Shown here: in pieces, positions 1-64,000 of the stretch
Numbering within the stretch: position 1 is the stretch's first letter
Layout: every line of letters starts with the position of its first letter
Assembly (NCBI RefSeq): GCF_007990445.1
Contig: NZ_AP019841.1
Span: 1,922,001 to 1,986,000 of the forward strand
DNA: 64,000 bases
Reading direction: 5' to 3'
Origin: Leptotrichia wadei
GTDB taxonomy: Bacteria > Fusobacteriota > Fusobacteriia > Fusobacteriales > Leptotrichiaceae
The notes under the pieces: generated by a model
Told to the model about the DNA's origin: nothing
The model's database searches: none
What the model saw: only the letters and a program-made list of their open reading frames with translations
Made by a program: the position numbers and the translations under genes

Positions 1-327
1 TTTCTCAAGCGGATATTTTGAGATAAATGAAATTCCATATTCCCCGCCATCATAATCTCTCGATTTTTTGAAAAAATAATAATCATATCCCAAGACTTTT
101 GCAATATCAGACGTTACATCCCTAAAATTGCTTCTCTTTGTAAATTTATCAACTTCCTGAAGTGATATAAAATCAGGTGCATACGGCTTTATGCTTTCTC
201 CCAATTTCTGTCCGTTTGTAAGCCTTGCCCCATAAATATTATACGTCATCATCTTAAATTCCTTTGCCCAGCTAACAGTCGCCCCACAAATCATAAGCGA
301 CAATAATACTTTTTTTAATTTGCTCAT
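1..327 (-). CDS. Exported endonuclease/exonuclease/phosphatase-family protein (N-terminal part)
   Basis: This minus-strand gene runs off the left edge; 109 N-terminal residues are visible. It starts with a lysine-containing n-region and hydrophobic stretch (MSKLKKVLLSLMICGATVSW), which reads as a signal peptide, so the product is probably exported. The mature part opens with FKMMTYNIYGARL and then FISLQEVDKF, the Asn and Glu metal-binding motifs of the EEP (DNase I/sphingomyelinase/inositol phosphatase) superfamily. An AGGAG ribosome site lies a few bases before the ATG. The substrate cannot be told because the catalytic His/Asp half lies outside the window. Confidence 0.8.
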   Translation of the reverse strand, partial: MSKLKKVLLSLMICGATVSWAKEFKMMTYNIYGARLTNGQKLGESIKPYAPDFISLQEVDKFTKRSNFRDVTSDIAKVLGYDYYFFKKSRDYDGGEYGISFISKYPLEK

Positions 328-428
328 TTTTCTCTTGTTTCTCCTAATCCTTTGTTTATTATATAAATATTTCATTCCATTATATCACTTTTTTTAGTAT
401 CTACCAACTTTATTTTTTCCTTTGTCTT

Positions 429-855
429 TTATTTACGTTTTTCCTTCAAATAATACCTAGCAATTATCCTAGCCCTCTTCATTAACTTTTTTACTCCCGA
501 CAAATGCTTCGCTTCCAAAAACAGCCTCGCCTTCAAACTGCTCCAGCTGTCATTCCACCAATGTATCCCATAAGTTTCAGATTTTATGCAGTCATCTGTA
601 TATTTTTCATGAAACCCGTAAGGATAAAAATATTCTTTCGGAAAAATCACTATTTTCCCATCTTCCAATAAATTTTCTCTTTTCTCGCTCAAATTATATT
701 TTTTCTCAAAAACATACGTAAATATTTTGGGAATCGTCCAAACTGGCTTTTCCCAAATCTCTTTTTCATAAAACTCTTTAATATCCTTCAACACTTCATT
801 ATGCTTCGTTGTCCCAAAAATCCCAACACTTATATGCTTTTCATCTTCATAACCT
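429..855 (-). CDS. GT32-like glycosyltransferase, 3' exon (C-terminal half)
   Basis: This is the C-terminal half of the glycosyltransferase whose N-terminal half lies on the far side of the IStron. The frame is open right up to the element end and reads GYEDEKHISVGIFGTT, which is typical of the region after the DxD motif in short GT32/capsular glycosyltransferases. It has its own internal GTG but no convincing ribosome site there, so independent translation is unlikely. Joined to the other exon (last base 2757 to first base 855) it makes an uninterrupted reading frame of 262 residues, a normal length for this family. The final 30 residues are basic. The sugar donor and acceptor are unknown. 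Confidence 0.8.
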
Positions 856-1000
856 CTGAACCTCCCACGACTAAAGTCGCAGGGTTCTAAAATCTTTAAA
901 AATATTTAAAAATTTTCCAAGAAGTTTGATAGTCCTATGCTATCCTTATTCTTTTAGGTGTGTTCAGTTCACCTCTATTGTATAGGACGCTTAAGTCCAC
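856..1000 (-). ncRNA. Predicted omega RNA (reRNA) of the IStron tnpB
   Basis: TnpB nucleases use a guide RNA made from the 3' end of tnpB plus the element right end, with the guide read from the flanking DNA. Here that region contains the tnpB 3' end and the stem-loop CGACTTTAGTCG close to the terminal TTCAG. The guide would begin AGGTTATGAAGATGAAAAG, the start of the 3' exon, so the predicted target is the empty glycosyltransferase allele next to TTTAT. The same bases form the intron 3' splice site, so guide production and splicing would compete. The 5' boundary is approximate. Confidence 0.6.
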
Positions 1001-2182
1001 AACTTTACTTTTTCTTAATATATTTAATGCTCCATTACAATCTGCATTTAATTGATAGCCTTTACTTGTTTGATATAGTCCTCTTTTTATTCTTTTTCCA
1101 CTGAATATGTATTCTTGCGGATTTTCTTTATCATATATTGGGATTTCATCTCCATCAAAGAAACTTGCTTTTGATGTATAACTCTCTTCTTGCAGTTTAA
1201 ATTCTATTCCATATAGTTTACATAGATATATTAATTTATCTCTTAATTTTCCATATGGTATATTTACAAAATTTTGATTATTTATACTTCCAATATTTGA
1301 ATTTCTTTGAAAATCTTCATTATATCCTAGAACTATTTTTCCTATATCATTATTAAAACAATAATTTATAATTATTCTTGCTGCTTTTGAAAGATAATTA
1401 TTTATGCGATTATTTCTCTTTCTAGCTATTCTCTTTTGTCTTAATGTTATATGCTCTATCTTTTGCTTATCTTTTATGCTTTGCAGCTTTGCATTTGTCT
1501 TGTTGTAGTGCTGATTTATTGACTTTAATTTTCTACCGTCTATTATGAATGAAGCTCCAGCATTTGTAACACAAGCACAAAGATTATTTATACCTAAATC
1601 TATTCCTAGTACATTTTCTTTATTTAATTCCCTTTGAACTCCTTCTACCTCATAAATGTATTGAATTTCAAAGTACCTAGAATGTTGTTTTGGTATTATT
1701 CTAATCTCTTTTATTTTCTTGTTTTTTAATACTGGTGGTAGTTTTACTGCGATTTCCTTATGTGTCTTTCTAAATGAATTTGAATAAGGAACTATCAGCA
1801 TACCATCTTTTAATCTAACAAAACCTATAACAAGAGTTGTAAATCCATCTTTAGCAAGATATTTAGGTAATTTTATATCTTTAAAATTATATTGACCATT
1901 CTTAGCAAGTTTTAAAAGTCCAAAAAATGATTTAAAACTTCCATCTACTTCTTTTAGAATTTGTTGCGCCATATTGGAATTTAACTTCTTATAGTTCTCG
2001 CTGTTTTTAAGTATTTTATAGTTTTCATTATAACTTAAATACTTTTTATTTTCAAAATAGTATTGTCTAACATTGTATATAGCCTGATTCTTTAAATTCT
2101 TAGCTATATGGCACAAATATTTTAAATTTCTAAACTCCTTTTTACTAAGATGTTTTACCTGTTGTTTTAAAGTTAAATACAT
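935..2182 (-). CDS. tnpB: TnpB RNA-guided nuclease-like protein of the IStron
   Basis: IS605 OrfB/TnpB family protein of 415 residues. A strong GGAGG eight bases before the chosen ATG decides the start. RuvC-like motifs are visible in order: GIDLGINNLCA (first Asp), KIVLGYNED (central Glu) and LNADCNGALNI (last Asp). Between the second and third motif, where TnpB normally carries a four-cysteine zinc ribbon, there is no CxxC pair; instead it reads YTSKASFFDGDEIP. In family terms the protein would be guided by the element's omega RNA to cut donor sites and so preserve the element. The frame is intact, so it may be active; it differs strongly from the other TnpB in the window. Confidence 0.88.
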   Translation of the reverse strand: MYLTLKQQVKHLSKKEFRNLKYLCHIAKNLKNQAIYNVRQYYFENKKYLSYNENYKILKNSENYKKLNSNMAQQILKEVDGSFKSFFGLLKLAKNGQYNFKDIKLPKYLAKDGFTTLVIGFVRLKDGMLIVPYSNSFRKTHKEIAVKLPPVLKNKKIKEIRIIPKQHSRYFEIQYIYEVEGVQRELNKENVLGIDLGINNLCACVTNAGASFIIDGRKLKSINQHYNKTNAKLQSIKDKQKIEHITLRQKRIARKRNNRINNYLSKAARIIINYCFNNDIGKIVLGYNEDFQRNSNIGSINNQNFVNIPYGKLRDKLIYLCKLYGIEFKLQEESYTSKASFFDGDEIPIYDKENPQEYIFSGKRIKRGLYQTSKGYQLNADCNGALNILRKSKVVDLSVLYNRGELNTPKRIRIA

Positions 2183-2289
2183 AGATATCACCTCCTTTTC
2201 ATCAGAGATAATTATACCGTATATTCTACATTTTATCTATTAAAAAGTAATATTTTTTAAATATTTTTAAAGTTTTTAAAACCCCGCAG

Positions 2290-2756
2290 CAGCGGGAAGC
2301 ATCGTTCACATAAGTACGCTACTACTTACGCAGTTCTCTTATGAACTTCTTGTTATCTCTAACAAGCACAGACTATATCTTATCCATATCCTGTTTCAAG
2401 GACTTAGGCGAAACCACTTCCAATACCAATCGCTTGTATTGTACTCCCCTCACGAGGGATAGTCGTTGAACTTTCCTTTTCAGGCTTAGATGCTGATTGT
2501 CTATTATCATAATGTTTAGGATTTAACCTTGCACCATCTAGTATATTTTTTCTGCTTTCGCCACCATCACACTTATACTATACTCGCACTTAAATATTAT
2601 GTTGTGGTTATACTAGCTTTAAGAGTTCCCAGCAATTCAGTTTCTTTGTTGCACGGTTTTGCTCCGTGTCTACATACAAGTTTCCCTATATGCTTACTAA
2701 AATTTTCGTGCAATTCATCTCACGACTAAAAGTCGCGAGTGTTCTTGCTTTATTTA
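2290..2756 (-). ncRNA. Group I intron ribozyme core of the IStron
   Basis: On the minus strand the four conserved group I blocks appear in order: P (AATTGCTGGGAAC, near 2630), Q (AATCAGCATCTAAGC, near 2491), R (GTTCAACGACTA, near 2466) and S (AAGATATAGTC, near 2376). R and S can form P7 with GACTAT pairing to ATAGTC. A hairpin CCCTCGTGAGGGG follows R. The 5' splice site would follow TTTAT, and the intron would end in G at the far end of tnpB, as expected for a terminal omega-G. The stretch has no credible protein frame. The inner limit of the core is approximate. Confidence 0.85.
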
Positions 2757-3118
2757 ATAAAAAAATCCATTTTTTTTAATTTCTCATTTTCTGGATTTTT
2801 AAAAAAAGAATCTTTTTCTTCTAAAATCGGTGTCAAATTTTTAATTATTTCCATATCCGTATCAACATAAATTCCCGAATTTTCATACATAAAATGCACT
2901 CTCATATAATCTGAAACATAAGCCCAAAGCCTTCTTTCATAACATTCACGGAAAAATCTATTTTTCGCAAGATGTTTTTCCATGTCAAAATTTTTCTCAT
3001 TTATCTCTATAATTTCAAAATCAGGCAAATTCTTTTTCCAAGATTCCAAACATTTATAGAAAATATCAGGCTTTTTGGCATTTCCAACCCAGACATAATA
3101 TATTTTTTTTTCTATCAT
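2757..3118 (-). CDS. GT32-like glycosyltransferase, 5' exon (N-terminal half)
   Basis: The exon opens with MIEKKIYYVWVGNAKKPD and carries RLWAYVSDYMRVHFMYENSG followed by IYVDTDMEIIKNL, the DxD sugar-nucleotide-binding signature of GT32-like capsular/mannosyl transferases. Read through, it stops 16 residues past the element's left border region, at a TAA inside the IStron. Spliced to the other exon it reads MDFFIGYEDEKHISVG without a break. The start is one of two adjacent ATGs after AGGAGAAA; the second gives better spacing. Its start touches the stop of the upstream acetyltransferase, so the two are translationally coupled in a polysaccharide operon. Confidence 0.82.
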
Positions 3119-3600
3119 CATTTTCTCCTATTTTTCACCTTTTTTCTAATCATCATATACTTTTTCATCGGATTTTTAGTAATATTTACAACTTTAAATC
3201 CCACTTTCTCATACAATTTCTTTGCCCCCACATTATAATCAAACACATTTAACGTAATAGAATTTACATTCTTTTCTTGAAAAATCAAACTTATAAATTC
3301 CAACAAAGCCCTTTTTCCAAGTCCTTTTCCAGTAAGTTCAGGATTAATCAAAAATCGCCCAATATGAATATTATTCATTTCTTTTCGTATTTTCTGAATA
3401 ATCCCCACAAATTCATTTTCACAAAAAATCGAGTAAATATCCTTCAAATCATCAATTTGGCTTTCTGTAAGCGGAAAATCAAGGCTTTTTCCAGCCCATT
3501 GCTCAAGAAAATCCTTTCCCTTTTCATTAGTCCATTTGACTATATCATTTTTATTATTGTCATTTATTCCGTTTATTATTTCTATATTTTCTACTTCCAT
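3118..3600 (-). CDS. GNAT-family N-acetyltransferase
   Basis: A 160-residue GNAT-fold protein. The acetyl-CoA-binding motif A is visible as FLINPELTGKGLGKRALLEF (R/Q-x-x-G-x-G type), preceded by a beta-strand rich segment and followed by NVFDYNVGAKKLYEKVGFK, the usual C-terminal acceptor-side signature. The ATG after AGGAG is preferred to an upstream TTG. It lies between the membrane protein and the glycosyltransferase and overlaps the latter by a few bases, so it may acetylate a sugar or a peptide in the same surface pathway; GNAT substrates cannot be read from sequence, so this is inference. Confidence 0.85.
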   Translation of the reverse strand: MEVENIEIINGINDNNKNDIVKWTNEKGKDFLEQWAGKSLDFPLTESQIDDLKDIYSIFCENEFVGIIQKIRKEMNNIHIGRFLINPELTGKGLGKRALLEFISLIFQEKNVNSITLNVFDYNVGAKKLYEKVGFKVVNITKNPMKKYMMIRKKVKNRRK

Positions 3601-3621
3601 CAATATTAAACTCCTATTTTT

Positions 3622-4578
3622 CTACACCAACTCATATTCAATTTCATTCACAATACAAAATTTTATTATTTCTTCATAAAGACTTTCATAATTTTCATTT
3701 ATCCTGAAATTTTTAAATTCTAAATCTGAAGATAATATCAAAGTATAAATTCTTCTTCCGTCATTTTCAAAAATTTTTAATGTCCTGTATCCAAACAATT
3801 TTAACTTTTCAGATTGAGTCTGCAGACTTGTAAACATCAGTTTTTGAATGTCATACTTGCTGTATTCTGTATTATCAATGCTTATAATATCAGCAGATAT
3901 TCTTATATTTTCAGGTGTATATAACTTCATTCTAATAAAGAAAACAATCTTAAAAATTAAAAGTAGCAAATAAATAATTATAAAAAGAATTATCATATAT
4001 GTATTGCTTGAAAAAACTATTATTCCTACTATTAACGGAATCATATTAAAAACACAGCTTATAAAAATTTCTTTTCGTTTTTTCACAATTAATTCTTTTT
4101 TTTGAATTTTAAATGCCTTATCTCTAACTTTTGATTTTTTATACCAAATCTCATAAATAGCTTTTTCAAAGTTTAACATTCCTTTAGTTCCTAGTAAATA
4201 AATTGGTATTTCATAATCGTTTATTGATAAATATTTTATTCTGTATCTCTGCTTAGCAGTACCTTTTTCTTTATCATATATTTTAATATTATGCCTTCCT
4301 ATCTCTGCACGATAACATTCTTTTCGCTTTTTATAATAAATCAAAGTATTTCCAAGTATTACAATTTTTTTATTATATATAAAAATTAACTGATATAACA
4401 AAAATACTGTAATTGGAAACATTACTATCAAAGAAACTACCAAAATCACTCTATAATTTGTAAGTAAAGGAACATTGAGAAGCATCATCATTGCATATAT
4501 ACTTGGAATAATCCCTAACAGTTTTAACTTCTCTATCCACGACATTTTAAATACTTGCTCTTTTTTGCCCAACTTCAC
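3622..4578 (-). CDS. Hypothetical integral membrane protein
   Basis: A 318-residue protein I do not recognise. It has two hydrophobic segments near residues 20-70, a soluble middle of about 110 residues rich in Lys and Tyr, a second hydrophobic pair near residues 175-220, and a C-terminal soluble domain with beta-rich character (IRISADIISIDNTEYSKYD). The repeated layout of TM pair plus small beta domain suggests two PH-like or similar modules, but this is a guess. The start is a GTG after GGGAG. It sits between the Wzy-like polymerase and the acetyltransferase, all on one strand with short gaps, so it is probably part of the same envelope operon. Confidence 0.6.
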   Translation of the reverse strand: MKLGKKEQVFKMSWIEKLKLLGIIPSIYAMMMLLNVPLLTNYRVILVVSLIVMFPITVFLLYQLIFIYNKKIVILGNTLIYYKKRKECYRAEIGRHNIKIYDKEKGTAKQRYRIKYLSINDYEIPIYLLGTKGMLNFEKAIYEIWYKKSKVRDKAFKIQKKELIVKKRKEIFISCVFNMIPLIVGIIVFSSNTYMIILFIIIYLLLLIFKIVFFIRMKLYTPENIRISADIISIDNTEYSKYDIQKLMFTSLQTQSEKLKLFGYRTLKIFENDGRRIYTLILSSDLEFKNFRINENYESLYEEIIKFCIVNEIEYELV

Positions 4579-4595
4579 TCAACTCCCTAAAAAAA

Positions 4596-6008
4596 TCAAA
4601 TCAGTTCCTTCTTTTCCTCAATCTTCCTGTACATATAGTCAAAGCTAAAGACTAGAACGTAAACTGCAATTAGCATTGCCATATTTTTTATTAATCCTTC
4701 TCCAAAGAATGAACCTCTTGGGATGTAAAATAAATTTGGGATAAAGTAATAACTTGTTAATAATAAAAATCTATTTTTTACAACATATTTTTCATACTTT
4801 ATAATTGCAATTCCAAGTAAAATTGAGATTATAATTAACCAGATATATCCTAAATCATACATTTCAGCGATGTAATTTGAACCAATTCCTTCACCTTTTA
4901 GATAAGCTCCTGAATTTAGGTAATATGTTAATCTGTCTGCAAGTGAATTTGTTGTTTCAAGAGTTTCAAGCGACTGTGGTTGGAAGCCTAACAGTCCCTG
5001 CAAAATGTACGGATAACTTCCATGTCCGACAATGTTATGCTTGAAGTTAATTGTGTAGCCTAGGACAAGGTAACTTACACCTTGAGAAAATAGGAAATTG
5101 TAAATTGTGTTTATTAAATCTAAACTGAATATTTTTTTACTTCGGATAGATACTAAAATTTGTGAGAAAATCACTGTAAATCCTACTAATTTTACCATTG
5201 TCTTGGCTTTTATCCTGATTCCATAGACTTTTGCATAATACCACATTATAAAAAGCAGCTGTGTCAAAAATATTGCTCTTGCCCCCTTGAACGAATCCAA
5301 CAGTTTTACCATAAGATAAAGGGAAGAAATTGTCAAAAATTTTCTTTTGGATGGAATTGAAATTAAAAATATTAAAAATCCGATTGTCATTACTGTTCCA
5401 GAGCCTTTTGTAAATGCAGGATAATCGACGCCCTTTAAAATCCCAGTATAATAAGCCTCATATCCAGCATGTAATATTACTCTTAACTGTATGAACATTT
5501 TGTAGGCTAAAGCAGGCAATGAGATTATAAATAAAGCCATTCCAATATCCGTAAACATTCTTCTGCTTTCAAGCGTTATGCTGCTTCTTATTTCACTAAT
5601 TTTTTCATTTGAAATTCCAATAAAAAATCCCAAATGTGTAAACAATAAGACAAGTAAAAAAACTGTTATTATCTCATTTCTCACATCATAATAAAAGTAA
5701 AAGTTAGCAAACTTCGTAGCCCATCCAAATTCCTTATAGTTCACAATATCCAGAAATATCCTTGTAAAATTAAACAAAAACAGCGTATACAAAAAAATCA
5801 TATACGAATTTAACCACTCCAAATAAATTTTTGCCGTAAAAAATGTATAAATATACACTCCCATAAGCAGACATTCTAAAAATTTCATTTCCAATGCATC
5901 ATTTGGAAAAGTCACCACACTTTTTAAAAATAGCACAAATGCAATAACAAACATATGAAATATTAAAAATCCAATTCTATCTTCTTTTATAAGATTACTA
6001 CTTTTCAT
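4596..6008 (-). CDS. O-antigen/surface polysaccharide polymerase (Wzy-like)
   Basis: A 470-residue polytopic protein with about ten or more transmembrane segments and the short basic loop LDSFKGARAIFLTQLL, which is typical of the O-antigen polysaccharide polymerase (Wzy) group. A long periplasmic loop follows the middle membrane segments (HNIVGHGSYPYILQG onward). The family joins repeat units of a lipid-linked glycan at the outer face of the inner membrane. I chose the internal ATG preceded by AGAGGT over an upstream TTG. Its neighbours are an acetyltransferase and a glycosyltransferase, which supports a role in surface glycan assembly. The exact polymer is unknown. Confidence 0.75.
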   Translation of the reverse strand: MKSSNLIKEDRIGFLIFHMFVIAFVLFLKSVVTFPNDALEMKFLECLLMGVYIYTFFTAKIYLEWLNSYMIFLYTLFLFNFTRIFLDIVNYKEFGWATKFANFYFYYDVRNEIITVFLLVLLFTHLGFFIGISNEKISEIRSSITLESRRMFTDIGMALFIISLPALAYKMFIQLRVILHAGYEAYYTGILKGVDYPAFTKGSGTVMTIGFLIFLISIPSKRKFLTISSLYLMVKLLDSFKGARAIFLTQLLFIMWYYAKVYGIRIKAKTMVKLVGFTVIFSQILVSIRSKKIFSLDLINTIYNFLFSQGVSYLVLGYTINFKHNIVGHGSYPYILQGLLGFQPQSLETLETTNSLADRLTYYLNSGAYLKGEGIGSNYIAEMYDLGYIWLIIISILLGIAIIKYEKYVVKNRFLLLTSYYFIPNLFYIPRGSFFGEGLIKNMAMLIAVYVLVFSFDYMYRKIEEKKELI

Positions 6009-6218
6009 CAATTTACCTCTATTTTCATTTTTTTCTTTTATACTCAAATCCTTTTAATATCAATCTGTTTCAAATCAAACATGGGATTGAATAAATATCC
6101 ATAGTTTTTTCTAAATTAGTTTTACTATGATTTCATCTAAAATTTTATCATATCGCCACTAAAACTTCAATGATAAATATTTTTTTCAATTCTTAATTTT
6201 CACTTCACTTTTTATTAC

Positions 6219-6380
6219 AGACCTGTTCGACAACTTAATTTTTTATTTCACAAAAGTTCAAAACTCCTTGCTTCAGAATATTTATAGTAAAACTGCTTTA
6301 AAAACTGAACTCAAAAATTATGACTATTTTACTTAAACCCTGAATTTATATGATCTTTAATAGTTTAATTTTAAATAAGT
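6219..6380. repeat. Composite intergenic repeat (type B half followed by type A)
   Basis: This fills the roughly 400-base gap between the polymerase and trxB. It begins GACCTGTTCGACAACTTAA and contains AACTCCTTGCTTCAG (type B), then switches to TATAGTAAAACTGCTTTAAA (type A). Closely related copies lie near 8.7, 22.2, 23.3 and 62.8 kb. No gene is visible in the rest of the gap. Confidence 0.7.
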
Positions 6381-6402
6381 TTGAATATATATTTAAAAAA
6401 AC

Positions 6403-6437
6403 AAAAAAAGAAACTATCTAATTTAAGACAGTTTCTT
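6403..6437 (-). terminator. Intrinsic terminator after trxB
   Basis: On the minus strand AGAAACTGTC pairs with GATAGTTTCT and is followed by a run of seven T, just downstream of trxB. Confidence 0.85.
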
Positions 6438-6461
6438 CAAATATATTTTCAATCTAAAAAA

Positions 6462-7397
6462 TTATAAATTATTTTCCCTCAAATATTCTTCCACATCAAG
6501 CGCTGCAATTGCTCCACTTCCTGCCGCAACAATCGCCTGCTGATATTTACTATCTTGAACATCTCCTGCTGCAAAAATTCCAGAAGTGCTTGTTTTAGAA
6601 GATTTTCCCTTTGTCATAACGTAGCCTCTGTCGTCAATTTCAACTTTTCCCTCAAGAAATTTTGTATTTGGAGTTCTTCCAATTGCCACAAAAATTCCAT
6701 CTGTTTTAAAAGTTTCGATTTCTCCGGTTTTATTATTTAGAAGTTCAATTCCTGTAACTTTTTCATCTGCCAATACTTTTTTAGGCGTGTAATCCAGCTT
6801 CCACTCGATTTTTTCATTATCTCTTGCTCTTTTTTGCATAATTGCAGAAGCACGTAAAAATTCCCTTCTATTAATAATAGTAACTTTATTTACAAATTTT
6901 GTTAAAAATAAAGCCTCTTCCATTGCAGTATCTCCCCCGCCAATTACAACCACTTCTTTTCCACGATAGAAAAATCCATCACAAGTAGCACAGGCACTGA
7001 CTCCTTTTCCAATATTTTCCCTTTCATTTTCAATTCCAAGATATTTTGCACTTGCCCCTGTTGATAAAATTATTGTCTTTGTTTCTACAATATTTCCATT
7101 ATCTAAATGTAATTCAAATGTCTTTTTCCCATTATTTTCAACATCTTTAATATCTTTTACCACCGCTTGCAAAAATTCAGTTCCAAAATTTTGAGATTGA
7201 GACTTTATATCTTCCATTAATTGCGGTCCTGAAATTCCTTGTGGAAATCCTGGAAAGTTTTCAACTTCTGTTGTCGTTATAAGCTGTCCGCCTGGCTCCA
7301 TTCCATTTATTACGATATTTTTTAGTCCAGCACGGCTTAAATAAATTGCGGCTGTAAGTCCTGCCGGCCCTGATCCGATAATTACTGAATCGTACAT
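6462..7397 (-). CDS. trxB: Thioredoxin reductase
   Basis: Low-molecular-weight FAD/NADPH thioredoxin reductase, 311 residues, the usual length. The FAD dinucleotide-binding motif IGSGPAGLTAAIYLSRAGL is at the N-terminus, the redox-active pair is CATC near residue 135, the NADPH motif VVIGGGDTAMEEALFL follows, and the C-terminal FAD motif GIFAAGDVQD closes the fold. It reduces thioredoxin in the cytoplasm. It lies downstream of trxA on the same strand with a hairpin in the gap and a terminator after it, so the pair is probably one transcript with differential stability. Confidence 0.97.
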   Translation of the reverse strand: MYDSVIIGSGPAGLTAAIYLSRAGLKNIVINGMEPGGQLITTTEVENFPGFPQGISGPQLMEDIKSQSQNFGTEFLQAVVKDIKDVENNGKKTFELHLDNGNIVETKTIILSTGASAKYLGIENERENIGKGVSACATCDGFFYRGKEVVVIGGGDTAMEEALFLTKFVNKVTIINRREFLRASAIMQKRARDNEKIEWKLDYTPKKVLADEKVTGIELLNNKTGEIETFKTDGIFVAIGRTPNTKFLEGKVEIDDRGYVMTKGKSSKTSTSGIFAAGDVQDSKYQQAIVAAGSGAIAALDVEEYLRENNL

Positions 7398-7428
7398 ATT
7401 TTTTCACCATTCCTTTTTTATATTATTA

Positions 7429-7459
7429 AAGTCTAGCAGAAAAAATAACCGCTAGACTT
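7429..7459 (-). other. Hairpin between trxA and trxB
   Basis: AAGTCTAGC and GCTAGACTT form a nine-pair stem in the trxA-trxB gap. There is only a weak T-rich tail, so it may be a partial terminator or an mRNA-stabilising hairpin that sets the trxA to trxB ratio. Confidence 0.6.
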
Positions 7460-7507
7460 GTTTTATAAATAAATATTTCTTTAATAACCTATTTCACCTG
7501 ATTGTAA

Positions 7508-7819
7508 TTATAACACTTGATTTACTTCTTCATAAAGCGCTTCTTTTGAATGTAATCCAACTAATTTTTTAACAGGTTTTCCATCTTTGAATAAAATTAA
7601 TGTAGGAATGCTTTGGATTCCAAAAGATTGTGCCAATTCCAATTCTTCATCTACATTTACTTTTCCAACTGTAGCTTTTCCTTCCATTTCTCCTGAAAAT
7701 TCTTCAATAATAGGAAGCTGCATTTTACAAGGTCCGCACCAGCTAGCCCAAAAATCTACTAGAGCCACTCCATTTGCAATACTCTTTTCAAAATTATCTT
7801 TATTTAAATTTAATGCCAT
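7508..7819 (-). CDS. trxA: Thioredoxin
   Basis: A 103-residue thioredoxin with the classical active site WASWCGPCK near residues 25-33 and the conserved cis-proline in QSIPTLILFKDG. The length and motifs are those of TrxA. It reduces disulfides in cytoplasmic proteins and is recycled by TrxB, encoded just downstream. An AGGATGATG ribosome site precedes the ATG. Expression is likely controlled from the divergent intergenic region, which has a consensus promoter overlapped by a 26-base palindrome beside the ArsR-rhodanese gene. Confidence 0.97.
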   Translation of the reverse strand: MALNLNKDNFEKSIANGVALVDFWASWCGPCKMQLPIIEEFSGEMEGKATVGKVNVDEELELAQSFGIQSIPTLILFKDGKPVKKLVGLHSKEALYEEVNQVL

Positions 7820-7923
7820 TTTACATCATCCTCTTTCTTTTTTTATTTTTTTTCTTTATTTAAGTTAGTAAATTTATAGTTTATTTTTTAAAAAATTTGT
7901 GTTATACTATTTTTAGAAAATCA

Positions 7924-7949
7924 ACTATTCAATTAAGTAATTGAATAGT
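7924..7949. promoter_or_regulatory. Palindromic operator in the trxA / ArsR-rhodanese intergenic region
   Basis: ACTATTCAATTA and its exact complement TAATTGAATAGT are separated by two bases. Size and AT-rich dyad symmetry fit an ArsR/SmtB-family operator. It overlaps the -10 box of the trxA promoter, as expected for a repressor site, and lies about 75 bases upstream of the divergent regulator. Confidence 0.75.
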
Positions 7950-7973
7950 ATCATATTTAAAAAAAATTGTCAA
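7945..7973 (-). promoter_or_regulatory. Sigma-70 type promoter of trxA-trxB
   Basis: TTGACA and TACTAT are separated by 17 bases and point toward trxA. The -10 box lies inside one arm of the palindromic operator. Confidence 0.8.
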
Positions 7974-8022
7974 TACTTTTATTTAAAATTTTACTATTAT
8001 AATTAAAAAGGAAGATAAATAA

Positions 8023-8679
8023 ATGGATAAAATATGTGAAAATTATAAAAATAGCCTATATTCAGGATTATCAAAAATTGGAAAATGCCTGTCTAGTGAA
8101 AAAAGGATTGAAATACTGGATCTGCTTGTACAAGGGGCAAAAACTGTGGAAAGCATTTCAAATGAAACAGGAATGAGCATCGCAAATACTTCTAGGCATT
8201 TACAGATTTTAAAGGATGGAAATCTGGTTATTAGTGAGAAAAAGGGAAATTATGTTGTTTATGAAATTGCAAATACGCAGATAATTGACTTGGTATACCT
8301 TTTAATTGGAGTGGGGGAAAAACAGCTGGCAGATATTCAGCGAATACATAATGAATTTAATGACAGCTGTATGAAAATCCGCCCTATTACATTAGAACAG
8401 GCTTATGAAATGGCTGAACAAAATGAAACATTAATAATAGATTTACGGCCTGAAGATGAATTTAATTCAAGCCATATAGAAAATGCAATTAATATTCCAA
8501 TGAAACATCTTGAGCAAAATATTAAAAATTTACCAAAAGATAAGAAAATCATTGTTTACTGTCGTGGAAGAAACTGCGCCTATGCAAATTTGGCTTCCAA
8601 ATTGTTAAATGATAACGGTTTTCAGGCATATAGCCTGAATCAAAGCTACTATGACTGGCAGAAAAATAAAAATTTTTAG
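8023..8679 (+). CDS. ArsR-family regulator fused to a rhodanese domain
   Basis: A 218-residue fusion. Residues about 10-100 are a winged helix of the ArsR/SmtB type (SSEKRIEILDLLVQGAKTVE, TGMSIANTSRHLQILKDGNL). Residues about 125-215 are a rhodanese domain with LIIDLRPEDEFNSSHIENA and an active-site loop VYCRGRNC carrying the catalytic Cys. Such fusions are thought to sense sulfane sulfur or redox state, though this particular ligand is not known. The gene is divergent from trxA-trxB and shares a perfect palindrome with them, so it probably represses the thioredoxin genes until the rhodanese cysteine is modified. Confidence 0.9.
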   Translation: MDKICENYKNSLYSGLSKIGKCLSSEKRIEILDLLVQGAKTVESISNETGMSIANTSRHLQILKDGNLVISEKKGNYVVYEIANTQIIDLVYLLIGVGEKQLADIQRIHNEFNDSCMKIRPITLEQAYEMAEQNETLIIDLRPEDEFNSSHIENAINIPMKHLEQNIKNLPKDKKIIVYCRGRNCAYANLASKLLNDNGFQAYSLNQSYYDWQKNKNF

Positions 8680-8697
8680 TTTTATTTAGATGCATTT

Positions 8698-8801
8698 TAT
8701 AGTAAAACTGCTTTAAAACTAAACTCGAAGTTATGACTAATTTACTCAAACCTTAAATTTTTATAATTTTTAGCAGTTTAATCTAAATAGGGTTCACTAT
8801 A
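8698..8801. repeat. Type A MITE-like repeat
   Basis: It starts TATAGTAAAACTGCTTTAAA and ends AATAGGGTTCACTATA, whose complement starts TATAGTGAACCC, so the ends form an imperfect inverted repeat. No coding frame. Other copies are near 6.3, 22.2 and 62.8 kb. Confidence 0.7.
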
Positions 8802-8805
8802 TAAT

Positions 8806-8900
8806 CTAAGTTTTTTTATTTTTACAAGGGGTCAAAACTTCTTGCTTTAGGATATTTATTTTATTAAATTCCAAGTTTGCATAGTTATTGAACAAGTCTA
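8806..8900. repeat. Type B intergenic repeat
   Basis: It contains ACAAGGGGTCAAAACTTCTT and ends ATAGTTATTGAACAAGTCTA, which matches the right end of the complete type B copy at 23.3 kb. Together with the preceding type A repeat it fills the gap before cobU. Confidence 0.6.
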
Positions 8901-8936
8901 TTGAAATAAAAAAAATGATATAAAACAGGAGAAAAA

Positions 8937-9524
8937 ATGGGATTAATTTTTGTTACTGGCGGAGCTAAAAGCGGGAAAAGCAAATTTGCTGAAGAGATGC
9001 TTTTGAAATTAAATAATGGAAAGCAGAAAAATGTATATTTGGCAACATCACTTGTATTTGATGAAGAAGTGAAGGAAAAGGTGCGTTTGCACAAAAAAAG
9101 AAGAAAAGATGAATGGTTTACAGTAGAGGCGTACAAAAATTTTGAAAATGAATTAAGTAATTTTTTTGAAAATAATGATAAAATAAAAAATAATATGCTT
9201 GTAGACTGCCTTACAAATATGATTACTAATATAATTTTTGAAAATCAGAACATTGACTGGGATAATTTTGAAAAAAAATTGTATATTCAAACTTTAGAAA
9301 AACTAAATAAAGATGTGGAACATTCAGTAATTGAACTGCTAAATGTTGCAGATCAATTTGAAAATGCTATAATTGTCTCAAATGAGCTGGGAATGGGACT
9401 TGTGCCAAGTTATCCGCTGGGAAGGTATTTTCGTGAGATTGCCGGGAAAATGAATCAGATTGTAGCTGAAACAGCAGATGAAGTGTATCTTGTAGTTTCC
9501 GGGATTCCAATGAAAATAAAATAA
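8937..9524 (+). CDS. cobU: Adenosylcobinamide kinase / adenosylcobinamide-phosphate guanylyltransferase
   Basis: A 195-residue CobU/CobP-family protein. The P-loop is FVTGGAKSGKSKFAEEML at the N-terminus; KVRLHKKRRKDEWFTVE holds the His used in guanylylation; LVDCLTNMITN and the C-terminal IVSNELGMGLVPSYPLGRYFR block are diagnostic of the family. The enzyme phosphorylates adenosylcobinamide and transfers GMP to it in the nucleotide-loop assembly of cobalamin. No other cobalamin gene is in the window, so it may serve corrinoid salvage. A clean AGGAG ribosome site precedes the ATG. Confidence 0.93.
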   Translation: MGLIFVTGGAKSGKSKFAEEMLLKLNNGKQKNVYLATSLVFDEEVKEKVRLHKKRRKDEWFTVEAYKNFENELSNFFENNDKIKNNMLVDCLTNMITNIIFENQNIDWDNFEKKLYIQTLEKLNKDVEHSVIELLNVADQFENAIIVSNELGMGLVPSYPLGRYFREIAGKMNQIVAETADEVYLVVSGIPMKIK

Positions 9525-9628
9525 ATAAAATATACTTTTATTTTTCAAATGAAATTTAGTATTAATCAGATTTTACAGACTTTTACAAATGATAAGAAAC
9601 AAGGTAAAATAAAGGAGAACATTTTAAT

Positions 9629-10207
9629 ATGAAAAAACAAAAAACAGATTTACAAATAAAAAAAGATGAAATTAGAAAACAGATTTTAGAAAAGAGAAGC
9701 AATCTTTCTCTTGAAGAAGTAGACAAAAAAAGTGAATTAATTATAGAAAATTTAACTCCATATTTAAAAAATGCCCAAAATATAATGATTTTTATGGACA
9801 TGAAAAATGAAGTGAGAATTACAAAATTAATAGAACTTTATCCTGAAAAAAATTTTTTTATTTCAAAAATTGTAAATAGTAAAAACAGGGAAATGAAAAT
9901 TAACAAATATAACGAAAATGAGCTTGTTTTGCATAAATTTGGGTATTACGAGTCTTCTTCAGATGATTTTTATGATGAGAAAATTCTGGATATTGTGATT
10001 GTTCCAGCACTTGCATTTGATTCCAGTAAAAATCGGATTGGATTTGGTGGCGGATATTATGACACTTTTCTGAATAAGGTTAGGGAAAAAAATAAGAATA
10101 CTTTGTTTATAGGAGTTTGCTATGATTTTCAAATGATTGAGGAAGTGCCAATTGAAGGGCATGATATAACTTTGGATCTTGTCATTAATGAAAGTGAAGT
10201 TTTATAA
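9629..10207 (+). CDS. 5-formyltetrahydrofolate cyclo-ligase
   Basis: A 192-residue MTHFS (YgfA/Fau) family protein. The N-terminal helix IRKQILEKRSNLSLEEVDKK and the C-terminal signature NRIGFGGGYYDTFL (nucleotide and folate binding) are clear, with LVIVPALAFD-like strand sequence just before. The enzyme uses ATP to convert 5-formyl-THF to 5,10-methenyl-THF. It follows cobU on the same strand with about 100 bases between, and its own ribosome site AAGGAG. A strong promoter for a different transcript starts just after its stop codon. Confidence 0.94.
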   Translation: MKKQKTDLQIKKDEIRKQILEKRSNLSLEEVDKKSELIIENLTPYLKNAQNIMIFMDMKNEVRITKLIELYPEKNFFISKIVNSKNREMKINKYNENELVLHKFGYYESSSDDFYDEKILDIVIVPALAFDSSKNRIGFGGGYYDTFLNKVREKNKNTLFIGVCYDFQMIEEVPIEGHDITLDLVINESEVL

Positions 10208-10251
10208 TTCTTGGAAAACTATGGAAAATAAAAATTAAAAAAAATTTTTTC

Positions 10252-10280
10252 TTGAAATTATAAAAAAAAAATGATATTAT
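10252..10280 (+). promoter_or_regulatory. Sigma-70 type promoter for a small RNA or leader
   Basis: TTGAAA and TATTAT with exactly 17 bases between, in the gap after the cyclo-ligase gene. The predicted start is near 10287, more than 300 bases before the next start codon. Confidence 0.75.
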
Positions 10281-10286
10281 ATATTG

Positions 10287-10415
10287 CTAAAATAAACAAA
10301 ATATTTTAATAAAAATCCCCAAAAGTTTATTCACTATTAATTAGATCAGTATTAACGGGGTTCGAGTATATTCTAATTCGGACTACAAAGCAAATTCAAC
10401 AGTCCGAATTTATTA
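10287..10415 (+). ncRNA. Candidate structured RNA or leader with terminator-like hairpin
   Basis: The predicted transcript contains a CCCC block that can pair with GGGG about 36 bases later, and then a perfect ten-pair hairpin, AATTCGGACT with AGTCCGAATT, followed by TATTATTTTA. There is no protein frame. It could be an independent RNA of about 130 nt or an attenuator in the leader of the spherulin-like gene. It does not match any riboswitch class I can recall. Confidence 0.5.
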
Positions 10416-10448
10416 TTTTATAATTTCTATTGGTCAAAAAATTCTTTT

Positions 10449-10554
10449 AACGCTATTTCCCATTTAAACAGTGAACTGGCTACAAATTTTCTTGCAAGAG
10501 ACTAAAATCTCTTGTTAGCAAATAATAATTTCTATTTTTAAATGGGATTTAGTA
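10449..10554. repeat. Type C MITE-like inverted repeat
   Basis: The ends GCTATTTCCCATTTAAAC and AAATGGGATTTAGTA are complementary in outline, and a CAAGAGACT / ATCTCTTG hairpin lies inside. It resembles the complete copy near 40.1 kb. It covers the upstream ATG sometimes assigned to the next gene, which argues for the downstream start. Confidence 0.65.
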
Positions 10555-10592
10555 TAAAATTAAAAGAAGTAAATTTCAGGAAGGAGGTCTAT

Positions 10593-11924
10593 ATGAAGAA
10601 AAAGTTAAAAAATAATAATTTTTTGATCCCATCTTTTTTAGCAGGAATGACAGGTTTAGGATTTGGAGAAAAAGTGGAATCAAATAATGCTCCATCCATA
10701 AATATTACAAATGAGAAATTATCTCGAAATAAAAGAAATTTATTAAATAAGAAAAATATTGAATTTTCAAAAAACGAAGAAATTTACGATATTATAAAAA
10801 ATAACTTGAAAAATGAAGATGAATTTAAAGTAGATTTTGGATATTTAAATGGATTTCACAAAAGTCCAATTGATAATTCTTTTTCAGAACCTGAAAAAAT
10901 TAATGAAAAAGATTCCACCAAAACTGAAACAACAGTTCCTTATGTTATTATTAATCCTGAAAATGGACCTTCTGACAAGGCAGAATATGAATATATTGTT
11001 CAAATTAGAAAAAATAAGGAAATGGGAATCAAAAATTTAGGATATGTCACAACAGATGAATATACAAAAAGTATAAAAAAAGTAACTTCTGAAATTGATA
11101 AATACATACAGTTTTACGGCTCAAACAATATTTCTGGATTTTTTATTGATGAAATCTCATCAGGAACAAATCCACTGGAAGTCGACTATATGGCACAAAT
11201 ATATAATCATATAAAAAATAAGTATCCCAACTCAATCGTAGTTGCAAATCCTGGCGGCACAATAACTGATGCAATGTCTAAATACTCTGATTTATGGCTA
11301 ACAAGCGAACAATCAGCCGATAATTACATCAACCACTGGACACCAAGAACTTATAACTTTGAAAACGATCCTAAAAATGCAAACCGTATTGTCCATGTTA
11401 TTCATTCGGCAACGCCTGAACAATACGAAACCTTGCTAAAACTGTCTAAAGAACGGAATGCAGGCTTTATAATGATAGCAACTGATATTCCAAATGTTCC
11501 AGGCAATTTGCCGCAAAATTTTGAAAATCTGATATTACCAGTAAATACTCCTGAAACCGAAACTGCTTCAGATGAAAAAAATATTTCAAATGAACAACTG
11601 GCAACAGAAAATACAGATACAGAATTAATTTCTAATAATTCGGAAAATCCTGCATCTGAAGAAATTGCAGAAAATTTAAGAATAGAAGACAAGTTTGATT
11701 TACAAAAATTTGTTTCCTCAGGAAAATATAGCATTAATGGGAATCTTAAAATTTCAGCCCTTGACTTTTGGAATTTTTTAAATCTCCAATGTAAACCTGA
11801 TATATTTCTTTCTTATTTTAATCTCAGGTATGATATTTTAGGTGAATTTACTGTAAAACCTTCAGAAAGAATAAATAAATTTGGAGATTTTAAATTTAAT
11901 TTAAGTAAAAATTGGGATGTTTAA
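10593..11924 (+). CDS. Exported spherulation-specific family 4 (spherulin-4, GH135-like) protein
   Basis: A 443-residue protein starting at an ATG with an excellent AAGGAGGT site. A basic start and hydrophobic segment (NNNFLIPSFLAGMTGLGFG) look like an export signal. Residues about 110-310 match the spherulin-4 TIM-barrel: VPYVIINPENGP, KNLGYVTTDEYT, ISGFFIDEIS and VVANPGG, the acidic pair in FFIDEIS being the likely catalytic region. Fungal members with activity cleave alpha-1,4-linked galactosamine polymers; whether bacterial ones do is inference. The C-terminal about 110 residues are Asn/Glu-rich with no recognised domain. It may act on cell-surface polysaccharide or biofilm matrix. Confidence 0.82.
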   Translation: MKKKLKNNNFLIPSFLAGMTGLGFGEKVESNNAPSINITNEKLSRNKRNLLNKKNIEFSKNEEIYDIIKNNLKNEDEFKVDFGYLNGFHKSPIDNSFSEPEKINEKDSTKTETTVPYVIINPENGPSDKAEYEYIVQIRKNKEMGIKNLGYVTTDEYTKSIKKVTSEIDKYIQFYGSNNISGFFIDEISSGTNPLEVDYMAQIYNHIKNKYPNSIVVANPGGTITDAMSKYSDLWLTSEQSADNYINHWTPRTYNFENDPKNANRIVHVIHSATPEQYETLLKLSKERNAGFIMIATDIPNVPGNLPQNFENLILPVNTPETETASDEKNISNEQLATENTDTELISNNSENPASEEIAENLRIEDKFDLQKFVSSGKYSINGNLKISALDFWNFLNLQCKPDIFLSYFNLRYDILGEFTVKPSERINKFGDFKFNLSKNWDV

Positions 11925-11953
11925 TAAAATTTAGTAAAAAAAGATAAAAAAAT

Positions 11954-11992
11954 AAGCTGCTTCATAGATATTTATGATACAGCTTTTTTATT
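11954..11992 (+). terminator. Terminator between convergent spherulin-4 and suf genes
   Basis: AAGCTG and CAGCTT with an inner CATA/TATG pairing form a hairpin followed by a T-rich tract on the plus strand; A-rich sequence on the other side could also serve the suf operon. Confidence 0.75.
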
Positions 11993-12005
11993 ATTATTTA
12001 TTTTT

Positions 12006-12446
12006 TTATTTTCCACTCTTTTCTACAATTACTTTTAACGAATGCCAGCTTAACGTAGCACATTTGACTCTTGCAGGCATTTGAGCTACATACTCCATAA
12101 GTACTGCATCTCCTAGCTTTTTACTTTCTTCACTTGTCAGCTTTTCCTCTTGCTTCATCATTTTAAAAAATAAATCTACCTTTTCTTTTGCCTCTTCCAT
12201 CGACTTTCCTTTTATCAAGTCAATCAGCATAGCCATAGAAGCTGTTGAAATGGCACATCCAGAACCGATAAATGCGGCATCTGTTATTATATCATTTTCA
12301 TCAGTTTTTATTTCCAAAGTTAAGTCATCTCCGCAGTTTGGATTATGCCCCCTTTCAGCAAAAGTCGGATTTTCAATTTCACGGTTTAATTCTCTACGTC
12401 TACTGTATTCTAATATTGTCTGCTGATAAATTTTCTCTAAATTCAT
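12006..12446 (-). CDS. sufU: SufU Fe-S assembly protein (zinc-dependent sulfurtransferase)
   Basis: A 146-residue SufU of the Gram-positive type. Conserved cysteines are visible in HNPNCGDDLTLEI, GSGCAISTASMAM and ARVKCATLSWHS, the last within the region characteristic of SufU as distinct from IscU. It takes persulfide sulfur from SufS for the SufBCD scaffold. The start at the ATG after GGAGG is preferred to an upstream in-frame codon. It is the last gene of the suf operon, 38 bases after sufS, and a convergent terminator follows. Confidence 0.95.
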   Translation of the reverse strand: MNLEKIYQQTILEYSRRRELNREIENPTFAERGHNPNCGDDLTLEIKTDENDIITDAAFIGSGCAISTASMAMLIDLIKGKSMEEAKEKVDLFFKMMKQEEKLTSEESKKLGDAVLMEYVAQMPARVKCATLSWHSLKVIVEKSGK

Positions 12447-12484
12447 AACAACCTCCTTTTCCAATTTTTATTTTTTATTTTTCT

Positions 12485-13690
12485 CTACAATTCAAAAACT
12501 TCTTTTACTTTTAAAAGTCCTTCTATCAATTTATCAATATCCTCTTCGTTATTGTAAATGCTAAAACTAGCACGGCAGCACGATGGTATTCCCAGATAGT
12601 TCATCAAAGGCTGAGCGCAATGATGCCCTGAACGAACTGCCACATCATAGGAATCCAATATAAATGCCACATCGTGGGAATGTACATTTTTCACGTTAAA
12701 AGCGATAATTCCAGCATGTTCAACATCCTTTGTAAAATATGTTTCCACAAAATCTAATTTTTTCAATTTCTCCAAAGCATTTTTTGTAAGCGAATTTTCA
12801 ATTTCATTGATTTTCTCATAACTTATTTCTTCAATAAAATTAATCGCTTCCTCCAAAGTTACAGCGCCTTCCACATTTTGAGTCCCGCCTTCAAACTTGT
12901 TAGGAAGCTGTGCAAATGTCGATTCCTGCTCCGTTACGAACTCAATCATATCTCCACCATACAAAAAAGGCGGCATTTTCTCAAGAAGCTCCTTTTTCCC
13001 ATACATAACTCCAATTCCCATCGGTGTAAACAGTTTATGCCCTGAAAATACAAGAAAATCTGCATCTAAATCTTGAACATCGTGTCTAAAGTGCAGCATT
13101 GACTGTGCAGCATCCACAAGAACAAGTGCATTTTTATTTTTATTACGTGTGATTTCAATAATCTCTTTTATCGGTTGAATAACTCCTGTAACATTTACCA
13201 CGGCAGAAATCGCCACAAGTTTCGTTTTATCAGACAATTTACTTTTAAAATCTTCAATATCAAATTGTCCATTTTCAGTAAGATATACAAATTTTATCTT
13301 GGCATTTTTCTTTTTAGCCACAAATTGCCACGGCACAATATTTGCATGATGATTGGAAACTCCCAGTATTATTTCATCATTCTCATTTATAAATTCCATT
13401 CCATAGGAATAAGCTATCAAATTAATTGATTCTGTCGTATTTTTTGTAAAAATCACTTCTTCAGGATATTTTGCATTAATAAACTTTTGTACAGTTTTAC
13501 GTGCATTTGCCATCAAATTTGAGGCTTCCATAGACAATGTATGCGAACCACGTCCTGGATTTCCGTTATATTTCTCATAATATTCCATAATTTTATCTAG
13601 GACTCTTTTTGGCTTTTGCGAAGTTGCCGCTGTATCTAGATAATGGTTATTTCTATTTTTAAATATTGGAAATTCTTTTCTATAATCCAT
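12485..13690 (-). CDS. sufS: Cysteine desulfurase SufS
   Basis: A 401-residue class V aminotransferase-fold enzyme. NHYLDTAATSQKP at the N-terminus, the PLP-lysine region VFSGHKLFTPMGIGVMYG and the catalytic loop AVRSGHHCAQPLM are all SufS type. It converts cysteine to alanine and passes the persulfide to SufU. A strong AAGGAGGG site fixes the start. In most genomes sufS directly follows sufD; here two restriction-modification genes intervene, with only 10 bases between the endonuclease stop and sufS, so sufS is probably read from both the suf and the R-M promoters. Confidence 0.96.
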   Translation of the reverse strand: MDYRKEFPIFKNRNNHYLDTAATSQKPKRVLDKIMEYYEKYNGNPGRGSHTLSMEASNLMANARKTVQKFINAKYPEEVIFTKNTTESINLIAYSYGMEFINENDEIILGVSNHHANIVPWQFVAKKKNAKIKFVYLTENGQFDIEDFKSKLSDKTKLVAISAVVNVTGVIQPIKEIIEITRNKNKNALVLVDAAQSMLHFRHDVQDLDADFLVFSGHKLFTPMGIGVMYGKKELLEKMPPFLYGGDMIEFVTEQESTFAQLPNKFEGGTQNVEGAVTLEEAINFIEEISYEKINEIENSLTKNALEKLKKLDFVETYFTKDVEHAGIIAFNVKNVHSHDVAFILDSYDVAVRSGHHCAQPLMNYLGIPSCCRASFSIYNNEEDIDKLIEGLLKVKEVFEL

Positions 13691-13700
13691 CTTTCCCTCC

Positions 13701-14501
13701 TTAATAATTTTCTGCCATAACAAATTTATATAAGTCATCAAATTTTTTTATATTTTCTGGTTTTTCAGATAGTTCTAGTAAATAGTTTTCAAGGATTTCA
13801 TAAGAAAGTGATAAAAACTCATCAAAAAATCTTTTTCCTCTTCTTATATTAGTTTTTTCTGGAATATAATTATTACCTTTCATTTTTTTATTATTAAAAT
13901 AAAATAAGATAGGAACTATTTTTAAAGGATCTTCTATATTAAATTCAGTTAATAAATATGCATAAGTTTTTATAAATTTTCTATTAATATCTACAAATTT
14001 TCCTGTATCGTGATCATCATTATATTTTATCTCTACATAATAAATAATCCCTGTTTTTCTATCTTTAAATACTAAATCAATATCATGTTTCACTTGTATC
14101 ATTGTTCCATTAAAATATTTTTTACTTAATCTTTTTTTCAATTTATAAAACTCATCTTCTAGTATTATTTCTTCAGTTTGACATCTTGTTATATATTCAT
14201 CAATTAAACTATCTTTTGCAGATAAAATTTGAAATTTATTATTTCTTTTACCGCTATATTTTTCTATTATTTCATATTTTCCCTCATTTTCTATCAATTT
14301 AGTCATCAAGACCTCTATAAAATTTCCAAACTGAATATTCATGCTTTGAAGTATTCCGCCAAATATTCTATATCTTTGCGGAATAAAATGTAATTTTTTT
14401 AGATGTTTATTTTTCAATTCTTTTAATTTTTTACTGTTTTTTGAATGATTTATTATTTCTATAATTGAGCTATTTATTAATTCATCTAGTTTGTTTTGCA
14501 T
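13701..14501 (-). CDS. HinfI-like type II restriction endonuclease
   Basis: A 266-residue protein resembling R.HinfI from Haemophilus along its length as I remember it: LDELINSSIIEIINHSKNSK, QSMNIQFGNFIEVL and the block YVEIKYNDDHDTGKFVDINR. HDIDLVF followed by YVEIKY forms a PD-(D/E)xK-type catalytic core (Asp, then Glu-x-Lys). Expected target is GANTC, inferred from the partner methylase. The second of two adjacent ATGs after GGAGG has the better spacing and overlaps the methylase end by 20 bases, so translation is coupled. It is inserted, co-directionally, inside the suf operon. Confidence 0.88.
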   Translation of the reverse strand: MQNKLDELINSSIIEIINHSKNSKKLKELKNKHLKKLHFIPQRYRIFGGILQSMNIQFGNFIEVLMTKLIENEGKYEIIEKYSGKRNNKFQILSAKDSLIDEYITRCQTEEIILEDEFYKLKKRLSKKYFNGTMIQVKHDIDLVFKDRKTGIIYYVEIKYNDDHDTGKFVDINRKFIKTYAYLLTEFNIEDPLKIVPILFYFNNKKMKGNNYIPEKTNIRRGKRFFDEFLSLSYEILENYLLELSEKPENIKKFDDLYKFVMAENY

Positions 14502-15573
14502 CATTTTCCTCCACATATAAATATCTTAATTTATCCAGCTCTATATATTCTCCATTATAATTTAAAAAAAAGTAATTCCAACCATTGTTATTTTTTTTAT
14601 TTAAAAATTTTGCACTCATTTTATGTATAGATAATTCTTCTGTCCCATCAAAAACATTTCCATTTTCAAGAATTTCACAAAATTGTCTTTTATCTTTTGA
14701 ATACAGCTTTTGTCCTTTTTGAATATAGCCATTTTCCAATAATTTTTTCATAGGAACTTTTGGAGGTTTTGTTTCTAATTCTAAATTAGAAATTTTATCA
14801 ATTATTACTTTTTTTGCATTTATTCTGATTTTTGCTCCTTCTATATATTTTTCTTCTCTTTCAATTCCTATATAATTTCTTCCCAATTCTTTTGCTACTG
14901 CTCCAGTTGTCCCAGTTCCAAAAAAAGGATCTAGTATTACATCATTTGGTTTTGTTGCTGCTAGAATAATTTTATACAATAGTTTTTCTGGTTTTTGAGT
15001 TGAATGCAGCTTATTTCCATTTGTATCTTTTAATCTTTCATTTCCATTACAAACAGGTATATTCCACACACTTTTCTCTTGTTTTCCATCATTTAAATAT
15101 TTCATTGTTTTATAGTTAAATGTTATTTTACTTTTTTTATTTTTACTGCACCAAATCATTGTTTCGTGTGAATTACATAATCTTGTGCCAGAAAAATTAG
15201 GAACCGGATTTGATTTATTCCAAATAATATCATTTATAATCCAAAATTCTAAATTTTGCATTAAATATCCAATTCTAAATATATTTTGAAAAGATCCTAT
15301 AATACAAATACTTCCATCTTTCTTTAATATCCTTTTACATTCTTTTAACCAATTATTACAAAAATTATCATACTCATAAAATGAATCAAATTTATCCCAT
15401 TCATCCTCTACACCGTTAAACTTTGTTCCATCAGTTCTTAGTAACTCTCCTTCAGTTTGCATAAAATAAGGAGGATCTGCAAAAATAAAGTCTACCGATT
15501 CAGTTGGGATTTTTTTTAATTCTTCAACTGTATCTCCCTTTATAATAGTATTTAATATGTTCTTTAAATGCAT
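14482..15573 (-). CDS. HinfI-like DNA adenine methyltransferase
   Basis: A 363-residue beta-class N6-adenine methyltransferase: the catalytic motif FADPPYFMQTEG is near residue 31 and the AdoMet motif LDPFFGTGTTGAVAKELG lies near residue 215, so motif IV precedes motif I. The sequence, including WLKECKRILKKDGSICIIGS and the C-terminal LSIHKMSAKFLNKKNNNGW, closely matches M.HinfI as I recall it, predicting methylation of adenine in GANTC. It protects host DNA from the co-encoded endonuclease. It has its own consensus promoter in the gap after sufD, so the module can be expressed independently of suf. Confidence 0.92.
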   Translation of the reverse strand: MHLKNILNTIIKGDTVEELKKIPTESVDFIFADPPYFMQTEGELLRTDGTKFNGVEDEWDKFDSFYEYDNFCNNWLKECKRILKKDGSICIIGSFQNIFRIGYLMQNLEFWIINDIIWNKSNPVPNFSGTRLCNSHETMIWCSKNKKSKITFNYKTMKYLNDGKQEKSVWNIPVCNGNERLKDTNGNKLHSTQKPEKLLYKIILAATKPNDVILDPFFGTGTTGAVAKELGRNYIGIEREEKYIEGAKIRINAKKVIIDKISNLELETKPPKVPMKKLLENGYIQKGQKLYSKDKRQFCEILENGNVFDGTEELSIHKMSAKFLNKKNNNGWNYFFLNYNGEYIELDKLRYLYVEENDAKQTR

Positions 15574-15617
15574 CTACTGCTCTCCTTAATCATAATTTTA
15601 CCCACAAGCAATACAAA

Positions 15618-15646
15618 ATTATATCACTTTGCGGGTATTTTTTCAA
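15618..15646 (-). promoter_or_regulatory. Promoter of the HinfI-like R-M module, flanked by an inverted repeat
   Basis: TTGAAA and TATAAT are separated by 17 bases and point at the methylase. ACCCGCAAAG within the spacer and CTTGTGGGT just past the -10 box are near-complementary arms around the -10, so a bound protein or RNA fold there could regulate the module. Confidence 0.8.
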
Positions 15647-15676
15647 ACTTAATATTCTTACTTCTTAACTTCCTTT

Positions 15677-16804
15677 TTAAATTCTTCTTTCCAATTCATC
15701 AAATAATTTATCTCTCAATTTTTCATCATCAATATTATCCATTATTGGACGGAATGAAGATTCAACTATTAATTTTTTTGCCCTGTTTTCAGAGAGTCCA
15801 CGGCTCATTAAATAAAATAATTTAGCCTCGTCAACTTTTCCAACAGAAGCCGCATGTTCTCCAATAACGTCATCTTCACTACAAAATAACGTTGGAATGG
15901 AATCAGCTTTTATTTCATCATTTAATAAAATCGCAAATTCTCCTTCACGCCCTTCAGACTTGCTAGAACCTTGCTTAAAGTAAAGGTTTCCACGGAATAC
16001 CTTTTTAGCAGTATCCTTTACAGCTCCCCTTGCCTGAAGCTCCCCAATCGTTCTACGTCCACGAAATACTACCGAATATTCCAAGTCCAGCTTTCTGTCT
16101 TCATCAGCAAGATATGCAGGCCATACATAAACTTCTGATGAATCTTCTTCAAGATATGATTTATGGCTTATCGCATTAATTTTCCCACCTAATTCAACGC
16201 TATAATATTCGGTTTTTCCTTGTCCCATTGTTTCAATTTTCGATGATTCAAAATTAGAGCTTTTGGTATTTAATGTCTGTATTTTTATAATTTTTACTTC
16301 TGAATTTCTTCCAGTAACCACTTTGATAATTCCATTATGATAAACTGGTGTTTCATCTAGTGAATCATAATTAATAATTACTGTAACTTTTGCAAAATCT
16401 TCCACTTCAATTACATTATAGTCAACTAAAAAGTTATTTTCCTTATTTGTATGATAATTTAAATAAATTGGCTTATCAATTTTTTTTCTTTCTCCAATTT
16501 TCAAATATTTCCCTTCGTTATAAAAAGCAAAATTTTGTTTTTTGAAAAAATCTCCTAATCCATAATCATTGTCATTTTTCAATTTTTCCAATTCTTCTAA
16601 CGACTCATTTATATTTTTTATAACAACTCCATCCTGATTTTCATTTTTTATTTCCAAATTATTAAATTCCTTAAATGCTTCAGGTTCTTCATACTGGTAG
16701 CCTACTCTTTTCCAATTAACCTTTTCAAGCGTTTTATATTCTTCAAAGATTTTTAATCTGTAATCGCTGTTATCAAGATTCTGTATGCTTGATTTTTCTA
16801 ACAT
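15677..16804 (-). CDS. sufD: Fe-S cluster assembly protein SufD
   Basis: A 375-residue SufB/SufD-family protein with the beta-helix core of the family (KVIINYDSLDETPVYHNG onward) and the C-terminal signature SVGKVDEAKLFYLMSRGLSE followed by AKKLIVESSFRPI. SufD partners SufB and SufC in the scaffold complex. The chosen ATG follows GAGAGGAG. It is separated from sufB by about 140 bases that hold a type B repeat, and from sufS by the R-M insertion, so this operon has been invaded twice. Confidence 0.93.
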   Translation of the reverse strand: MLEKSSIQNLDNSDYRLKIFEEYKTLEKVNWKRVGYQYEEPEAFKEFNNLEIKNENQDGVVIKNINESLEELEKLKNDNDYGLGDFFKKQNFAFYNEGKYLKIGERKKIDKPIYLNYHTNKENNFLVDYNVIEVEDFAKVTVIINYDSLDETPVYHNGIIKVVTGRNSEVKIIKIQTLNTKSSNFESSKIETMGQGKTEYYSVELGGKINAISHKSYLEEDSSEVYVWPAYLADEDRKLDLEYSVVFRGRRTIGELQARGAVKDTAKKVFRGNLYFKQGSSKSEGREGEFAILLNDEIKADSIPTLFCSEDDVIGEHAASVGKVDEAKLFYLMSRGLSENRAKKLIVESSFRPIMDNIDDEKLRDKLFDELERRI

Positions 16805-16849
16805 TTTCTCTCCTCTCATTTTTTAAGCAATAAATGTATTTGTAATTTT

Positions 16850-16931
16850 TTTTGAAAAGGGGTCAAGACCCCTTGCTAGATAATATCTATTTTATACAAT
16901 TTTAAATCCATATAGTTATCAAACAGATCTA
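16850..16931. repeat. Type B repeat between sufB and sufD
   Basis: AAGGGGTC and GACCCCTTGC form a strong hairpin, and the end TATAGTTATCAAACAGATCTA matches the right terminus of other type B copies with small changes. It is transcribed inside the suf operon and could affect sufD levels. Confidence 0.65.
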
Positions 16932-16942
16932 AAGTCTTTTAA

Positions 16943-18355
16943 TTATCCAATTGTTCCTTCAAGTTCCAATTCAATCAGCTTATTCAATTCAACTGCATAT
17001 TCAAGCGGTAATTCTTTTGAAATTGGCTCAACGAATCCTCTTACAATCATCGCCTTTGCCTCATCTTCGCTAATACCCCTTGACATCAAATAAAATATTG
17101 CTTCGTCACTTATTCTTCCAATTTTTGCTTCATGTCCAATATCCACACTGTCGTTATTTATATCAATTATTGGTATTGTATCTGAAGTTGATTCATTATC
17201 CAGCATTAATGATTCACATTCTACAGTTGACCTTGTTCCCGTTGCTTCTGGCAGAACTTTTAAAAGCCCCCTGTAAAAAGCTGTTCCTCCATTTTTTGAA
17301 ATAGATTTTGAATGAACTGTCGAGCTTGTATTTTTTCCCTGATGAATAATTTTACATCCTGTGTCTAAATATTGCCCAGCTGCAGCAAATGTAACTCCTG
17401 TAAATTCACATCTTGAACGATCTCCCTTTAAAATACTCATTGGATAAAGCATAGAAACTCTTGATCCAAATGATCCTGACACCCATTCTATTACTCCGTC
17501 TTCTTCCACCAATGCTCTTTTTGTATTTAAGTTATACATATTTCTTGACCAGTTTTCAATCGTAGAATATCTTAATCTTGCTCCTTTTCTGACAAAAAGT
17601 TCCACTGCTCCTGCATGTAATGCATTTTTTTGATATTTAGGTGCTGAACATCCTTCGATAAAATGTAAATCTGCCCCTTCATCAACAATTATAAGGGTAT
17701 GTTCAAATTGTCCAGCTTCTGGCGCATTTAGCCTAAAATATGACTGTAACGGCATTTTTACCTTTACTCCTTTTGGAACATAGATAAATGATCCTCCAGA
17801 CCATACTGCTCCGTGCAATGCTGCGAATTTATGGTCATTGACTGTAATTAATGTCATAAAATATTCCTTTAGCATATCTCCATATTTTACAATTGCTGTT
17901 TCAATATCTGTATAAATCACTCCTTGTTCTTCCAGTTCCTTATGAACGCTGTGGTAAACTACTTCAGAATCATACTGTGCCCCTACTCCTGCAAGTGACT
18001 GCTTTTCAGCTTCTGGAATACCAAGTCTGTCAAACGTATCTCTTATATAGCTTGGCACATCATCCCAATTTTCATTCATTGGTGTCGAATCAGGCTCTAA
18101 ATAATGTACAATGTCATTCATGTCAAGGTCTGATAAATCTGGACCCCAATCAGTCATTGGCTTTGAATTATAAACTTCCAATGCCTTTAATCTAAATTCC
18201 CTCATCCATTCAGGCTCATTTTTTCTTTCTGAAATTTTTTTAATAATTTCTGGAGTAAGCCCTTTTTCAACTTTATATCTATAATGCTCTTCATCCTTTA
18301 TATCATAAACACCACGCTCAATATCCGCAATATATGTTTTTTTTCTATTTTCCAT
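16943..18355 (-). CDS. sufB: Fe-S cluster assembly protein SufB
   Basis: A 470-residue SufB. Diagnostic segments include FAALHGAVWSGGSFIYVPKG, EGCSAPKYQKNALHAG and the C-terminal IGHEAKIGRISDEAIFYLMS. SufB is the scaffold subunit on which the nascent cluster is built. The start is uncertain: the internal ATG before ENRKKTYIAD fits other SufB proteins better than the ATG six codons earlier, though neither has a strong ribosome site. It is 32 bases after sufC. Confidence 0.96.
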   Translation of the reverse strand: MENRKKTYIADIERGVYDIKDEEHYRYKVEKGLTPEIIKKISERKNEPEWMREFRLKALEVYNSKPMTDWGPDLSDLDMNDIVHYLEPDSTPMNENWDDVPSYIRDTFDRLGIPEAEKQSLAGVGAQYDSEVVYHSVHKELEEQGVIYTDIETAIVKYGDMLKEYFMTLITVNDHKFAALHGAVWSGGSFIYVPKGVKVKMPLQSYFRLNAPEAGQFEHTLIIVDEGADLHFIEGCSAPKYQKNALHAGAVELFVRKGARLRYSTIENWSRNMYNLNTKRALVEEDGVIEWVSGSFGSRVSMLYPMSILKGDRSRCEFTGVTFAAAGQYLDTGCKIIHQGKNTSSTVHSKSISKNGGTAFYRGLLKVLPEATGTRSTVECESLMLDNESTSDTIPIIDINNDSVDIGHEAKIGRISDEAIFYLMSRGISEDEAKAMIVRGFVEPISKELPLEYAVELNKLIELELEGTIG

Positions 18356-18387
18356 TATTCCCACACTTTCCATTCTGTAATCAAATT

Positions 18388-19134
18388 TTATAATCCTAAT
18401 TCTTCTTTTATTTTAGCATAACCTTCTTTTTCAATTCTTTCCACTAATTCTTGTCCGCCTGTCTTTACAATCTTTCCATTCATCAAAATATGAACAAAAT
18501 CAGGCTTCAAATAGTCAAGAACTTTATCATAGTGAGTAATTATAAGCAAAGCTGTATCCTTAGTCTTTAACTTTTGAACTCCTTCAAATACAATCTTTGT
18601 CGCATCAATGTCAAGTCCAGAATCAGTTTCATCCAGAATAGCCAATTTTGGCTCTAAAACTGCCATTTGCAAAATTTCATTCTTTTTCTTTTCTCCACCA
18701 GAGAATCCAACATTTAAATGTCTATCTGCATATTCAGGATTTATATGAAGTTTTTCCATTTTTTCCACCAACTCATTGTGAAATTGCATCAAATATTGTT
18801 TTTCTCCAGTAACAGCCTCTTTTGCTGTTCTCAAGAAATCCTCCACAGTAAGCCCTGGTATTTCCTCTGGATATTGGAATGACAGGAAAATCCCCTTTTT
18901 AGCCCTTTCATCTACAGCAGCATCATTAATATTTTCTCCATCTAAAATAATGTCCCCAGAAACCAGTTCATGTTTTGGATGTCCCACAAGAATACTTGCA
19001 AGCGTAGATTTTCCAGCTCCATTAGGCCCCATAATTACGTGAACTTCCCCTTTGTTTATAGTTAAATTTAATCCTTTCAGGATTTCCTTTCCTTCTACTT
19101 CCGATTTTACATTTTTTAATTCTAATAAACTCAT
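18388..19134 (-). CDS. sufC: Fe-S assembly ATPase SufC
   Basis: A 248-residue ABC-type ATPase: Walker A MGPNGAGKSTLASILVGHP, signature VGFSGGEKKKNEILQ, Walker B LAILDETDSGLD, and the switch His in LLIITHYDK. The order sufC-sufB-sufD and the FSGGEKKKNE form of the signature identify SufC. It drives conformational change in the SufBCD scaffold. It is the first gene of the operon, with a GGAGG site, and the roughly 480-base gap upstream must hold the suf promoter. Confidence 0.97.
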   Translation of the reverse strand: MSLLELKNVKSEVEGKEILKGLNLTINKGEVHVIMGPNGAGKSTLASILVGHPKHELVSGDIILDGENINDAAVDERAKKGIFLSFQYPEEIPGLTVEDFLRTAKEAVTGEKQYLMQFHNELVEKMEKLHINPEYADRHLNVGFSGGEKKKNEILQMAVLEPKLAILDETDSGLDIDATKIVFEGVQKLKTKDTALLIITHYDKVLDYLKPDFVHILMNGKIVKTGGQELVERIEKEGYAKIKEELGL

Positions 19135-19627
19135 GTTAATTTTACCTCCAAAAAAATTTTATAAACATATCCAAATTCTCATAAATTTTATAAACTAAAT
19201 ATGTTCGATAACCTATTTTTTTATTTTGTTTAAATATTATGATACGGCTACACGAACAAATCTTCCAAGAATTGAATAAAGTATATTTAGCAATTTGCAT
19301 TTTATTTTTAAATTTAATTCCTAAACTAATTTTATCATAAATTTATTTGTTTATCAAATTAAATATCTTTACAAATATTAATTTTTTACATTTTTTCAAT
19401 AATTTAGACTTTCAAAACAAAAATAATTAGCAATATAAAACTTTATAATAGATTTTTTTTTAAATATATAGTAAAATGATTTCAAGAAGAATGTAATAAA
19501 TAATAGTTATTCAAAATCTACAATAAATTTATTATTTCAACAAAAACTATATAATATCATTCCCTATTTAAATAGCGAATTTTTTATTATAAAATGAATT
19601 TTCTTTGACACAAGGAGAGTGAACGAA
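19135..19627. other. Divergent intergenic region between sufC and rel
   Basis: No gene is visible in this very AT-rich stretch. It carries a short type B-like piece (ATGTTCGATAACC near 19201) and a type C half-site (ATTCCCTATTTAAATAGCGAA near 19560). It must contain the promoters of the suf operon and of rel, but several weak matches compete and I cannot choose among them. Confidence 0.6.
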
Positions 19628-21892
19628 ATGGATGAAAAAAGCAAATTAAAAAACGACTGGAAAATGACAGATGAGGAAATGGGAAATACAAATGTTCCTA
19701 TAATAATAAATAAAAGCTATGATGAACTGCACCAGCAATTGACAGATGCAATTAGAAAAAATAATCTAGATGTGGATATGGACAAGATTTCAGAGGCTTT
19801 TACGCTTGCTTACGAGTCGCATATTGGGCAAAAGAGAAAAAGTGGGGAAGATTATATTTTACATCCAGTTGAAGTGGCAGAAATATTAGTTGATATGCGT
19901 ATGGACACAGATACGATTGTGGCTGGGCTGCTTCATGATGTAGTTGAGGATACGCTTATTTCTTTGTCGGATATAGAGTATAACTTTGGAACAGATGTAA
20001 AAAAACTTGTGGATGGCGTTACAAAACTTAGAAATTTGCCGAGAACAAATAGTAAAAAATTGGAAAATATACGAAAAATGGTTGTTGCAATGTCGGAAGA
20101 TATTCGGGTTGTAGTTATAAAGCTGGCAGATAGACTTCATAATATGAGAACATTGAAATATATGACGCCTGAAAAACAGCTGGAAAAATCTAAAGAAACT
20201 CTTGAAATTTATGCGCCAATTGCCCATAGAATCGGGATGGCTAGAATAAAATGGGAACTTGAGGACATAAGTTTTAGATTTTTGTATCCAGATGACTATT
20301 ATGAAATTAAAGATCTTGTTAATTCCAAAAGGAAAGAACGTGAAGAATACACTGCAAAATTTATTGAAAAAATAAGGGAAGATCTTGAAAAAAATAATAT
20401 AAAGGGAGAAGTTACAGGACGTCCAAAGCACCTATACAGCATTTACCGAAAAATGCACGAAAAGGAAAAAAAATTTGTTGACTTGCATGATTTAATCGCA
20501 ATAAGAATTATCGTTGAAAAGAAAAATGAATGCTACAATGTACTTGGAATAATTCACGATTTATTTATTCCAGTATTTAAACGTTTCAAGGACTATATTT
20601 CACAGCCAAAGCCAAATGGATACCAGTCCATTCATACAACAGTAAAAGGACCGAATGACCAAAATGTAGAGATTCAAATTAGAACAAGAAAAATGCATGA
20701 AATTGCAGAAGAAGGGGTTGCTGCACATTGGAAATACAAAGATAAAAAAGCAAAATCTAAAAATGAAAAATTTTATGCGGATGCAAAAAAATTGACAGAT
20801 TCAGTTCAGAGAAAAATGGATGAAAAGGAGCAAAAGGGATTTGCTCAGGAAGTTACTGGAGATGTGCTTAAACAGACAATATTTGTATTTACGCCTAAAG
20901 ATGATGTTGTGGAAATGCCTAGAAATTCAACTGCCCTTGACTTTGCATTCCAAGTTCATACACAAATTGGGTATAGAACAATTGGAGTAAAGGTAAATGG
21001 AAGAATTACACAGCTTAATCAGGTGCTTAAAAATGGAGATAAAGTCGAAATTATGACTTCTAAAAGCATTAATAAAGGACCTGGAAAAGACTGGATAGAA
21101 ATGGTAAATAACCATAGTTCACGTGTAAAAATCAGAAAATGGTTCAAAGATAAGGAATTTGAAGAAAAGTCTAAAGAAGGGGAACAAATTTTAGAAAAGG
21201 AATTTGAACGGCTTGGATTGAAATTAAAGGATATGCTTGAGGATGAGCGGGTTTTCCTTTATATGAAAAAATTCAATATTCCTGATAACAAGACGTTATT
21301 TTACAGATTCGCCATCGGAGATTTGTCACTTGACGGATTTTTAAATAAATTTGAGAAAAAGGAAGAAAAGGCTCTGGAAGAAGTGCTTGAAGAAGAAACA
21401 GAAAAGGCGAATAAGCAAAAGGAAAAAAATAATGGCGGTATTAAAATATCTGGAACTGAAAACACAATGTACCGTTTTGCAAAATGCTGCAGTCCGCTTC
21501 CAGGCGATGAAATAAGAGGTTATGTGACACGAGGACGTGGAATTGCAATACATCGCTCTGACTGTGAAAACTTTATTTCCCTTATGGAAAGAGAACCTGA
21601 AAGGGAAGTCGACGTCTACTGGGATAAATCTGCAATATCTGCCAATACAACATACGAATTTAACTTCACAATAAAAGCTTCAGATCGAAACGGATTGCTT
21701 CTAGATATAATCCGAATTTTAAACGAATATAAAATGAGCCTTTTAAATGTAAATACAAACACTTTTAAGGAAAATGGAAACAAACGAATACTTATACATT
21801 TAAGAATAACAATAAGAAGCCGTGAAGATTTTGAAAGATTGGCAAATAATTTAAAATCAATGTCAGAAGTAATTGAAATAATAAAAAAATAA
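19628..21892 (+). CDS. rel: Bifunctional (p)ppGpp synthetase/hydrolase (Rel)
   Basis: A 754-residue long RelA/SpoT homologue with the full domain set. The HD hydrolase motif is in VAGLLHDVVEDTLISLSDIE, the synthetase region includes KPNGYQSIHTTVKGP, the TGS domain follows (IFVFTPKDDVVEMPRNSTAL), and a zinc-finger-like CCSPLPGD block and C-terminal ACT domain close the protein. Because the hydrolase motif is intact, this is probably the main bifunctional stringent-response enzyme. The ATG nine bases after GGAG is preferred to the upstream GTG, which is too close to that site. Confidence 0.96.
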   Translation: MDEKSKLKNDWKMTDEEMGNTNVPIIINKSYDELHQQLTDAIRKNNLDVDMDKISEAFTLAYESHIGQKRKSGEDYILHPVEVAEILVDMRMDTDTIVAGLLHDVVEDTLISLSDIEYNFGTDVKKLVDGVTKLRNLPRTNSKKLENIRKMVVAMSEDIRVVVIKLADRLHNMRTLKYMTPEKQLEKSKETLEIYAPIAHRIGMARIKWELEDISFRFLYPDDYYEIKDLVNSKRKEREEYTAKFIEKIREDLEKNNIKGEVTGRPKHLYSIYRKMHEKEKKFVDLHDLIAIRIIVEKKNECYNVLGIIHDLFIPVFKRFKDYISQPKPNGYQSIHTTVKGPNDQNVEIQIRTRKMHEIAEEGVAAHWKYKDKKAKSKNEKFYADAKKLTDSVQRKMDEKEQKGFAQEVTGDVLKQTIFVFTPKDDVVEMPRNSTALDFAFQVHTQIGYRTIGVKVNGRITQLNQVLKNGDKVEIMTSKSINKGPGKDWIEMVNNHSSRVKIRKWFKDKEFEEKSKEGEQILEKEFERLGLKLKDMLEDERVFLYMKKFNIPDNKTLFYRFAIGDLSLDGFLNKFEKKEEKALEEVLEEETEKANKQKEKNNGGIKISGTENTMYRFAKCCSPLPGDEIRGYVTRGRGIAIHRSDCENFISLMEREPEREVDVYWDKSAISANTTYEFNFTIKASDRNGLLLDIIRILNEYKMSLLNVNTNTFKENGNKRILIHLRITIRSREDFERLANNLKSMSEVIEIIKK

Positions 21893-21923
21893 ATTATTCT
21901 TTTATAAAAAGGGGGCGTTATAA

Positions 21924-22061
21924 ATGGATCTAAAATTTTTAATCGCATTAATTGTATTCATATTATTATTTAAAATTCTTATAAATATTACAAAAAAAAT
22001 TATTTTTCTAATTTTTATAGTTGTTATTTTTATGGTTATTATAAATTATTTTAGATATTAA
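21924..22061 (+). CDS. Small membrane protein, 45 aa
   Basis: A short frame with a good GGGGG site eight bases before ATG, placed between rel and a perfect terminator. The product is almost entirely hydrophobic: MDLKFLIALIVFILLFKI, then a short NITKK turn, then a second hydrophobic segment ending NYFRY. It would form one or two membrane helices. I recognise no family. Its place directly after rel, with no other gene before the terminator, suggests co-transcription with the stringent-response enzyme. Confidence 0.6.
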   Translation: MDLKFLIALIVFILLFKILINITKKIIFLIFIVVIFMVIINYFRY

Positions 22062-22100
22062 CTAAATTTATTCAATTTAAACTAGATTCTCTTTTTAAAA

Positions 22101-22146
22101 AAATGTACCTTTAAACATTAAAGTCTATTGGTACATTTTTTATTTT
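22101..22146 (+). terminator. Intrinsic terminator after rel and the 45-aa gene
   Basis: A perfect ten-pair stem, AAAATGTACC with GGTACATTTT, followed by a T tract. Confidence 0.92.
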
Positions 22147-22165
22147 ATAATTTCACAATTCATTT

Positions 22166-22272
22166 TATAGTAAAACTGATTTAAAGCCGAACTCAAAAAG
22201 TATGACTATTTTACTCAAACCCTAAGTCTATATAATATTTAATAGTTTGATGGAATAAAATATTTAGGGATA
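22166..22272. repeat. Type A MITE-like repeat
   Basis: It starts TATAGTAAAACTGATTTAAA and ends near TATTTAGGGATAATAT, matching other type A copies with substitutions. It fills most of the gap between rel and the DeoR gene; the remainder is featureless AT-rich DNA. Confidence 0.65.
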
Positions 22273-22437
22273 ATATCCAAATTTATAGAATTAATCATTT
22301 TAAGTTATATTTTGCAAAAAGTTAAATTACTCAAAAATATTTTTTTTTAATTTTCCACTAAAATCTTTACTCTATCTCAAATATATTTTCTTTCTATATC
22401 CAAAAATAAAATAAGCAATTAGAAAATTCAACTAAAT

Positions 22438-23208
22438 CTATATAATTTCAACTTCACATTCATCAAAAATTTTTTTATAACTTTCCAAATAATCCTTTTT
22501 ATCTTTTTCACAAATAAAAACATCAAAATCAGACAAATTACTGAATTTATAACTTCCTAATATTCCTAATTTCTTATATTCAGTCACTAAAAATATTTTT
22601 TTAGAAATTTTCATTATTTCTTTTTTTGTATTTCCATCATTTAATTCAAAATTCATAACCTTTTCAGCTTCCAGATCTATCCCGGCACTTCCAATAAAAG
22701 CCTTGTCAACATTATATCTTTTTATATAATTAATCGCTTCACTTCCAACATTGCCACCTACTTTTTTATTATACTCCCCGCCTATCATAATAATATCCAC
22801 TTTAGAATTTTTATTAAAATGTGTGGTAATACTAGGCATATTTGTAATAAGAGTTATTTCCTTTTCAGAATTTGCAAGATATTCTGCCGCAATATAATTT
22901 ATACTTGTAATGTCAAAAAAGATTGTTTCTCCATTTTCAATATTTTCTATAATTTTTCTTGCAACAGTTTCCTTTTGCTTTGTTCTATTTATAATTCTTT
23001 CCTCAAGAGTGCTTGAATGTACCAGTTCCTTTAGTAAAATTGCACCTCCATGGGTTCTTTTCAATTTTCCTTCCTGCTCTAGCCTTTTCAAATTTTTTCT
23101 TATAATAACTTCTGAAACATTAAATTTTTCTGCCAAATCAGTAACTTTTACTTTCTTTTCATTTTCTAAAATTTCTAATATTTTTTCCAGTCTTTCATCC
23201 AAAAACAT
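22438..23208 (-). CDS. DeoR-family transcriptional regulator
   Basis: A 256-residue DeoR-type sugar-pathway regulator. The N-terminal HTH reads KVKVTDLAEKFNVSEVIIRK followed by the family hallmark LKRTHGGAILL. The C-terminal DeoR sensor domain contains FFDITSINYIAAEYL and the ITLITNMPS and IIMIGGEYNKKVGG segments of the sugar-phosphate isomerase-like fold. Family members bind phosphorylated sugars. It lies just downstream of the aldolase gene on the same strand, and near the divergent glycyl-radical enzyme genes, so it is the likely local regulator. GGAG sets the start. Confidence 0.9.
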   Translation of the reverse strand: MFLDERLEKILEILENEKKVKVTDLAEKFNVSEVIIRKNLKRLEQEGKLKRTHGGAILLKELVHSSTLEERIINRTKQKETVARKIIENIENGETIFFDITSINYIAAEYLANSEKEITLITNMPSITTHFNKNSKVDIIMIGGEYNKKVGGNVGSEAINYIKRYNVDKAFIGSAGIDLEAEKVMNFELNDGNTKKEIMKISKKIFLVTEYKKLGILGSYKFSNLSDFDVFICEKDKKDYLESYKKIFDECEVEII

Positions 23209-23268
23209 AACAAATCTCCAATACTTTTTATAATTATCCAAATTATAGCAAAATTTTCAAAACTTTAT

Positions 23269-23377
23269 TAGATCTATTCGCTAACCTAATTTTTTTATTT
23301 AACAAGAAATCAAGCTCCTTGCTTCAGAACGTTTGTTTTATTAAATTTTAAATAAATATAGTTTCCGAACAAGTCTA
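23269..23377. repeat. Type B repeat, complete copy with terminal inverted repeats
   Basis: The ends TAGATCTATTCGCTAAC and GTTTCCGAACAAGTCTA are imperfect inverted repeats of 17 bases. The interior contains CAAGCTCCTTGCTTCAG. At about 109 bases it is the most complete type B copy in the window. Confidence 0.72.
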
Positions 23378-23422
23378 TTAATTATGCTAGAATTAGGTTT
23401 TGAAAAGTTCAAGAAGCCAGAA

Positions 23423-24139
23423 CTATAATAAATCAAGCAATGTTTTATCTCCATAAACTTTTTCCCAATCTGAATTAAAAGTATCCATGCTCCAGTCTGT
23501 ATAAGGATGATAAATTAATTTTTCAAAAACATCTGGAGCTACAGTTACCGATTTTGCACCAGCCAGAATTGTTTCGTGAACTTGTCTTACATTCTTAAAC
23601 GAAGCACCTAATATTTTAGGCTCAAAAATTCTTTTATACTGCGACAATTTTTCTTCATCTGTTTTTTTATTCATTTCAAGAATTTTATAGGCATCCTTCA
23701 CAATTTCAATTCCATTTTCCCCAATATTGTCAGAACGGTTAATATATGGAGCCATGTATTCTGCCCCTGCTTCTGCCGCCATAATTATCTGTTGAGGTGA
23801 CAAAATCCCTGTTGCAGTTATTTTATGCCCATCCTTTGCCAAAATTTTCATGGCTTTTATCCCTTCAGGCGTTACAGGAATTTTTGTATAAAAATTTTCT
23901 CCGAACGTATCACGTAAAAGCTGCACTTCCTTTACCATTATTTCAGCTGTGCTTCCCACAGCCTGTGCATGCACAATCTTGTCTCTTCCAATAATATCAA
24001 AAATATCATTTATAATCTCTTTAAAATCTCTTTTTTCCTTCGCAATAATAGTAGGATTTGTAGTAACTCCTGCTATCGGAAAAATATCACTAATTTTTTT
24101 TATACTCTCCAAATTCGCTGTATCAATAAAATATTGCAT
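23423..24139 (-). CDS. fsa: Fructose-6-phosphate aldolase (transaldolase family)
   Basis: A 238-residue class I aldolase of the TalB-like/FSA group. QYFIDTANLESIKKISDIFP and IAGVTTNPTIIAKE open the barrel, and the Schiff-base lysine lies in NFYTKIPVTPEG. LGASFKNVRQVHETILAGA is the C-terminal signature. FSA cleaves fructose 6-phosphate or 1-deoxy analogues to glyceraldehyde 3-phosphate and a ketone. The third ATG has the best spacing from GAGAGG. It is divergent from the glycyl-radical enzyme and activase genes and adjacent to DeoR; in E. coli fsaA sits with ybiW/ybiY in the same way, suggesting a shared pathway. Confidence 0.9.
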   Translation of the reverse strand: MQYFIDTANLESIKKISDIFPIAGVTTNPTIIAKEKRDFKEIINDIFDIIGRDKIVHAQAVGSTAEIMVKEVQLLRDTFGENFYTKIPVTPEGIKAMKILAKDGHKITATGILSPQQIIMAAEAGAEYMAPYINRSDNIGENGIEIVKDAYKILEMNKKTDEEKLSQYKRIFEPKILGASFKNVRQVHETILAGAKSVTVAPDVFEKLIYHPYTDWSMDTFNSDWEKVYGDKTLLDLL

Positions 24140-24312
24140 TTTCATCATCCTCTCTTTTTCGTTTTTTGTTAAAACAACAATTCTATATTTTAATTAGTTT
24201 CGTTTTATTTCGATATTATTTTAATATATAATTTAAAAAATGTCAATGCTTTTTTTCAAAATTCGTAAAAATTTTGATTAAATAATTAACTTTTTTGTGC
24301 TATAGTTAAATT

Positions 24313-24385
24313 GTAATAAAGAAACAATCATGTACAATAAATAACGACAATAGCTAGTTCAAATTTGAGCTAGCTTTTTGTTTTT
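24313..24385 (+). ncRNA. Candidate short RNA ending in a palindromic terminator
   Basis: AGCTAGTTCAAATTTGAGCTAGCT is nearly a perfect palindrome and is followed by TTTTTGTTTTTT on the plus strand, a strong terminator. No plus-strand gene lies upstream in the gap, so something short must be transcribed into it. An extended -10 (TGCTATAGT, near 24300) could start a RNA of about 70 nt. Confidence 0.5.
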
Positions 24386-24407
24386 TGAATTTTGATATAA
24401 TATTTCT

Positions 24408-24570
24408 GGGTTCGTTATACCCAATTTGTGCATGATCGGGAGTGGTGTCCAAATGAAACAGGATATAGTCAACTTGTGGTTATTTACTACATCCTAAGCA
24501 GAAGATAACACCCCAAAATGAAAAAATAATTTTCCCCCTGCAATTATTATTTATTGCAGATTTTTTTATA
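24408..24570 (+). ncRNA. Candidate structured RNA with terminator upstream of the activase gene
   Basis: A TATAAT box at 24396 would start transcription at GGG. The RNA would form a GGGT/ACCC hairpin, a long stem closing GGTGT with ACACC, an inner AGGAT/ATCCT stem, a GTGGT/ACTAC tip with unpaired purine-rich loops, and finally a CTGCAAT/ATTGCAG hairpin with seven T. The GC content is clearly above that of the flanks. A separate promoter for the activase follows, so it is either an independent small RNA of about 160 nt or a riboswitch-like leader. I compared it mentally with ZTP/pfl, T-box, SRP and 6S RNA and saw no match. Confidence 0.55.
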
Positions 24571-24588
24571 AATTTTTTTCAAAAACTA

Positions 24589-24617
24589 TTGACAAATTTT
24601 AAAAAATAATGTAAAAT
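24589..24617 (+). promoter_or_regulatory. Sigma-70 type promoter of the activase/glycyl-radical operon
   Basis: TTGACA and TAAAAT with exactly 17 bases between, about 65 bases before the activase start codon and just after the RNA terminator. Confidence 0.82.
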
Positions 24618-24682
24618 CGAAATATAAAGAAACAAAATGAAATAAAAAGATATTTTTAAAGAAAAAAAGAAGGGTGAAACGT

Positions 24683-25501
24683 ATGAGAGCATTAGTTACG
24701 GACATTGAAAGAGGAGCTACATTTGATGGGCCTGGGATCAGAACAGTCGTGTATTTTAAAGGATGTCCGCTTAGATGTCTGTGGTGTTCCAATCCTGAAA
24801 CACAGAAGCTGGAAAATGAATTTTGGGATTATGAAGGCTCTCTTTATAAAGGAAATAGAACTTCGTGTTCTGACTGTATCGCCACAAGTACATTAAAACA
24901 AGTTGCGAAAGATATGACTCTGGAAGAAGTGTTTACAATTGTGATGAAGGATGAAAATTTTTATAGAAATTCTGGAGGAGGAGTTACATTAAGTGGTGGA
25001 GAAGTTCTTGTAAATTCGGCATTTGCGATAAAACTCTTTGAAAAATTAAAAGACGAGTATGTTAATACAGCGATAGAAACTACTGGATATGGAAGTTACA
25101 GAGAACTTGAAAAATTGGCAAAGTTGACAGATACGATTTTATTTGACATAAAGCATATGGATAGTGGAAAACATAAAAAATATACCACTGTTTCAAATGA
25201 AATAATTTTGGAAAATCTTACAAAACTTTCTAAATGGCATAAAAAAATTATTATGAGATTCCCATTTATAAAAGGGATAAATGATGATGAAAAAAATATT
25301 CACGAAACAGCAAAGTTCTTGAAAAAATTAAATTTGCTGGAAGTAAATATTCTTCCTTATCATACAATGGGACTTGAAAAATATAGAAAACTAAGAATGC
25401 TGTATCCGATGAAAACACTTGAAAAACATACACAGGAAGAACTTGATAATGCTTTGCAAATAATGAAAAGTTATGGTTTAAAGGCAAAACTGAATGGATA
25501 A
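24683..25501 (+). CDS. Glycyl-radical enzyme activating protein (radical SAM)
   Basis: A 272-residue radical-SAM activase. GATFDGPGIRTVVYFKGCPL carries the start of the cluster motif C28-x3-C32-x2-C35 (CPLRCLWC), followed by SGGGVTLSGGEVL and IETTGYGS. It makes the glycyl radical on its partner using S-adenosylmethionine. The segment after the cluster is short and has only one extra CxxC, so the eight-cysteine ferredoxin insert of some PflD-type activases is absent. The ATG eight bases after AAGGG is preferred to the upstream GTG. It is 46 bases before its partner enzyme. Confidence 0.93.
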   Translation: MRALVTDIERGATFDGPGIRTVVYFKGCPLRCLWCSNPETQKLENEFWDYEGSLYKGNRTSCSDCIATSTLKQVAKDMTLEEVFTIVMKDENFYRNSGGGVTLSGGEVLVNSAFAIKLFEKLKDEYVNTAIETTGYGSYRELEKLAKLTDTILFDIKHMDSGKHKKYTTVSNEIILENLTKLSKWHKKIIMRFPFIKGINDDEKNIHETAKFLKKLNLLEVNILPYHTMGLEKYRKLRMLYPMKTLEKHTQEELDNALQIMKSYGLKAKLNG

Positions 25502-25547
25502 TACGAAAATTAAAGATAAATAATAAAATATATTGGAGGGAAAAGCA

Positions 25548-27950
25548 ATGAGAGAATTTGTTTTAAAAAGTGAAAGAGTGAAAAAATTAAGAGAATCGGC
25601 TTTATCAAAATTCCCTGGTGTCAGTGTCGAAAGAGGTAGGCTTTTAACAAAGGCATATAAGGAACACGAAGGGGAATCAAAATATATGGTTCGTGCTTAT
25701 GCAGTTAAAGAAATTCTGGAAAATATGACAATTTACATAAAAGATGGGGAACTTATTGCAGGAAATCAGTCTGTAGATGAAAGAACAGCGCCACTTTTCC
25801 CAGAATACGCAGTAGACTGGATTGTAGATGAAATTAATACAAAAGGAAACTTTGATCACCGTGATGGAGATAAGTTCAGAATCCCTGAAGAAGAAATTCC
25901 TGAACTTTTGGAAATATGTGAATGGTGGCGAGGAAAAACATTAAAAGATAAAGCTCACGCTCAGATGCCGCAGGAAATAAAAGAAGCTGGAATTGTGAAA
26001 ATTATTCATGGAGAAGGAAATATGACTTCTGGTGACGGACATATTGTTCCTGATTTTAAAAAAGTTCTGACAAAAGGTCTGAAGGGTGTAATCGAAGAAG
26101 CTAAGGCTTCTATGGAAAAAGTAGACATTACAATTTATGGCGGGTACAATAAAATTGATTTCTTAAAGGCTGTACAAATTGTGGCACAGGCAACTATTGA
26201 TTTTGCTCATAGATTTGCAAATTTGGCAAAAGAACTTGCTGAAAAGGAAACTGATCCGCAAAGAAAAGAAGAATTACTTCAAATTCAGAAAAATTGCTTG
26301 AATGTCCCTGAAAATCCTGCTCAGACATTCTGGGAAGGAGTACAGGCAATCTGGTTTATCCATTTAGTAATTCAGATTGAAAGTAATGGACATTCAGCTT
26401 CTCTTGGAAGAGTAGACCAATATTTATATCCACTTTACAAAAAAGATGTACTGGAAGGCGATTTAGACAGAGAATTTGCAAAGGAAATGCTGCAATGTCT
26501 ATGGGTAAAACTTTACTCTGTAATAAAAGTCCGTTCAACTTCACATTCTGGATATGGTGCAGGTTATCCAACTTATCAGAATGTTACAATTGGAGGTTCA
26601 ACTCCAAGCGGAAAAGATTCTACAAATGAATTGAGCTACTTAATTTTAGAAAGTGTTGCAGAAAACAAACTTACACAGCCAAATTTATCTGCAAGATTTC
26701 ATATAAATTCTCCAGAAAAATTTATTAGAAAATGTGCCGAAGTAGCTGCAACAGGTTATGGAATGCCCGCAATGCACACAGATGAAATAATAGTTCCTGC
26801 ATTATTAAATAAAGGCGTAAAAATCGAAGATGCCTACAATTACTCAATGGTTGGATGTGTTGAAGTGGCTGTTCCTGGAAAATGGGGATATAGATGTACT
26901 GGAATGACATTTTTAAACTTTGTAAAGGCTACTGAACTTGTATTAAATGATGGTTATGATGCCAGAACTGGGCTTCAATTATTAAAAGCCGGGAAATTGA
27001 CTGACTATGAGACTTATGATGATTTATGGGAAGCATGGAAAAAATATATGAAACATTATACAAAATTATCAGTTGCTCTTGATGTGCTGGCTGATACACA
27101 TTTGGAAGATTTTCCTGATATTTTATTATCAAGTCTAGTTGATGACTGTATTGGCAGAGGACTTTCTGCAAAAGAAGGCGGAGCTATTTATGACATTATT
27201 TCAGGACTCCAAGTTGGAATTGCAAATGCTGCAAATTCACTATATGCTCTAAAAACAACTGTTTTTGATAAAAAAATCTTGACAAAAGAAGAAGTTTACA
27301 ATGCACTTCAGACAAATTATGAAGGTGAAAATGGAGAAAGAATCAGAAAAATATTGTTAGAAGTTCCTAAATACGGAAATGATATTGATGAAGTGGATGA
27401 ATTTGCTACAAACATCTACTGGACATACATTGATGAGATTCAGAAATATCACAACACAAGATATGGAAGAGGCCCAATTAACGGCGGTTATGGAGTTTCG
27501 ACATCTGGAATCTCTTCAAATGTGCCAATGGGAACAGTGAGCGGTGCAACTCCAGACGGAAGATACGCTTATACTCCTGCAGCTGAAGGAGGTTCTCCAA
27601 CTCAAGGAACTGACACAAACGGTCCTACAGCAGTATTAAATTCTGTAAATAAATTGCCGACTCTGATGATTACAGGTGGACAGTTATTAAATCAGAAATA
27701 TTCGCCAGAATTGGTAAATACTTCAGAACAATTTGAAAAATTTGTAAACATAATAAAATCATTTATAAGCTCAAAAGGATGGCATATTCAATTTAACATT
27801 ATTTCAGGAAAAACATTGAAACAGGCTCAAATTGAACCTGAAAAGCATAGGGACATTATCGTAAGAGTTGCCGGATACTGTGCTCAATTTGTTACACTTG
27901 ATAGAACTACACAAAATGATATTATTTCAAGAACCGAACAAAGAATATAA
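25548..27950 (+). CDS. Glycyl-radical enzyme of the PflD/YbiW type
   Basis: An 800-residue glycyl-radical enzyme. The thiyl cysteine is in YSMVGCVEVAVPGKWGYRC (about C437) and the radical glycine is in RVAGYCAQFV (about G776). GCVE with a following Glu is the dehydratase/lyase type and excludes true pyruvate formate-lyase, which has a Cys-Cys pair. The VAVPGKWGYRCTGM form resembles E. coli YbiW (PflF). Recent work, as I recall it, assigns YbiW as a 1,5-anhydroglucitol-6-phosphate lyase working with an FSA aldolase. The adjacent FSA gene supports that assignment, but the substrate here is inferred, and CutC or glycerol dehydratase-like alternatives cannot be excluded. Confidence 0.88.
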   Translation: MREFVLKSERVKKLRESALSKFPGVSVERGRLLTKAYKEHEGESKYMVRAYAVKEILENMTIYIKDGELIAGNQSVDERTAPLFPEYAVDWIVDEINTKGNFDHRDGDKFRIPEEEIPELLEICEWWRGKTLKDKAHAQMPQEIKEAGIVKIIHGEGNMTSGDGHIVPDFKKVLTKGLKGVIEEAKASMEKVDITIYGGYNKIDFLKAVQIVAQATIDFAHRFANLAKELAEKETDPQRKEELLQIQKNCLNVPENPAQTFWEGVQAIWFIHLVIQIESNGHSASLGRVDQYLYPLYKKDVLEGDLDREFAKEMLQCLWVKLYSVIKVRSTSHSGYGAGYPTYQNVTIGGSTPSGKDSTNELSYLILESVAENKLTQPNLSARFHINSPEKFIRKCAEVAATGYGMPAMHTDEIIVPALLNKGVKIEDAYNYSMVGCVEVAVPGKWGYRCTGMTFLNFVKATELVLNDGYDARTGLQLLKAGKLTDYETYDDLWEAWKKYMKHYTKLSVALDVLADTHLEDFPDILLSSLVDDCIGRGLSAKEGGAIYDIISGLQVGIANAANSLYALKTTVFDKKILTKEEVYNALQTNYEGENGERIRKILLEVPKYGNDIDEVDEFATNIYWTYIDEIQKYHNTRYGRGPINGGYGVSTSGISSNVPMGTVSGATPDGRYAYTPAAEGGSPTQGTDTNGPTAVLNSVNKLPTLMITGGQLLNQKYSPELVNTSEQFEKFVNIIKSFISSKGWHIQFNIISGKTLKQAQIEPEKHRDIIVRVAGYCAQFVTLDRTTQNDIISRTEQRI

Positions 27951-27999
27951 TCTCTTATTGTCTTTGATAAAATTCTAAAATAAATTTCTTTCCTAATTG

Positions 28000-28036
28000 C
28001 AAGGGGCTGACTAATTTTAAGCTCCTTGTATTTTTT
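28000..28036 (+). terminator. Intrinsic terminator after the glycyl-radical enzyme
   Basis: CAAGGGGCT pairs with AGCTCCTTG, followed by TATTTTTTAT. Confidence 0.88.
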
Positions 28037-28075
28037 ATAAAAAAATTCCCAATAATTATTACTTATCAGGAATTT
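28035..28075 (-). terminator. Intrinsic terminator after the EF-G paralogue
   Basis: On the minus strand AAATTCC pairs with GGAATTT, followed by a run of T. It lies back to back with the plus-strand terminator. Confidence 0.75.
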
Positions 28076-28111
28076 CTATTTATACTAAACTTCATTTAAA
28101 AATTTTTAAAA

Positions 28112-30106
28112 CTATTTTTTCTTTTGTCTTTTTTCAATTACTTTTTGTGCTAAATCTCCCATCAATTCTTCATACCTTACAAGTTTCATTTCAAAATATC
28201 CACGACCTTGTGTAATTGCCTTCAATTCATTCGCATATTTGAAAGTTTCAGACATTGGAGCTTCAGCAATAATTTTTTGTTTTGTACCTTTGTGAGCTTC
28301 CATTCCTAAAACACGTCCACGCTTTTTATTAATATCTCCCATTATATCCCCAATATATTCTTCTGGAACAATAATTGTAAGTTCCATGATAGGTTCAAGC
28401 AATATTGGTTTTGCCTCAAGCATCCCTTTTTTGAAAGCTAAATTTGCTGCAATTTTGAATGCTAATTCAGAAGAATCTACATCATGATAAGAACCATCGT
28501 ATAGAACAGCCTTTACATTAGTCACTGGATATCCTGCAAGAACTCCTTCTTTTAATGATTCTCTCAATCCTTTTTCAACCGCTGGAATATATGATTTTGG
28601 AACACTTCCACCTGTAATTGTTTCTTCAAATACAAAATCTTCATCTACATGTGAAAATTTAATTAGAACATCTCCATATTGTCCATGTCCTCCAGATTGT
28701 TTCTTGTATTTTCCTTGAACATCTGATGTTCCTTTAATTGTTTCCCTGTAAGGCACTTTCAATTCCACAGTTTTTATTGTTATTCCAAATTTTGCCTTCA
28801 ATTTTTCTATAACTGTTGCACAATGAAGTTCTCCTTGTACTCCAAGAACTGTTTGACTTGTTTCAAGATTTCTATGCCAAGTAAATGACGGATCTTCGTC
28901 CATCAAACGATTCAATCCAGTCGACATTTTTTCATCATCATTTTTATTCAATGGCTCTATTGCTACAAATAATTGCGGTTTTGGAAAAGTTATATCTTTT
29001 AATGGCACTTCCTTTTCACTAGTCGAAAGCGTATCAGAAGTTTTCGTACTATTGAATTTTGAAAATACAACAATATCCCCTGCAATTCCCTTTTGAACCT
29101 CATCCATTTTATTATTCACAAATGTATTAATTTTCCCAATTTTTTCCTTCGTTTTTCTATTCAAGTTAAAAACTTCCATATCTTGCTTAATTTCACCAGA
29201 ATAAATTTTTGCATAAGAAACTTTTCCTAAAAAAGAATCAATTGTTGTTTTAAAAATTTGGCATACAAAACTATTTTTTTCAGGCTGTACTTTTTCATTA
29301 TCATCAGGTGATGGCAAGAAATCTTTCACTACATCAAAAGTTGTATGAAGTCCAATATTTTTTAAAGTCGAACCGCAAATTACTGGAATTACTGAACAAT
29401 CAAGCACTCCTTGTCTAAGTCCACGATGAATTTCAGCTGTCGTAAATTCAACTCCATTAAAATATTTATCCATTAATTCTTCATCAGTTTCTGCAACTGC
29501 TTCCAAAAGCATTTCACGTACAGAATTTATTTCATTATCCATATCAGTTGGCATTTCTACTGTTTTACACTCATTTTTTCTCTTATCAAACTCTCTTGCA
29601 AACATGTCAACTACATTAATATGTCCTCTAAAATTTTCTCCAGTTCCCCAAGGTACATGAAATGGTGCAATCCGTTTTCCATATTTTTCCCTTAATTGTG
29701 AAAGAATTTTTTCATAATCAGCCTTTTCATTATCAATTTTATTCACAAAAATTATTCTTGGAATATTTCTGCTATCAGTCAATTCCAAAGCCGTTTCAGT
29801 CCCAACTGTCAAATCTGTAGTTCCATCAACAATAATAATCGCCCCATCAACTGCCGCAAGTCCTGATTCAACTTCTCCAAAAAAATCACCATATCCAGGA
29901 ATATCCACAAAATTATACTTAGCCCCTTGATATTCCACTGAATGAAGACTCAAAGAACTCGTAATTTTAGTATCATTTTCATTCCCCACAATCCGATTAG
30001 TAAGCCCTGCTGTAAACTCCAATCCTTCTACCATATTACTCTTTCCAGATCCACTATGTCCTAGAATTCCAATGTTTCTTATGTTGCTGCTGTCATATAT
30101 TCTCAT
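28112..30106 (-). CDS. Elongation factor G-like GTPase (EF-G paralogue, FusA2 type)
   Basis: A 664-residue translational GTPase with all EF-G domains. The P-loop is GILGHSGSGKSNM rather than the GHxDxGKT of canonical EF-G, G3 is DIPGYGDFFGEV and G4 is FVNKID. The C-terminal half includes YKKQSGGHGQYGDV and MGDINKKRGRVLGMEAHKG, the domain IV/V region. Such paralogues occur beside the main EF-G in many bacteria and their role is poorly defined, with ribosome rescue or recycling and stress suggested. No ribosomal operon is nearby, which fits a paralogue. AGGGAGG precedes the ATG. Confidence 0.9.
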   Translation of the reverse strand: MRIYDSSNIRNIGILGHSGSGKSNMVEGLEFTAGLTNRIVGNENDTKITSSLSLHSVEYQGAKYNFVDIPGYGDFFGEVESGLAAVDGAIIIVDGTTDLTVGTETALELTDSRNIPRIIFVNKIDNEKADYEKILSQLREKYGKRIAPFHVPWGTGENFRGHINVVDMFAREFDKRKNECKTVEMPTDMDNEINSVREMLLEAVAETDEELMDKYFNGVEFTTAEIHRGLRQGVLDCSVIPVICGSTLKNIGLHTTFDVVKDFLPSPDDNEKVQPEKNSFVCQIFKTTIDSFLGKVSYAKIYSGEIKQDMEVFNLNRKTKEKIGKINTFVNNKMDEVQKGIAGDIVVFSKFNSTKTSDTLSTSEKEVPLKDITFPKPQLFVAIEPLNKNDDEKMSTGLNRLMDEDPSFTWHRNLETSQTVLGVQGELHCATVIEKLKAKFGITIKTVELKVPYRETIKGTSDVQGKYKKQSGGHGQYGDVLIKFSHVDEDFVFEETITGGSVPKSYIPAVEKGLRESLKEGVLAGYPVTNVKAVLYDGSYHDVDSSELAFKIAANLAFKKGMLEAKPILLEPIMELTIIVPEEYIGDIMGDINKKRGRVLGMEAHKGTKQKIIAEAPMSETFKYANELKAITQGRGYFEMKLVRYEELMGDLAQKVIEKRQKKK

Positions 30107-30314
30107 AACAGTTCCTCCCTATATATTTCTACTTTTTTATTTATCTTTCTAAAATACCCTATATTAAATTTTAACTTGAAATTTGAAAAAATCAAGTTAA
30201 TTAAAAAAATTATTAATATACAAAAAAAGCAGTAAAATAATTTTCTGATAAATTTTATTAAGGTTTTTTTTTAAATTAGTTAATATAAAAATCTTGTTAT
30301 TTTTTCAAAATATT

Positions 30315-30343
30315 ATGACAAATATAAAAAAATATAGTATAAT
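30315..30343 (+). promoter_or_regulatory. Promoter of the TPR-repeat gene
   Basis: ATGACA and a perfect TATAAT with 17 bases between, about 75 bases before the start codon. Confidence 0.75.
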
Positions 30344-30416
30344 GTAATGATGATTTAATTTTTTAAGGTTAAAATATTTGAAAAAATAAAAAACAAAATA
30401 TAGGAGGTCTATTTTT

Positions 30417-31448
30417 ATGGAAAATATGGAATTTGATAATATTGACAGCAATGATTCTGAACGACTGTACCAAATGGGAAAAAATTATTTTGATAACGGT
30501 TCTGAAACATTGGCAGAAAAGTATTTAAAGGAAGCTGCTAAATGCGGAAATAGAAATGCAGTTCTTATACTTACTGATATTTATCTAAAACACGACAAAT
30601 TAAATTTAGCAGAAAAATATTTGAAGAAAATTGCCGATGGCGGAGATTTTCAGCTGCAAGATAAACTTGGAACTGTCTACAAGAGAAAATCTAATTTTGA
30701 ACTTGCAGAATACTATTACAAGCTGGCTATAAATAACGGCTATCAAAAATCTAGATATAACTTAGGAAATTTATATTACCAATTTAACAAAAAAAATCTT
30801 GCAGTAGATTACTTAAAACCTGCCGCTGATGAAAGAGATCAGGAAGCACAAGTTCTGCTTGCTAAAATTTTCTATGATAACGGTCAGGTAGATATGGCTC
30901 AAGAATATCTATATAAGGCAAAAGACAATGGAGAGGCCTATTACTTGCTTGGAAAGCTGTATGGAGAAAAACAGGATATTGAAACTGCTGAAAAGCATCT
31001 TAGAACAGCCGCAGATATTTATGATAATAGAAGAGCTCAGGAAGTTCTTTACAAACTTTATGCCGACAATAATAACTTAACGCTTGAAAAACATTACTTA
31101 ACATTGCTTGCGGATGAAAATCATCTGGAGTCATTTGTATTGCTTGGAAACATATTTTCTGATGAAAAAAATTATAATCTTGCTTATACAAACTATACTC
31201 ATTTTTTTGAGGGAAAGAAACGTTCAAATGCAAAAGTTGATATGAAAAAAATTGATGAGGAAAAACTTAAATTTAATTTTGGAAAATGCTGCATAAAATT
31301 AGGTAAATTTGAAGATGCCGAAAGAAATCTGAAAGACAACAGCTATCTAAAAGTTTCAGATAACGTCATTGAAGTTGCAAAACTTTACGAAGAAGCTGAG
31401 CAGCTGAAAATAGCTATTCAATACTACAAATCAGCTTTGCATGTATAA
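30417..31448 (+). CDS. TPR/Sel1-like repeat protein
   Basis: A 343-residue all-helical protein built of about eight or nine repeats of 34-36 residues, for example LAEKYLKEAAKCGNRNAVLI, LAEKYLKKIADGGDF, LAEYYYKLAINNGYQKSRYN and MAQEYLYKAKDNGEAYYLLG. There is no signal peptide, so it is cytoplasmic, and it probably serves as a protein-protein adaptor. The partner is unknown. It has its own promoter and a strong AGGAGG site, and is followed by a repeat-borne hairpin before pyrD, so it is probably monocistronic. Confidence 0.85.
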   Translation: MENMEFDNIDSNDSERLYQMGKNYFDNGSETLAEKYLKEAAKCGNRNAVLILTDIYLKHDKLNLAEKYLKKIADGGDFQLQDKLGTVYKRKSNFELAEYYYKLAINNGYQKSRYNLGNLYYQFNKKNLAVDYLKPAADERDQEAQVLLAKIFYDNGQVDMAQEYLYKAKDNGEAYYLLGKLYGEKQDIETAEKHLRTAADIYDNRRAQEVLYKLYADNNNLTLEKHYLTLLADENHLESFVLLGNIFSDEKNYNLAYTNYTHFFEGKKRSNAKVDMKKIDEEKLKFNFGKCCIKLGKFEDAERNLKDNSYLKVSDNVIEVAKLYEEAEQLKIAIQYYKSALHV

Positions 31449-31489
31449 TTTCAATAAAAACTTAAATATGAACATATATCTGAAATAAA

Positions 31490-31556
31490 TATTATGAAAC
31501 AAGGGGAATTAACCCCTTGTCAGTAAAAGTTAATTTATCAGACAAGCCTATAAATA
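31490..31556. repeat. Type B repeat remnant with perfect hairpin
   Basis: ACAAGGGGAATTAACCCCTTGT is a near-perfect palindrome, followed by ATCAGACAAGCCTAT, the right end of type B. There is no T tract, so it is a repeat more than a terminator. Confidence 0.55.
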
Positions 31557-31593
31557 AAATCTTATAAATAAAAAAATAATTTAGGAGGAAAAA

Positions 31594-32526
31594 ATGGCAA
31601 CTACAAAAACAAAAATAGGTAATTTTGAATTTGAAAACTGCTTTATGAATGCGGCAGGTGTCTACTGCTACGATAAAAATGAACTTGAACAAGTAATAAA
31701 TTCTGCAGCTGGAACATTTGTTACTAAAACTGCTACATTGCAATCAAGACCAGGAAATCCTGAACCTAGATATCACGACACGGCTCTAGGAAGCATAAAT
31801 TCAATGGGACTTCCAAATTTAGGATTCGATTATTATTTAGATTATCTATTAGAATTACAAAAAACACATCCAGATAGAACTTTCTTTTTCTCACTTGTTG
31901 GAATGTCGACTGAAGATACCCATACATTATTGAAAAAAGTTCAGGAAAGTGATTTTAACGGAATTACAGAACTTAACTTATCTTGTCCAAATGTGCCAGG
32001 AAAGCCGCAAATTGCCTATGATATGGAAACTACAGAAAATTTACTGGCAGATATTTTCTCATACTTTAAAAAACCACTTGGAGTAAAATTGCCTCCATAT
32101 TTTGATATAGTTCATTTTGACCAGGCAGCCGCAGTATTTAACAAATTTCCATTGACATTTATAAACTGTGTAAACAGTATTGGAAATGGACTTGTAATTG
32201 AAGATGAAAGTGTTGTAATAAAGCCTAAAAATGGATTTGGAGGAATTGGAGGAGAATATATAAAACCTACAGCTCTTGCCAATGTTCACGCATTTTATAA
32301 AAGATTAAATCCATCTATTCAAATTATTGGAACAGGAGGAGTTCTTATAGGACAGGATGCTTTTGAACATATTTTATGTGGAGCAAGCATGGTTCAACTT
32401 GGAACTACTTTACACAAGGAAGGACCTTCTGCCTTTGAAAGAATAACTAATGAATTAAAGGCTATTATGGATAAAAAGGGATATAAAACTATTGAGGATT
32501 TTAAAGGAAAATTGAAATATTTATAA
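31594..32526 (+). CDS. pyrD: Dihydroorotate dehydrogenase, class 1A (fumarate type)
   Basis: A 310-residue FMN flavoprotein. The class 1 catalytic loop is [20 protein letters not shown] with the catalytic Cys, and [36 protein letters not shown] and [18 protein letters not shown] complete the FMN site. The [12 protein letters not shown] form and the lack of a PyrK partner gene beside it indicate class 1A, the cytosolic dimer that uses fumarate. It oxidises dihydroorotate to orotate in pyrimidine synthesis. A sirtuin gene follows 46 bases later. Confidence 0.94.
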
Positions 32527-32572
32527 TTTTTTAAATTAAAATAATAAAAATAAAAAGCAAGGTGATAAAAAA

Positions 32573-33316
32573 ATGGATAAAATAAACTTACTTCAAAAAA
32601 TAATTGATGAAAGTAAAAGAATCGTTTTTTTTGGAGGTGCGGGAATTTCTACAGAATCAGGAATTCCCGATTTTAGAAGTGCAAATGGAGTTTATAACTT
32701 AAAACTGGACAGAAATTTTTCTCCAGAAGAGCTTGTTTCCCACACAATGTACGAAAAATACCCAGAAGAATTTTACGACTTTTACAAAAAACATCTTGTT
32801 TATCCAAAAGCAAAACCCAACTTTGCCCATAAATACTTGGCAAAATTAGAAGAAAATGGAAAATTAACGGCTATAGTAACTCAAAATATTGATTGCCTTC
32901 ACGAAATGGCTGGCAGTAAAAATGTCTTAAAACTGCACGGAACAGTTGATAGAAATACTTGTGTCATTTGTGGCAATAAATATAATTTAGAAGAATTTTT
33001 AGAAATCTGCAAAACTGAAAGTATTCCACATTGTCCAAAATGTAAAGGAACTATAAAACCAGATGTTACTTTATACGAAGAAGTGCCAGATCCAGATACT
33101 TTTAGAAATGCAATAAATGAAATATCAAGAGCCGATACGCTAATTATAGGCGGAACTTCGCTTGTTGTATATCCAGCCGCTTCCTTAGTTCAATACTTTC
33201 AAGGAAAAAATCTTGTTTTAATAAATAAGTCTAAAACCGAACAGGATCATTTTGCAAATTTAGTTATACATGAAAGTATTGGAGAAGTTTTTAAAAAATT
33301 AAAAAAAATAATTTAA
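32573..33316 (+). CDS. cobB: NAD-dependent protein deacylase (sirtuin)
   Basis: A 247-residue Sir2-family enzyme. The NAD site is FFGGAGISTESGIPDFRSA, the catalytic QNID and His are in TQNIDCLHEMAGSKNVLKLH, and the zinc-binding cysteines are CVICGNKY and CPKCKG. IIGGTSLVVYPAASLV is the C-terminal NAD-binding segment. It removes acyl groups from lysines in an NAD-dependent way. It is downstream of pyrD with a short gap and followed by a strong terminator, so the two genes are probably one transcript. Confidence 0.95.
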   Translation: MDKINLLQKIIDESKRIVFFGGAGISTESGIPDFRSANGVYNLKLDRNFSPEELVSHTMYEKYPEEFYDFYKKHLVYPKAKPNFAHKYLAKLEENGKLTAIVTQNIDCLHEMAGSKNVLKLHGTVDRNTCVICGNKYNLEEFLEICKTESIPHCPKCKGTIKPDVTLYEEVPDPDTFRNAINEISRADTLIIGGTSLVVYPAASLVQYFQGKNLVLINKSKTEQDHFANLVIHESIGEVFKKLKKII

Positions 33317-33332
33317 GTTAAATAAAAAATAT

Positions 33333-33387
33333 TTGGTGCTAAATATTTGTTAATTTTTCAAAAAATAAATAGCACCAATTTTATTTT
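33333..33387 (+). terminator. Intrinsic terminator after cobB
   Basis: TTGGTGCTA pairs with TAGCACCAA across an AT-rich loop and is followed by TTTTATTTTT. It may serve the convergent GH1 remnant too. Confidence 0.85.
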
Positions 33388-33440
33388 TATTAATCCTAAG
33401 ATTCATTCAAATGGGAAATACTATAAAATTACTCAAAACA

Positions 33441-34490
<1,050 letters not shown>

Positions 34491-35680
34491 TATTCAGTGC
34501 CGCATTGTAATCTCTATCAATTTCAATCCCACAGCACTCACATCTATAACTTCTTTCTGATAATTTCAGTTCCTCTTTAATATTTCCACATTTACTGCAA
34601 GTTTTCGACGACGGAAACCACTTATCTATCTTCAAAAATTGCTTTCCTAAAAACATCAGTTTATACTCAAGCATCCTCAAGAACATTCCCCACCCATTAT
34701 CTCCTACACTTTTTCCAAAATTTAATGCCTGGCTCATCCCTTTCATATTCAAATCCTCAACAACCACAGCATTATATGTTTCAGACAATTTTTTCGACAA
34801 TTTATGTAGAAAATCTCTTCGACAATTCTTGATATACTCATGCAATTTTGATATTTTCGCTTTTTGCTTATACCAATTTTTAGAAAACTTTACTTTTCTC
34901 GATAATGATTTCTGTAATTTCTTCAATTTTTTCTCCAACATCCTAAAATATTTTGGATAATCAGCTCTTTGGTTTTCAGAACTGACAAATAACTCAGACA
35001 TTGAAAAATCAAGGCCAATCACTTTATCATTACTTGGCATTTTTTGAATTTCTTTTTCAAATTCCGTTAAAACAGAAACATAGTAATTTCCATTACTGTT
35101 TGTCAATGTTACTGACTTTATCTTATAATCCTTCGGTATTTCTCTATGATATTTTAATTTAACTTTTTTCAATTTTGGCAAAACCAAATATTTGTTTTCC
35201 TCAATTCGTATTGAATTATTCACACAATTTGTCGTGTAACTTTTAACATTATTCTTTTTAGATTTGAATCTTGGAAATTTTGCCCTCTTTTGAAAGAAAT
35301 TCGTAAATGATCGTTTTACATTCAATTGAGCATTTGAAAGTGCTAGACTGTCTACTTCTTTTAGAAATTGATTTTCACTTTTCAAACTAGCAGGTGTAAT
35401 TATTTTATTTTTCCCAGTTTCTTCATAAAATTTATTCGCAGTATACAAAATCGTATTGTAAACAAAACGAACACATCCAAAAGTCTTATTTATCAATAAT
35501 TCCTGATCTTTATTTGGATAAATTCTGTATTTGAATGCCAAATTATATTTCATAAAATTACACCTCCTTTTGATTTTAAAAATTGTATCATAGGTGTATC
35601 CTTTTTTCAATTTTTTTTACAAAAAAAGCAATTCATCTCCCACTTGTAGAAAGCCTACGACTTCTTGCTATCTTTTTGTT

Positions 35681-36014
35681 AAAAATTTTTAAAATTAAAA
35701 AATCTTCATAACTTCAAAAGAGAGATGATCATAATTAACCATCTCTCTTCCCAAATTTTACATTACTATTTAATTTCCCAATAATTATATCCTTTTTATC
35801 CATTTCTAATTATTGTCCAAACTTTATTTAAACCATTGTTTTCTTTCCTCTTTAATTATATTGTACTCCTAATTTTTTCCAATTACAAGTTTTTTTTAAA
35901 ATAAAAAAAACAAGTTTATAATAAAAAAATACACCTTCAATACTTTTTCTAGCACTTTCAGTGTATTTTTATTTCATTATATTCTATTTTTTATTTTAAA
36001 TTTAAAGAAATTTA
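35681..36014. other. Gap with two hairpins, no gene
   Basis: AAGAGAGATG/CATCTCTCTT at 35718-35749 is a strong hairpin with a weak T-rich tail. AAATACAC/GTGTATTT at 35927-35968 followed by T on the minus strand is the likely ilvE terminator. The missing N-terminal part of the GH1 gene is not here, which shows that sequence was lost at the element's left side. Confidence 0.7.
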
Positions 36015-36956
36015 TTATTCAACAACAAATAACCATTTTTTAGATAATTCATGATCTCCATTAATAACTTTTTCATATTCACCTTTTAACAATTCATAGA
36101 ATTTACCAGGTTTTGGTTCAGCATGGAAGTCTAATTGTCCAATTGGTCTTTGGTCTAATGATTCAGCATAAGTGATTTTCATTGCTGTTCCTGTTACTAA
36201 CAATTCATCTGCTGTAAATACCATCGATCTGTCAATTTTTCCACGGTTAATTTTGTATCCGTTGTATTCTAATAATTCTAATGCTGATCTTACTGTAATT
36301 CCTTCAAGTGCTGCATTTCCTGTATCAGGAATAATTACTTGATCTCTGTAGATTAATACAATATTTGCAACAGAAACTTCTACTACATTTCCTGCATCAT
36401 CAAACATTAACGCATCATCATAACCATTTCTTTGAGCATCACTTGTAGCTAGGAATGAATTGATGTAAGATCCACCTGCTTTTGCTTTAGTTGGAATAGA
36501 TGAATCGTTATATTTTCTATAAGTTGAACTCATCAATCTTAATCCACCTTTTGTACTTACATAATCTGCAAGTGGCAACATATAAATTGCTAAATCAAAA
36601 TCAAGTCCTGCTTTTTTAGGTGATAATCTTGGTTCTTTACAGAAAATGAATGGTCTCATATAAAAATCTTCTTTAATATCGTTCTTTTTAACTAATTCAG
36701 TTACAATATTTTTAAATTCATCCCATTCCATGAAAAATTCAAAACCTAACATTTTTGAAGCTGTCATAAGTCTTTTATAGTGATCTTCCAATCTAAAAAT
36801 TGCTACTTTCCCATTTCTGTAGTATCCTCTAACTCCACCGAAACAAGTTGTTCCATATTGTAAACTATGAGTTGCAATACTTACTGTCGCTTTCTCAAAT
36901 TCTACTATTTCTTTATCGAAATATGCATATTTCATAAATTCAGTTTTACCTGCCAT
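36015..36956 (-). CDS. ilvE: Branched-chain amino acid aminotransferase
   Basis: A 313-residue class IV PLP aminotransferase. ATHSLQYGTTCFGGVRGYY is the N-terminal signature, the PLP lysine is in STYRKYNDSSIPTKAKAGGS, and GNVVEVSVANIVLIY and DELLVTGTAMKITYAE are the conserved C-terminal motifs. It transfers amino groups to the keto acids of Leu, Ile and Val. The internal ATG after GGAGG is preferred to an upstream in-frame ATG. It stands alone between the tnpB element and rpsA, with its own terminator. Confidence 0.94.
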   Translation of the reverse strand: MAGKTEFMKYAYFDKEIVEFEKATVSIATHSLQYGTTCFGGVRGYYRNGKVAIFRLEDHYKRLMTASKMLGFEFFMEWDEFKNIVTELVKKNDIKEDFYMRPFIFCKEPRLSPKKAGLDFDLAIYMLPLADYVSTKGGLRLMSSTYRKYNDSSIPTKAKAGGSYINSFLATSDAQRNGYDDALMFDDAGNVVEVSVANIVLIYRDQVIIPDTGNAALEGITVRSALELLEYNGYKINRGKIDRSMVFTADELLVTGTAMKITYAESLDQRPIGQLDFHAEPKPGKFYELLKGEYEKVINGDHELSKKWLFVVE

Positions 36957-37072
36957 TAAATTTACCTCCATATAATTTCAATGTTCTAATATTTACTATT
37001 ATATTTTAGCACTTTTTTTAAATTATGTAAAATTTATTTTTTATACATAACTATATATCCAATTTATGCTTT

Positions 37073-37120
37073 CTGAACTTCCCACGACTAAAGTCGCAGA
37101 GTTCTAAGATCTTTAAAATT
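37073..37120 (-). mobile_element. IStron right-end remnant
   Basis: On the minus strand it reads CGACTTTAGTCGTGGGAAG and ends TTCAG, nearly the same as the last 45 or so bases of the intact IStron. The rest of an element is missing, so this is a solo end. Confidence 0.75.
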
Positions 37121-37130
37121 ATATAAACAA

Positions 37131-37149
37131 CAAGGGGGAATCCCCCTTG
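37131..37149 (-). terminator. Hairpin after rpsA
   Basis: CAAGGGGG pairs with CCCCCTTG to form a very stable stem after rpsA. The following TTGTTTATAT is a poor T tract, so termination is probable but not certain; it also resembles the core hairpin of type B repeats. Confidence 0.55.
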
Positions 37150-37188
37150 CAAATAGTATTTTTTCAGTTATTGTTAAGTTTGGCAAAA

Positions 37189-38991
37189 TTAAACTCCATA
37201 AACTTTCATAAGCTCATCCATTTCTTTCTTTTCTTCCATTTCCTGAACTTTTTTCAAAGATAATGCAATAGATTTTCTCTTTTCATTTATATCTGTAATA
37301 ACAGCCTCAACTTTATCTCCAACTGAGAATTTTTCAGAAATATCCTTCAAAAAGTCCTCTGTCAATTCTCTTTTTGGTACAATTCCATTAAATCTGTCTG
37401 TTAATTTAACAAGCGCAAAATTCTCCTGAATTTCCACAATTTCAGTATTTACAATATTTCCCTTTTTATATTTTTCAGTAACTTCCTTCCAAGGCGATTT
37501 TTCCAATTGCTTAATACTTCCAGATAATTTTTTCTCAATTTTGTCAATTACGATCACTTTAAATTCAACTTCATCGCCAACTTTGTATTCCTTATGTTCT
37601 CTTTTATCCCAAGAAAATTCATTTTTATGGATAAACACTTCTATTCCCTTTTCAAGTTCAACAAAAATTCCATAATCTTGAACATTCATAACTTTTCCCT
37701 TATATGATTTATCAAAGTCATAAGTTTCTTCAAGAACATCCCATTTATCATCAAGTAATGCTTTTGCACTTAAAGTAACTCTATTTTTTTCATCATTAAA
37801 GTCAACTATTTTAAATTTAATCAAATCTCCAGCCTTATATTTTGAAGTCAAATTAGATTCTCTCTTATATGACAAGTCAGAAACATGTAAAAGTCCGTCA
37901 ATATCCTTTTCAAGCGAGATTAATAACCCAAAATCAAATACTTCTGTTATTGGTTTTTCAATAATATCTCCTATATGATATTTTTCCTTTACTGTATCCC
38001 AAGGATTTTCTGAAAGCTGCTTTACGCTTAATTTAACATTTTTCTTTTCATTTTCAATTTGAATAATTTTTGCAGAAAATTTATCTCCCGCTTTATAATT
38101 TTTCAATTCTTTAGATCCATTGTGCCAAGCAAGCTCTGAAACATGTACAAATCCAGAATTCCTATCAACAGTTACAACTATCCCAAAATCAAGAACATCT
38201 TTAACAACAGCCTCAACCACATCTCCAACATTATGGCTATTTTCAAATGCAACCCAAGGATCTTCTGATAACTGCTTTATGCTTAACTTTAATCTATTTT
38301 TTTCAACATCCTTTTCAATAATTTTAGCAGTTACTTCATCTCCAATTTTATATCTTTCATGCAAATTATCCACTTGATCCCAAGAAACTTCAGAAATATG
38401 AACAAATCCGCTTGCAGCCCCTAAATCCAATATAATTCCAAAATCAAATATTTCCTTAACTTTTCCTGTAACTACATCTCCAACATTAACACTTTCAAAA
38501 TATTTTTCCTCTTCGATTTTTATCAAGTCAATTCTTGAAATAGTTATATTGCTTCTGTTTTTTTCTTTTATAATAAATTTAAATTTTTGTCCTGTATAAT
38601 CCTTATCTTTCTCAAACCTAGCCAGAGAAAATGGTAAAAATGCCTCATTTTTCCCAATTCTTACAGTATATCCCCCTTTGATTTTCTTAACAATTTCTCC
38701 AGTCACAATATCATCAACATTAAATGATGCCAATTCCTTAGCTCTATCTAGCACAAATTTTGAAACAATGATGTTATCCTCATCTTCCCTCAAAACTTTC
38801 ACTTCAATTTTATCTCCAATTTCAAAGTCTTTAACTTCACTAGCATAAATTCTTCCTTCTTTTTTTGCATTCAAATCAAGAAATCCATAGTCCAATTCTT
38901 TTCTTGTAATAATTCCTTCAACTACATCTCCCGATTTTTTTTCCTCAGGTAAATAATCCTCCAATAATGTCTCAAATTCTTTTTCGCTCAT
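37189..38991 (-). CDS. rpsA: Ribosomal protein S1 homologue with seven S1 repeats
   Basis: A 600-residue protein of tandem S1 RNA-binding domains. I count seven: two divergent N-terminal ones (SGDVVEGIITRKELDYGFLD and DDIVTGEIVKKIKGGYTVRI), then five typical ones such as GDVVTGKVKEIFDFGIILDL, GDVVEAVVKDVLDFGIVV and FDKSYKGKVMNVQDYGIFVE, and a last more divergent one (TEIVEIQENFALVKL). E. coli S1 has six. It helps mRNA binding to the 30S subunit. It follows the HPr-like gene with a gap of about 50 bases. Confidence 0.9.
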   Translation of the reverse strand: MSEKEFETLLEDYLPEEKKSGDVVEGIITRKELDYGFLDLNAKKEGRIYASEVKDFEIGDKIEVKVLREDEDNIIVSKFVLDRAKELASFNVDDIVTGEIVKKIKGGYTVRIGKNEAFLPFSLARFEKDKDYTGQKFKFIIKEKNRSNITISRIDLIKIEEEKYFESVNVGDVVTGKVKEIFDFGIILDLGAASGFVHISEVSWDQVDNLHERYKIGDEVTAKIIEKDVEKNRLKLSIKQLSEDPWVAFENSHNVGDVVEAVVKDVLDFGIVVTVDRNSGFVHVSELAWHNGSKELKNYKAGDKFSAKIIQIENEKKNVKLSVKQLSENPWDTVKEKYHIGDIIEKPITEVFDFGLLISLEKDIDGLLHVSDLSYKRESNLTSKYKAGDLIKFKIVDFNDEKNRVTLSAKALLDDKWDVLEETYDFDKSYKGKVMNVQDYGIFVELEKGIEVFIHKNEFSWDKREHKEYKVGDEVEFKVIVIDKIEKKLSGSIKQLEKSPWKEVTEKYKKGNIVNTEIVEIQENFALVKLTDRFNGIVPKRELTEDFLKDISEKFSVGDKVEAVITDINEKRKSIALSLKKVQEMEEKKEMDELMKVYGV

Positions 38992-39043
38992 TTTGTACTT
39001 CAGAACTGCCTAAAATTAGCCAGTCCTTCTCCCTTCTTTATAT

Positions 39044-39364
39044 TTATTCAAAAAATTTATTAATTTCTATTAATTGTCTTAACTCTTCCAGCAATTTAAT
39101 CTCTTCTTCTGGATTCCCTCCATTTTCTGAAATTGCCCTAAGTCTCAATTTTTCTCCCTTTCCTGCTCCAAGCATCATAACTCCAAATACATTTTTTCCA
39201 TCAATTTTTTCATTTTCTTCTTTGTTATTTTCTGCCTGTTCATTTTCAAAAACTTTTTCTATTTCCAAAGCCACATCATACTTTTTGGCAATATTCACAA
39301 TCTGCCCCGATGGCCGTGCATGGACTCCCTGATCGTTTTTTATTTCTACAATAATTTCCTTCAT
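39044..39364 (-). CDS. HPr-family phosphocarrier protein with altered regulatory site
   Basis: A 106-residue HPr-fold protein. The phosphorylatable His15 is intact in NDQGVHARPSGQIVNIAKKY. The second signature reads DGKNVFGVMMLGAGKGEKL, where the regulatory Ser46 of classical HPr (KSIMGVMSLG) is replaced by Asn. An acidic insert of about 13 residues (ENEQAENNKEENE) sits before this motif. It can probably still carry phosphate from enzyme I but could not be phosphorylated at Ser46 by HPr kinase. The start after AGGAAAGG is preferred to an upstream one. It lies between the CGGC protein and rpsA genes. Confidence 0.85.
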   Translation of the reverse strand: MKEIIVEIKNDQGVHARPSGQIVNIAKKYDVALEIEKVFENEQAENNKEENEKIDGKNVFGVMMLGAGKGEKLRLRAISENGGNPEEEIKLLEELRQLIEINKFFE

Positions 39365-39386
39365 AGCTTTCCTTTCCTGATATTTC

Positions 39387-39824
39387 CTAGTTTTTATTTG
39401 TTTTGTAAATCCCTTCTGCACGTCTTCTAGTAGCAGTTTTAGAATGCCAGGTGTCTTCCAAAATAATTGAATCCTTAAATGGAGTTTTAGAAACTTGCTG
39501 TTTCATATAATTTAAAAACATGCATCTGGAAGAATGATGATTATCAAGCGTAACACAAGAAGCAAAGTGTATAGCCACTTCTTCTGGCGTAATCTTCCCT
39601 TCCTTTTTCAGGCATTTATTCACATTTGATAAAAGAGAATTAACTCCTTTCCCATTACATCCTCCACATTGAAACATCAAAACTCTCATATCCTGCTCCA
39701 TAGGATATTTTGAAAATCCACCACTTCTCTCGTAAAATGACTGGCTGCAATGATATCCGCTGCAACGTCTTTTTGCAATTTCACATTGAATTATTACAAC
39801 CAGCTTAATTTTTGATAAATCCAT
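39387..39824 (-). CDS. CGGC-domain protein
   Basis: A 145-residue protein of the CGGC family, named for LMFQCGGCNGKG near residues 49-60. Further cysteines at CEIAKRRCSGYHC and at HFASCVTLDN suggest metal or cluster binding. The family function is not known; a metal-binding or redox role is often guessed. It is the first gene of a minus-strand run (CGGC, HPr, rpsA) with short gaps. Confidence 0.8.
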   Translation of the reverse strand: MDLSKIKLVVIIQCEIAKRRCSGYHCSQSFYERSGGFSKYPMEQDMRVLMFQCGGCNGKGVNSLLSNVNKCLKKEGKITPEEVAIHFASCVTLDNHHSSRCMFLNYMKQQVSKTPFKDSIILEDTWHSKTATRRRAEGIYKTNKN

Positions 39825-40017
39825 AACACCACCTCAAAATATATTCGCAACTCTTAAAACCTATTTAAATAATATCATTTATTAGATTAAAAATCAATAT
39901 TTATCTAATTTTTTTCTGTAAAAATAAAAATTAAATATTAAGTCTATTTCTACTAAACTTCGTTTAAAAATGGAAACTATATTTTAATTTGACTCTTTTG
40001 CGAGAAATTTATATTTA

Positions 40018-40130
40018 TACTATTCCCCGTTTAAAAAGCGAATATTTATTTTAATTATTTGAAAATAAATATCAGGTTTCATCTGCTAAAAAGATTTACA
40101 AAATATTCGTTATTCAAATGGGGTTTAGTA
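40018..40130. repeat. Type C MITE-like repeat, complete
   Basis: The left end TACTATTCCCCGTTTAAAAA and the right end (complement TACTAAACCCCATTTGAATA) are terminal inverted repeats extending about 30 bases with mismatches. The interior has no frame. A half-site ACTAAACTTCGTTTAAAAA lies just to the left at about 39950. Confidence 0.78.
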
Positions 40131-40193
40131 TTAGTTTAGTTTTAAGACAGTTTTACTATAAAAAGACATAGTATTAGTAATTCTTTTGTATAG

Positions 40194-40224
40194 TAAAAAA
40201 GAGAGACATAATTAAATGCCTCTC
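40194..40224 (-). terminator. Intrinsic terminator after ompA-like gene
   Basis: On the minus strand GAGAGGCAT pairs with ATGTCTCTC and is followed by TTTTTT. Confidence 0.88.
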
Positions 40225-40259
40225 CAAAAATTTATATTTTAAACCTTTTATTTTAAAGA

Positions 40260-41369
40260 TTATTGATTAATGAATTTTACGTTAGTGAAGTCAACGTTTT
40301 GGAAGAATAATTCAACTCTTCTGTTATTGTATCTTCCTTCAACTGTGTCATTAGTGTCAAATGGGTTGCTTTCTCCTTGACCAGTGATTGTTCCGTAAGA
40401 AATAGAGTTCTTCAATCCGTAGTCTCTTAATAATCTAGCTACGTTTTGTGCTCTTGCTACTGATAATTTTTGGTTATAAGCAGCTGATCCAGTTGAATCT
40501 GTATGTCCAACGAAATCAATTGATCCACCATCAGCAAATTGGTTAATTACACCTGCGATAGTTCTCAAGTCAGCAGCTTCACCTTCGTTAGGTACTCTAC
40601 CATCTACTTTAAATCCTCTGATTACACATTTTTTTGTATCAGTTTCACAACTAAATGGTAACACAGCAGTATTTGGTTTAACAATTGGTGCTGGTTCTGG
40701 TGCTGGTGTAGGTACTGGAGTTGGTACAGGCACTTCAACTGTTTGAGTTATGATTTTAGGTGATCTGTCATTTTTCAATTGTCCAAATCTATATCCTACT
40801 CTAACTCCTACTGAATCATTGTAGTTTCTTGTTCTTTCAACAGAATTTCCTGCTGAATCTACAAATCCTTTAACTTTAACACCTGATCTTTCATAAATAG
40901 CTTCTAATGAAACTGGCCCAAATTCAGTACCAATTCCTGCTGCAGTATATAATCCACCTTTAACTTTAGCATCTGCTAAATTTTTAGTTCCGTGAGCGAA
41001 GTTATATCCTGCTCTTCCTAATACGTATAAAGCATCATTTCCATTGTTTGTTGTGATTAAGTTGAATTTACCTAATGCATAAACTGGAACACTTCTCATT
41101 AATTTAACTTTGTCATCTTTTCTAATTAATTTTCCAGAATTAGCAGATAATTTGTATTCTGCTCCTAATCCCCATTCAAATTCACCTTGGTTATCAACAA
41201 TATATTCTAAACCAAGTGTTGGTCCATGTTTAAGTTCATAATCATCACTAAGATCACTTGAACCTGCTTTAAATTTTCTGTAGAAATCATATCCACTTTT
41301 AACTTGTACTTCAGATGCTACAGCATTTAAAGCCAATAAAGCTGTTCCTAAAATAACTAATTTTTTCAT
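40260..41369 (-). CDS. OmpA-family outer-membrane protein
   Basis: A 369-residue protein with three parts. MKKLVILGTALLALNAVAS is a signal peptide. Residues about 20-205 are an eight-stranded type beta-barrel ending in VGVRVGYRFGQLK. A Pro-rich linker (VPVPTPVPTPAPEPAP) leads to the OmpA peptidoglycan-binding domain with IDFVGHTDSTGSAAYNQKLS and GRYNNRRVELFF. A Cys pair (SCETDTKKC) sits before that domain. It would anchor the outer membrane to the cell wall. It is a single gene with a consensus promoter, a 70-base leader, and a terminator. Confidence 0.94.
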   Translation of the reverse strand: MKKLVILGTALLALNAVASEVQVKSGYDFYRKFKAGSSDLSDDYELKHGPTLGLEYIVDNQGEFEWGLGAEYKLSANSGKLIRKDDKVKLMRSVPVYALGKFNLITTNNGNDALYVLGRAGYNFAHGTKNLADAKVKGGLYTAAGIGTEFGPVSLEAIYERSGVKVKGFVDSAGNSVERTRNYNDSVGVRVGYRFGQLKNDRSPKIITQTVEVPVPTPVPTPAPEPAPIVKPNTAVLPFSCETDTKKCVIRGFKVDGRVPNEGEAADLRTIAGVINQFADGGSIDFVGHTDSTGSAAYNQKLSVARAQNVARLLRDYGLKNSISYGTITGQGESNPFDTNDTVEGRYNNRRVELFFQNVDFTNVKFINQ

Positions 41370-41443
41370 TTTAATTCCTCCCGAATTTTATTTTTTACTC
41401 TAACTTTTTAAATTAGTACTTCTTTCTCCTAATCCTCTTTTAG

Positions 41444-41472
41444 ATTATACAATATTTTAAGAGAAAAATCAA
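41444..41472 (-). promoter_or_regulatory. Promoter of the OmpA-like gene
   Basis: TTGATT and a perfect TATAAT with 17 bases between. The leader of about 65 bases before the ATG has its own GGGAGG ribosome site and could be a target for small-RNA control. Confidence 0.85.
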
Positions 41473-41804
41473 TGTTTTTACTAATTAATTTATTATTATA
41501 GTTAAAACTTTCCGTTTACAAGTTATAATATCACTTTTTTAACAAAAAGTCAATAAAAAAATTAACCAATATTCCATTTTAAGTATTATGTTTACTACTA
41601 TTTCCTATAAAATAACCTAATTTTATTGACTTATTAGTCACTTTAAAATTTCATTTTTTTTATTTGCCTATAAACTATTATACTAGCCAAATAATTAATT
41701 CAAACTGTATAAAATTAGATTAAACTTTAGATTTAATCAGAATAACTATTACTTTTTAGTTTGATTTCAAAGTGTTATTTCTGTGTAAATTGCTAAAATT
41801 TAAG
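41473..41804. other. AT-rich gap between glyS and the ompA promoter
   Basis: I see no gene, tRNA or clear terminator in this stretch. It is about 80 percent A+T, with a second possible -10 box (TATTAT near 41525) pointing to the OmpA-like gene. Confidence 0.6.
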
Positions 41805-43841
41805 TTATATGTTTATCATTTTATCAATAGAATTTTCCAGTTTTTTCAATAATGCAATACGGTTATTTCTTAATTTTTCATCATCAGCATTAATAATTAC
41901 ATTATCAAAAAATTGATTAATTGTATCGGCATTATTTAATAATGTTTCAATATAACTTGAAAAATCTGCATTTTCAATACTTTCCAACTGATTTGCAAAA
42001 TTGTATAATGCTTTTTCTTCATCTGATTCAAATAATGCGCTGTCAATATTTAGATTTACATTTTTTTCATCTTTAACAATATTTTTTACACGTTTTAAAA
42101 GATTTATTAAAATCTCAAAATTTTCAGTTTGTGATAATTTTAGAAGTTCAGATAATTTCTTATCCAATTCTACAACATTGTTTTCAAGATTTATTTCATA
42201 ATTTATAAGTTCTTTTTTGTATTTTTCAGAAAGCACATTAATTATTCTTTGTTTGAAAAATTCTGTTACATCCTTCACGACATTCTTTTCCAATACTTTT
42301 TTATCTGCCGAGAAAATTTCATAAGCCTTTTCAATTAATTTCTTATAATCAAAAGACAATTTTGAATTTAATACAACTTGAATAATTCCTTGTGTGGCAC
42401 GTCTCAAAGCGTAAGGATCTTTAGAACTTGTAGGTTTTAATCCAACTGCAAAACATCCAATTATTGTATCCATCTTGTCAGCAATTCCAGCAATTGCACC
42501 TTCCACAGTCGTAGGCAATTTGTCCCCTTGATAACGTGGCAAATAATGTTCAAAAATTCCAAGTGCTACATCTTTATCCTCACCTTGCTTTTGAGCATAA
42601 ACGGAACCCATAAATCCTTGTAACTTAGTAAATTCCTTTTCTCCAATTACATTTGAAACAAGATCTGCTTTTGCCAAATCTACAGTTCTTATGATATTTT
42701 CCTTCTTATCAGTCAAGTTTAACTCTGAAATCAGATATTCAGCAATTTTTTCACTTCTTTTAACTTTTTCAAAAATTGTTCCCATATCCTTTTGGAAAGT
42801 AACTTCCTTCAGTTTTTCTACATTGTCTGCAAATTTACCTTTTAAATCTTCATCAAAGAAAAATTTCGCATCGGCAAGTCTTGGCTCTACAACCTTTTCA
42901 TTCCCTTTTTTAACAGTTTCTGAATATTCAGGCGCATTTCTTATAACAATAAATTTATTTGACAATTTCCCGTTCTTATCTTTTACTGGAAAATATCTTT
43001 GATGAGTTTCCAATGTAATTGTTATAATATCTTCAGGAAGCTGCAAATAATCCTTGTTAAATTCACCCTTTATTGCATAAGGATATTCTACCACATTAAC
43101 CACTTCATCTAATAAATATTTATTGATTATCGCAGTATCTCCATCCTTTTCACCATTTTCTTTTATGCTTTTCAAAATTTCTTCTCTTCTTTTTTCACCA
43201 TTTACAATAACAAAATTTTCAAGCAATATTTTTTCATAGTCAAGCGGATTATCAATCTCAATGTCCTGAGAAGCAAAATATCTCATTCCACGAGTCTTAT
43301 TTCCGCCTTTTAGCCCTTCAAACTCAAAAGGTAAAATTTCCCCATTATCAAATAAAGTCACAAACCATTTAATCGGTCTTACGAATCTAAACGTTCTATC
43401 CGCCCATTTCATAGATTTTTCAAACTCTATTTTCTTTATCGCATTTTTCAATATTTCAGGTAAAATCTCCCTAGTATCCTTTCCTGCAATAAACTTTTCA
43501 ATCGAAATATATTTCCCTTTTTCATTTTCAATAATCTTTATATCATCAGCCGTAGCACCCTGAGATCTCACAAATCCTTCTCCAGCTTTCGTAAGTTGTC
43601 CATCCTTATAAGCAATCTCAACTGAAGGCCCTACACTTTTCTTATCCAAGTCATCCTGTTTTTCAGCCAAATCCTTTATAATCGCTGTAACCCTTCTAGG
43701 CGTACTAAACGATTCAATTTCTGAAAACTTGATTCTTTCAGATTTTAATTCATTTTCTATTATTTTTTTCAGATCCTTTTCCGCCTTATCCACATATTGC
43801 GCAGGCAATTCTTCCAATCCTATTTCAAAAAGAAAATTCAA
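41805..43841 (-). CDS. glyS: Glycyl-tRNA synthetase beta subunit
   Basis: A 678-residue GlyS. The N-terminus FLFEIGLEELPAQYVDKAEK, the block YPYAIKGEFNKDYLQLPEDI, and GIADKMDTIIGCFAVGLKPT followed by SKDPYALRRATQGI are diagnostic. The C-terminal part is the DALR-type anticodon-binding domain. The TTG eight bases after AAGGAG matches the usual N-terminus better than the GTG that overlaps the ribosome site. It pairs with GlyQ to charge glycine tRNA, but here glyQ and glyS are separated by two foreign-looking genes. Confidence 0.95.
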   Translation of the reverse strand: MNFLFEIGLEELPAQYVDKAEKDLKKIIENELKSERIKFSEIESFSTPRRVTAIIKDLAEKQDDLDKKSVGPSVEIAYKDGQLTKAGEGFVRSQGATADDIKIIENEKGKYISIEKFIAGKDTREILPEILKNAIKKIEFEKSMKWADRTFRFVRPIKWFVTLFDNGEILPFEFEGLKGGNKTRGMRYFASQDIEIDNPLDYEKILLENFVIVNGEKRREEILKSIKENGEKDGDTAIINKYLLDEVVNVVEYPYAIKGEFNKDYLQLPEDIITITLETHQRYFPVKDKNGKLSNKFIVIRNAPEYSETVKKGNEKVVEPRLADAKFFFDEDLKGKFADNVEKLKEVTFQKDMGTIFEKVKRSEKIAEYLISELNLTDKKENIIRTVDLAKADLVSNVIGEKEFTKLQGFMGSVYAQKQGEDKDVALGIFEHYLPRYQGDKLPTTVEGAIAGIADKMDTIIGCFAVGLKPTSSKDPYALRRATQGIIQVVLNSKLSFDYKKLIEKAYEIFSADKKVLEKNVVKDVTEFFKQRIINVLSEKYKKELINYEINLENNVVELDKKLSELLKLSQTENFEILINLLKRVKNIVKDEKNVNLNIDSALFESDEEKALYNFANQLESIENADFSSYIETLLNNADTINQFFDNVIINADDEKLRNNRIALLKKLENSIDKMINI

Positions 43842-43929
43842 TTTTTTCACTCCTTTCGGTATTTACACTCTTCTTTTTTTATTTTTTATAAATTTTCGCC
43901 CAAAAAGAAGTAAAAAAGACTTTATTTTT

Positions 43930-44538
43930 TTATTTTAATTTCTCATATTTTCTTACAAATTTTTCCTCAAATTCCTCTTTTGAGTAAGTGTGTACATTTT
44001 TGAAGCAATAACCTTTAAATTTTTCGAGTCCAAAACAAATGATTTCATCTTTTTCAAAGGTATTTTCTACAATTGATAAACTACTTCCTTGATTTACAAA
44101 ATAATTTCCAATCTCTGAAATGGAATTCTTTTCATTTGGTGAATTTTTTTCTTCATTGTAGACTAAAATATAATTTGTAATTTCTTTTAAAGTATTTAAA
44201 GATTTTTCCTCAATATCTCCTAAAACAAACATACTATTAAGAATCTTTAACTCTATATCCTTTAATTTTTTTATATCAATTCTATTAGACTTATCAAGTA
44301 ATTTCCCATTTTTAAATTCAATAAAAGTATATCTTCTATCGCTATGTAAAAATAAAACATCATTTGTTTTTAGCTGAATGCTCAAATTATTATTTCTAGT
44401 GTACTTATCTCCTCCAACACTATCAAAATTAATTACTTTAATTTGACTTTCTGTCATATATTCTTCATTATTATCATCTTTTGAAGTTTGCTTTAATGTA
44501 GAAGTATTATATATTTTCAAATTAATTTTTTTACTCAT
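43930..44538 (-). CDS. Unknown protein with ExK nuclease-like motif, partner of the ATPase
   Basis: A 202-residue protein I cannot assign to a family. Residues 60-80 read DVLFLHSDRRYTFIEFKNGK: an acidic residue at 60, a beta strand, then Glu74-x-Lys76. This arrangement is that of PD-(D/E)xK nucleases, although the strand context is the only support. Its start overlaps the end of the ATPase gene by eight bases (ATGAGTAA), so translation is coupled and the products are probably made together. It has no signal peptide or membrane segment. A two-gene ATPase/nuclease defence module is the best reading. Confidence 0.6.
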   Translation of the reverse strand: MSKKINLKIYNTSTLKQTSKDDNNEEYMTESQIKVINFDSVGGDKYTRNNNLSIQLKTNDVLFLHSDRRYTFIEFKNGKLLDKSNRIDIKKLKDIELKILNSMFVLGDIEEKSLNTLKEITNYILVYNEEKNSPNEKNSISEIGNYFVNQGSSLSIVENTFEKDEIICFGLEKFKGYCFKNVHTYSKEEFEEKFVRKYEKLK

Positions 44539-45808
44539 CTAAATCACTGCTATATCTAATATTTTCTAAATCCTGAATCGGTCTAGCTAATTTTCTATAA
44601 ATTTCTCTTGTATTTCCTGTTAAATCTTTTATAATACTACTATTTCCTTCATTTTCAGCCACATAATATTTACATTTATCCTCAATTTTATGTCGTTCCG
44701 AAAAAACTTCAATTGCATTTAAAAAATACGGACTATGTGTTGTCAATAAAATATGCATTCCAAACTCTTTTTGCAACAAAACTATCAATTCAGCAAATTT
44801 TAGTTGCCATTCTGGATGTAAATGAATTTCTGGCTCATCAAGAATTATTGTTCCATTTTCTTCCAAAGTTCCATTTTGCAATAACATTTTTATAATCGCA
44901 AAAGTTTTAAGCCCTGTCGATAAATTTTTAGCATTTATTTCCATTTTGCTATCTTTATAATAAACATCTAAATTTTTTATGGTTATTTTACCACTTGCAA
45001 TAGAATTTAATTTTTTATAAATTTTTTCTAATTTTTCATTTACATACATTTTTTTTACTGTATTTTCATTTCTATTGTAATAAAGTTTTGAAACTAAATG
45101 TTGTCTATAATTTTTCTTTTTTTGTTCAAATATATTTTCTATATCATCAATTATAAAAGGATTGTCTATAAATACTGCTTCTGTTGCCAAATCAAAATCA
45201 TCAATATCTCCTTTCAAATTCTCAACAAATTCTCCTGCAACATTTATACCTTCTTCAATATTAAAATTTAAAATTTTATTTCTGATATACAATTCTACAC
45301 TTGTTTCTTCTTGTGATTCTGTATTTTTATTTTTTATTTCATCATGAAACTCAGTGGATAATTTTTGTTCTATAATAGAGCTTATTATCTCAATACTTTT
45401 TATACCTAACACAACGTATAAATCACCAGTTAATTCTTCAATTACTTTAGCATCAACAAAATAATTATTTTCTTTAAATTTTTCTGTTATATAGTTTTTT
45501 ATATTTTCTTCATTTCTATAATAAATACTATAATTCTGAATAATATCTATTGCCATATCTAAAGTTTTTTTCTTTACATTATCTGATTTATCTAAATTTT
45601 TAACATAACTATAAATCTGTTCATTTACAAAATCAATTCTTTCTTTTTCAATTTGTTCATAAACCTTATAAAAACTATTAAAAACACTCCACAAAACTTT
45701 CCCAACCGTACTTTTCCCAGTATCATTTTCACCAGTAATAACAGTTATCCCATTTATCTCAACATCAGCTTCCTTCAGTTTCCCAACATTCCTTATCGAC
45801 AATTTCAT
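44531..45808 (-). CDS. OLD/AAA_21-type ABC ATPase inserted in the gly operon
   Basis: A 425-residue ATPase. Walker A is VITGENDTGKST at residues 23-34, a degenerate ABC signature NLSTGLKTFAII lies near residue 295, Walker B and the D-loop are TIILDEPEIHLHPEW near 320-334, and the switch His is in LLTTHSPYFLNA near 358. The middle 200 residues are helical and charged, as in SMC/OLD-like ATPases with a coiled insert. This class is common in anti-phage systems that pair an ATPase with a nuclease or toprim effector. It lies 43 bases after glyQ, with its own GGAGG site. Confidence 0.85.
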   Translation of the reverse strand: MKLSIRNVGKLKEADVEINGITVITGENDTGKSTVGKVLWSVFNSFYKVYEQIEKERIDFVNEQIYSYVKNLDKSDNVKKKTLDMAIDIIQNYSIYYRNEENIKNYITEKFKENNYFVDAKVIEELTGDLYVVLGIKSIEIISSIIEQKLSTEFHDEIKNKNTESQEETSVELYIRNKILNFNIEEGINVAGEFVENLKGDIDDFDLATEAVFIDNPFIIDDIENIFEQKKKNYRQHLVSKLYYNRNENTVKKMYVNEKLEKIYKKLNSIASGKITIKNLDVYYKDSKMEINAKNLSTGLKTFAIIKMLLQNGTLEENGTIILDEPEIHLHPEWQLKFAELIVLLQKEFGMHILLTTHSPYFLNAIEVFSERHKIEDKCKYYVAENEGNSSIIKDLTGNTREIYRKLARPIQDLENIRYSSDLDE

Positions 45809-45851
45809 TCCACAGCCCTCCTTTCAAAAGAAGAATCCCCCTCTTTTATGT

Positions 45852-46727
45852 CTATTTATTTTTATTCAGCAATGGGAATCCCAATCTTTCCCTAGCTTCT
45901 ACAAATTTTTCTGCACATCCCTTGGCCAAATCTCTAATTCTTAAAATATAAGACATTCTTTCTGTTGTACTAATTGCCCCCCTTGCATCGAGGTTGTTAA
46001 ATGTATGTGAGCATTTTAGCACATATTCATAAGCTGGGAATACTAAATCGTTGTTTAGACAATTTTTAGATTCCTTTTCATACATATCAAAAAGCTGGAA
46101 GTGCATTGGAACGTCTGCTACTTCAAAGCTGTATTTTGACAATTCATACTCAAACTGAAATCTTCTTTCTCCGTATTTTACACCTTTTGTCCACTCTAAA
46201 TCTTTTACATCATCTTTATTTTGTAAATAAAGTGCGATTCTTTCAAGTCCGTAAGTTATTTCTGATGGAACGATTTCCACTTCCAGTCCTCCAACTTGTT
46301 GGAAATACGTAAACTGTGTAATTTCCATTCCATCTAGCCAAACTTCCCATCCTAATCCCCACGCTCCAAGTGTAGGGCTTTCCCAGTTATCCTCTACAAA
46401 TCTTATATCGTGCTCCTTCGGATCAATTCCTAGTGCAACCAAACTTTCTAAATAAAGTTCTTGAATATTTTCTGGTGATGGTTTCATAATTACCTGAAAT
46501 TGATGATGTTGGTACACTCTGTTAGGGTTTTCACCATATCTTCCATCTTTTGGACGACGTGATGGCTCAACATAGGCAACATTCCAAGGTTCAGGCCCTA
46601 ATGACATTAAAAAAGTATCTGGATTAAATGTTCCTGCACCTGTTTCAATATCATACGGATTTGATATTATACATCCTTTATCTCCCCAAAATTTTTGAAG
46701 AGTTAATATAATTTCCTGAAAAGTCAT
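45852..46727 (-). CDS. glyQ: Glycyl-tRNA synthetase alpha subunit
   Basis: A 291-residue GlyQ with the highly conserved class II core: [60 protein letters not shown] and [20 protein letters not shown]. Together with GlyS it forms the alpha2-beta2 enzyme used by most bacteria. The ribosome site is AAAGGA. The operon order is membrane protein gene, glyQ, ATPase, ExK protein, glyS. Confidence 0.97.
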
Positions 46728-46754
46728 TTATCTCTATCCTTTCTCTATATTTTA

Positions 46755-47465
46755 CTATTTTTTCTTATTCAAACGTTTTTTTAAATATACTGCTACTAAA
46801 ATCAGCAGTGAAATAATAACGTATTTGATAACATTAAATGCTGTAGCACCTATTTTCTTTGGCAAAAAATAATCCTCTGCTATTTTATAGAAAGTTGATA
46901 ATTCTTTCTTTTCTCCATATTTTCTTATAATTTTTTTTGGATTTTTCAGATTAACTTTTTTTATTTTCAGTTTTTCTTTTACTTGTTCTTCTGTTAAATG
47001 CAGTGTCTGTTCTTTTGAATTAATAATAAAATATCCTGATTTTTTATCAATTTCCTTCATTTCTTCCTGTTTGTTTTTTTCATCTTCTATTAAGTCAAAA
47101 TCTGCATTTACATAAAAAACTTCAGCAATCGCTTCGTTGGCATTGTACACATATCCTACCCAGCTACCTTTTATTTTTCCTAATTTCCCCAAATATCCTA
47201 TATTTGACAAATAATAGTTCACTTCTGGAATCGCTTCGTTATACTCTGTACTCACTGAATATCCGTTTTTTAAATTCAAAACTGTATTTTCCTTAACTGG
47301 AAACCACACAAAGAAAAACAAAACTGTAAAAATCAATATCGCAATATCTATTCCAAATATTGTTCTTAACTTATTTTTAGAAACCGAAATAATAATAGCC
47401 ATAACAGCAATAATCACAACTAAAACCCGAAATAGCATCATTGCCAAATATACTGCTCCAAACAT
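46755..47465 (-). CDS. Hypothetical membrane protein between lspA and glyQ
   Basis: A 236-residue protein with two N-terminal membrane segments (YLAMMLFRVLVVIIAVMAII and IDIAILIFTVLFFFVW), a soluble middle of about 140 residues, and a C-terminal membrane helix (VIKYVIISLLILVAVYL) with a basic tail. The middle domain has repeated Lys/Glu-rich segments and no recognised motif. It starts six bases before the lspA stop region, so it belongs to the lspA transcript. I recognise no family. Confidence 0.65.
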   Translation of the reverse strand: MFGAVYLAMMLFRVLVVIIAVMAIIISVSKNKLRTIFGIDIAILIFTVLFFFVWFPVKENTVLNLKNGYSVSTEYNEAIPEVNYYLSNIGYLGKLGKIKGSWVGYVYNANEAIAEVFYVNADFDLIEDEKNKQEEMKEIDKKSGYFIINSKEQTLHLTEEQVKEKLKIKKVNLKNPKKIIRKYGEKKELSTFYKIAEDYFLPKKIGATAFNVIKYVIISLLILVAVYLKKRLNKKK

Positions 47466-47471
47466 ATATTA

Positions 47472-47936
47472 TCACCTATTTTTTTTCAAATATTTTCTCA
47501 CCAAATAATCAATTATAATAATATAAATTCCAATATGCACATACATATCCGCCACATTGAATACAAAAACCCAGATTCCACGAAAATCTATCATATCGAT
47601 TACATATCCACGAAAAATCCTGTCAATCATATTTCCTAAAGCTCCAGCGGCAATTACTGCTACTCCTATTTTCGTCCATTTGCTATAATTTTTAAAATTC
47701 TTGTATTCCATAGCGATTACATATATAATCAGAACCGTACTTGCTATCGTAAAAAGGTTAATTTTACCCTGTAAAAGTCCAAAAACTCCACCGTGATTTT
47801 CAACATAAGTCAAATGAAAAAATCTTTTTATTAATGGTATTGAAAAACCTTGCATTCCACCTGCTACATTGTACATTAACTGCTTTGTAATTTGATCTAA
47901 TGCAGCTAAAACCAAAATAATAATTATATAAGGCAT
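47472..47936 (-). CDS. lspA: Lipoprotein signal peptidase
   Basis: A 154-residue LspA with four membrane helices. The catalytic aspartates are in GALGNMIDRIFRGYVIDMID and WVFVFNVADMYVHIG, and ALDQITKQ is the N-terminal signature. It removes signal peptides from prolipoproteins in the inner membrane, so lipoproteins are expected in this organism. GAGGAG precedes the ATG. It lies directly downstream of ileS, a common pairing. Confidence 0.97.
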   Translation of the reverse strand: MPYIIIILVLAALDQITKQLMYNVAGGMQGFSIPLIKRFFHLTYVENHGGVFGLLQGKINLFTIASTVLIIYVIAMEYKNFKNYSKWTKIGVAVIAAGALGNMIDRIFRGYVIDMIDFRGIWVFVFNVADMYVHIGIYIIIIDYLVRKYLKKNR

Positions 47937-48038
47937 TCTTTTCTCCTCACATTTTTATTGACACATATTTGTAAAAATCGAACTAAATAAGTTATTTATT
48001 TAGATATATTTAGTCCAATTTTACAAAATAAATTTATA

Positions 48039-50828
48039 TTACATTTTTTCCAGAACGCTTGCACATCTCGGACAAACATCTGAATGATTGTGATCGTGCC
48101 CAACTTCTTCATCATACTTCCAGCATCTTTCACATTTTTCTCCAGACGCTTTTTCCACACTTATACTTATTCCTTCGATTTCACTTTCTGCTAAATTATC
48201 ATTTACAAATTTAACTTGAGATACGATAAATAAATCAGAAACTTCATTTTCTGTATAATCTTTTATAAATGAATATTCATCATTGGCAATGTTTAAAAGA
48301 ACTCTCGCATCAAGAGAGTGACCTATTAATCCAGTCTGTCTTTCTGCTTCCAGTTTTTTATTTACTTCTCTTCTTAAACGAGCGATTTTATCCCATTTTT
48401 TAGCCAATTCTTCATTTAAGTATTCAGGATTTGCTTCAATCCATTTTGATAAATGCACACTTTCTTCTTCTTTTAACGCTTCTGGAATTCTTTCCCAAAT
48501 TTCATCAGCAGTAAACGACAATACTGGTGAAATAATTCTTACTAACACTTTTAGAACTTCTGTCAGCACAGTTTGAGCACTTCTTCTTTCGATTGAAGTT
48601 GTACCTTCACAGTAAAGTCTGTCTTTTACGATGTCAAGATAGAATGAAGACATTTCCATTGAGCAGAAATATGTAATTTCTTGGAATAAACTGTAAAATT
48701 CGTATTTATCATAATATTCAGTTGTTTTTTCTTTTAATTCTTCCAGCTTGTGCATTGCCCATTTGTCAATTTCAAACATATCTTTATAGTCAACTTTATC
48801 ATTTGCATAGTCAAAGTTATTTAAGTTACCCATCAAGAATCTCGCTGTATTTCTAATTCTTCTGTAGGCATCTGACATTTGCTGTAAAATGTTTTCAGAA
48901 ATTCTCACATCTTCTCTGTAATCTACTGAAGATACCCAGAGTCTTAAAATATCTGCTCCGTATTTTTCTGTAATATCTTTTGGAAGTATTGTGTTTCCAA
49001 GTGATTTAGACATTTTTCTACCTTGTCCGTCCATTGTAAATCCGTGAGTTAATATTCTCTTGTAAGGTGCATCTTTTGTACTTGCAATTGATGTCAATAG
49101 TGAAGATTGGAACCAACCTCTGTGCTGGTCACTTCCTTCAAGATATAAATCTGCTGGTCTTGGCAAGTTTCTTGGCACTAGCACACTTCTATGCGAAACT
49201 CCAGAATCAAACCAGACATCCATTATACTTCTTTCTTTTCTAATATCCACATCTTTTAAATTATATTTTTCTAAAAGTTCATCCCCAATAATTTCTTTGG
49301 CTTCATATTTCCACCAAATATCAGTTCCTTCTTTTTTAACCAATTCAATTATTCTATCCATAATTTCTGGCTCATAAATAACTTCATCAGTCGCTCTATT
49401 GTAAAATAATGGTATTGGCACTCCCCAGACTCTTTGTCTTGAAATAGTCCAGTCAGGACGAGTTTCTAACATTGAACCAATTCTATTTTTACCCCAAGAT
49501 GGCACAAATTCAACATTTTCCAATGCCTTTAATGCATTTTCCCTAATATCGCTTTCGTCAATGCTAATGAACCATTGTTCAGTTGCTCTGAAAATAACTG
49601 GTTTTTTACTTCTCCAATCATGTGGATACGAGTGAACAAAAGTTGTGTGATATAACATATGTCCGCTTTCAGTCAAGTCTTCAACAATCGCTTTACTTGC
49701 TTTTGCATAGAACATTCCTTCATATTTTCCAGCTTCTTTAGTCATATGCCCTTTATCATCTACTGGCGACAAAATTCCAATGTTATATTTCAATGAATAA
49801 TTATAGTCATCTGCCCCATGTCCAGGTGCTGTATGAACTGCTCCCGTACCTGCATCTATTGTTACATAATCAGCATTCATTACTAATCCTTTTCTATCTA
49901 AGAACGGATGTTGATAATGAGTGTATTCCAATTCTGTCCCTTTAAATTCTTTTAACAATTCATATGACAAGTCCAATGTTTTAAACACATCTTCAGCCAA
50001 GTCTTTTGCAACTACAAGATTACCTTTTTCAGTTTTATACAATCCGTAATCAAATTCAGGATGTAAGAATACTCCCAAGTTTGCTGGCAATGTCCAAGGT
50101 GTTGTTGTCCAAATTAAAATACTTGCTTCATCCACACCTAATTTATCAGTCAAATCTTTTTCCCCTTCAAATTTTACATAAATTGAATGAGAAGTTACAT
50201 CTTTATACTCAATTTCTGCTTCTGCAAGTGCAGTTTCAGTAGTTGGCGACCAGTACACTGGTTTTAACCCTTTATAAATATATCCATTTTCATAAATTTC
50301 TTTAAATACTTTTAATTGTTCTGCTTCATATTCAGGTCTTAAAGTAACATAAGGATTATCCCAGTTTCCTAAAATTCCAAGTCTTTTAAATCCTTCTTTT
50401 TGTTTTTCCACCCATTTTAATGCATATTTTTTACATTCTTGTCTAATTTGCAGCGGAGTCATATTTTTTGCTTTTTCCCCAAGTTCTTCCATTATTTTCC
50501 ACTCAATAGGAAGTCCGTGAGTATCCCATCCTGGAATATACGGTGCATTATAACCTCTTAATCTCTTATATTTTAAGATAATATCCTTCAATATTTTATT
50601 TAACGCATGTCCAATGTGAATATCTCCATTCGCATAAGGCGGTCCATCATGCAATACAAAAAATGGTGCTCCTTCTTTCAATGATTTTTCATAAATTTCA
50701 GCTTTTTTCCAGTCCCTTAATGTCAAAGGTTCTTTTTGTGCCAAATTAGCTTTCATTTTAAAACTTGTCTTTGGCAAATTAAGCGTTTTTGCATAATCCA
50801 CTTTTTCTGGATTGTTGTTTTCTGACAT
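48039..50828 (-). CDS. ileS: Isoleucyl-tRNA synthetase
   Basis: A 929-residue class I synthetase. The HIGH motif is [16 protein letters not shown], the KMSKS motif is [12 protein letters not shown], the editing domain includes [20 protein letters not shown], and the C-terminal zinc finger is CERCWKY...CPRCASVL. The zinc finger and length put it in the bacterial (IleS1) group. No T-box leader is visible in the 250 bases upstream. It is followed by lspA at about 100 bases. Confidence 0.97.
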
Positions 50829-50986
50829 TACTTCCTCCTACTTTTATTTAAAATTATTTTTTTTACTGTTTTTATGTCTTTTATTATATCACAATTTTAT
50901 ACATTTTTAAATAACTCTCACTAAATCCCGCTTAAAAAATAAAATAATATTTTATTTGGCAGCAAAATTTAATTTTTTAAATAAAT

Positions 50987-51026
50987 AAGGAGATACTAAA
51001 ATTTTCATAACTTCAGTATTCTCCTT
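50987..51026 (-). terminator. Intrinsic terminator after lactate permease gene
   Basis: AAGGAGAATACT pairs with AGTATCTCCTT (one bulge), with a T/A-rich tail on the minus strand. A type C half-site (ACTAAATCCCGCTTAAAAA) lies just beyond, near 50924. Confidence 0.78.
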
Positions 51027-51086
51027 TTTATTAACTATTTATTGCATTTATTTTTTTAAAACTTCATAATTTTTAGTCTTAAACTT

Positions 51087-52649
51087 TTAATGAAGCATTC
51101 CTGCTCCAATAAATGTTAAAATACCTAAAATAGCTGCATAAGCTATTGAATATTTAACAGTGAATTTAAGCATATCTCCTTCTTTACCCATTAATCCAAC
51201 TGTTGAAGCGGCAATTGCAATATTTTGCGGAGAAATCATTTTTCCTCCTGTTGCTCCACCTGTACCAGCGGCAATATACAATGCTTTCAACGCTTCGTTT
51301 GATCCTGCTATATTTACTTGAACTCCACCGAATAACAAGTTAGATGCCAAGTCACTTCCTGTTACGAATGTACCGATAGTTCCTAAGAATGGCGAAATTA
51401 CTGGGAAGAACTTACCTGTTGCAGCAAATCCTTTTGCTATACTTTCAATCATTCCACTATGTTTCATTACTACTGACAATGCCACAATTCCCATAATTAC
51501 CACAACTGAAGGTAATTTACTTAAAATTGTTTCTTTTAATGTTTCAGCCATAACTTTTGGTTTTACACCTTGAATGAATCCTGCTATAACAGTTGCAACA
51601 AATAATGGTGCAGCTGGCGCTAAAATCCATTTGAATATTACACTTGGATCTCCTTTATCCTTAAACCATGTAGCTTCATGTCCCAAAGCAAAATTGAAAT
51701 GTGTAGTTGTTGGTTCTAACGCTTTATGAACAGCTTCTACAACTGGACTTGTTCCAATAATTAAGATTATCATTAAAATATATGGAACCCAAGCCATAAA
51801 TGCATCTTTTCCAGTAATAGCTTGACCTTTATTAGATTTTGCACTTTTATCTTCTTTAATAAAGATTTTAGTAGCAACTATCATTAAGATCATTGCAAAT
51901 AAACTTGACAAAATTGTTGGTAATTCTGCACCCATTGCTTTTGCGATAAATGGTTGTGTTAAATAACCGATAATTGAAGCAATAACTACAGGTAAAATTC
52001 CTCTTCCAAATGCTGCATTTTTTCCACCATCAATTTCTTTATTAGCCATTATTACCAATATAAATGGTATAATACATGTCAAAACTAACAGCAATAATGA
52101 TGTATAAAATGCTGTTTCTCCAGCATTCAATTTAAAGTTAGAAATCATTGTTGTAACTGGTAGTCCAACTGTTCCAAACGCTGTTGGTGTTGAGTTTGCA
52201 ATAAGACAAATTAAAGCTGCACTTAGTGGAGTAAATCCTAATGAAACCATGATTGCTGCTGGAATCGCAACTGCTGTCCCATATCCTGCAATACCTTCTA
52301 TAAATCCACCAAATCCCCAAGCTAATATCAATGCTTGAGCTCTTTTATCTGTTGAAATGCTTCCTAACATTGATTTGATTGTTTCAATTTTACCAGTTTT
52401 TACTGATAAATCATAAGCAAACAATGCAGCAAATACTACAAAACCGATAGGCATCCACGCTGTTGCAAATCCTTCAATAATTGAAGCGATAACCCCTTGA
52501 ACTGGCATTTGCCATCCAGGAACAATAAAGTTTAAAATAATTGCCACTACTAAACTGGCATACGCACTAAACATAGCTGATTTTTTCAAAAAAGTTAATA
52601 GTATCAAAAATACAACTATTGGCACTAATCCGATTAAAAATAATCCCAT
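51087..52649 (-). CDS. lctP: L-lactate permease
   Basis: A 520-residue LctP/LldP-family transporter with about 12-14 membrane segments. The family segments GFGGFIEGIAGYGTAVAIPA, LICLIANSTPTAFGTVGLPV, GTFVTGSDLASNLLFGGVQV and AAGTGGATGGKMISPQNIAI are all clear. It moves lactate with protons across the inner membrane. In a lactate-producing fermenter it may export as well as import. It is monocistronic, with a long upstream gap that holds a repeat. Confidence 0.96.
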   Translation of the reverse strand: MGLFLIGLVPIVVFLILLTFLKKSAMFSAYASLVVAIILNFIVPGWQMPVQGVIASIIEGFATAWMPIGFVVFAALFAYDLSVKTGKIETIKSMLGSISTDKRAQALILAWGFGGFIEGIAGYGTAVAIPAAIMVSLGFTPLSAALICLIANSTPTAFGTVGLPVTTMISNFKLNAGETAFYTSLLLLVLTCIIPFILVIMANKEIDGGKNAAFGRGILPVVIASIIGYLTQPFIAKAMGAELPTILSSLFAMILMIVATKIFIKEDKSAKSNKGQAITGKDAFMAWVPYILMIILIIGTSPVVEAVHKALEPTTTHFNFALGHEATWFKDKGDPSVIFKWILAPAAPLFVATVIAGFIQGVKPKVMAETLKETILSKLPSVVVIMGIVALSVVMKHSGMIESIAKGFAATGKFFPVISPFLGTIGTFVTGSDLASNLLFGGVQVNIAGSNEALKALYIAAGTGGATGGKMISPQNIAIAASTVGLMGKEGDMLKFTVKYSIAYAAILGILTFIGAGMLH

Positions 52650-53064
52650 TTCCGAACCTTCCTTCTCTATATTTTTTTTAAAAAAGTTTTAAAAAGAAAA
52701 ATTTCTTTTAAAATTTAAAATACATAAAATATTTTACTTTTTAAAATTAATTTGGTTTTTTAAAAATTCTTTAAATTTTTTTAGGTTATATTTTTTTAGA
52801 CTTGCTTGACAACTACATAAACTATTTTACTATGATCATTTGACAAAGAGACTTGTCTACTTGATATAAATAAAATCATAAGTTTCTAAACATTTCTATT
52901 GCAAAAATTAGAAGTTTATAATTTAAAATAATATTTATAACTTTTTAATAACCCAAATTTCTCACTTATATATTATCAAATTTTTCAAAAAAGTACAAAT
53001 ATTTTTTTAAAAATTTTTTATTTTTTTATAATATCTGCACTTTTTTAATTTTTTTTAAATTTTT
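52650..53064. other. Gap upstream of lctP with a repeat fragment
   Basis: A hybrid repeat at about 52797-52870 starts GACTTGCTTGACAACTA, the inverted form of the type B right end, and passes into ACTATTTTACTATGATCA, a type A-like piece. The GACAAGTCTC/TTTGTC dyad at its end might act as a regulator site. The remainder is AT-rich with no gene. Confidence 0.6.
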
Positions 53065-55230
53065 TTATAATCCTTTTCTCGTAAGTCCCACTCTTCCACG
53101 CTCTTTATCCAGCGACAATATTTTAACTTTAATAATTTGCCCCACAGATAACTCTTTTGTTGCATCTTTAACAAATTTGTCAGAAATTTCAGAAATATGA
53201 AGCAGTGCATCCCCTTTTAGTCCTATATCCACAAAAGCCCCAAATTTAGCGACATTTCTCACAGTTCCTTCCAAAACCATTCCTTCTTGTAAATCATCCA
53301 TATTTAAAATATCCGATCTCAATAATGGTTTTTCAAACTCATCTCTTGGGTCTCTTCTATCTTTTAGCAACGCTTCGTAAACATCTTTTGCAGTTTGTGG
53401 TCCAAAATCATTTTCTTTTATAATTTTGTCCAAATCCACTGTTTTCAATTTCTGTCTAACTTCATCCAAATCAAATTTTAAATCGTCAACCTTACAATTT
53501 GCTTCCTTCAAAATAGTTTCAGCAATATGATACGATTCTGGATGGATTATCGTATTATCCAAAGGATTTTTACTATTAGGCACTACAACGAATCCTGCCA
53601 TTTGTTCAAACGCCTTCGTTCCAAGCCCTTTTACCTTTTTCAATTCTTTCCTATCCTTAAAATCTCCATTTTCATGTCTATAGTCTACAAGATTTTTTGC
53701 TACATTTTTCTTAATTCCTGAAACAAAACTAAGTAATGCCCAAGAAGCCGTATTAATATTGACTCCAACATTATTTACAACATGCTCAATCGTTTGTTCC
53801 AATGTTTCATTCAATTTTTTTTGATTTACATCATGCTGATACATTCCAACTCCAATTGATTTTGGATCAATTTTTACAAGCTCAGCCATCGGATCTTGAA
53901 TTCTTCTAGCAATCGAAATCGCTCCTCTCGCCGTTACATCCAAATCAGGAAACTCCTCAATTGCAATTTTTGAAGCTGAATAAACTGAAGCTCCTGCTTC
54001 ACTTACAATCAAGTATGATACAGGTTTTGACGCCTCTTTTATAACATTTGCCACAAAACTTTCAGTTTCACGAGAAGCTGTCCCATTTCCAATTGCAATA
54101 ATATCAACATCGTATTTTTTTATGTAATCCAATATTTTTTTCTTTGCCGTTTCAAGCTGTTTTGGATTATGCACTCCTTCAACCAAGAAAAGCACATCGT
54201 TTGTTTCATAAAAACCGTCTTTATTAATAATTACCAGTTTGCAACCTGTTCTATAACCAGGATCAAGGCCCATCAATGTTTTTTTACTCAAAGGCGGTTG
54301 TAAAAGAAGTTTTTCTAAATTTTCAGAAAAAATATTAATCGCTTCTTCCTCAGCTTTTTCAGTATAAATATTTCTCACTTCATTTTTTATCGACGGATAA
54401 GCCAGTCTATCCAGTGAATCTTTTATAACTTCACTCAAAAATTCAACTAAATTTTTATTTTCAAAAGTATCCAAAATAAAGTCCATTATAAATTTTTCAG
54501 TTTTTTCGTCAATTTCAATGTCAACTTTTAATATTTTTTCTTTTTCCCCACGATTTATCGCCAAAATTCTATTAGAAGCCGCTTTTTTAACAAGCTCCGA
54601 ATAATCATAGTAATCCTGATAAACCCCTTTTTCATCATTTTCCTTATTTTTCTCCACAACTTTAGAAGCCAAAATTCCAAATTCTGAAATTTTATCTCTC
54701 AAGAATTCCCTTATTTTCACATCTTCTGAAATATTTTGCGCAATAATCAAATGCACTCCATTAATCGCATCTTCAATCGACAAAACTTCTTCACTCAAAT
54801 ATTTTTCCGCTTCTTTCTCTAACATCTCAAAAGTAGTTGTCGGCATCAACGCAAATTCTGTCAAAGGTTCTAGCCCTTGCTCTTTCGCAATATCCGCCTT
54901 CGTTTTTTTCTTCTTTTTGTAAGGTAAATAAAGATCTTCCACTTCCTGAAGTTTTGTTGCACAAGTTATGCTATTTTTCAGTTCACCAGTCAATTTTCCC
55001 TGCTCTTCTATAAGTCTTAAAACTTCTTCTTTTCTCTTTTCCAAATTTCTATAATAAGTAACTTTCTCAATTACATCCCTAATTTGCTCCTCATCCAAAT
55101 TACCTGTAACTTCTTTTCTATAACGTGCAATAAATGGTACTGTTGCGCCTTCATCAAAAAGTTTCACAGTATTTTCCACTTGTGACTCGTTAAAATTCAG
55201 TTCATCTGCTACATTTTTTAAAATATCCAA
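53065..55230 (-). CDS. tex: Tex-family RNA-binding protein
   Basis: A 721-residue Tex/YhgF protein. The N-terminal helical region (LFDEGATVPFIARYRKEVTG) is followed by the YqgF RNase H-like domain (LMGLDPGYRTGCKLVIINKD), the helix-hairpin-helix region (VGVNINTASWALLSFVSG) and a C-terminal S1 domain (GMVLEGTVRNVAKFGAFVDI). It is a conserved nucleic-acid-binding protein linked to transcription and stress. The start is a TTG seven bases after GGAGG. Confidence 0.96.
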   Translation of the reverse strand: MDILKNVADELNFNESQVENTVKLFDEGATVPFIARYRKEVTGNLDEEQIRDVIEKVTYYRNLEKRKEEVLRLIEEQGKLTGELKNSITCATKLQEVEDLYLPYKKKKKTKADIAKEQGLEPLTEFALMPTTTFEMLEKEAEKYLSEEVLSIEDAINGVHLIIAQNISEDVKIREFLRDKISEFGILASKVVEKNKENDEKGVYQDYYDYSELVKKAASNRILAINRGEKEKILKVDIEIDEKTEKFIMDFILDTFENKNLVEFLSEVIKDSLDRLAYPSIKNEVRNIYTEKAEEEAINIFSENLEKLLLQPPLSKKTLMGLDPGYRTGCKLVIINKDGFYETNDVLFLVEGVHNPKQLETAKKKILDYIKKYDVDIIAIGNGTASRETESFVANVIKEASKPVSYLIVSEAGASVYSASKIAIEEFPDLDVTARGAISIARRIQDPMAELVKIDPKSIGVGMYQHDVNQKKLNETLEQTIEHVVNNVGVNINTASWALLSFVSGIKKNVAKNLVDYRHENGDFKDRKELKKVKGLGTKAFEQMAGFVVVPNSKNPLDNTIIHPESYHIAETILKEANCKVDDLKFDLDEVRQKLKTVDLDKIIKENDFGPQTAKDVYEALLKDRRDPRDEFEKPLLRSDILNMDDLQEGMVLEGTVRNVAKFGAFVDIGLKGDALLHISEISDKFVKDATKELSVGQIIKVKILSLDKERGRVGLTRKGL

Positions 55231-55414
55231 TTACTTTCCTCCATTTACAGTTTAATTTTTTATTTTAAATTTATCAAAACTATTTTAACATAATTTGTAA
55301 AAAATAACCAGTTGAATAATTTTATAGATGAATTGAAAATTTTAAAGGAAAATATTTGTAAAAAAAAATACCAACCTTTTAAAGTGCTGATATTAATAAA
55401 CTAATTTATTTAAA

Positions 55415-55498
55415 TGGTGCGAAAGGTGGGACTCGAACCCACATGTCGAAGACGCTAGATCCTAAGTCTAGTGCGTATACCAATTTCGCCACTCTCGC
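55415..55498 (-). tRNA. tRNA-Leu (TAG)
   Basis: Cloverleaf with a variable arm; acceptor GCGAGAG/CTTTCGC with encoded CCA. The anticodon loop CTTAGGA gives TAG. It is the last of five co-directional tRNAs. Confidence 0.95.
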
Positions 55499-55521
55499 AA
55501 AAAAAATTTTATTTTAACAAA

Positions 55522-55598
55522 TGGTGAGCCATACTGGGATCGAACCAGTGACACCTTGATTAAAAGTCAAGTGCTCTACCGACTGAGCTAATGGCTCA
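55522..55598 (-). tRNA. tRNA-Lys (TTT)
   Basis: Acceptor TGAGCCA/TGGCTCA with encoded CCA; the anticodon loop CTTTTAA gives TTT. Confidence 0.96.
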
Positions 55599-55603
55599 TA
55601 TTA

Positions 55604-55680
55604 TGGGGTGATCGACGGGACTTGAACCCGCGACAACCAGTGCCACAAACTGGCGCTCTACCAACTGAACTACGATCACC
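55604..55680 (-). tRNA. tRNA-His (GTG)
   Basis: The anticodon loop TTGTGGC gives GTG. The extra G at position -1 pairs with C73, the identity element of histidine tRNA, and CCA is encoded. Confidence 0.96.
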
Positions 55681-55709
55681 ATATATATGAATTTTTTTTC
55701 TAAATAAAA

Positions 55710-55785
55710 TGGAGCGGGAGACGAGGGTCGAACTCGCGACATTCAGCTTGGAAGGCTGACGCTCTACCAACTGAGCTACTCCCGC
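55710..55785 (-). tRNA. tRNA-Gly (TCC)
   Basis: Acceptor GCGGGAG/CTCCCGC with encoded CCA; the anticodon loop CTTCCAA gives TCC. Confidence 0.96.
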
Positions 55786-55798
55786 AAAACTTCTAAAA

Positions 55799-55875
55799 TG
55801 GTCGGTGTAGCAGGATTTGAACCTGCGACCCCCTGCTCCCAAGGCAGGTGCGCTACCGAACTGCGCTATACACCG
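55799..55875 (-). tRNA. tRNA-Pro (TGG)
   Basis: Acceptor CGGTGTA/TACACCG with encoded CCA; the anticodon loop CTTGGGA gives TGG. It is the first tRNA of the operon. Confidence 0.96.
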
Positions 55876-55928
55876 TCCCTTCAACAAGTGATTTTTTCAT
55901 TTTCATCAATCACTCTCGGACAAGGAAT

Positions 55929-55957
55929 ATAATATCATAATTTCAAATTAATGTCAA
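55929..55957 (-). promoter_or_regulatory. Promoter of the tRNA operon
   Basis: TTGACA and TATTAT with exactly 17 bases between, about 55 bases before tRNA-Pro. Confidence 0.85.
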
Positions 55958-56019
55958 CACTTTTTTTGAATTTTTTTTACATATTTCTAAATTTAACTAA
56001 AATCCAGTTTTATAAAATA

Positions 56020-56062
56020 TGCTCAAACCCCTTTAAAATATAATCAATCTGGAGTTTGAGCA
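56020..56062 (-). terminator. Terminator after the GspE-like gene
   Basis: TGCTCAAAC pairs with GTTTGAGCA, followed on the minus strand by TATTTTAT. It ends the glmU to gspE run. Confidence 0.8.
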
Positions 56063-56108
56063 AAACAAATATAATTTCAAAAAATTTTATAATACTGATT
56101 AATAATTT

Positions 56109-57317
56109 TTAAAAAATAATAGTTCCCTTTTCTCTTTCAAAAATCAATTTCTTTTCAATTTTTTCATTAGCATCTTCCATAAAATCAATAAAACACTTCT
56201 GATTTTCATATTTTTGGTTTAGAGTCTTCAATTTATTTTTAGTTTCAGATCCAAGGTGATTGTCCTCCTTCAAAATATTTCGTACATCTTGATTTAACAC
56301 GAGTATTTCATTTATTGAAATTCTTCCGCTATATCCGCTAGAACATTCATCACAGCCTTCTCCCATGCACTTCTGACATCTTTTTCCAACTAGCCTCTGT
56401 CCAATAACTCCAATTAATGAATCTAGTATCAAATATTTCGGAATTCCCATATCCACTAGCCTAATTAACGTAGAAACAGCATCATTTGTGTGAATTGTGG
56501 AAATCACAAGATGTCCTGTCAATGCAGCTCTTACAGCTATTTCTGCAGTAATTTCATCTCTAATTTCAGAAATTACAATAATATCAGGATCATTTCTCAA
56601 TGTGGCTTTCAAAACTTCAGAAAATGTTACTCCAATTTCTTGATTTACCTGTATTTGAACAGTTCCATTAATTTTGCTTTCAACTGGATCTTCTACGGTT
56701 ATGATTTTTTTTCTTCCATCATTTAGCATATTTATTAGGGATTTTAATGTTGTAGATTTCCCAGAACCTGTAGGCCCGCTTACGAGAATCATTCCATATT
56801 TTCTATCTAAAGTTTCATTTAACATTTTAATGCTTTGACTTGAAAATCCCAATGTTTCAAGTTTTATATCCTTTAAATAATTTTCCAAAATACGTAAAAC
56901 CATAGTCTCCCCGCCAGCTGTCGGCATATAGGCAGCCCTTATATCATAACGTTTATTTGTATTTTTTGCATTTAATAAAAAAGAAAAGCTGCCATCTTGT
57001 GGCTTTCTTTTCTCTGCAACGTTCATTCCAGCCAAAATTTTCATTCTGGCAATAATTTCTGTAATATTTTTTTCAAGAACTTTTCTATTCACTGCTTCAT
57101 ACAATTTCTGGCTTTCTTTCAGATAGCCGTCAACCCGGTATTTTATTTCCATTCCTTCCAGCAAGTCAAATTTCACGTGAATATCACTAGCCCGCTCCTT
57201 AAATCCAGTCTTTACAATTTCATTTAAATAAGAAACAGTATCTTTTGATAAAAAACTATTTTTTTTATTATCGACAACATCCTTTAGTTTTGCCTTTTCA
57301 ATTATTTTTTCATTCAT
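56109..57317 (-). CDS. GspE/PilB-family secretion or pilus ATPase
   Basis: A 402-residue ATPase of the type II secretion/type IV pilus assembly family. Walker A is ILVSGPTGSGKSTTLKSLIN, the Asp box is TVEDPVESKINGTVQIQVNQ, Walker B is NDPDIIVISEIRDEITAEIA, and the His box is TGHLVISTIHTNDA. The zinc-binding tetracysteine is present (CQKCMGEGCDEC), which favours GspE/PilB over PilT. It lacks the long N-terminal MshEN domain of full-length GspE. No other pilus or secretion gene is in the window; it sits at the end of a housekeeping run, so its partners must be encoded elsewhere. Confidence 0.9.
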   Translation of the reverse strand: MNEKIIEKAKLKDVVDNKKNSFLSKDTVSYLNEIVKTGFKERASDIHVKFDLLEGMEIKYRVDGYLKESQKLYEAVNRKVLEKNITEIIARMKILAGMNVAEKRKPQDGSFSFLLNAKNTNKRYDIRAAYMPTAGGETMVLRILENYLKDIKLETLGFSSQSIKMLNETLDRKYGMILVSGPTGSGKSTTLKSLINMLNDGRKKIITVEDPVESKINGTVQIQVNQEIGVTFSEVLKATLRNDPDIIVISEIRDEITAEIAVRAALTGHLVISTIHTNDAVSTLIRLVDMGIPKYLILDSLIGVIGQRLVGKRCQKCMGEGCDECSSGYSGRISINEILVLNQDVRNILKEDNHLGSETKNKLKTLNQKYENQKCFIDFMEDANEKIEKKLIFEREKGTIIF

Positions 57318-57354
57318 TGTCCTCAATTTTCCCTTCCCGCTTTTATATTTTCAA

Positions 57355-57828
57355 TTATTTCTTTTTCACAGTTCCGCTGCTAAACTCCTCCAGCACCAAT
57401 TCTGTCTGTTTTTTCAATGTTTTAAACAATCCCTTTTTAATTAGATTGTACCACTTCAAAGTCGCACGTTGAGCATCAATCCCTTTTAATGTTTCCTTTA
57501 GCTGCAGTTTAAAAAAGTCAACTTCTTCGTAAGACAATTTTACATTTTTAGTTTTTTCCTTTTTATTTGCCTTTGTAATTTTAACTTCATTTTCCAAATA
57601 TTTAAAGAAGTTAAATACATTTGGCAGCTGTTTTTCATATTGGCTCATCATTTTTCTCATTTCCTCAATCAGTTTTACCAAATAACTTCTTGACATTTTT
57701 GAAAATGTAACATTGACTTTTCTTTTTCCTTTTCCAATTTTTTGCACAAGCTGCTGCATTTTAGCCTGTGATTTTGCATTTATTAAATCCATATTGCTAA
57801 CAGTATTTGGATTTACCATTTTTGCCAT
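57355..57828 (-). CDS. Hypothetical Lys-rich helical protein
   Basis: A 157-residue basic protein predicted to be all helical (SRSYLVKLIEEMRKMMSQYE, VDFFKLQLKETLKGIDAQRA), with no signal or membrane segment and no cysteine. It lies between tsaC and the GspE-like ATPase with short gaps and has an AAAGGAG site. I recognise no family; a partner of the ATPase is possible but unsupported. Confidence 0.65.
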   Translation of the reverse strand: MAKMVNPNTVSNMDLINAKSQAKMQQLVQKIGKGKRKVNVTFSKMSRSYLVKLIEEMRKMMSQYEKQLPNVFNFFKYLENEVKITKANKKEKTKNVKLSYEEVDFFKLQLKETLKGIDAQRATLKWYNLIKKGLFKTLKKQTELVLEEFSSGTVKKK

Positions 57829-57849
57829 AAATTCTCCTTTCTTTTTTTA

Positions 57850-58479
57850 TCATTTTAATTTTTTTACTATTTTCTCAAATAAAATATTACCTTCTCGTAA
57901 TAACGTAATCTCTCCATTTTCAAATTTTACAATTGTAGACGGCTTCCCTGTCAATTCTGATTCTTCATTTGGAATAACAATATCCACATTTTTTAGTAAT
58001 CCTTCACTTAAATCCTCAATTTTTTTAACCGAACTTTCACCTGAAATATTAGCGCTTGAAGTCAATAATATTCCTCCAGATTCTTTTATTATTTCCAAAG
58101 CAATTTTATTTTTGGGAATCCGAATCCCAACAGTTTCCATATTTTCATCAAATTTCCGTGTAAAATTACAATTTGCACGAAAAATGACTGTCAGCTCTCC
58201 TGGCCAGTATTCATTGAGAATTTTAGAAATTTTTTTCATATTTTCTTCAGTTTCATTTACCAGATCCTTCAAAATTTCCTTATTACTAATTAATGCGATT
58301 ATTTTTTTAGAAAAATCACGTTTTTTTATTTTATAAATTTTTTCAACAGCTTTCTTTTCAGGAAGAGAGCCAATTCCATAGACAGTATCTGTAGGAAATA
58401 CAGCAACTCCTCCATTTCTTAAAATCTTTATAGCTTTTTCAATTTTACTTTTTTTATCTTTATCAATCTTAGTCATCAT
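57850..58479 (-). CDS. tsaC: Threonylcarbamoyl-AMP synthase
   Basis: About 209 residues of the Sua5/YrdC/TsaC family: GGVAVFPTDTVYGIGSLPEK at the N-terminus with the KIKKRDFSKKI nucleotide-binding site, then ELTVIFRANCNF and GGILLTSSANISGESSV. It makes threonylcarbamoyl-AMP for the t6A37 modification of ANN-decoding tRNAs. The frame overlaps the end of prs; of several possible starts I take the ATG nearest to GATGGAA, and the true start could be a few codons away. Single-domain length indicates the TsaC type. Confidence 0.88.
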   Translation of the reverse strand: MMTKIDKDKKSKIEKAIKILRNGGVAVFPTDTVYGIGSLPEKKAVEKIYKIKKRDFSKKIIALISNKEILKDLVNETEENMKKISKILNEYWPGELTVIFRANCNFTRKFDENMETVGIRIPKNKIALEIIKESGGILLTSSANISGESSVKKIEDLSEGLLKNVDIVIPNEESELTGKPSTIVKFENGEITLLREGNILFEKIVKKLK

Positions 58480-59461
58480 TTCCATCATCAACTGGCATTT
58501 CAAATAAACCGCTTATTGGATTATTTGTAGCTATTCTAGTTATTATTTCTGCAAACATTTTACTTGTTGTCAATATTTTTAATTTATCGAATTTTTTATC
58601 TTCAGGCAATTGAATAGTATCTGTTACTACAATTTCAGTAAATGCTGATTTTTTTAATCTTTCAACTGCAGGATCAGAGAAAACAGCGTGTGTTGCACAT
58701 CCATAAACTTCCAAAGCGCCCTTGTCAATTAAAGCTTGAGCAGCATTGCAAATTGTTCCGGCTGTATCAATCATATCGTCAATCAAAATAGCTTTTTTAC
58801 CTTTTACATCACCAATAATATTCATAACTTCTGAAACATTCGCCTTGGCACGTCTTTTATCAATTATTGCAAGCGGTGTATGCAGCCAGTTTGCAAGTCC
58901 TCTAGCTCTTTTTACTCCACCAACATCAGGCGATACAACAACTGTATCTTCTGGGCTAAATCCGTATTTTATAAAGTGTTTTGCCAAAATTGGCAATGCT
59001 TCCATGTGATCCACTGGAATGTCAAAAAATCCTTGAATTTGTCTTGCATGCAAGTCCATTGTAATTACTCTTGTAGCTCCTGCAACTGTCAGCAAATTTG
59101 CAACAAGTTTTGATGTAATTGGCTCTCTTGGACTTGCCTTTCTATCTTGTCTTGCATATCCATAATAAGGAATTACAGCGATAATTTCCTTAGCTGAAGA
59201 TCTTTTAATTGCATCGATAAAGACTAAAAGTTCCATAAGGCTTTCATTTACAGGCTTTGAGGTAGACTGAACAATAAATACTTTACAACCACGTACACTT
59301 TGTTTCGCCTTTGCAAAAGTTTCTCCATCAGCAAATTTTACGATTTCAGCAGCTGATAAATCCATATCTAGGTATTTTACAATCTTTTCTGCCAATTTTT
59401 CACTTGATGTTCCTGCAAATACTCTAATTTTGTCTTTGTCTTCTTTGGTTAATGTTATCAT
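58469..59461 (-). CDS. prs: Ribose-phosphate pyrophosphokinase
   Basis: A 330-residue PRPP synthetase. FAGTSSEKLAEKIVKYLDMD, VFIVQSTSKPVNESLMELLV, IPYYGYARQDRKASPREPIT, MDLHARQIQGFFDIPVDHME and the PRPP-binding loop KKAILIDDMIDTAGTI are all conserved. It makes PRPP from ribose 5-phosphate and ATP for nucleotide, His and Trp synthesis. The internal ATG after AAAGGG is preferred to an upstream in-frame start that would overlap glmU. The order glmU-prs is common in Firmicutes. Confidence 0.97.
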   Translation of the reverse strand: MITLTKEDKDKIRVFAGTSSEKLAEKIVKYLDMDLSAAEIVKFADGETFAKAKQSVRGCKVFIVQSTSKPVNESLMELLVFIDAIKRSSAKEIIAVIPYYGYARQDRKASPREPITSKLVANLLTVAGATRVITMDLHARQIQGFFDIPVDHMEALPILAKHFIKYGFSPEDTVVVSPDVGGVKRARGLANWLHTPLAIIDKRRAKANVSEVMNIIGDVKGKKAILIDDMIDTAGTICNAAQALIDKGALEVYGCATHAVFSDPAVERLKKSAFTEIVVTDTIQLPEDKKFDKLKILTTSKMFAEIITRIATNNPISGLFEMPVDDGNDD

Positions 59462-59518
59462 TTTATTTCCCTTTCTCTCATTAATATTTTTATTTTTTTG
59501 AGATTTCCCTATTTCCAA

Positions 59519-60859
59519 CTATTTATTTTTTCTCTCTTTATTCACCTGTTTTGCCCTTCCAAAAGCAAGTGCTTCATCAGGAATATCCTTTGTAATTACT
59601 GAACCTGCAGCTGTAAGGACTTTATCTCCTATTTCTACAGGTGCTACAATTATTGAATTACTTCCAATAAATGCATTTTTTCCAATTTTTGTCTTATGCT
59701 TATTTTTCCCATCATAGTTACAAGTAATAGTTCCTGCCCCAACATTTGTATCTTGCCCAATCTCAGCATCTCCAATATAAGTTAAATGTCCTGTTTTTAC
59801 ACCTTTTTCAAGAGTAGCATTTTTTATTTCCACAAAGTTTCCAACATGTGCAGTTTCTTTTAAATACGCTTTTGGACGTAGATGCGCAAATGGACCAACA
59901 GTTACTCCTTGTTCAAGAATAGACTGCTCAACAACAGAGGCTTCTATTTTTACATTGTCTGCAATTACCGAATTTTCAATTCTAGTATTTCCCAAGATTT
60001 CACAGTTTTTTCCAATTTTGGTGTTTCCTTGAATTGTAACATTTGGATAAATTATAGTATCTTGCCCAATTTGAACATTATCTTCAATGTAAGCTGTATC
60101 TGGATCAATCAAAATCACACCACTATCCATCAGTTCAACATTTTTTCTATTTCTCAAAATTTTCTCTGCCTGTGCCAACTGAACTTTAGAATTTACTCCC
60201 AAAATTTCATCTTCATCTTCAATTTGAAAACTGTCAACATTGTAGCCTTCACTTGTTAAAATCTTTATGGCATCAGTTAAATAATATTCACCTTTTGAAT
60301 TATTATTGTCAATTTTCTCTATCGCATAAAGCAAACTTTCATTTTTAAAAATATAGACTCCTGTATTAATTTCATCTATTTTTCTCTCATTTTCATCTGC
60401 TTCCTTTTCTTCAACAATATTTGAAATTTTTCCATTTTCCTTAACAATCCGTCCATATCCAAACGGATTCTTAACTTTACAGGAAAGTACAATACAGTCA
60501 AGTTTTTTCTCATCAAAAGCATCTTTTAAGTTTCTTAATGTTTCTTCCTTTAAAAGAGGCGTATCTCCACAAGTGATAAGCACATCTTCACCATATTCCC
60601 TAATTTTATCCTTTGCAATTAAAATCGCATGTCCTGTTCCAAGCTGCTCCCTTTGCGTAACAAAATCAACATCTCCCATTTCAACCAGCACATCTTCCTT
60701 TTTATGCCCCAAAATAAAGACATTTTTTTTATTCCCAATATTTTCAAGAACATCTACAACTCTTCTAATCATTGGAACACCATTTACCTTATGCAAAACT
60801 TTAGACTGCTCAGACTTCATTCTAGTCCCTTTTCCAGCCGCCAAAATTACCGAAATCAT
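59519..60859 (-). CDS. glmU: Bifunctional GlmU (UDP-GlcNAc synthesis)
   Basis: A 446-residue GlmU. The N-terminal uridylyltransferase motif is VILAAGKGTRMKSEQSKVLH; the C-terminal half is a left-handed beta helix of hexapeptide repeats (IGKNCEILGNTRIENSVIAD) with the acetyltransferase site HVGNFVEIKNATLEKGVKTG followed by LTYIGDAEIG. It makes UDP-N-acetylglucosamine for peptidoglycan and lipid A. GGAGG precedes the ATG. It is the first gene of the glmU-prs-tsaC-hypothetical-gspE run. Confidence 0.97.
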   Translation of the reverse strand: MISVILAAGKGTRMKSEQSKVLHKVNGVPMIRRVVDVLENIGNKKNVFILGHKKEDVLVEMGDVDFVTQREQLGTGHAILIAKDKIREYGEDVLITCGDTPLLKEETLRNLKDAFDEKKLDCIVLSCKVKNPFGYGRIVKENGKISNIVEEKEADENERKIDEINTGVYIFKNESLLYAIEKIDNNNSKGEYYLTDAIKILTSEGYNVDSFQIEDEDEILGVNSKVQLAQAEKILRNRKNVELMDSGVILIDPDTAYIEDNVQIGQDTIIYPNVTIQGNTKIGKNCEILGNTRIENSVIADNVKIEASVVEQSILEQGVTVGPFAHLRPKAYLKETAHVGNFVEIKNATLEKGVKTGHLTYIGDAEIGQDTNVGAGTITCNYDGKNKHKTKIGKNAFIGSNSIIVAPVEIGDKVLTAAGSVITKDIPDEALAFGRAKQVNKERKNK

Positions 60860-60979
60860 CCTTCCTCCTTAATTTAATAATCAACAATTAAAATATTTGT
60901 CTTTAATTTTTACTCAAACTATACTTTACACACTAATTATATCAATTTTTTCTAATTTATGTCAAATGATAAAAAAATT

Positions 60980-61378
60980 TTATTTATTTTTCTCCTCACT
61001 CTCACTATTATGATTCAAATGAATTCTCAAAGCTTCTAGCGAAATTTGAATTTCCAAAAGTGAAAATAATAGTGAAACTATCAACGATACAAGACTTATT
61101 CCAAAACTTATTTTCCCAATAAAATCCATTTGAAGAAATAAAAACAGCATAGAAATGGCACACATTAACAGACTTGAAACTCCAAAATACTGCATTTTTT
61201 TTATATAATTTAGCCTTTTTCTCAAATTTTTAACTTGATAAAACTCATGCTCCACTTCCCCGCTTGAATCCATCTGCCTCACAATCGCTGTAAGTGCCAG
61301 AAACCTATTTGTGTATGCAAGCAAAAGTAAAGATACGGTAGGAAAAAGAACTGCAGGTGTAGTTATTTCCAAAGTCAT
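60980..61378 (-). CDS. DUF2721-family membrane protein
   Basis: A 132-residue protein matching DUF2721 in the N-terminal signature ITTPAVLFPTVSLLLLAYTN followed by RFLALTAIVRQ. It has one N-terminal and two later membrane segments, the pair around MQYFGVSSLLMCAISMLFLF. Function of the family is not known. It is monocistronic by layout, with about 110 bases before the glmU run on one side and about 300 before gpmA on the other. The ATG after GAAGG is preferred to an upstream GTG. Confidence 0.8.
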   Translation of the reverse strand: MTLEITTPAVLFPTVSLLLLAYTNRFLALTAIVRQMDSSGEVEHEFYQVKNLRKRLNYIKKMQYFGVSSLLMCAISMLFLFLQMDFIGKISFGISLVSLIVSLLFSLLEIQISLEALRIHLNHNSESEEKNK

Positions 61379-61387
61379 ATTTTTCAC

Positions 61388-61698
61388 CTTCCTTTAAAAT
61401 TTATTTTTATTCTAAAATCCATTTAAAAATAAAAAAATATTTTATTTATTTGATAACAAAAAGTTTTAAAATACTGCTAAATAAAAGCCAACAGAAATCT
61501 ATTACTAAATAAAAAATATGCCTAATAAACTGATAAAAATTAATTAAAATTAGAGTTTAAATAAATAGACCAGTTGTTTTAAGTTCAATTTTAAAGCAGT
61601 CCTGCTACAACATTAGTTTCAAGCTTGTATTTTTAAAAAATACAAAAAACGCAAGGATTATTTAAATTCATCCTTGCTAAAATTATATCATGCTTTAA
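61388..61698. other. Gap between DUF2721 gene and gpmA
   Basis: No gene is visible. It holds a type C half-site (TAAAATCCATTTAAAAATA near 61414), a piece resembling type A ends (TTTTAAAGCAGTCCTGCTA near 61590), and the gpmA terminator. Confidence 0.6.
61643..61677 (-). terminator. Intrinsic terminator after gpmA
   Basis: GCAAGGAT pairs with ATCCTTGC, followed on the minus strand by GTTTTTTG. Confidence 0.88.
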
Positions 61699-62385
61699 CT
61701 AAAAAGAATCTGGTGATGAAACAACGTTCAAGTTTTCATCTATTTCAAAAATTAATGGTTTTCCAGTTGTTAAGTTTAATTTCAAGATATCTTCATCTGA
61801 AATATTTAACAAATATTTTATTAATGCTCTCAAGCTGTTTCCATGAGCCGCTACAATAACATTTTTACCTTCTTTTAAGCTTTTTGAAATATCTGAATGC
61901 CAGTAAGGTAAAACTCTTGCAATTGTATCTTTCAAACTTTCTCCAAGTGGTGCTTCTTCATCAGTTAAATCTGCGTATCTTCTATCTGATTTTGGATAAT
62001 ATTCACTTGATTTGTCAATTGCAGGTGGTGCAACATCAAAACTTCTTCTCCAGATAAGCACTTGGTCATCTCCATATTTTTTAGCAGTTTCTGCTTTATT
62101 CAATCCTTGTAATGCACCATAGTGTCTTTCATTCAATCTCCAAGATTTGTAAACTGGAATATACAATTCATCCAATTCTTCCAAAACATAATTTAAAGTT
62201 TTGATAGCTCTTTTTAAGTAAGAAGTATAAGCAACATCAAAAACTAATCCTTTTTCCTTTAATGCTTTTCCTCCAGCTTTTGCTTCTTCAACTCCTTTAG
62301 GACTCAAATCCACATCTTTCCAACCAGTAAATTTGTTTTCCAAATTCCATTGGCTTTCACCATGTCTGATTAATACTAATTTCAT
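61699..62385 (-). CDS. gpmA: 2,3-bisphosphoglycerate-dependent phosphoglycerate mutase
   Basis: A 228-residue dPGM, exactly the usual length. The catalytic His lies in [20 protein letters not shown], and [20 protein letters not shown] and [17 protein letters not shown] complete the active site. It interconverts 3- and 2-phosphoglycerate in glycolysis. AAGGAGG fixes the start, 14 codons inside the longest open frame. A deleted IStron copy lies about 60 bases upstream and may carry or displace its promoter. Confidence 0.97.
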
Positions 62386-62442
62386 AAGTTTCCTCCTTAA
62401 AATAATATTTTTATTAATGTTACGCATTTTATGCTTAAAAAC

Positions 62443-62755
62443 CTGAACCTCCCACGACTAAAGTCGCAGGGTTTTAAAATCTTTAAAAGTATTTAAAAAT
62501 TTTCTAAGAAGTTTGATAGCACAACAACTATCCTTATTCTTTTAGGCGTGTTCAGCTCGCCCCTATTGTATAGGACAACATTTAAGTCCACAACTTTACT
62601 TTTCTTTAGAATATTTAATACTCCATTACAGTCTTCAATCAAAGATATTATATTACATATTCTACATTTTATCTACTAAAATTTTTCCATATGCTTACTA
62701 AATTTTCGTGCAATTCATCTCACAACTAAAATTCCGAGTATTCTTGCACTATTTC
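62443..62755 (-). mobile_element. Internally deleted IStron copy (about 313 bp)
   Basis: Both ends of the intact IStron are kept: after a flanking TTTAT the minus strand starts GAAATAGTGCAAGAATACTC, with GATGAATTGCACGAAAATT, and it finishes with the 3' end of tnpB (NRGELNTPKRIRI in frame), the CGACTTTAGTCG stem-loop and terminal TTCAG. The P-Q-R-S ribozyme core and most of tnpB are gone, so it can neither splice nor encode TnpB, but it could be moved by a transposase acting on the ends. Confidence 0.85.
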
Positions 62756-62765
62756 ATAAACTTTT

Positions 62766-62872
62766 TTATATTTAATTGCAGCAAAACTGCTTTAAAATTG
62801 AACTCAAAAGTTACAACTGGTTATTTATTTAAACTCTAATTTTAATTAATTTTTATCAGCTTAATCTTAAAA
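62766..62872. repeat. Type A MITE-like repeat, diverged
   Basis: It contains AGCAAAACTGCTTTAAAATT and AACTCAAAAGTTACAACTGG and ends near TTATCAGCTTAATCTTAA, a diverged match to the type A consensus. It fills the gap between the IStron relic and the next gene. Confidence 0.6.
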
Positions 62873-62878
62873 AATCAA

Positions 62879-63166
62879 CTATTTTTCTTCAACTTCCACA
62901 ACTGTTTCTGAAACAGCTGTATTTGTAGATAATTCTTTTTCAGCAATTAAATCTTCAAGACGTTCTTTTGTTGTCATCAATTCTTCAAGATTCATGTTAT
63001 CGTAAGTTGCTTCTGAAGATGTTTTTATATTTATTCCTTGTTTTCTTAAAAAACTGTCAACTTTGCTTTGATTTTTTTTGTATAAATAGTAACCAACTGC
63101 AACTGTTCCTACTCCAACTGCCGCTCCCACTAAATGCTCTTTCTTTATATTTCCGAATTTTATCAT
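62879..63166 (-). CDS. Small membrane-anchored hypothetical protein (95 aa)
   Basis: A 95-residue protein. After IKFGNIKKE comes one hydrophobic segment, HLVGAAVGVGTVAVGYYLYK, then a charged helical tail (LEELMTTKERLEDLIAEKEL) rich in Glu. It would sit in the membrane with the tail in the cytoplasm. GGAGG precedes the ATG. It is downstream of the HMA-like gene on the same strand, and the two may act together. I recognise no family with confidence. Confidence 0.7.
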   Translation of the reverse strand: MIKFGNIKKEHLVGAAVGVGTVAVGYYLYKKNQSKVDSFLRKQGINIKTSSEATYDNMNLEELMTTKERLEDLIAEKELSTNTAVSETVVEVEEK

Positions 63167-63242
63167 TTTATTACCTCCAAATTTTTAATTTATTTATTAT
63201 ATTTTTTCAAATAATTATATATTAATATTTTTTTATAACTAT

Positions 63243-63294
63243 GTGAATTACTCCTACTTGTAGAATCTGGTGATTTCTTGATATCTTTTGTTAA
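63243..63294 (-). mobile_element. Micro-element derived from the second tnpB family (about 50 bp)
   Basis: On the minus strand it reads TTTAACAAAAGATATCAAGAA, like the left end of the 34-35.7 kb element, and runs after about 25 bases into GTAGGAGTAATTCAC, like that element's right end. All internal sequence is absent. Confidence 0.6.
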
Positions 63295-63317
63295 ATTCTT
63301 TTACTTTAAATCACAAT

Positions 63318-64000
63318 TTATTTCAAAGCTATATATTTATCATCCGAATCTTCATCTGATCTCTTGCTAAAGAATATATGATCTATTAAATCACTTACAT
63401 TCTCAATAGTTTTATCATTTTTCACATCCACAACATAATGGAATTTCCCATTTTCAGCTTTTAACCGATAAATTCTCACTTCTTTATTCGATACATTATT
63501 TAATACAAGGTGTCGTCCAAAAGTTGTAAGCCACATAAGTGCTATTGCTGTAACTGATCTATTCGCCATATAGGATCTTAAAAGATACAATGCTGGTAAA
63601 ATTTCAATGTCAAAGAAACCTTTTCTTTGTGTTTCCATATAGGCGTGTTCCATAATTGCCGCTGTTGTAAGTCCCGCTGTAAAATTGTTTATATCCAATT
63701 GTAATTTTTCAATTTTACTTTTTCCAAGTCCGTACAAGAAAGAAAGCAAAATCGCAGCTCCAGAATATACAGACAACGAATCTATTGATTTTTCCTCAAA
63801 ATCTTCCACTAATTTTACCGAAGTCATGCCGTGCTCAACTGATAATGCTGTCGCAGTTCGATAAATCACTTCATCAATCGTAATTTCCTCTGGCTCAAAA
63901 GTTATAAGCAATGTATTTATAGTTTTATTATATCGTAAAGCTGTACTTTTTGCTCCAACTTTTATTGTTTCAAAAAATTTTTTTGTGTCAATAATTTCGT
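63318..64000 (-). CDS. HMA-like domain membrane protein (5' end beyond window)
   Basis: The open frame continues through the right edge; about 227 residues are visible, reading upstream of the first in-window TTG as VGAKSTALRYNKTINTL. The N-terminal part has the beta-alpha-beta pattern of a heavy-metal-associated (HMA_2-like) domain without the CxxC (TLLITFEPEEITIDEVIYRT). A middle part has weakly hydrophobic helices (AAILLSFLYGLGKSKIE; RSVTAIALMWLTTFGRHLVL). It may be an accessory or N-terminal part of a metal-transport system. The assignment is tentative. Confidence 0.5.
   Translation of the reverse strand, partial: EIIDTKKFFETIKVGAKSTALRYNKTINTLLITFEPEEITIDEVIYRTATALSVEHGMTSVKLVEDFEEKSIDSLSVYSGAAILLSFLYGLGKSKIEKLQLDINNFTAGLTTAAIMEHAYMETQRKGFFDIEILPALYLLRSYMANRSVTAIALMWLTTFGRHLVLNNVSNKEVRIYRLKAENGKFHYVVDVKNDKTIENVSDLIDHIFFSKRSDEDSDDKYIALK

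Follow-up and report, generated by a model that had tools for sequence, protein, structure and literature searches.

The locus described here is probably best explained in two parts: a YbiW-type anhydroglycolysis locus made up of two divergent gene pairs, and a decayed manA-II two-RNA module, which we take to be most likely a type I toxin-antitoxin. The 64,000-nt stretch of Leptotrichia wadei DNA that was analysed is referred to below as the window.

Divergent genes and the YbiW-clade enzyme

All four genes reported in the preliminary description are present in the window. A DeoR/GlpR-family regulator (22438-23241, minus strand; likely start ATG 23208 by homology), which is the second gene of the fsa operon, and a fructose-6-phosphate-aldolase-type enzyme (FSA; 23423-24148, minus strand) diverge from a radical-SAM activase (24674-25501, plus strand; likely start ATG 24683 by homology) and the adjoining YbiW-clade glycyl-radical enzyme (GRE; 25533-27950, plus strand; likely start ATG 25548 by homology). 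The E. coli neighbourhood to which this arrangement had been likened was also confirmed, with the order ybiW-ybiY-(divergent) fsaA in MG1655. The regulator gave GlpR/AgaR/SrlR-type NCBIfam matches, all under the equivalog cut-offs, and its orthologues adjoin the GRE gene in Leptotrichia, Sebaldella and Clostridium; it is presumed to repress both divergent operons. FSA (PF00923; TIGR00875, 211.6 bits) keeps the AQ, KIPVT and APYINR motifs of E. coli FsaA/FsaB, is the only full-length FSA encoded in the genome, and is presumed to be a 1-deoxyfructose-6-phosphate aldolase. The activase (TIGR02494, 269 bits; PF04055) has a shortened ferredoxin-like insert, with ~30 aa and one CxxC motif missing in comparison with YbiY and the G004 and G009 proteins.

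The GRE has the core loops of its family, with a GCxE catalytic loop at residues 441-444 and RVAGY, the radical-glycine motif, at residues 778-782, and the motif originally used to liken it to YbiW, GCVEVAVPGKWGYRC, was found at residues 441-455. CutC, HypD and glycerol dehydratase had been named as matches that would speak against this assignment; however, YbiW (761 bits) scored above glycerol dehydratase (625), PflD (509), HypD (481) and CutC (456), and is the best solved relative of the window protein. In a GRE tree, the window protein falls inside a 17-row YbiW clade (support 100/100), with PflD placed elsewhere. Alignment to YbiW, which had been proposed as a check, showed that the window GRE matches the 31 positions that are invariant across the YbiW clade and unlike both PflD and glycerol dehydratase, a signature that includes residues of EGNMTSGD, SHS, KWGYRC and the RYGRGP loop and is defined by clade invariance rather than by substrate contact. 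The enzyme is presumed to be a 1,5-anhydroglucitol-6-phosphate lyase. Because its identity to YbiW is only 46% and it sits in a strongly supported sister subclade with Clostridium and Propionispora enzymes, its exact substrate is predicted more broadly, as either 1,5-anhydroglucitol 6-phosphate or some related phosphorylated anhydrohexitol. Use of another substrate, such as 1,5-anhydromannitol 6-phosphate or a different cyclic polyol phosphate that would still feed FSA, is possible given this modest identity and separate subclade, but we regard it as rather unlikely in view of the retained YbiW-clade signature residues, which differ from PflD, the separate existence of PflD-clade enzymes in Leptotrichiaceae, and the linkage of the GRE to FSA.

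We analyzed this linkage in 17 loci having a GRE with at least 60% identity. The activase gene is adjacent in all 17 and FSA is nearby in 14, and in two Leptotrichiaceae MAGs from this set gldA is adjacent to the GRE gene. Linkage of activase, FSA and DeoR to the GRE was also seen in Clostridium and Sebaldella. Of 13 Leptotrichia genomes, the same 10 carry GRE, FSA and GldA. The three genomes without the pathway (ManA ~74% identical) probably form one lineage, and the co-occurrence may therefore represent a single event. GldA is encoded outside the locus in the window's genome. Genes for PTS EIIC and EII-Sor occur too, with none adjoining the locus, and no DeoR-like box was seen 5′ of gldA by visual inspection.

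The YbiW pathway was reported for E. coli by Ma et al. (reviewed in PMC12441222). In Leptotrichia, an anhydrohexitol, probably 1,5-anhydroglucitol, would be imported via a PTS as its 6-phosphate, and the GRE, once the activase has placed a glycyl radical on it, would ring-open the anhydrohexitol phosphate to 1-deoxyfructose 6-phosphate. FSA would then split this product into glyceraldehyde 3-phosphate and hydroxyacetone, the latter being reduced by GldA. As a reading of the locus from its sequence, YbiW-type anhydroglycolysis is well supported: clade membership, FSA/DeoR linkage and the presence of GldA in the genome bear out the preliminary proposal, and the specific substrate that it named stands as a prediction.

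The locus shares with E. coli ybiW-ybiY-fsaA (PMC12441222) the enzyme clade, the adjacent activase, the divergent FSA and GldA in the genome, and differs from it in the subclade and identity of its GRE, in having a DeoR gene in the locus and in its shortened activase. The E. coli pflD-pflC-frw-ptsA-fsaB-gldA system, based on a 1,5-anhydromannitol-6-phosphate lyase, represents a parallel pathway with FSA and GldA in common; its GRE, however, belongs to another clade (37% identical), and PTS genes are adjacent there but not here.

Promoters, a putative small RNA and manA-II between the operons

The two operons have separate promoters of the same form, TTGACA-17-TAAAAT. The fsa promoter (24218-24246, minus strand) is kept in 10/10 genomes, and just past its -10 lies an operator-like box, ATCGAAATAAAACGAAAC (24197-24214, minus strand), a presumed DeoR site found in all 10 with single-base changes aside. 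The activase/GRE promoter (24589-24617, plus strand) lies 3′ of the manA-II terminator and is kept in 10/10 genomes, including four in which the manA-II copy has been erased. It is accompanied by a near-copy of the first box, ATCGAAATATAAAGAAAC (24616-24633, plus strand), also a presumed DeoR site. Through these matching boxes, DeoR would control both divergent promoters.

The manA-II element itself (24431-24567, plus strand) is a member of Rfam family RF04315, scoring 108.5 bits against a gathering score of 100, with an intrinsic terminator stem at 24538-24559 (plus strand). The preliminary description had overlooked this two-RNA element between the operons. Low-scoring RF04315 matches in other genera are at a score level that also arises in control genomes.

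In relatives, the manA-II RNA has its own promoter upstream and codes for a hydrophobic peptide, 22 residues long and conserved. The extended -10 of this transcript, TGATATAAT (24393-24401, plus strand), is kept in most intact copies and gone where the ORF has been erased. The intact ORFs at both sites share the consensus MERDI(V/I)(F/Y)I(L/I)(V/I)Q(L/I)VV(I/V)YY(I/F)LSR(R/G), followed by variable stop codons (TAA, TAG or TGA). When ORFs were compared, 16 of 66 nt differed (8/1/7 by codon position), with dN of 0.16-0.21 against dS of 1.1-1.6 (dN/dS ~0.15), and the observed likeness was reached in 71 of 20000 simulations. The portion of the RNA fold that lies within the ORF is also conserved, and a function at the RNA level is therefore conceivable as well. 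At 22 aa the peptides fall under the 60-aa limit applied to small hydrophobic toxin genes; they have charged ends and a core hydropathy of 2.6-2.9 in relatives. The sequence CACCCC (24509-24514, plus strand), complementary to the Shine-Dalgarno sequence, lies at or just past the stop codon in intact copies, and its pairing with the Shine-Dalgarno was predicted in 6/6 transcripts folded, more weakly for the copy in genome G012.

The window copy retains a remnant of the peptide ORF, MKQDIVNLWLFTTS followed by a stop (24453-24497, plus strand), with an SD-like GGGAG at 24438-24442. Alignment with the G012, G009, G003 and G005 copies revealed that a 13-nt deletion near 24468 has frameshifted it, and the module here is therefore a relic. 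Neither the window's genome nor G007 has an intact copy. Decay is recurrent at one or both sites, and in most broken copies the ORF half of the module is destroyed and small-RNA sequence is left.

Upstream of manA-II lies a putative antisense, antitoxin-like small RNA (24301-24380, plus strand), which would begin at ~24312, with a -10 TATAGT at 24301-24306 and an intrinsic terminator stem at 24352-24375 (both plus strand). A homologous promoter-small RNA-terminator unit, from whose promoter and terminator we infer the RNA itself, is found upstream of every intact manA-II copy. The 5′ leader of manA-II (24411-24439, plus strand) is predicted to form a hairpin whose loop is complementary to the small RNA, and further contains the complementary sequence TTGTGCATGATCG. 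This complementarity co-varies over four allele types, giving a block-diagonal matrix of duplex energies: -19.4 to -33.8 kcal/mol with own or same-allele leaders and -8.8 to -18.1 kcal/mol with those of other alleles. The window small RNA gave -21.0 kcal/mol with its own leader and -8.8 to -13.1 kcal/mol with other leaders. The window and G003 duplexes are only modestly stronger than those of shuffled sequences (51/2000 and 85/2000, respectively).

Alternative readings of manA-II

Taken together, the small hydrophobic peptide gene (broken in the window), the allele-specific antisense complementarity and the sequestered Shine-Dalgarno are features of type I toxin-antitoxins, and it is fairly likely that manA-II is the mRNA of a new Leptotrichia family of this type, in which a 22-residue membrane peptide is paired with a tandem, same-strand antisense RNA. 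The small RNA, under its own promoter and terminator, would pair with the 5′ leader of the transcript that follows; this transcript encodes the peptide, has its Shine-Dalgarno paired with CACCCC and ends at a terminator. Pairing with the small RNA would block translation of the presumably toxic peptide or mark its mRNA for decay.

Our initial reading, taken from the Rfam match, was a riboswitch that would bind an anhydrohexitol phosphate or mannose 6-phosphate and, by controlling its terminator, regulate manA and activase-GRE. manA-II, which precedes manA and pflA-like genes, is rated by Rfam and the source paper as a strong riboswitch candidate, and no ligand binding was reported (PMC11109978). 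The idea also fits the hexose 6-phosphate substrates of both neighbouring genes, and the element was found within Leptotrichia only in GRE-bearing genomes. It lost its place as the lead reading when three features were seen: the ORF, pairing with the small RNA, and promoters 3′ of the terminator. Instead of a non-coding leader, the RNA carries a 22-codon ORF that is under amino-acid selection in relatives, although frameshifted in the window; the allele-matched small RNA pairs with the 5′ leader of manA-II; and the SD-CACCCC pairing accounts for the three-stem fold. At both manA-II sites, moreover, the neighbouring gene has a conserved promoter of its own 3′ of the terminator, outlasting manA-II loss, and judged by sequence the downstream genes do not appear to depend on transcription through the element. 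No convincing competing P1/terminator (antiterminator) pairing was seen by eye. We thus consider a riboswitch quite improbable. Even less probable is attenuation, in which translation of the ORF as a leader peptide would control the terminator: the layout, in which a short ORF and then an intrinsic terminator precede a metabolic gene, is as expected, but a regulatory codon run is absent, the hydrophobic residues are kept at the protein level, the downstream promoters are independent and the complementary small RNA is separate.

Just two positions in the genome are known for the peptide, one next to manA and the other next to the anhydrohexitol-phosphate lyase gene. As hexose-6-phosphate genes adjoin both, its role could be metabolic. 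Peptide and small RNA may then form a non-toxic regulatory pair in sugar-phosphate metabolism, for example with an SgrT-like membrane peptide restraining a PTS transporter, as its hydrophobic core with charged ends and its restriction to GRE-bearing genomes would allow. However, the recurrent decay, with no intact copy in two genomes, and the typicality of sequence-divergent, insulated RNA pairs and Shine-Dalgarno sequestration for type I toxin-antitoxins argue otherwise, and the co-occurrence with GRE may come from one lineage; we consider such a pair unlikely, if less so than a riboswitch.

Relation to known systems

The type I toxin-antitoxin that we favour resembles tisB/istR-1, shoB/ohsC and zorO/orzO (PMC4147584) in its small hydrophobic peptide and in an adjacently encoded small RNA that pairs with the 5′ UTR. 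The istR-1/tisB RNAs are divergent, however, whereas those of Leptotrichia are in tandem on the same strand, and the peptide has no sequence similarity to toxins of the tisB, shoB and zorO type or to other known toxin families, with nothing useful found in Pfam or NCBIfam. IsoA is a cis-antisense RNA that overlaps its gene. Compared with aapA/IsoA type I toxin-antitoxins (PMC6733600), the Leptotrichia small RNA is encoded upstream of the peptide gene. An order-wide search found the peptide in Leptotrichia only, and it was absent from the IMG/VR, plasmid and phage sequences searched. Apparent extra copies in G008 and G012 were weak matches within repeats of large genes, which we judged to be chance because they are out of the host-gene frame and without a Shine-Dalgarno.

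If the anhydroglycolysis reading is correct, the range of this pathway, so far gut enterics, would take in oral Leptotrichia as well, complete with the downstream enzymes FSA and GldA. A 2025 paper gave the previous range of type I toxin-antitoxins as Proteobacteria, Firmicutes and Tenericutes and reported the first in Cyanobacteria (PMC12390103); if our reading of manA-II holds, Fusobacteriota would join these phyla, with the first example there as far as our literature search shows. It would also move an orphan Rfam riboswitch candidate from the list of targets for ligand hunts to that of peptide genes with an antisense RNA. Comparative RNA pipelines can mistake a Shine-Dalgarno/anti-Shine-Dalgarno pair followed by a terminator for a riboswitch, so a check for small ORFs may be worthwhile in other short-leader candidates.

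The glycyl-radical enzyme and a probable anhydro-sugar pathway

The four genes of the preliminary description were all found at the positions it gave, namely a DeoR regulator (22438-23241, minus strand), an FSA aldolase (23423-24148, minus strand), an activase (24674-25501, plus strand) and a glycyl-radical enzyme (GRE; 25533-27950, plus strand). Its comparison with E. coli was also correct, as MG1655 has ybiW and ybiY divergent from fsaA. CutC, HypD and glycerol dehydratase had been named as the matches that would count against a YbiW-like identity. Among solved relatives, E. coli YbiW scored highest (761 bits, vs. 625 for glycerol dehydratase, 509 for PflD, 481 for HypD and 456 for CutC), YbiW also led in aligned identity (46%, with glycerol dehydratase at 40% and PflD at 37%), and the GRE scored under the NCBIfam equivalog cut-offs of PflD, HypD and CutC. 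A maximum-likelihood tree placed it inside a 17-row YbiW clade (support 100/100), in one subclade with Clostridium, Propionispora and Sebaldella relatives, the sister of which unites YbiW with Spirochaete enzymes and a single enzyme from Leptotrichiaceae; PflD was placed with other Leptotrichiaceae enzymes. In the alignment, 31 positions are invariant across the YbiW clade and unlike both PflD and glycerol dehydratase.

Downstream in the anhydro-sugar pathway, Ma et al. are said to place FSA and then GldA. The FSA of the window retains the E. coli FsaA/FsaB motifs, and its genome encodes elsewhere a GldA 56% identical to that of E. coli, as well as two families of PTS permeases. As far as the work of Ma et al. 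is related in a review (PMC12441222), 1,5-anhydroglucitol is taken up by PTS and YbiW cleaves its 6-phosphate to 1-deoxyfructose 6-phosphate, while a parallel PflD route starts at 1,5-anhydromannitol 6-phosphate. Across 17 fetched loci with a GRE of at least 60% identity, the activase adjoins the GRE in all 17, FSA lies near it in 14, and gldA adjoins the locus in two Leptotrichiaceae MAGs. GRE, FSA and GldA are jointly present in the same 10 of 13 Leptotrichia genomes and jointly absent from the same three, which is supporting rather than independent evidence because those three may represent one lineage. The metabolic reading, a further enzyme of the YbiW kind with a putative substrate, is well supported and mostly ordinary.

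PflD-clade enzymes at three loci of other Leptotrichiaceae genera (L036, L037 and L038) suggest an anhydromannitol branch in this family. A Spirochaetaceae contig (L064:9634-11360) carries a YbiW-clade enzyme, with a PflD/PflC-like pair approximately 3 kb off. The activase of the window misses approximately 30 residues of a ferredoxin-like insert, one CxxC motif among them, that occurs in some form in G004, G009, Sebaldella, Clostridium and E. coli YbiY; this short form is common to most Leptotrichia orthologues, despite GRE conservation of 96-99%.

manA-II as a candidate toxin-antitoxin module

Between the two divergent operons lies a match to Rfam RF04315 (manA-II) at 24431-24567. The source paper described 85 examples from Leptotrichia, located in front of manA or a pflA-like gene, and rated the element a strong riboswitch candidate with its ligand unnamed (PMC11109978). 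A second, sub-threshold copy precedes manA in the genome of the window. Across the genus we found six copies upstream of activase-GRE and eight upstream of manA, limited to the 10 GRE-bearing genomes, whereas manA occurs in 13/13. The features described below suggest that a module resembling type I toxin-antitoxins explains manA-II better than a riboswitch does, a more surprising result than the metabolic locus; a literature search found no type I system named in the phylum Fusobacteriota.

A peptide gene is indicated by an ORF that intact copies contain after a GGGG(G)TG Shine-Dalgarno sequence; it reads MERDIVFILVQLVVIYYILSRR in GRE-side copies and MERDIIYIIIQIVVVYYFLSRG in manA-side copies. 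The ORFs of the two sides differ at 16 of 66 nt (8, 1 and 7 at codon positions 1, 2 and 3), with dN of 0.16-0.21 vs. dS of 1.1-1.6 (Nei-Gojobori). When the same changes were placed at random, proteins were as similar in 71 of 20000 cases, with the frame also kept in 33. The ORF starts with ATG or GTG and stops with TAA, TAG or TGA, although stop variation alone is not decisive because two of the stop variants also fit G-U pairing in a hairpin there. In six folded transcripts, less firmly in that of G012, the Shine-Dalgarno sequence pairs with CACCCC at the stop codon or immediately 3′ of it; Shine-Dalgarno sequestration, in some cases by an anti-SD far towards the 3′ end, has been described as a hallmark of the mRNAs of type I toxins (PMC6733600).

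Upstream of each copy, a further same-strand promoter and terminator would delimit a small RNA of approximately 70 nt, the sequence of which is complementary to the peptide-mRNA 5′ leader, much as E. coli IstR-1 pairs with the tisB 5′ UTR (PMC4147584). For the pair of terminators at this site in the window, the chance expectation was 0.1. These small-RNA sequences are strongly divergent among allele types, yet the strongest pairing of each is with leaders of its own type (-19.4 to -33.8 kcal/mol, vs. -8.8 to -18.1 with those of other types). When shuffled small RNAs served as the control, the manA-side pairs and that of G012 were exceptional (0 to 5 of 2000), and those of the window copy (51/2000) and G003 (85/2000) were weaker.

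State of the copies and control of the flanking genes

The ORF is intact on the GRE side in G003, G005, G009 and G012 and on the manA side in G001, G002, G004, G005, G009 and G011; the genome of the window has none. Its GRE-side copy is frameshifted by a 13-nt deletion, that of G011 has lost its start and is frameshifted, and in G001, G002, G004 and G007 the GRE-side ORF is erased. On the manA side, promoter, leader and start are missing in G000 and G007, and G003 and G012 retain nothing or a terminator stub alone. The small-RNA sequence persists in several broken copies, the pattern one would expect were the peptide the harmful half.

The stretch from the manA-II terminator to the activase gene holds a conserved promoter, and manA is preceded by a similar one. 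Both survive in genomes with manA-II erased or lost, which argues against manA-II termination controlling activase or manA; tandem promoters at these genes are nonetheless conceivable. The divergent fsa and activase promoters both read TTGACA-17-TAAAAT, each directly followed by a near-identical box (fsa side, ATCGAAATAAAACGAAAC; activase side, ATCGAAATATAAAGAAAC) kept in 10/10 genomes except for single-base changes, and we infer that DeoR regulates both.

The manA match of G012 (L070), a genome that also lost its manA-side manA-II copy, contains one in-frame TGA. In G010, which is without the GRE, manA occurs in two separated pieces (L081 and L082), one with an internal TAG.
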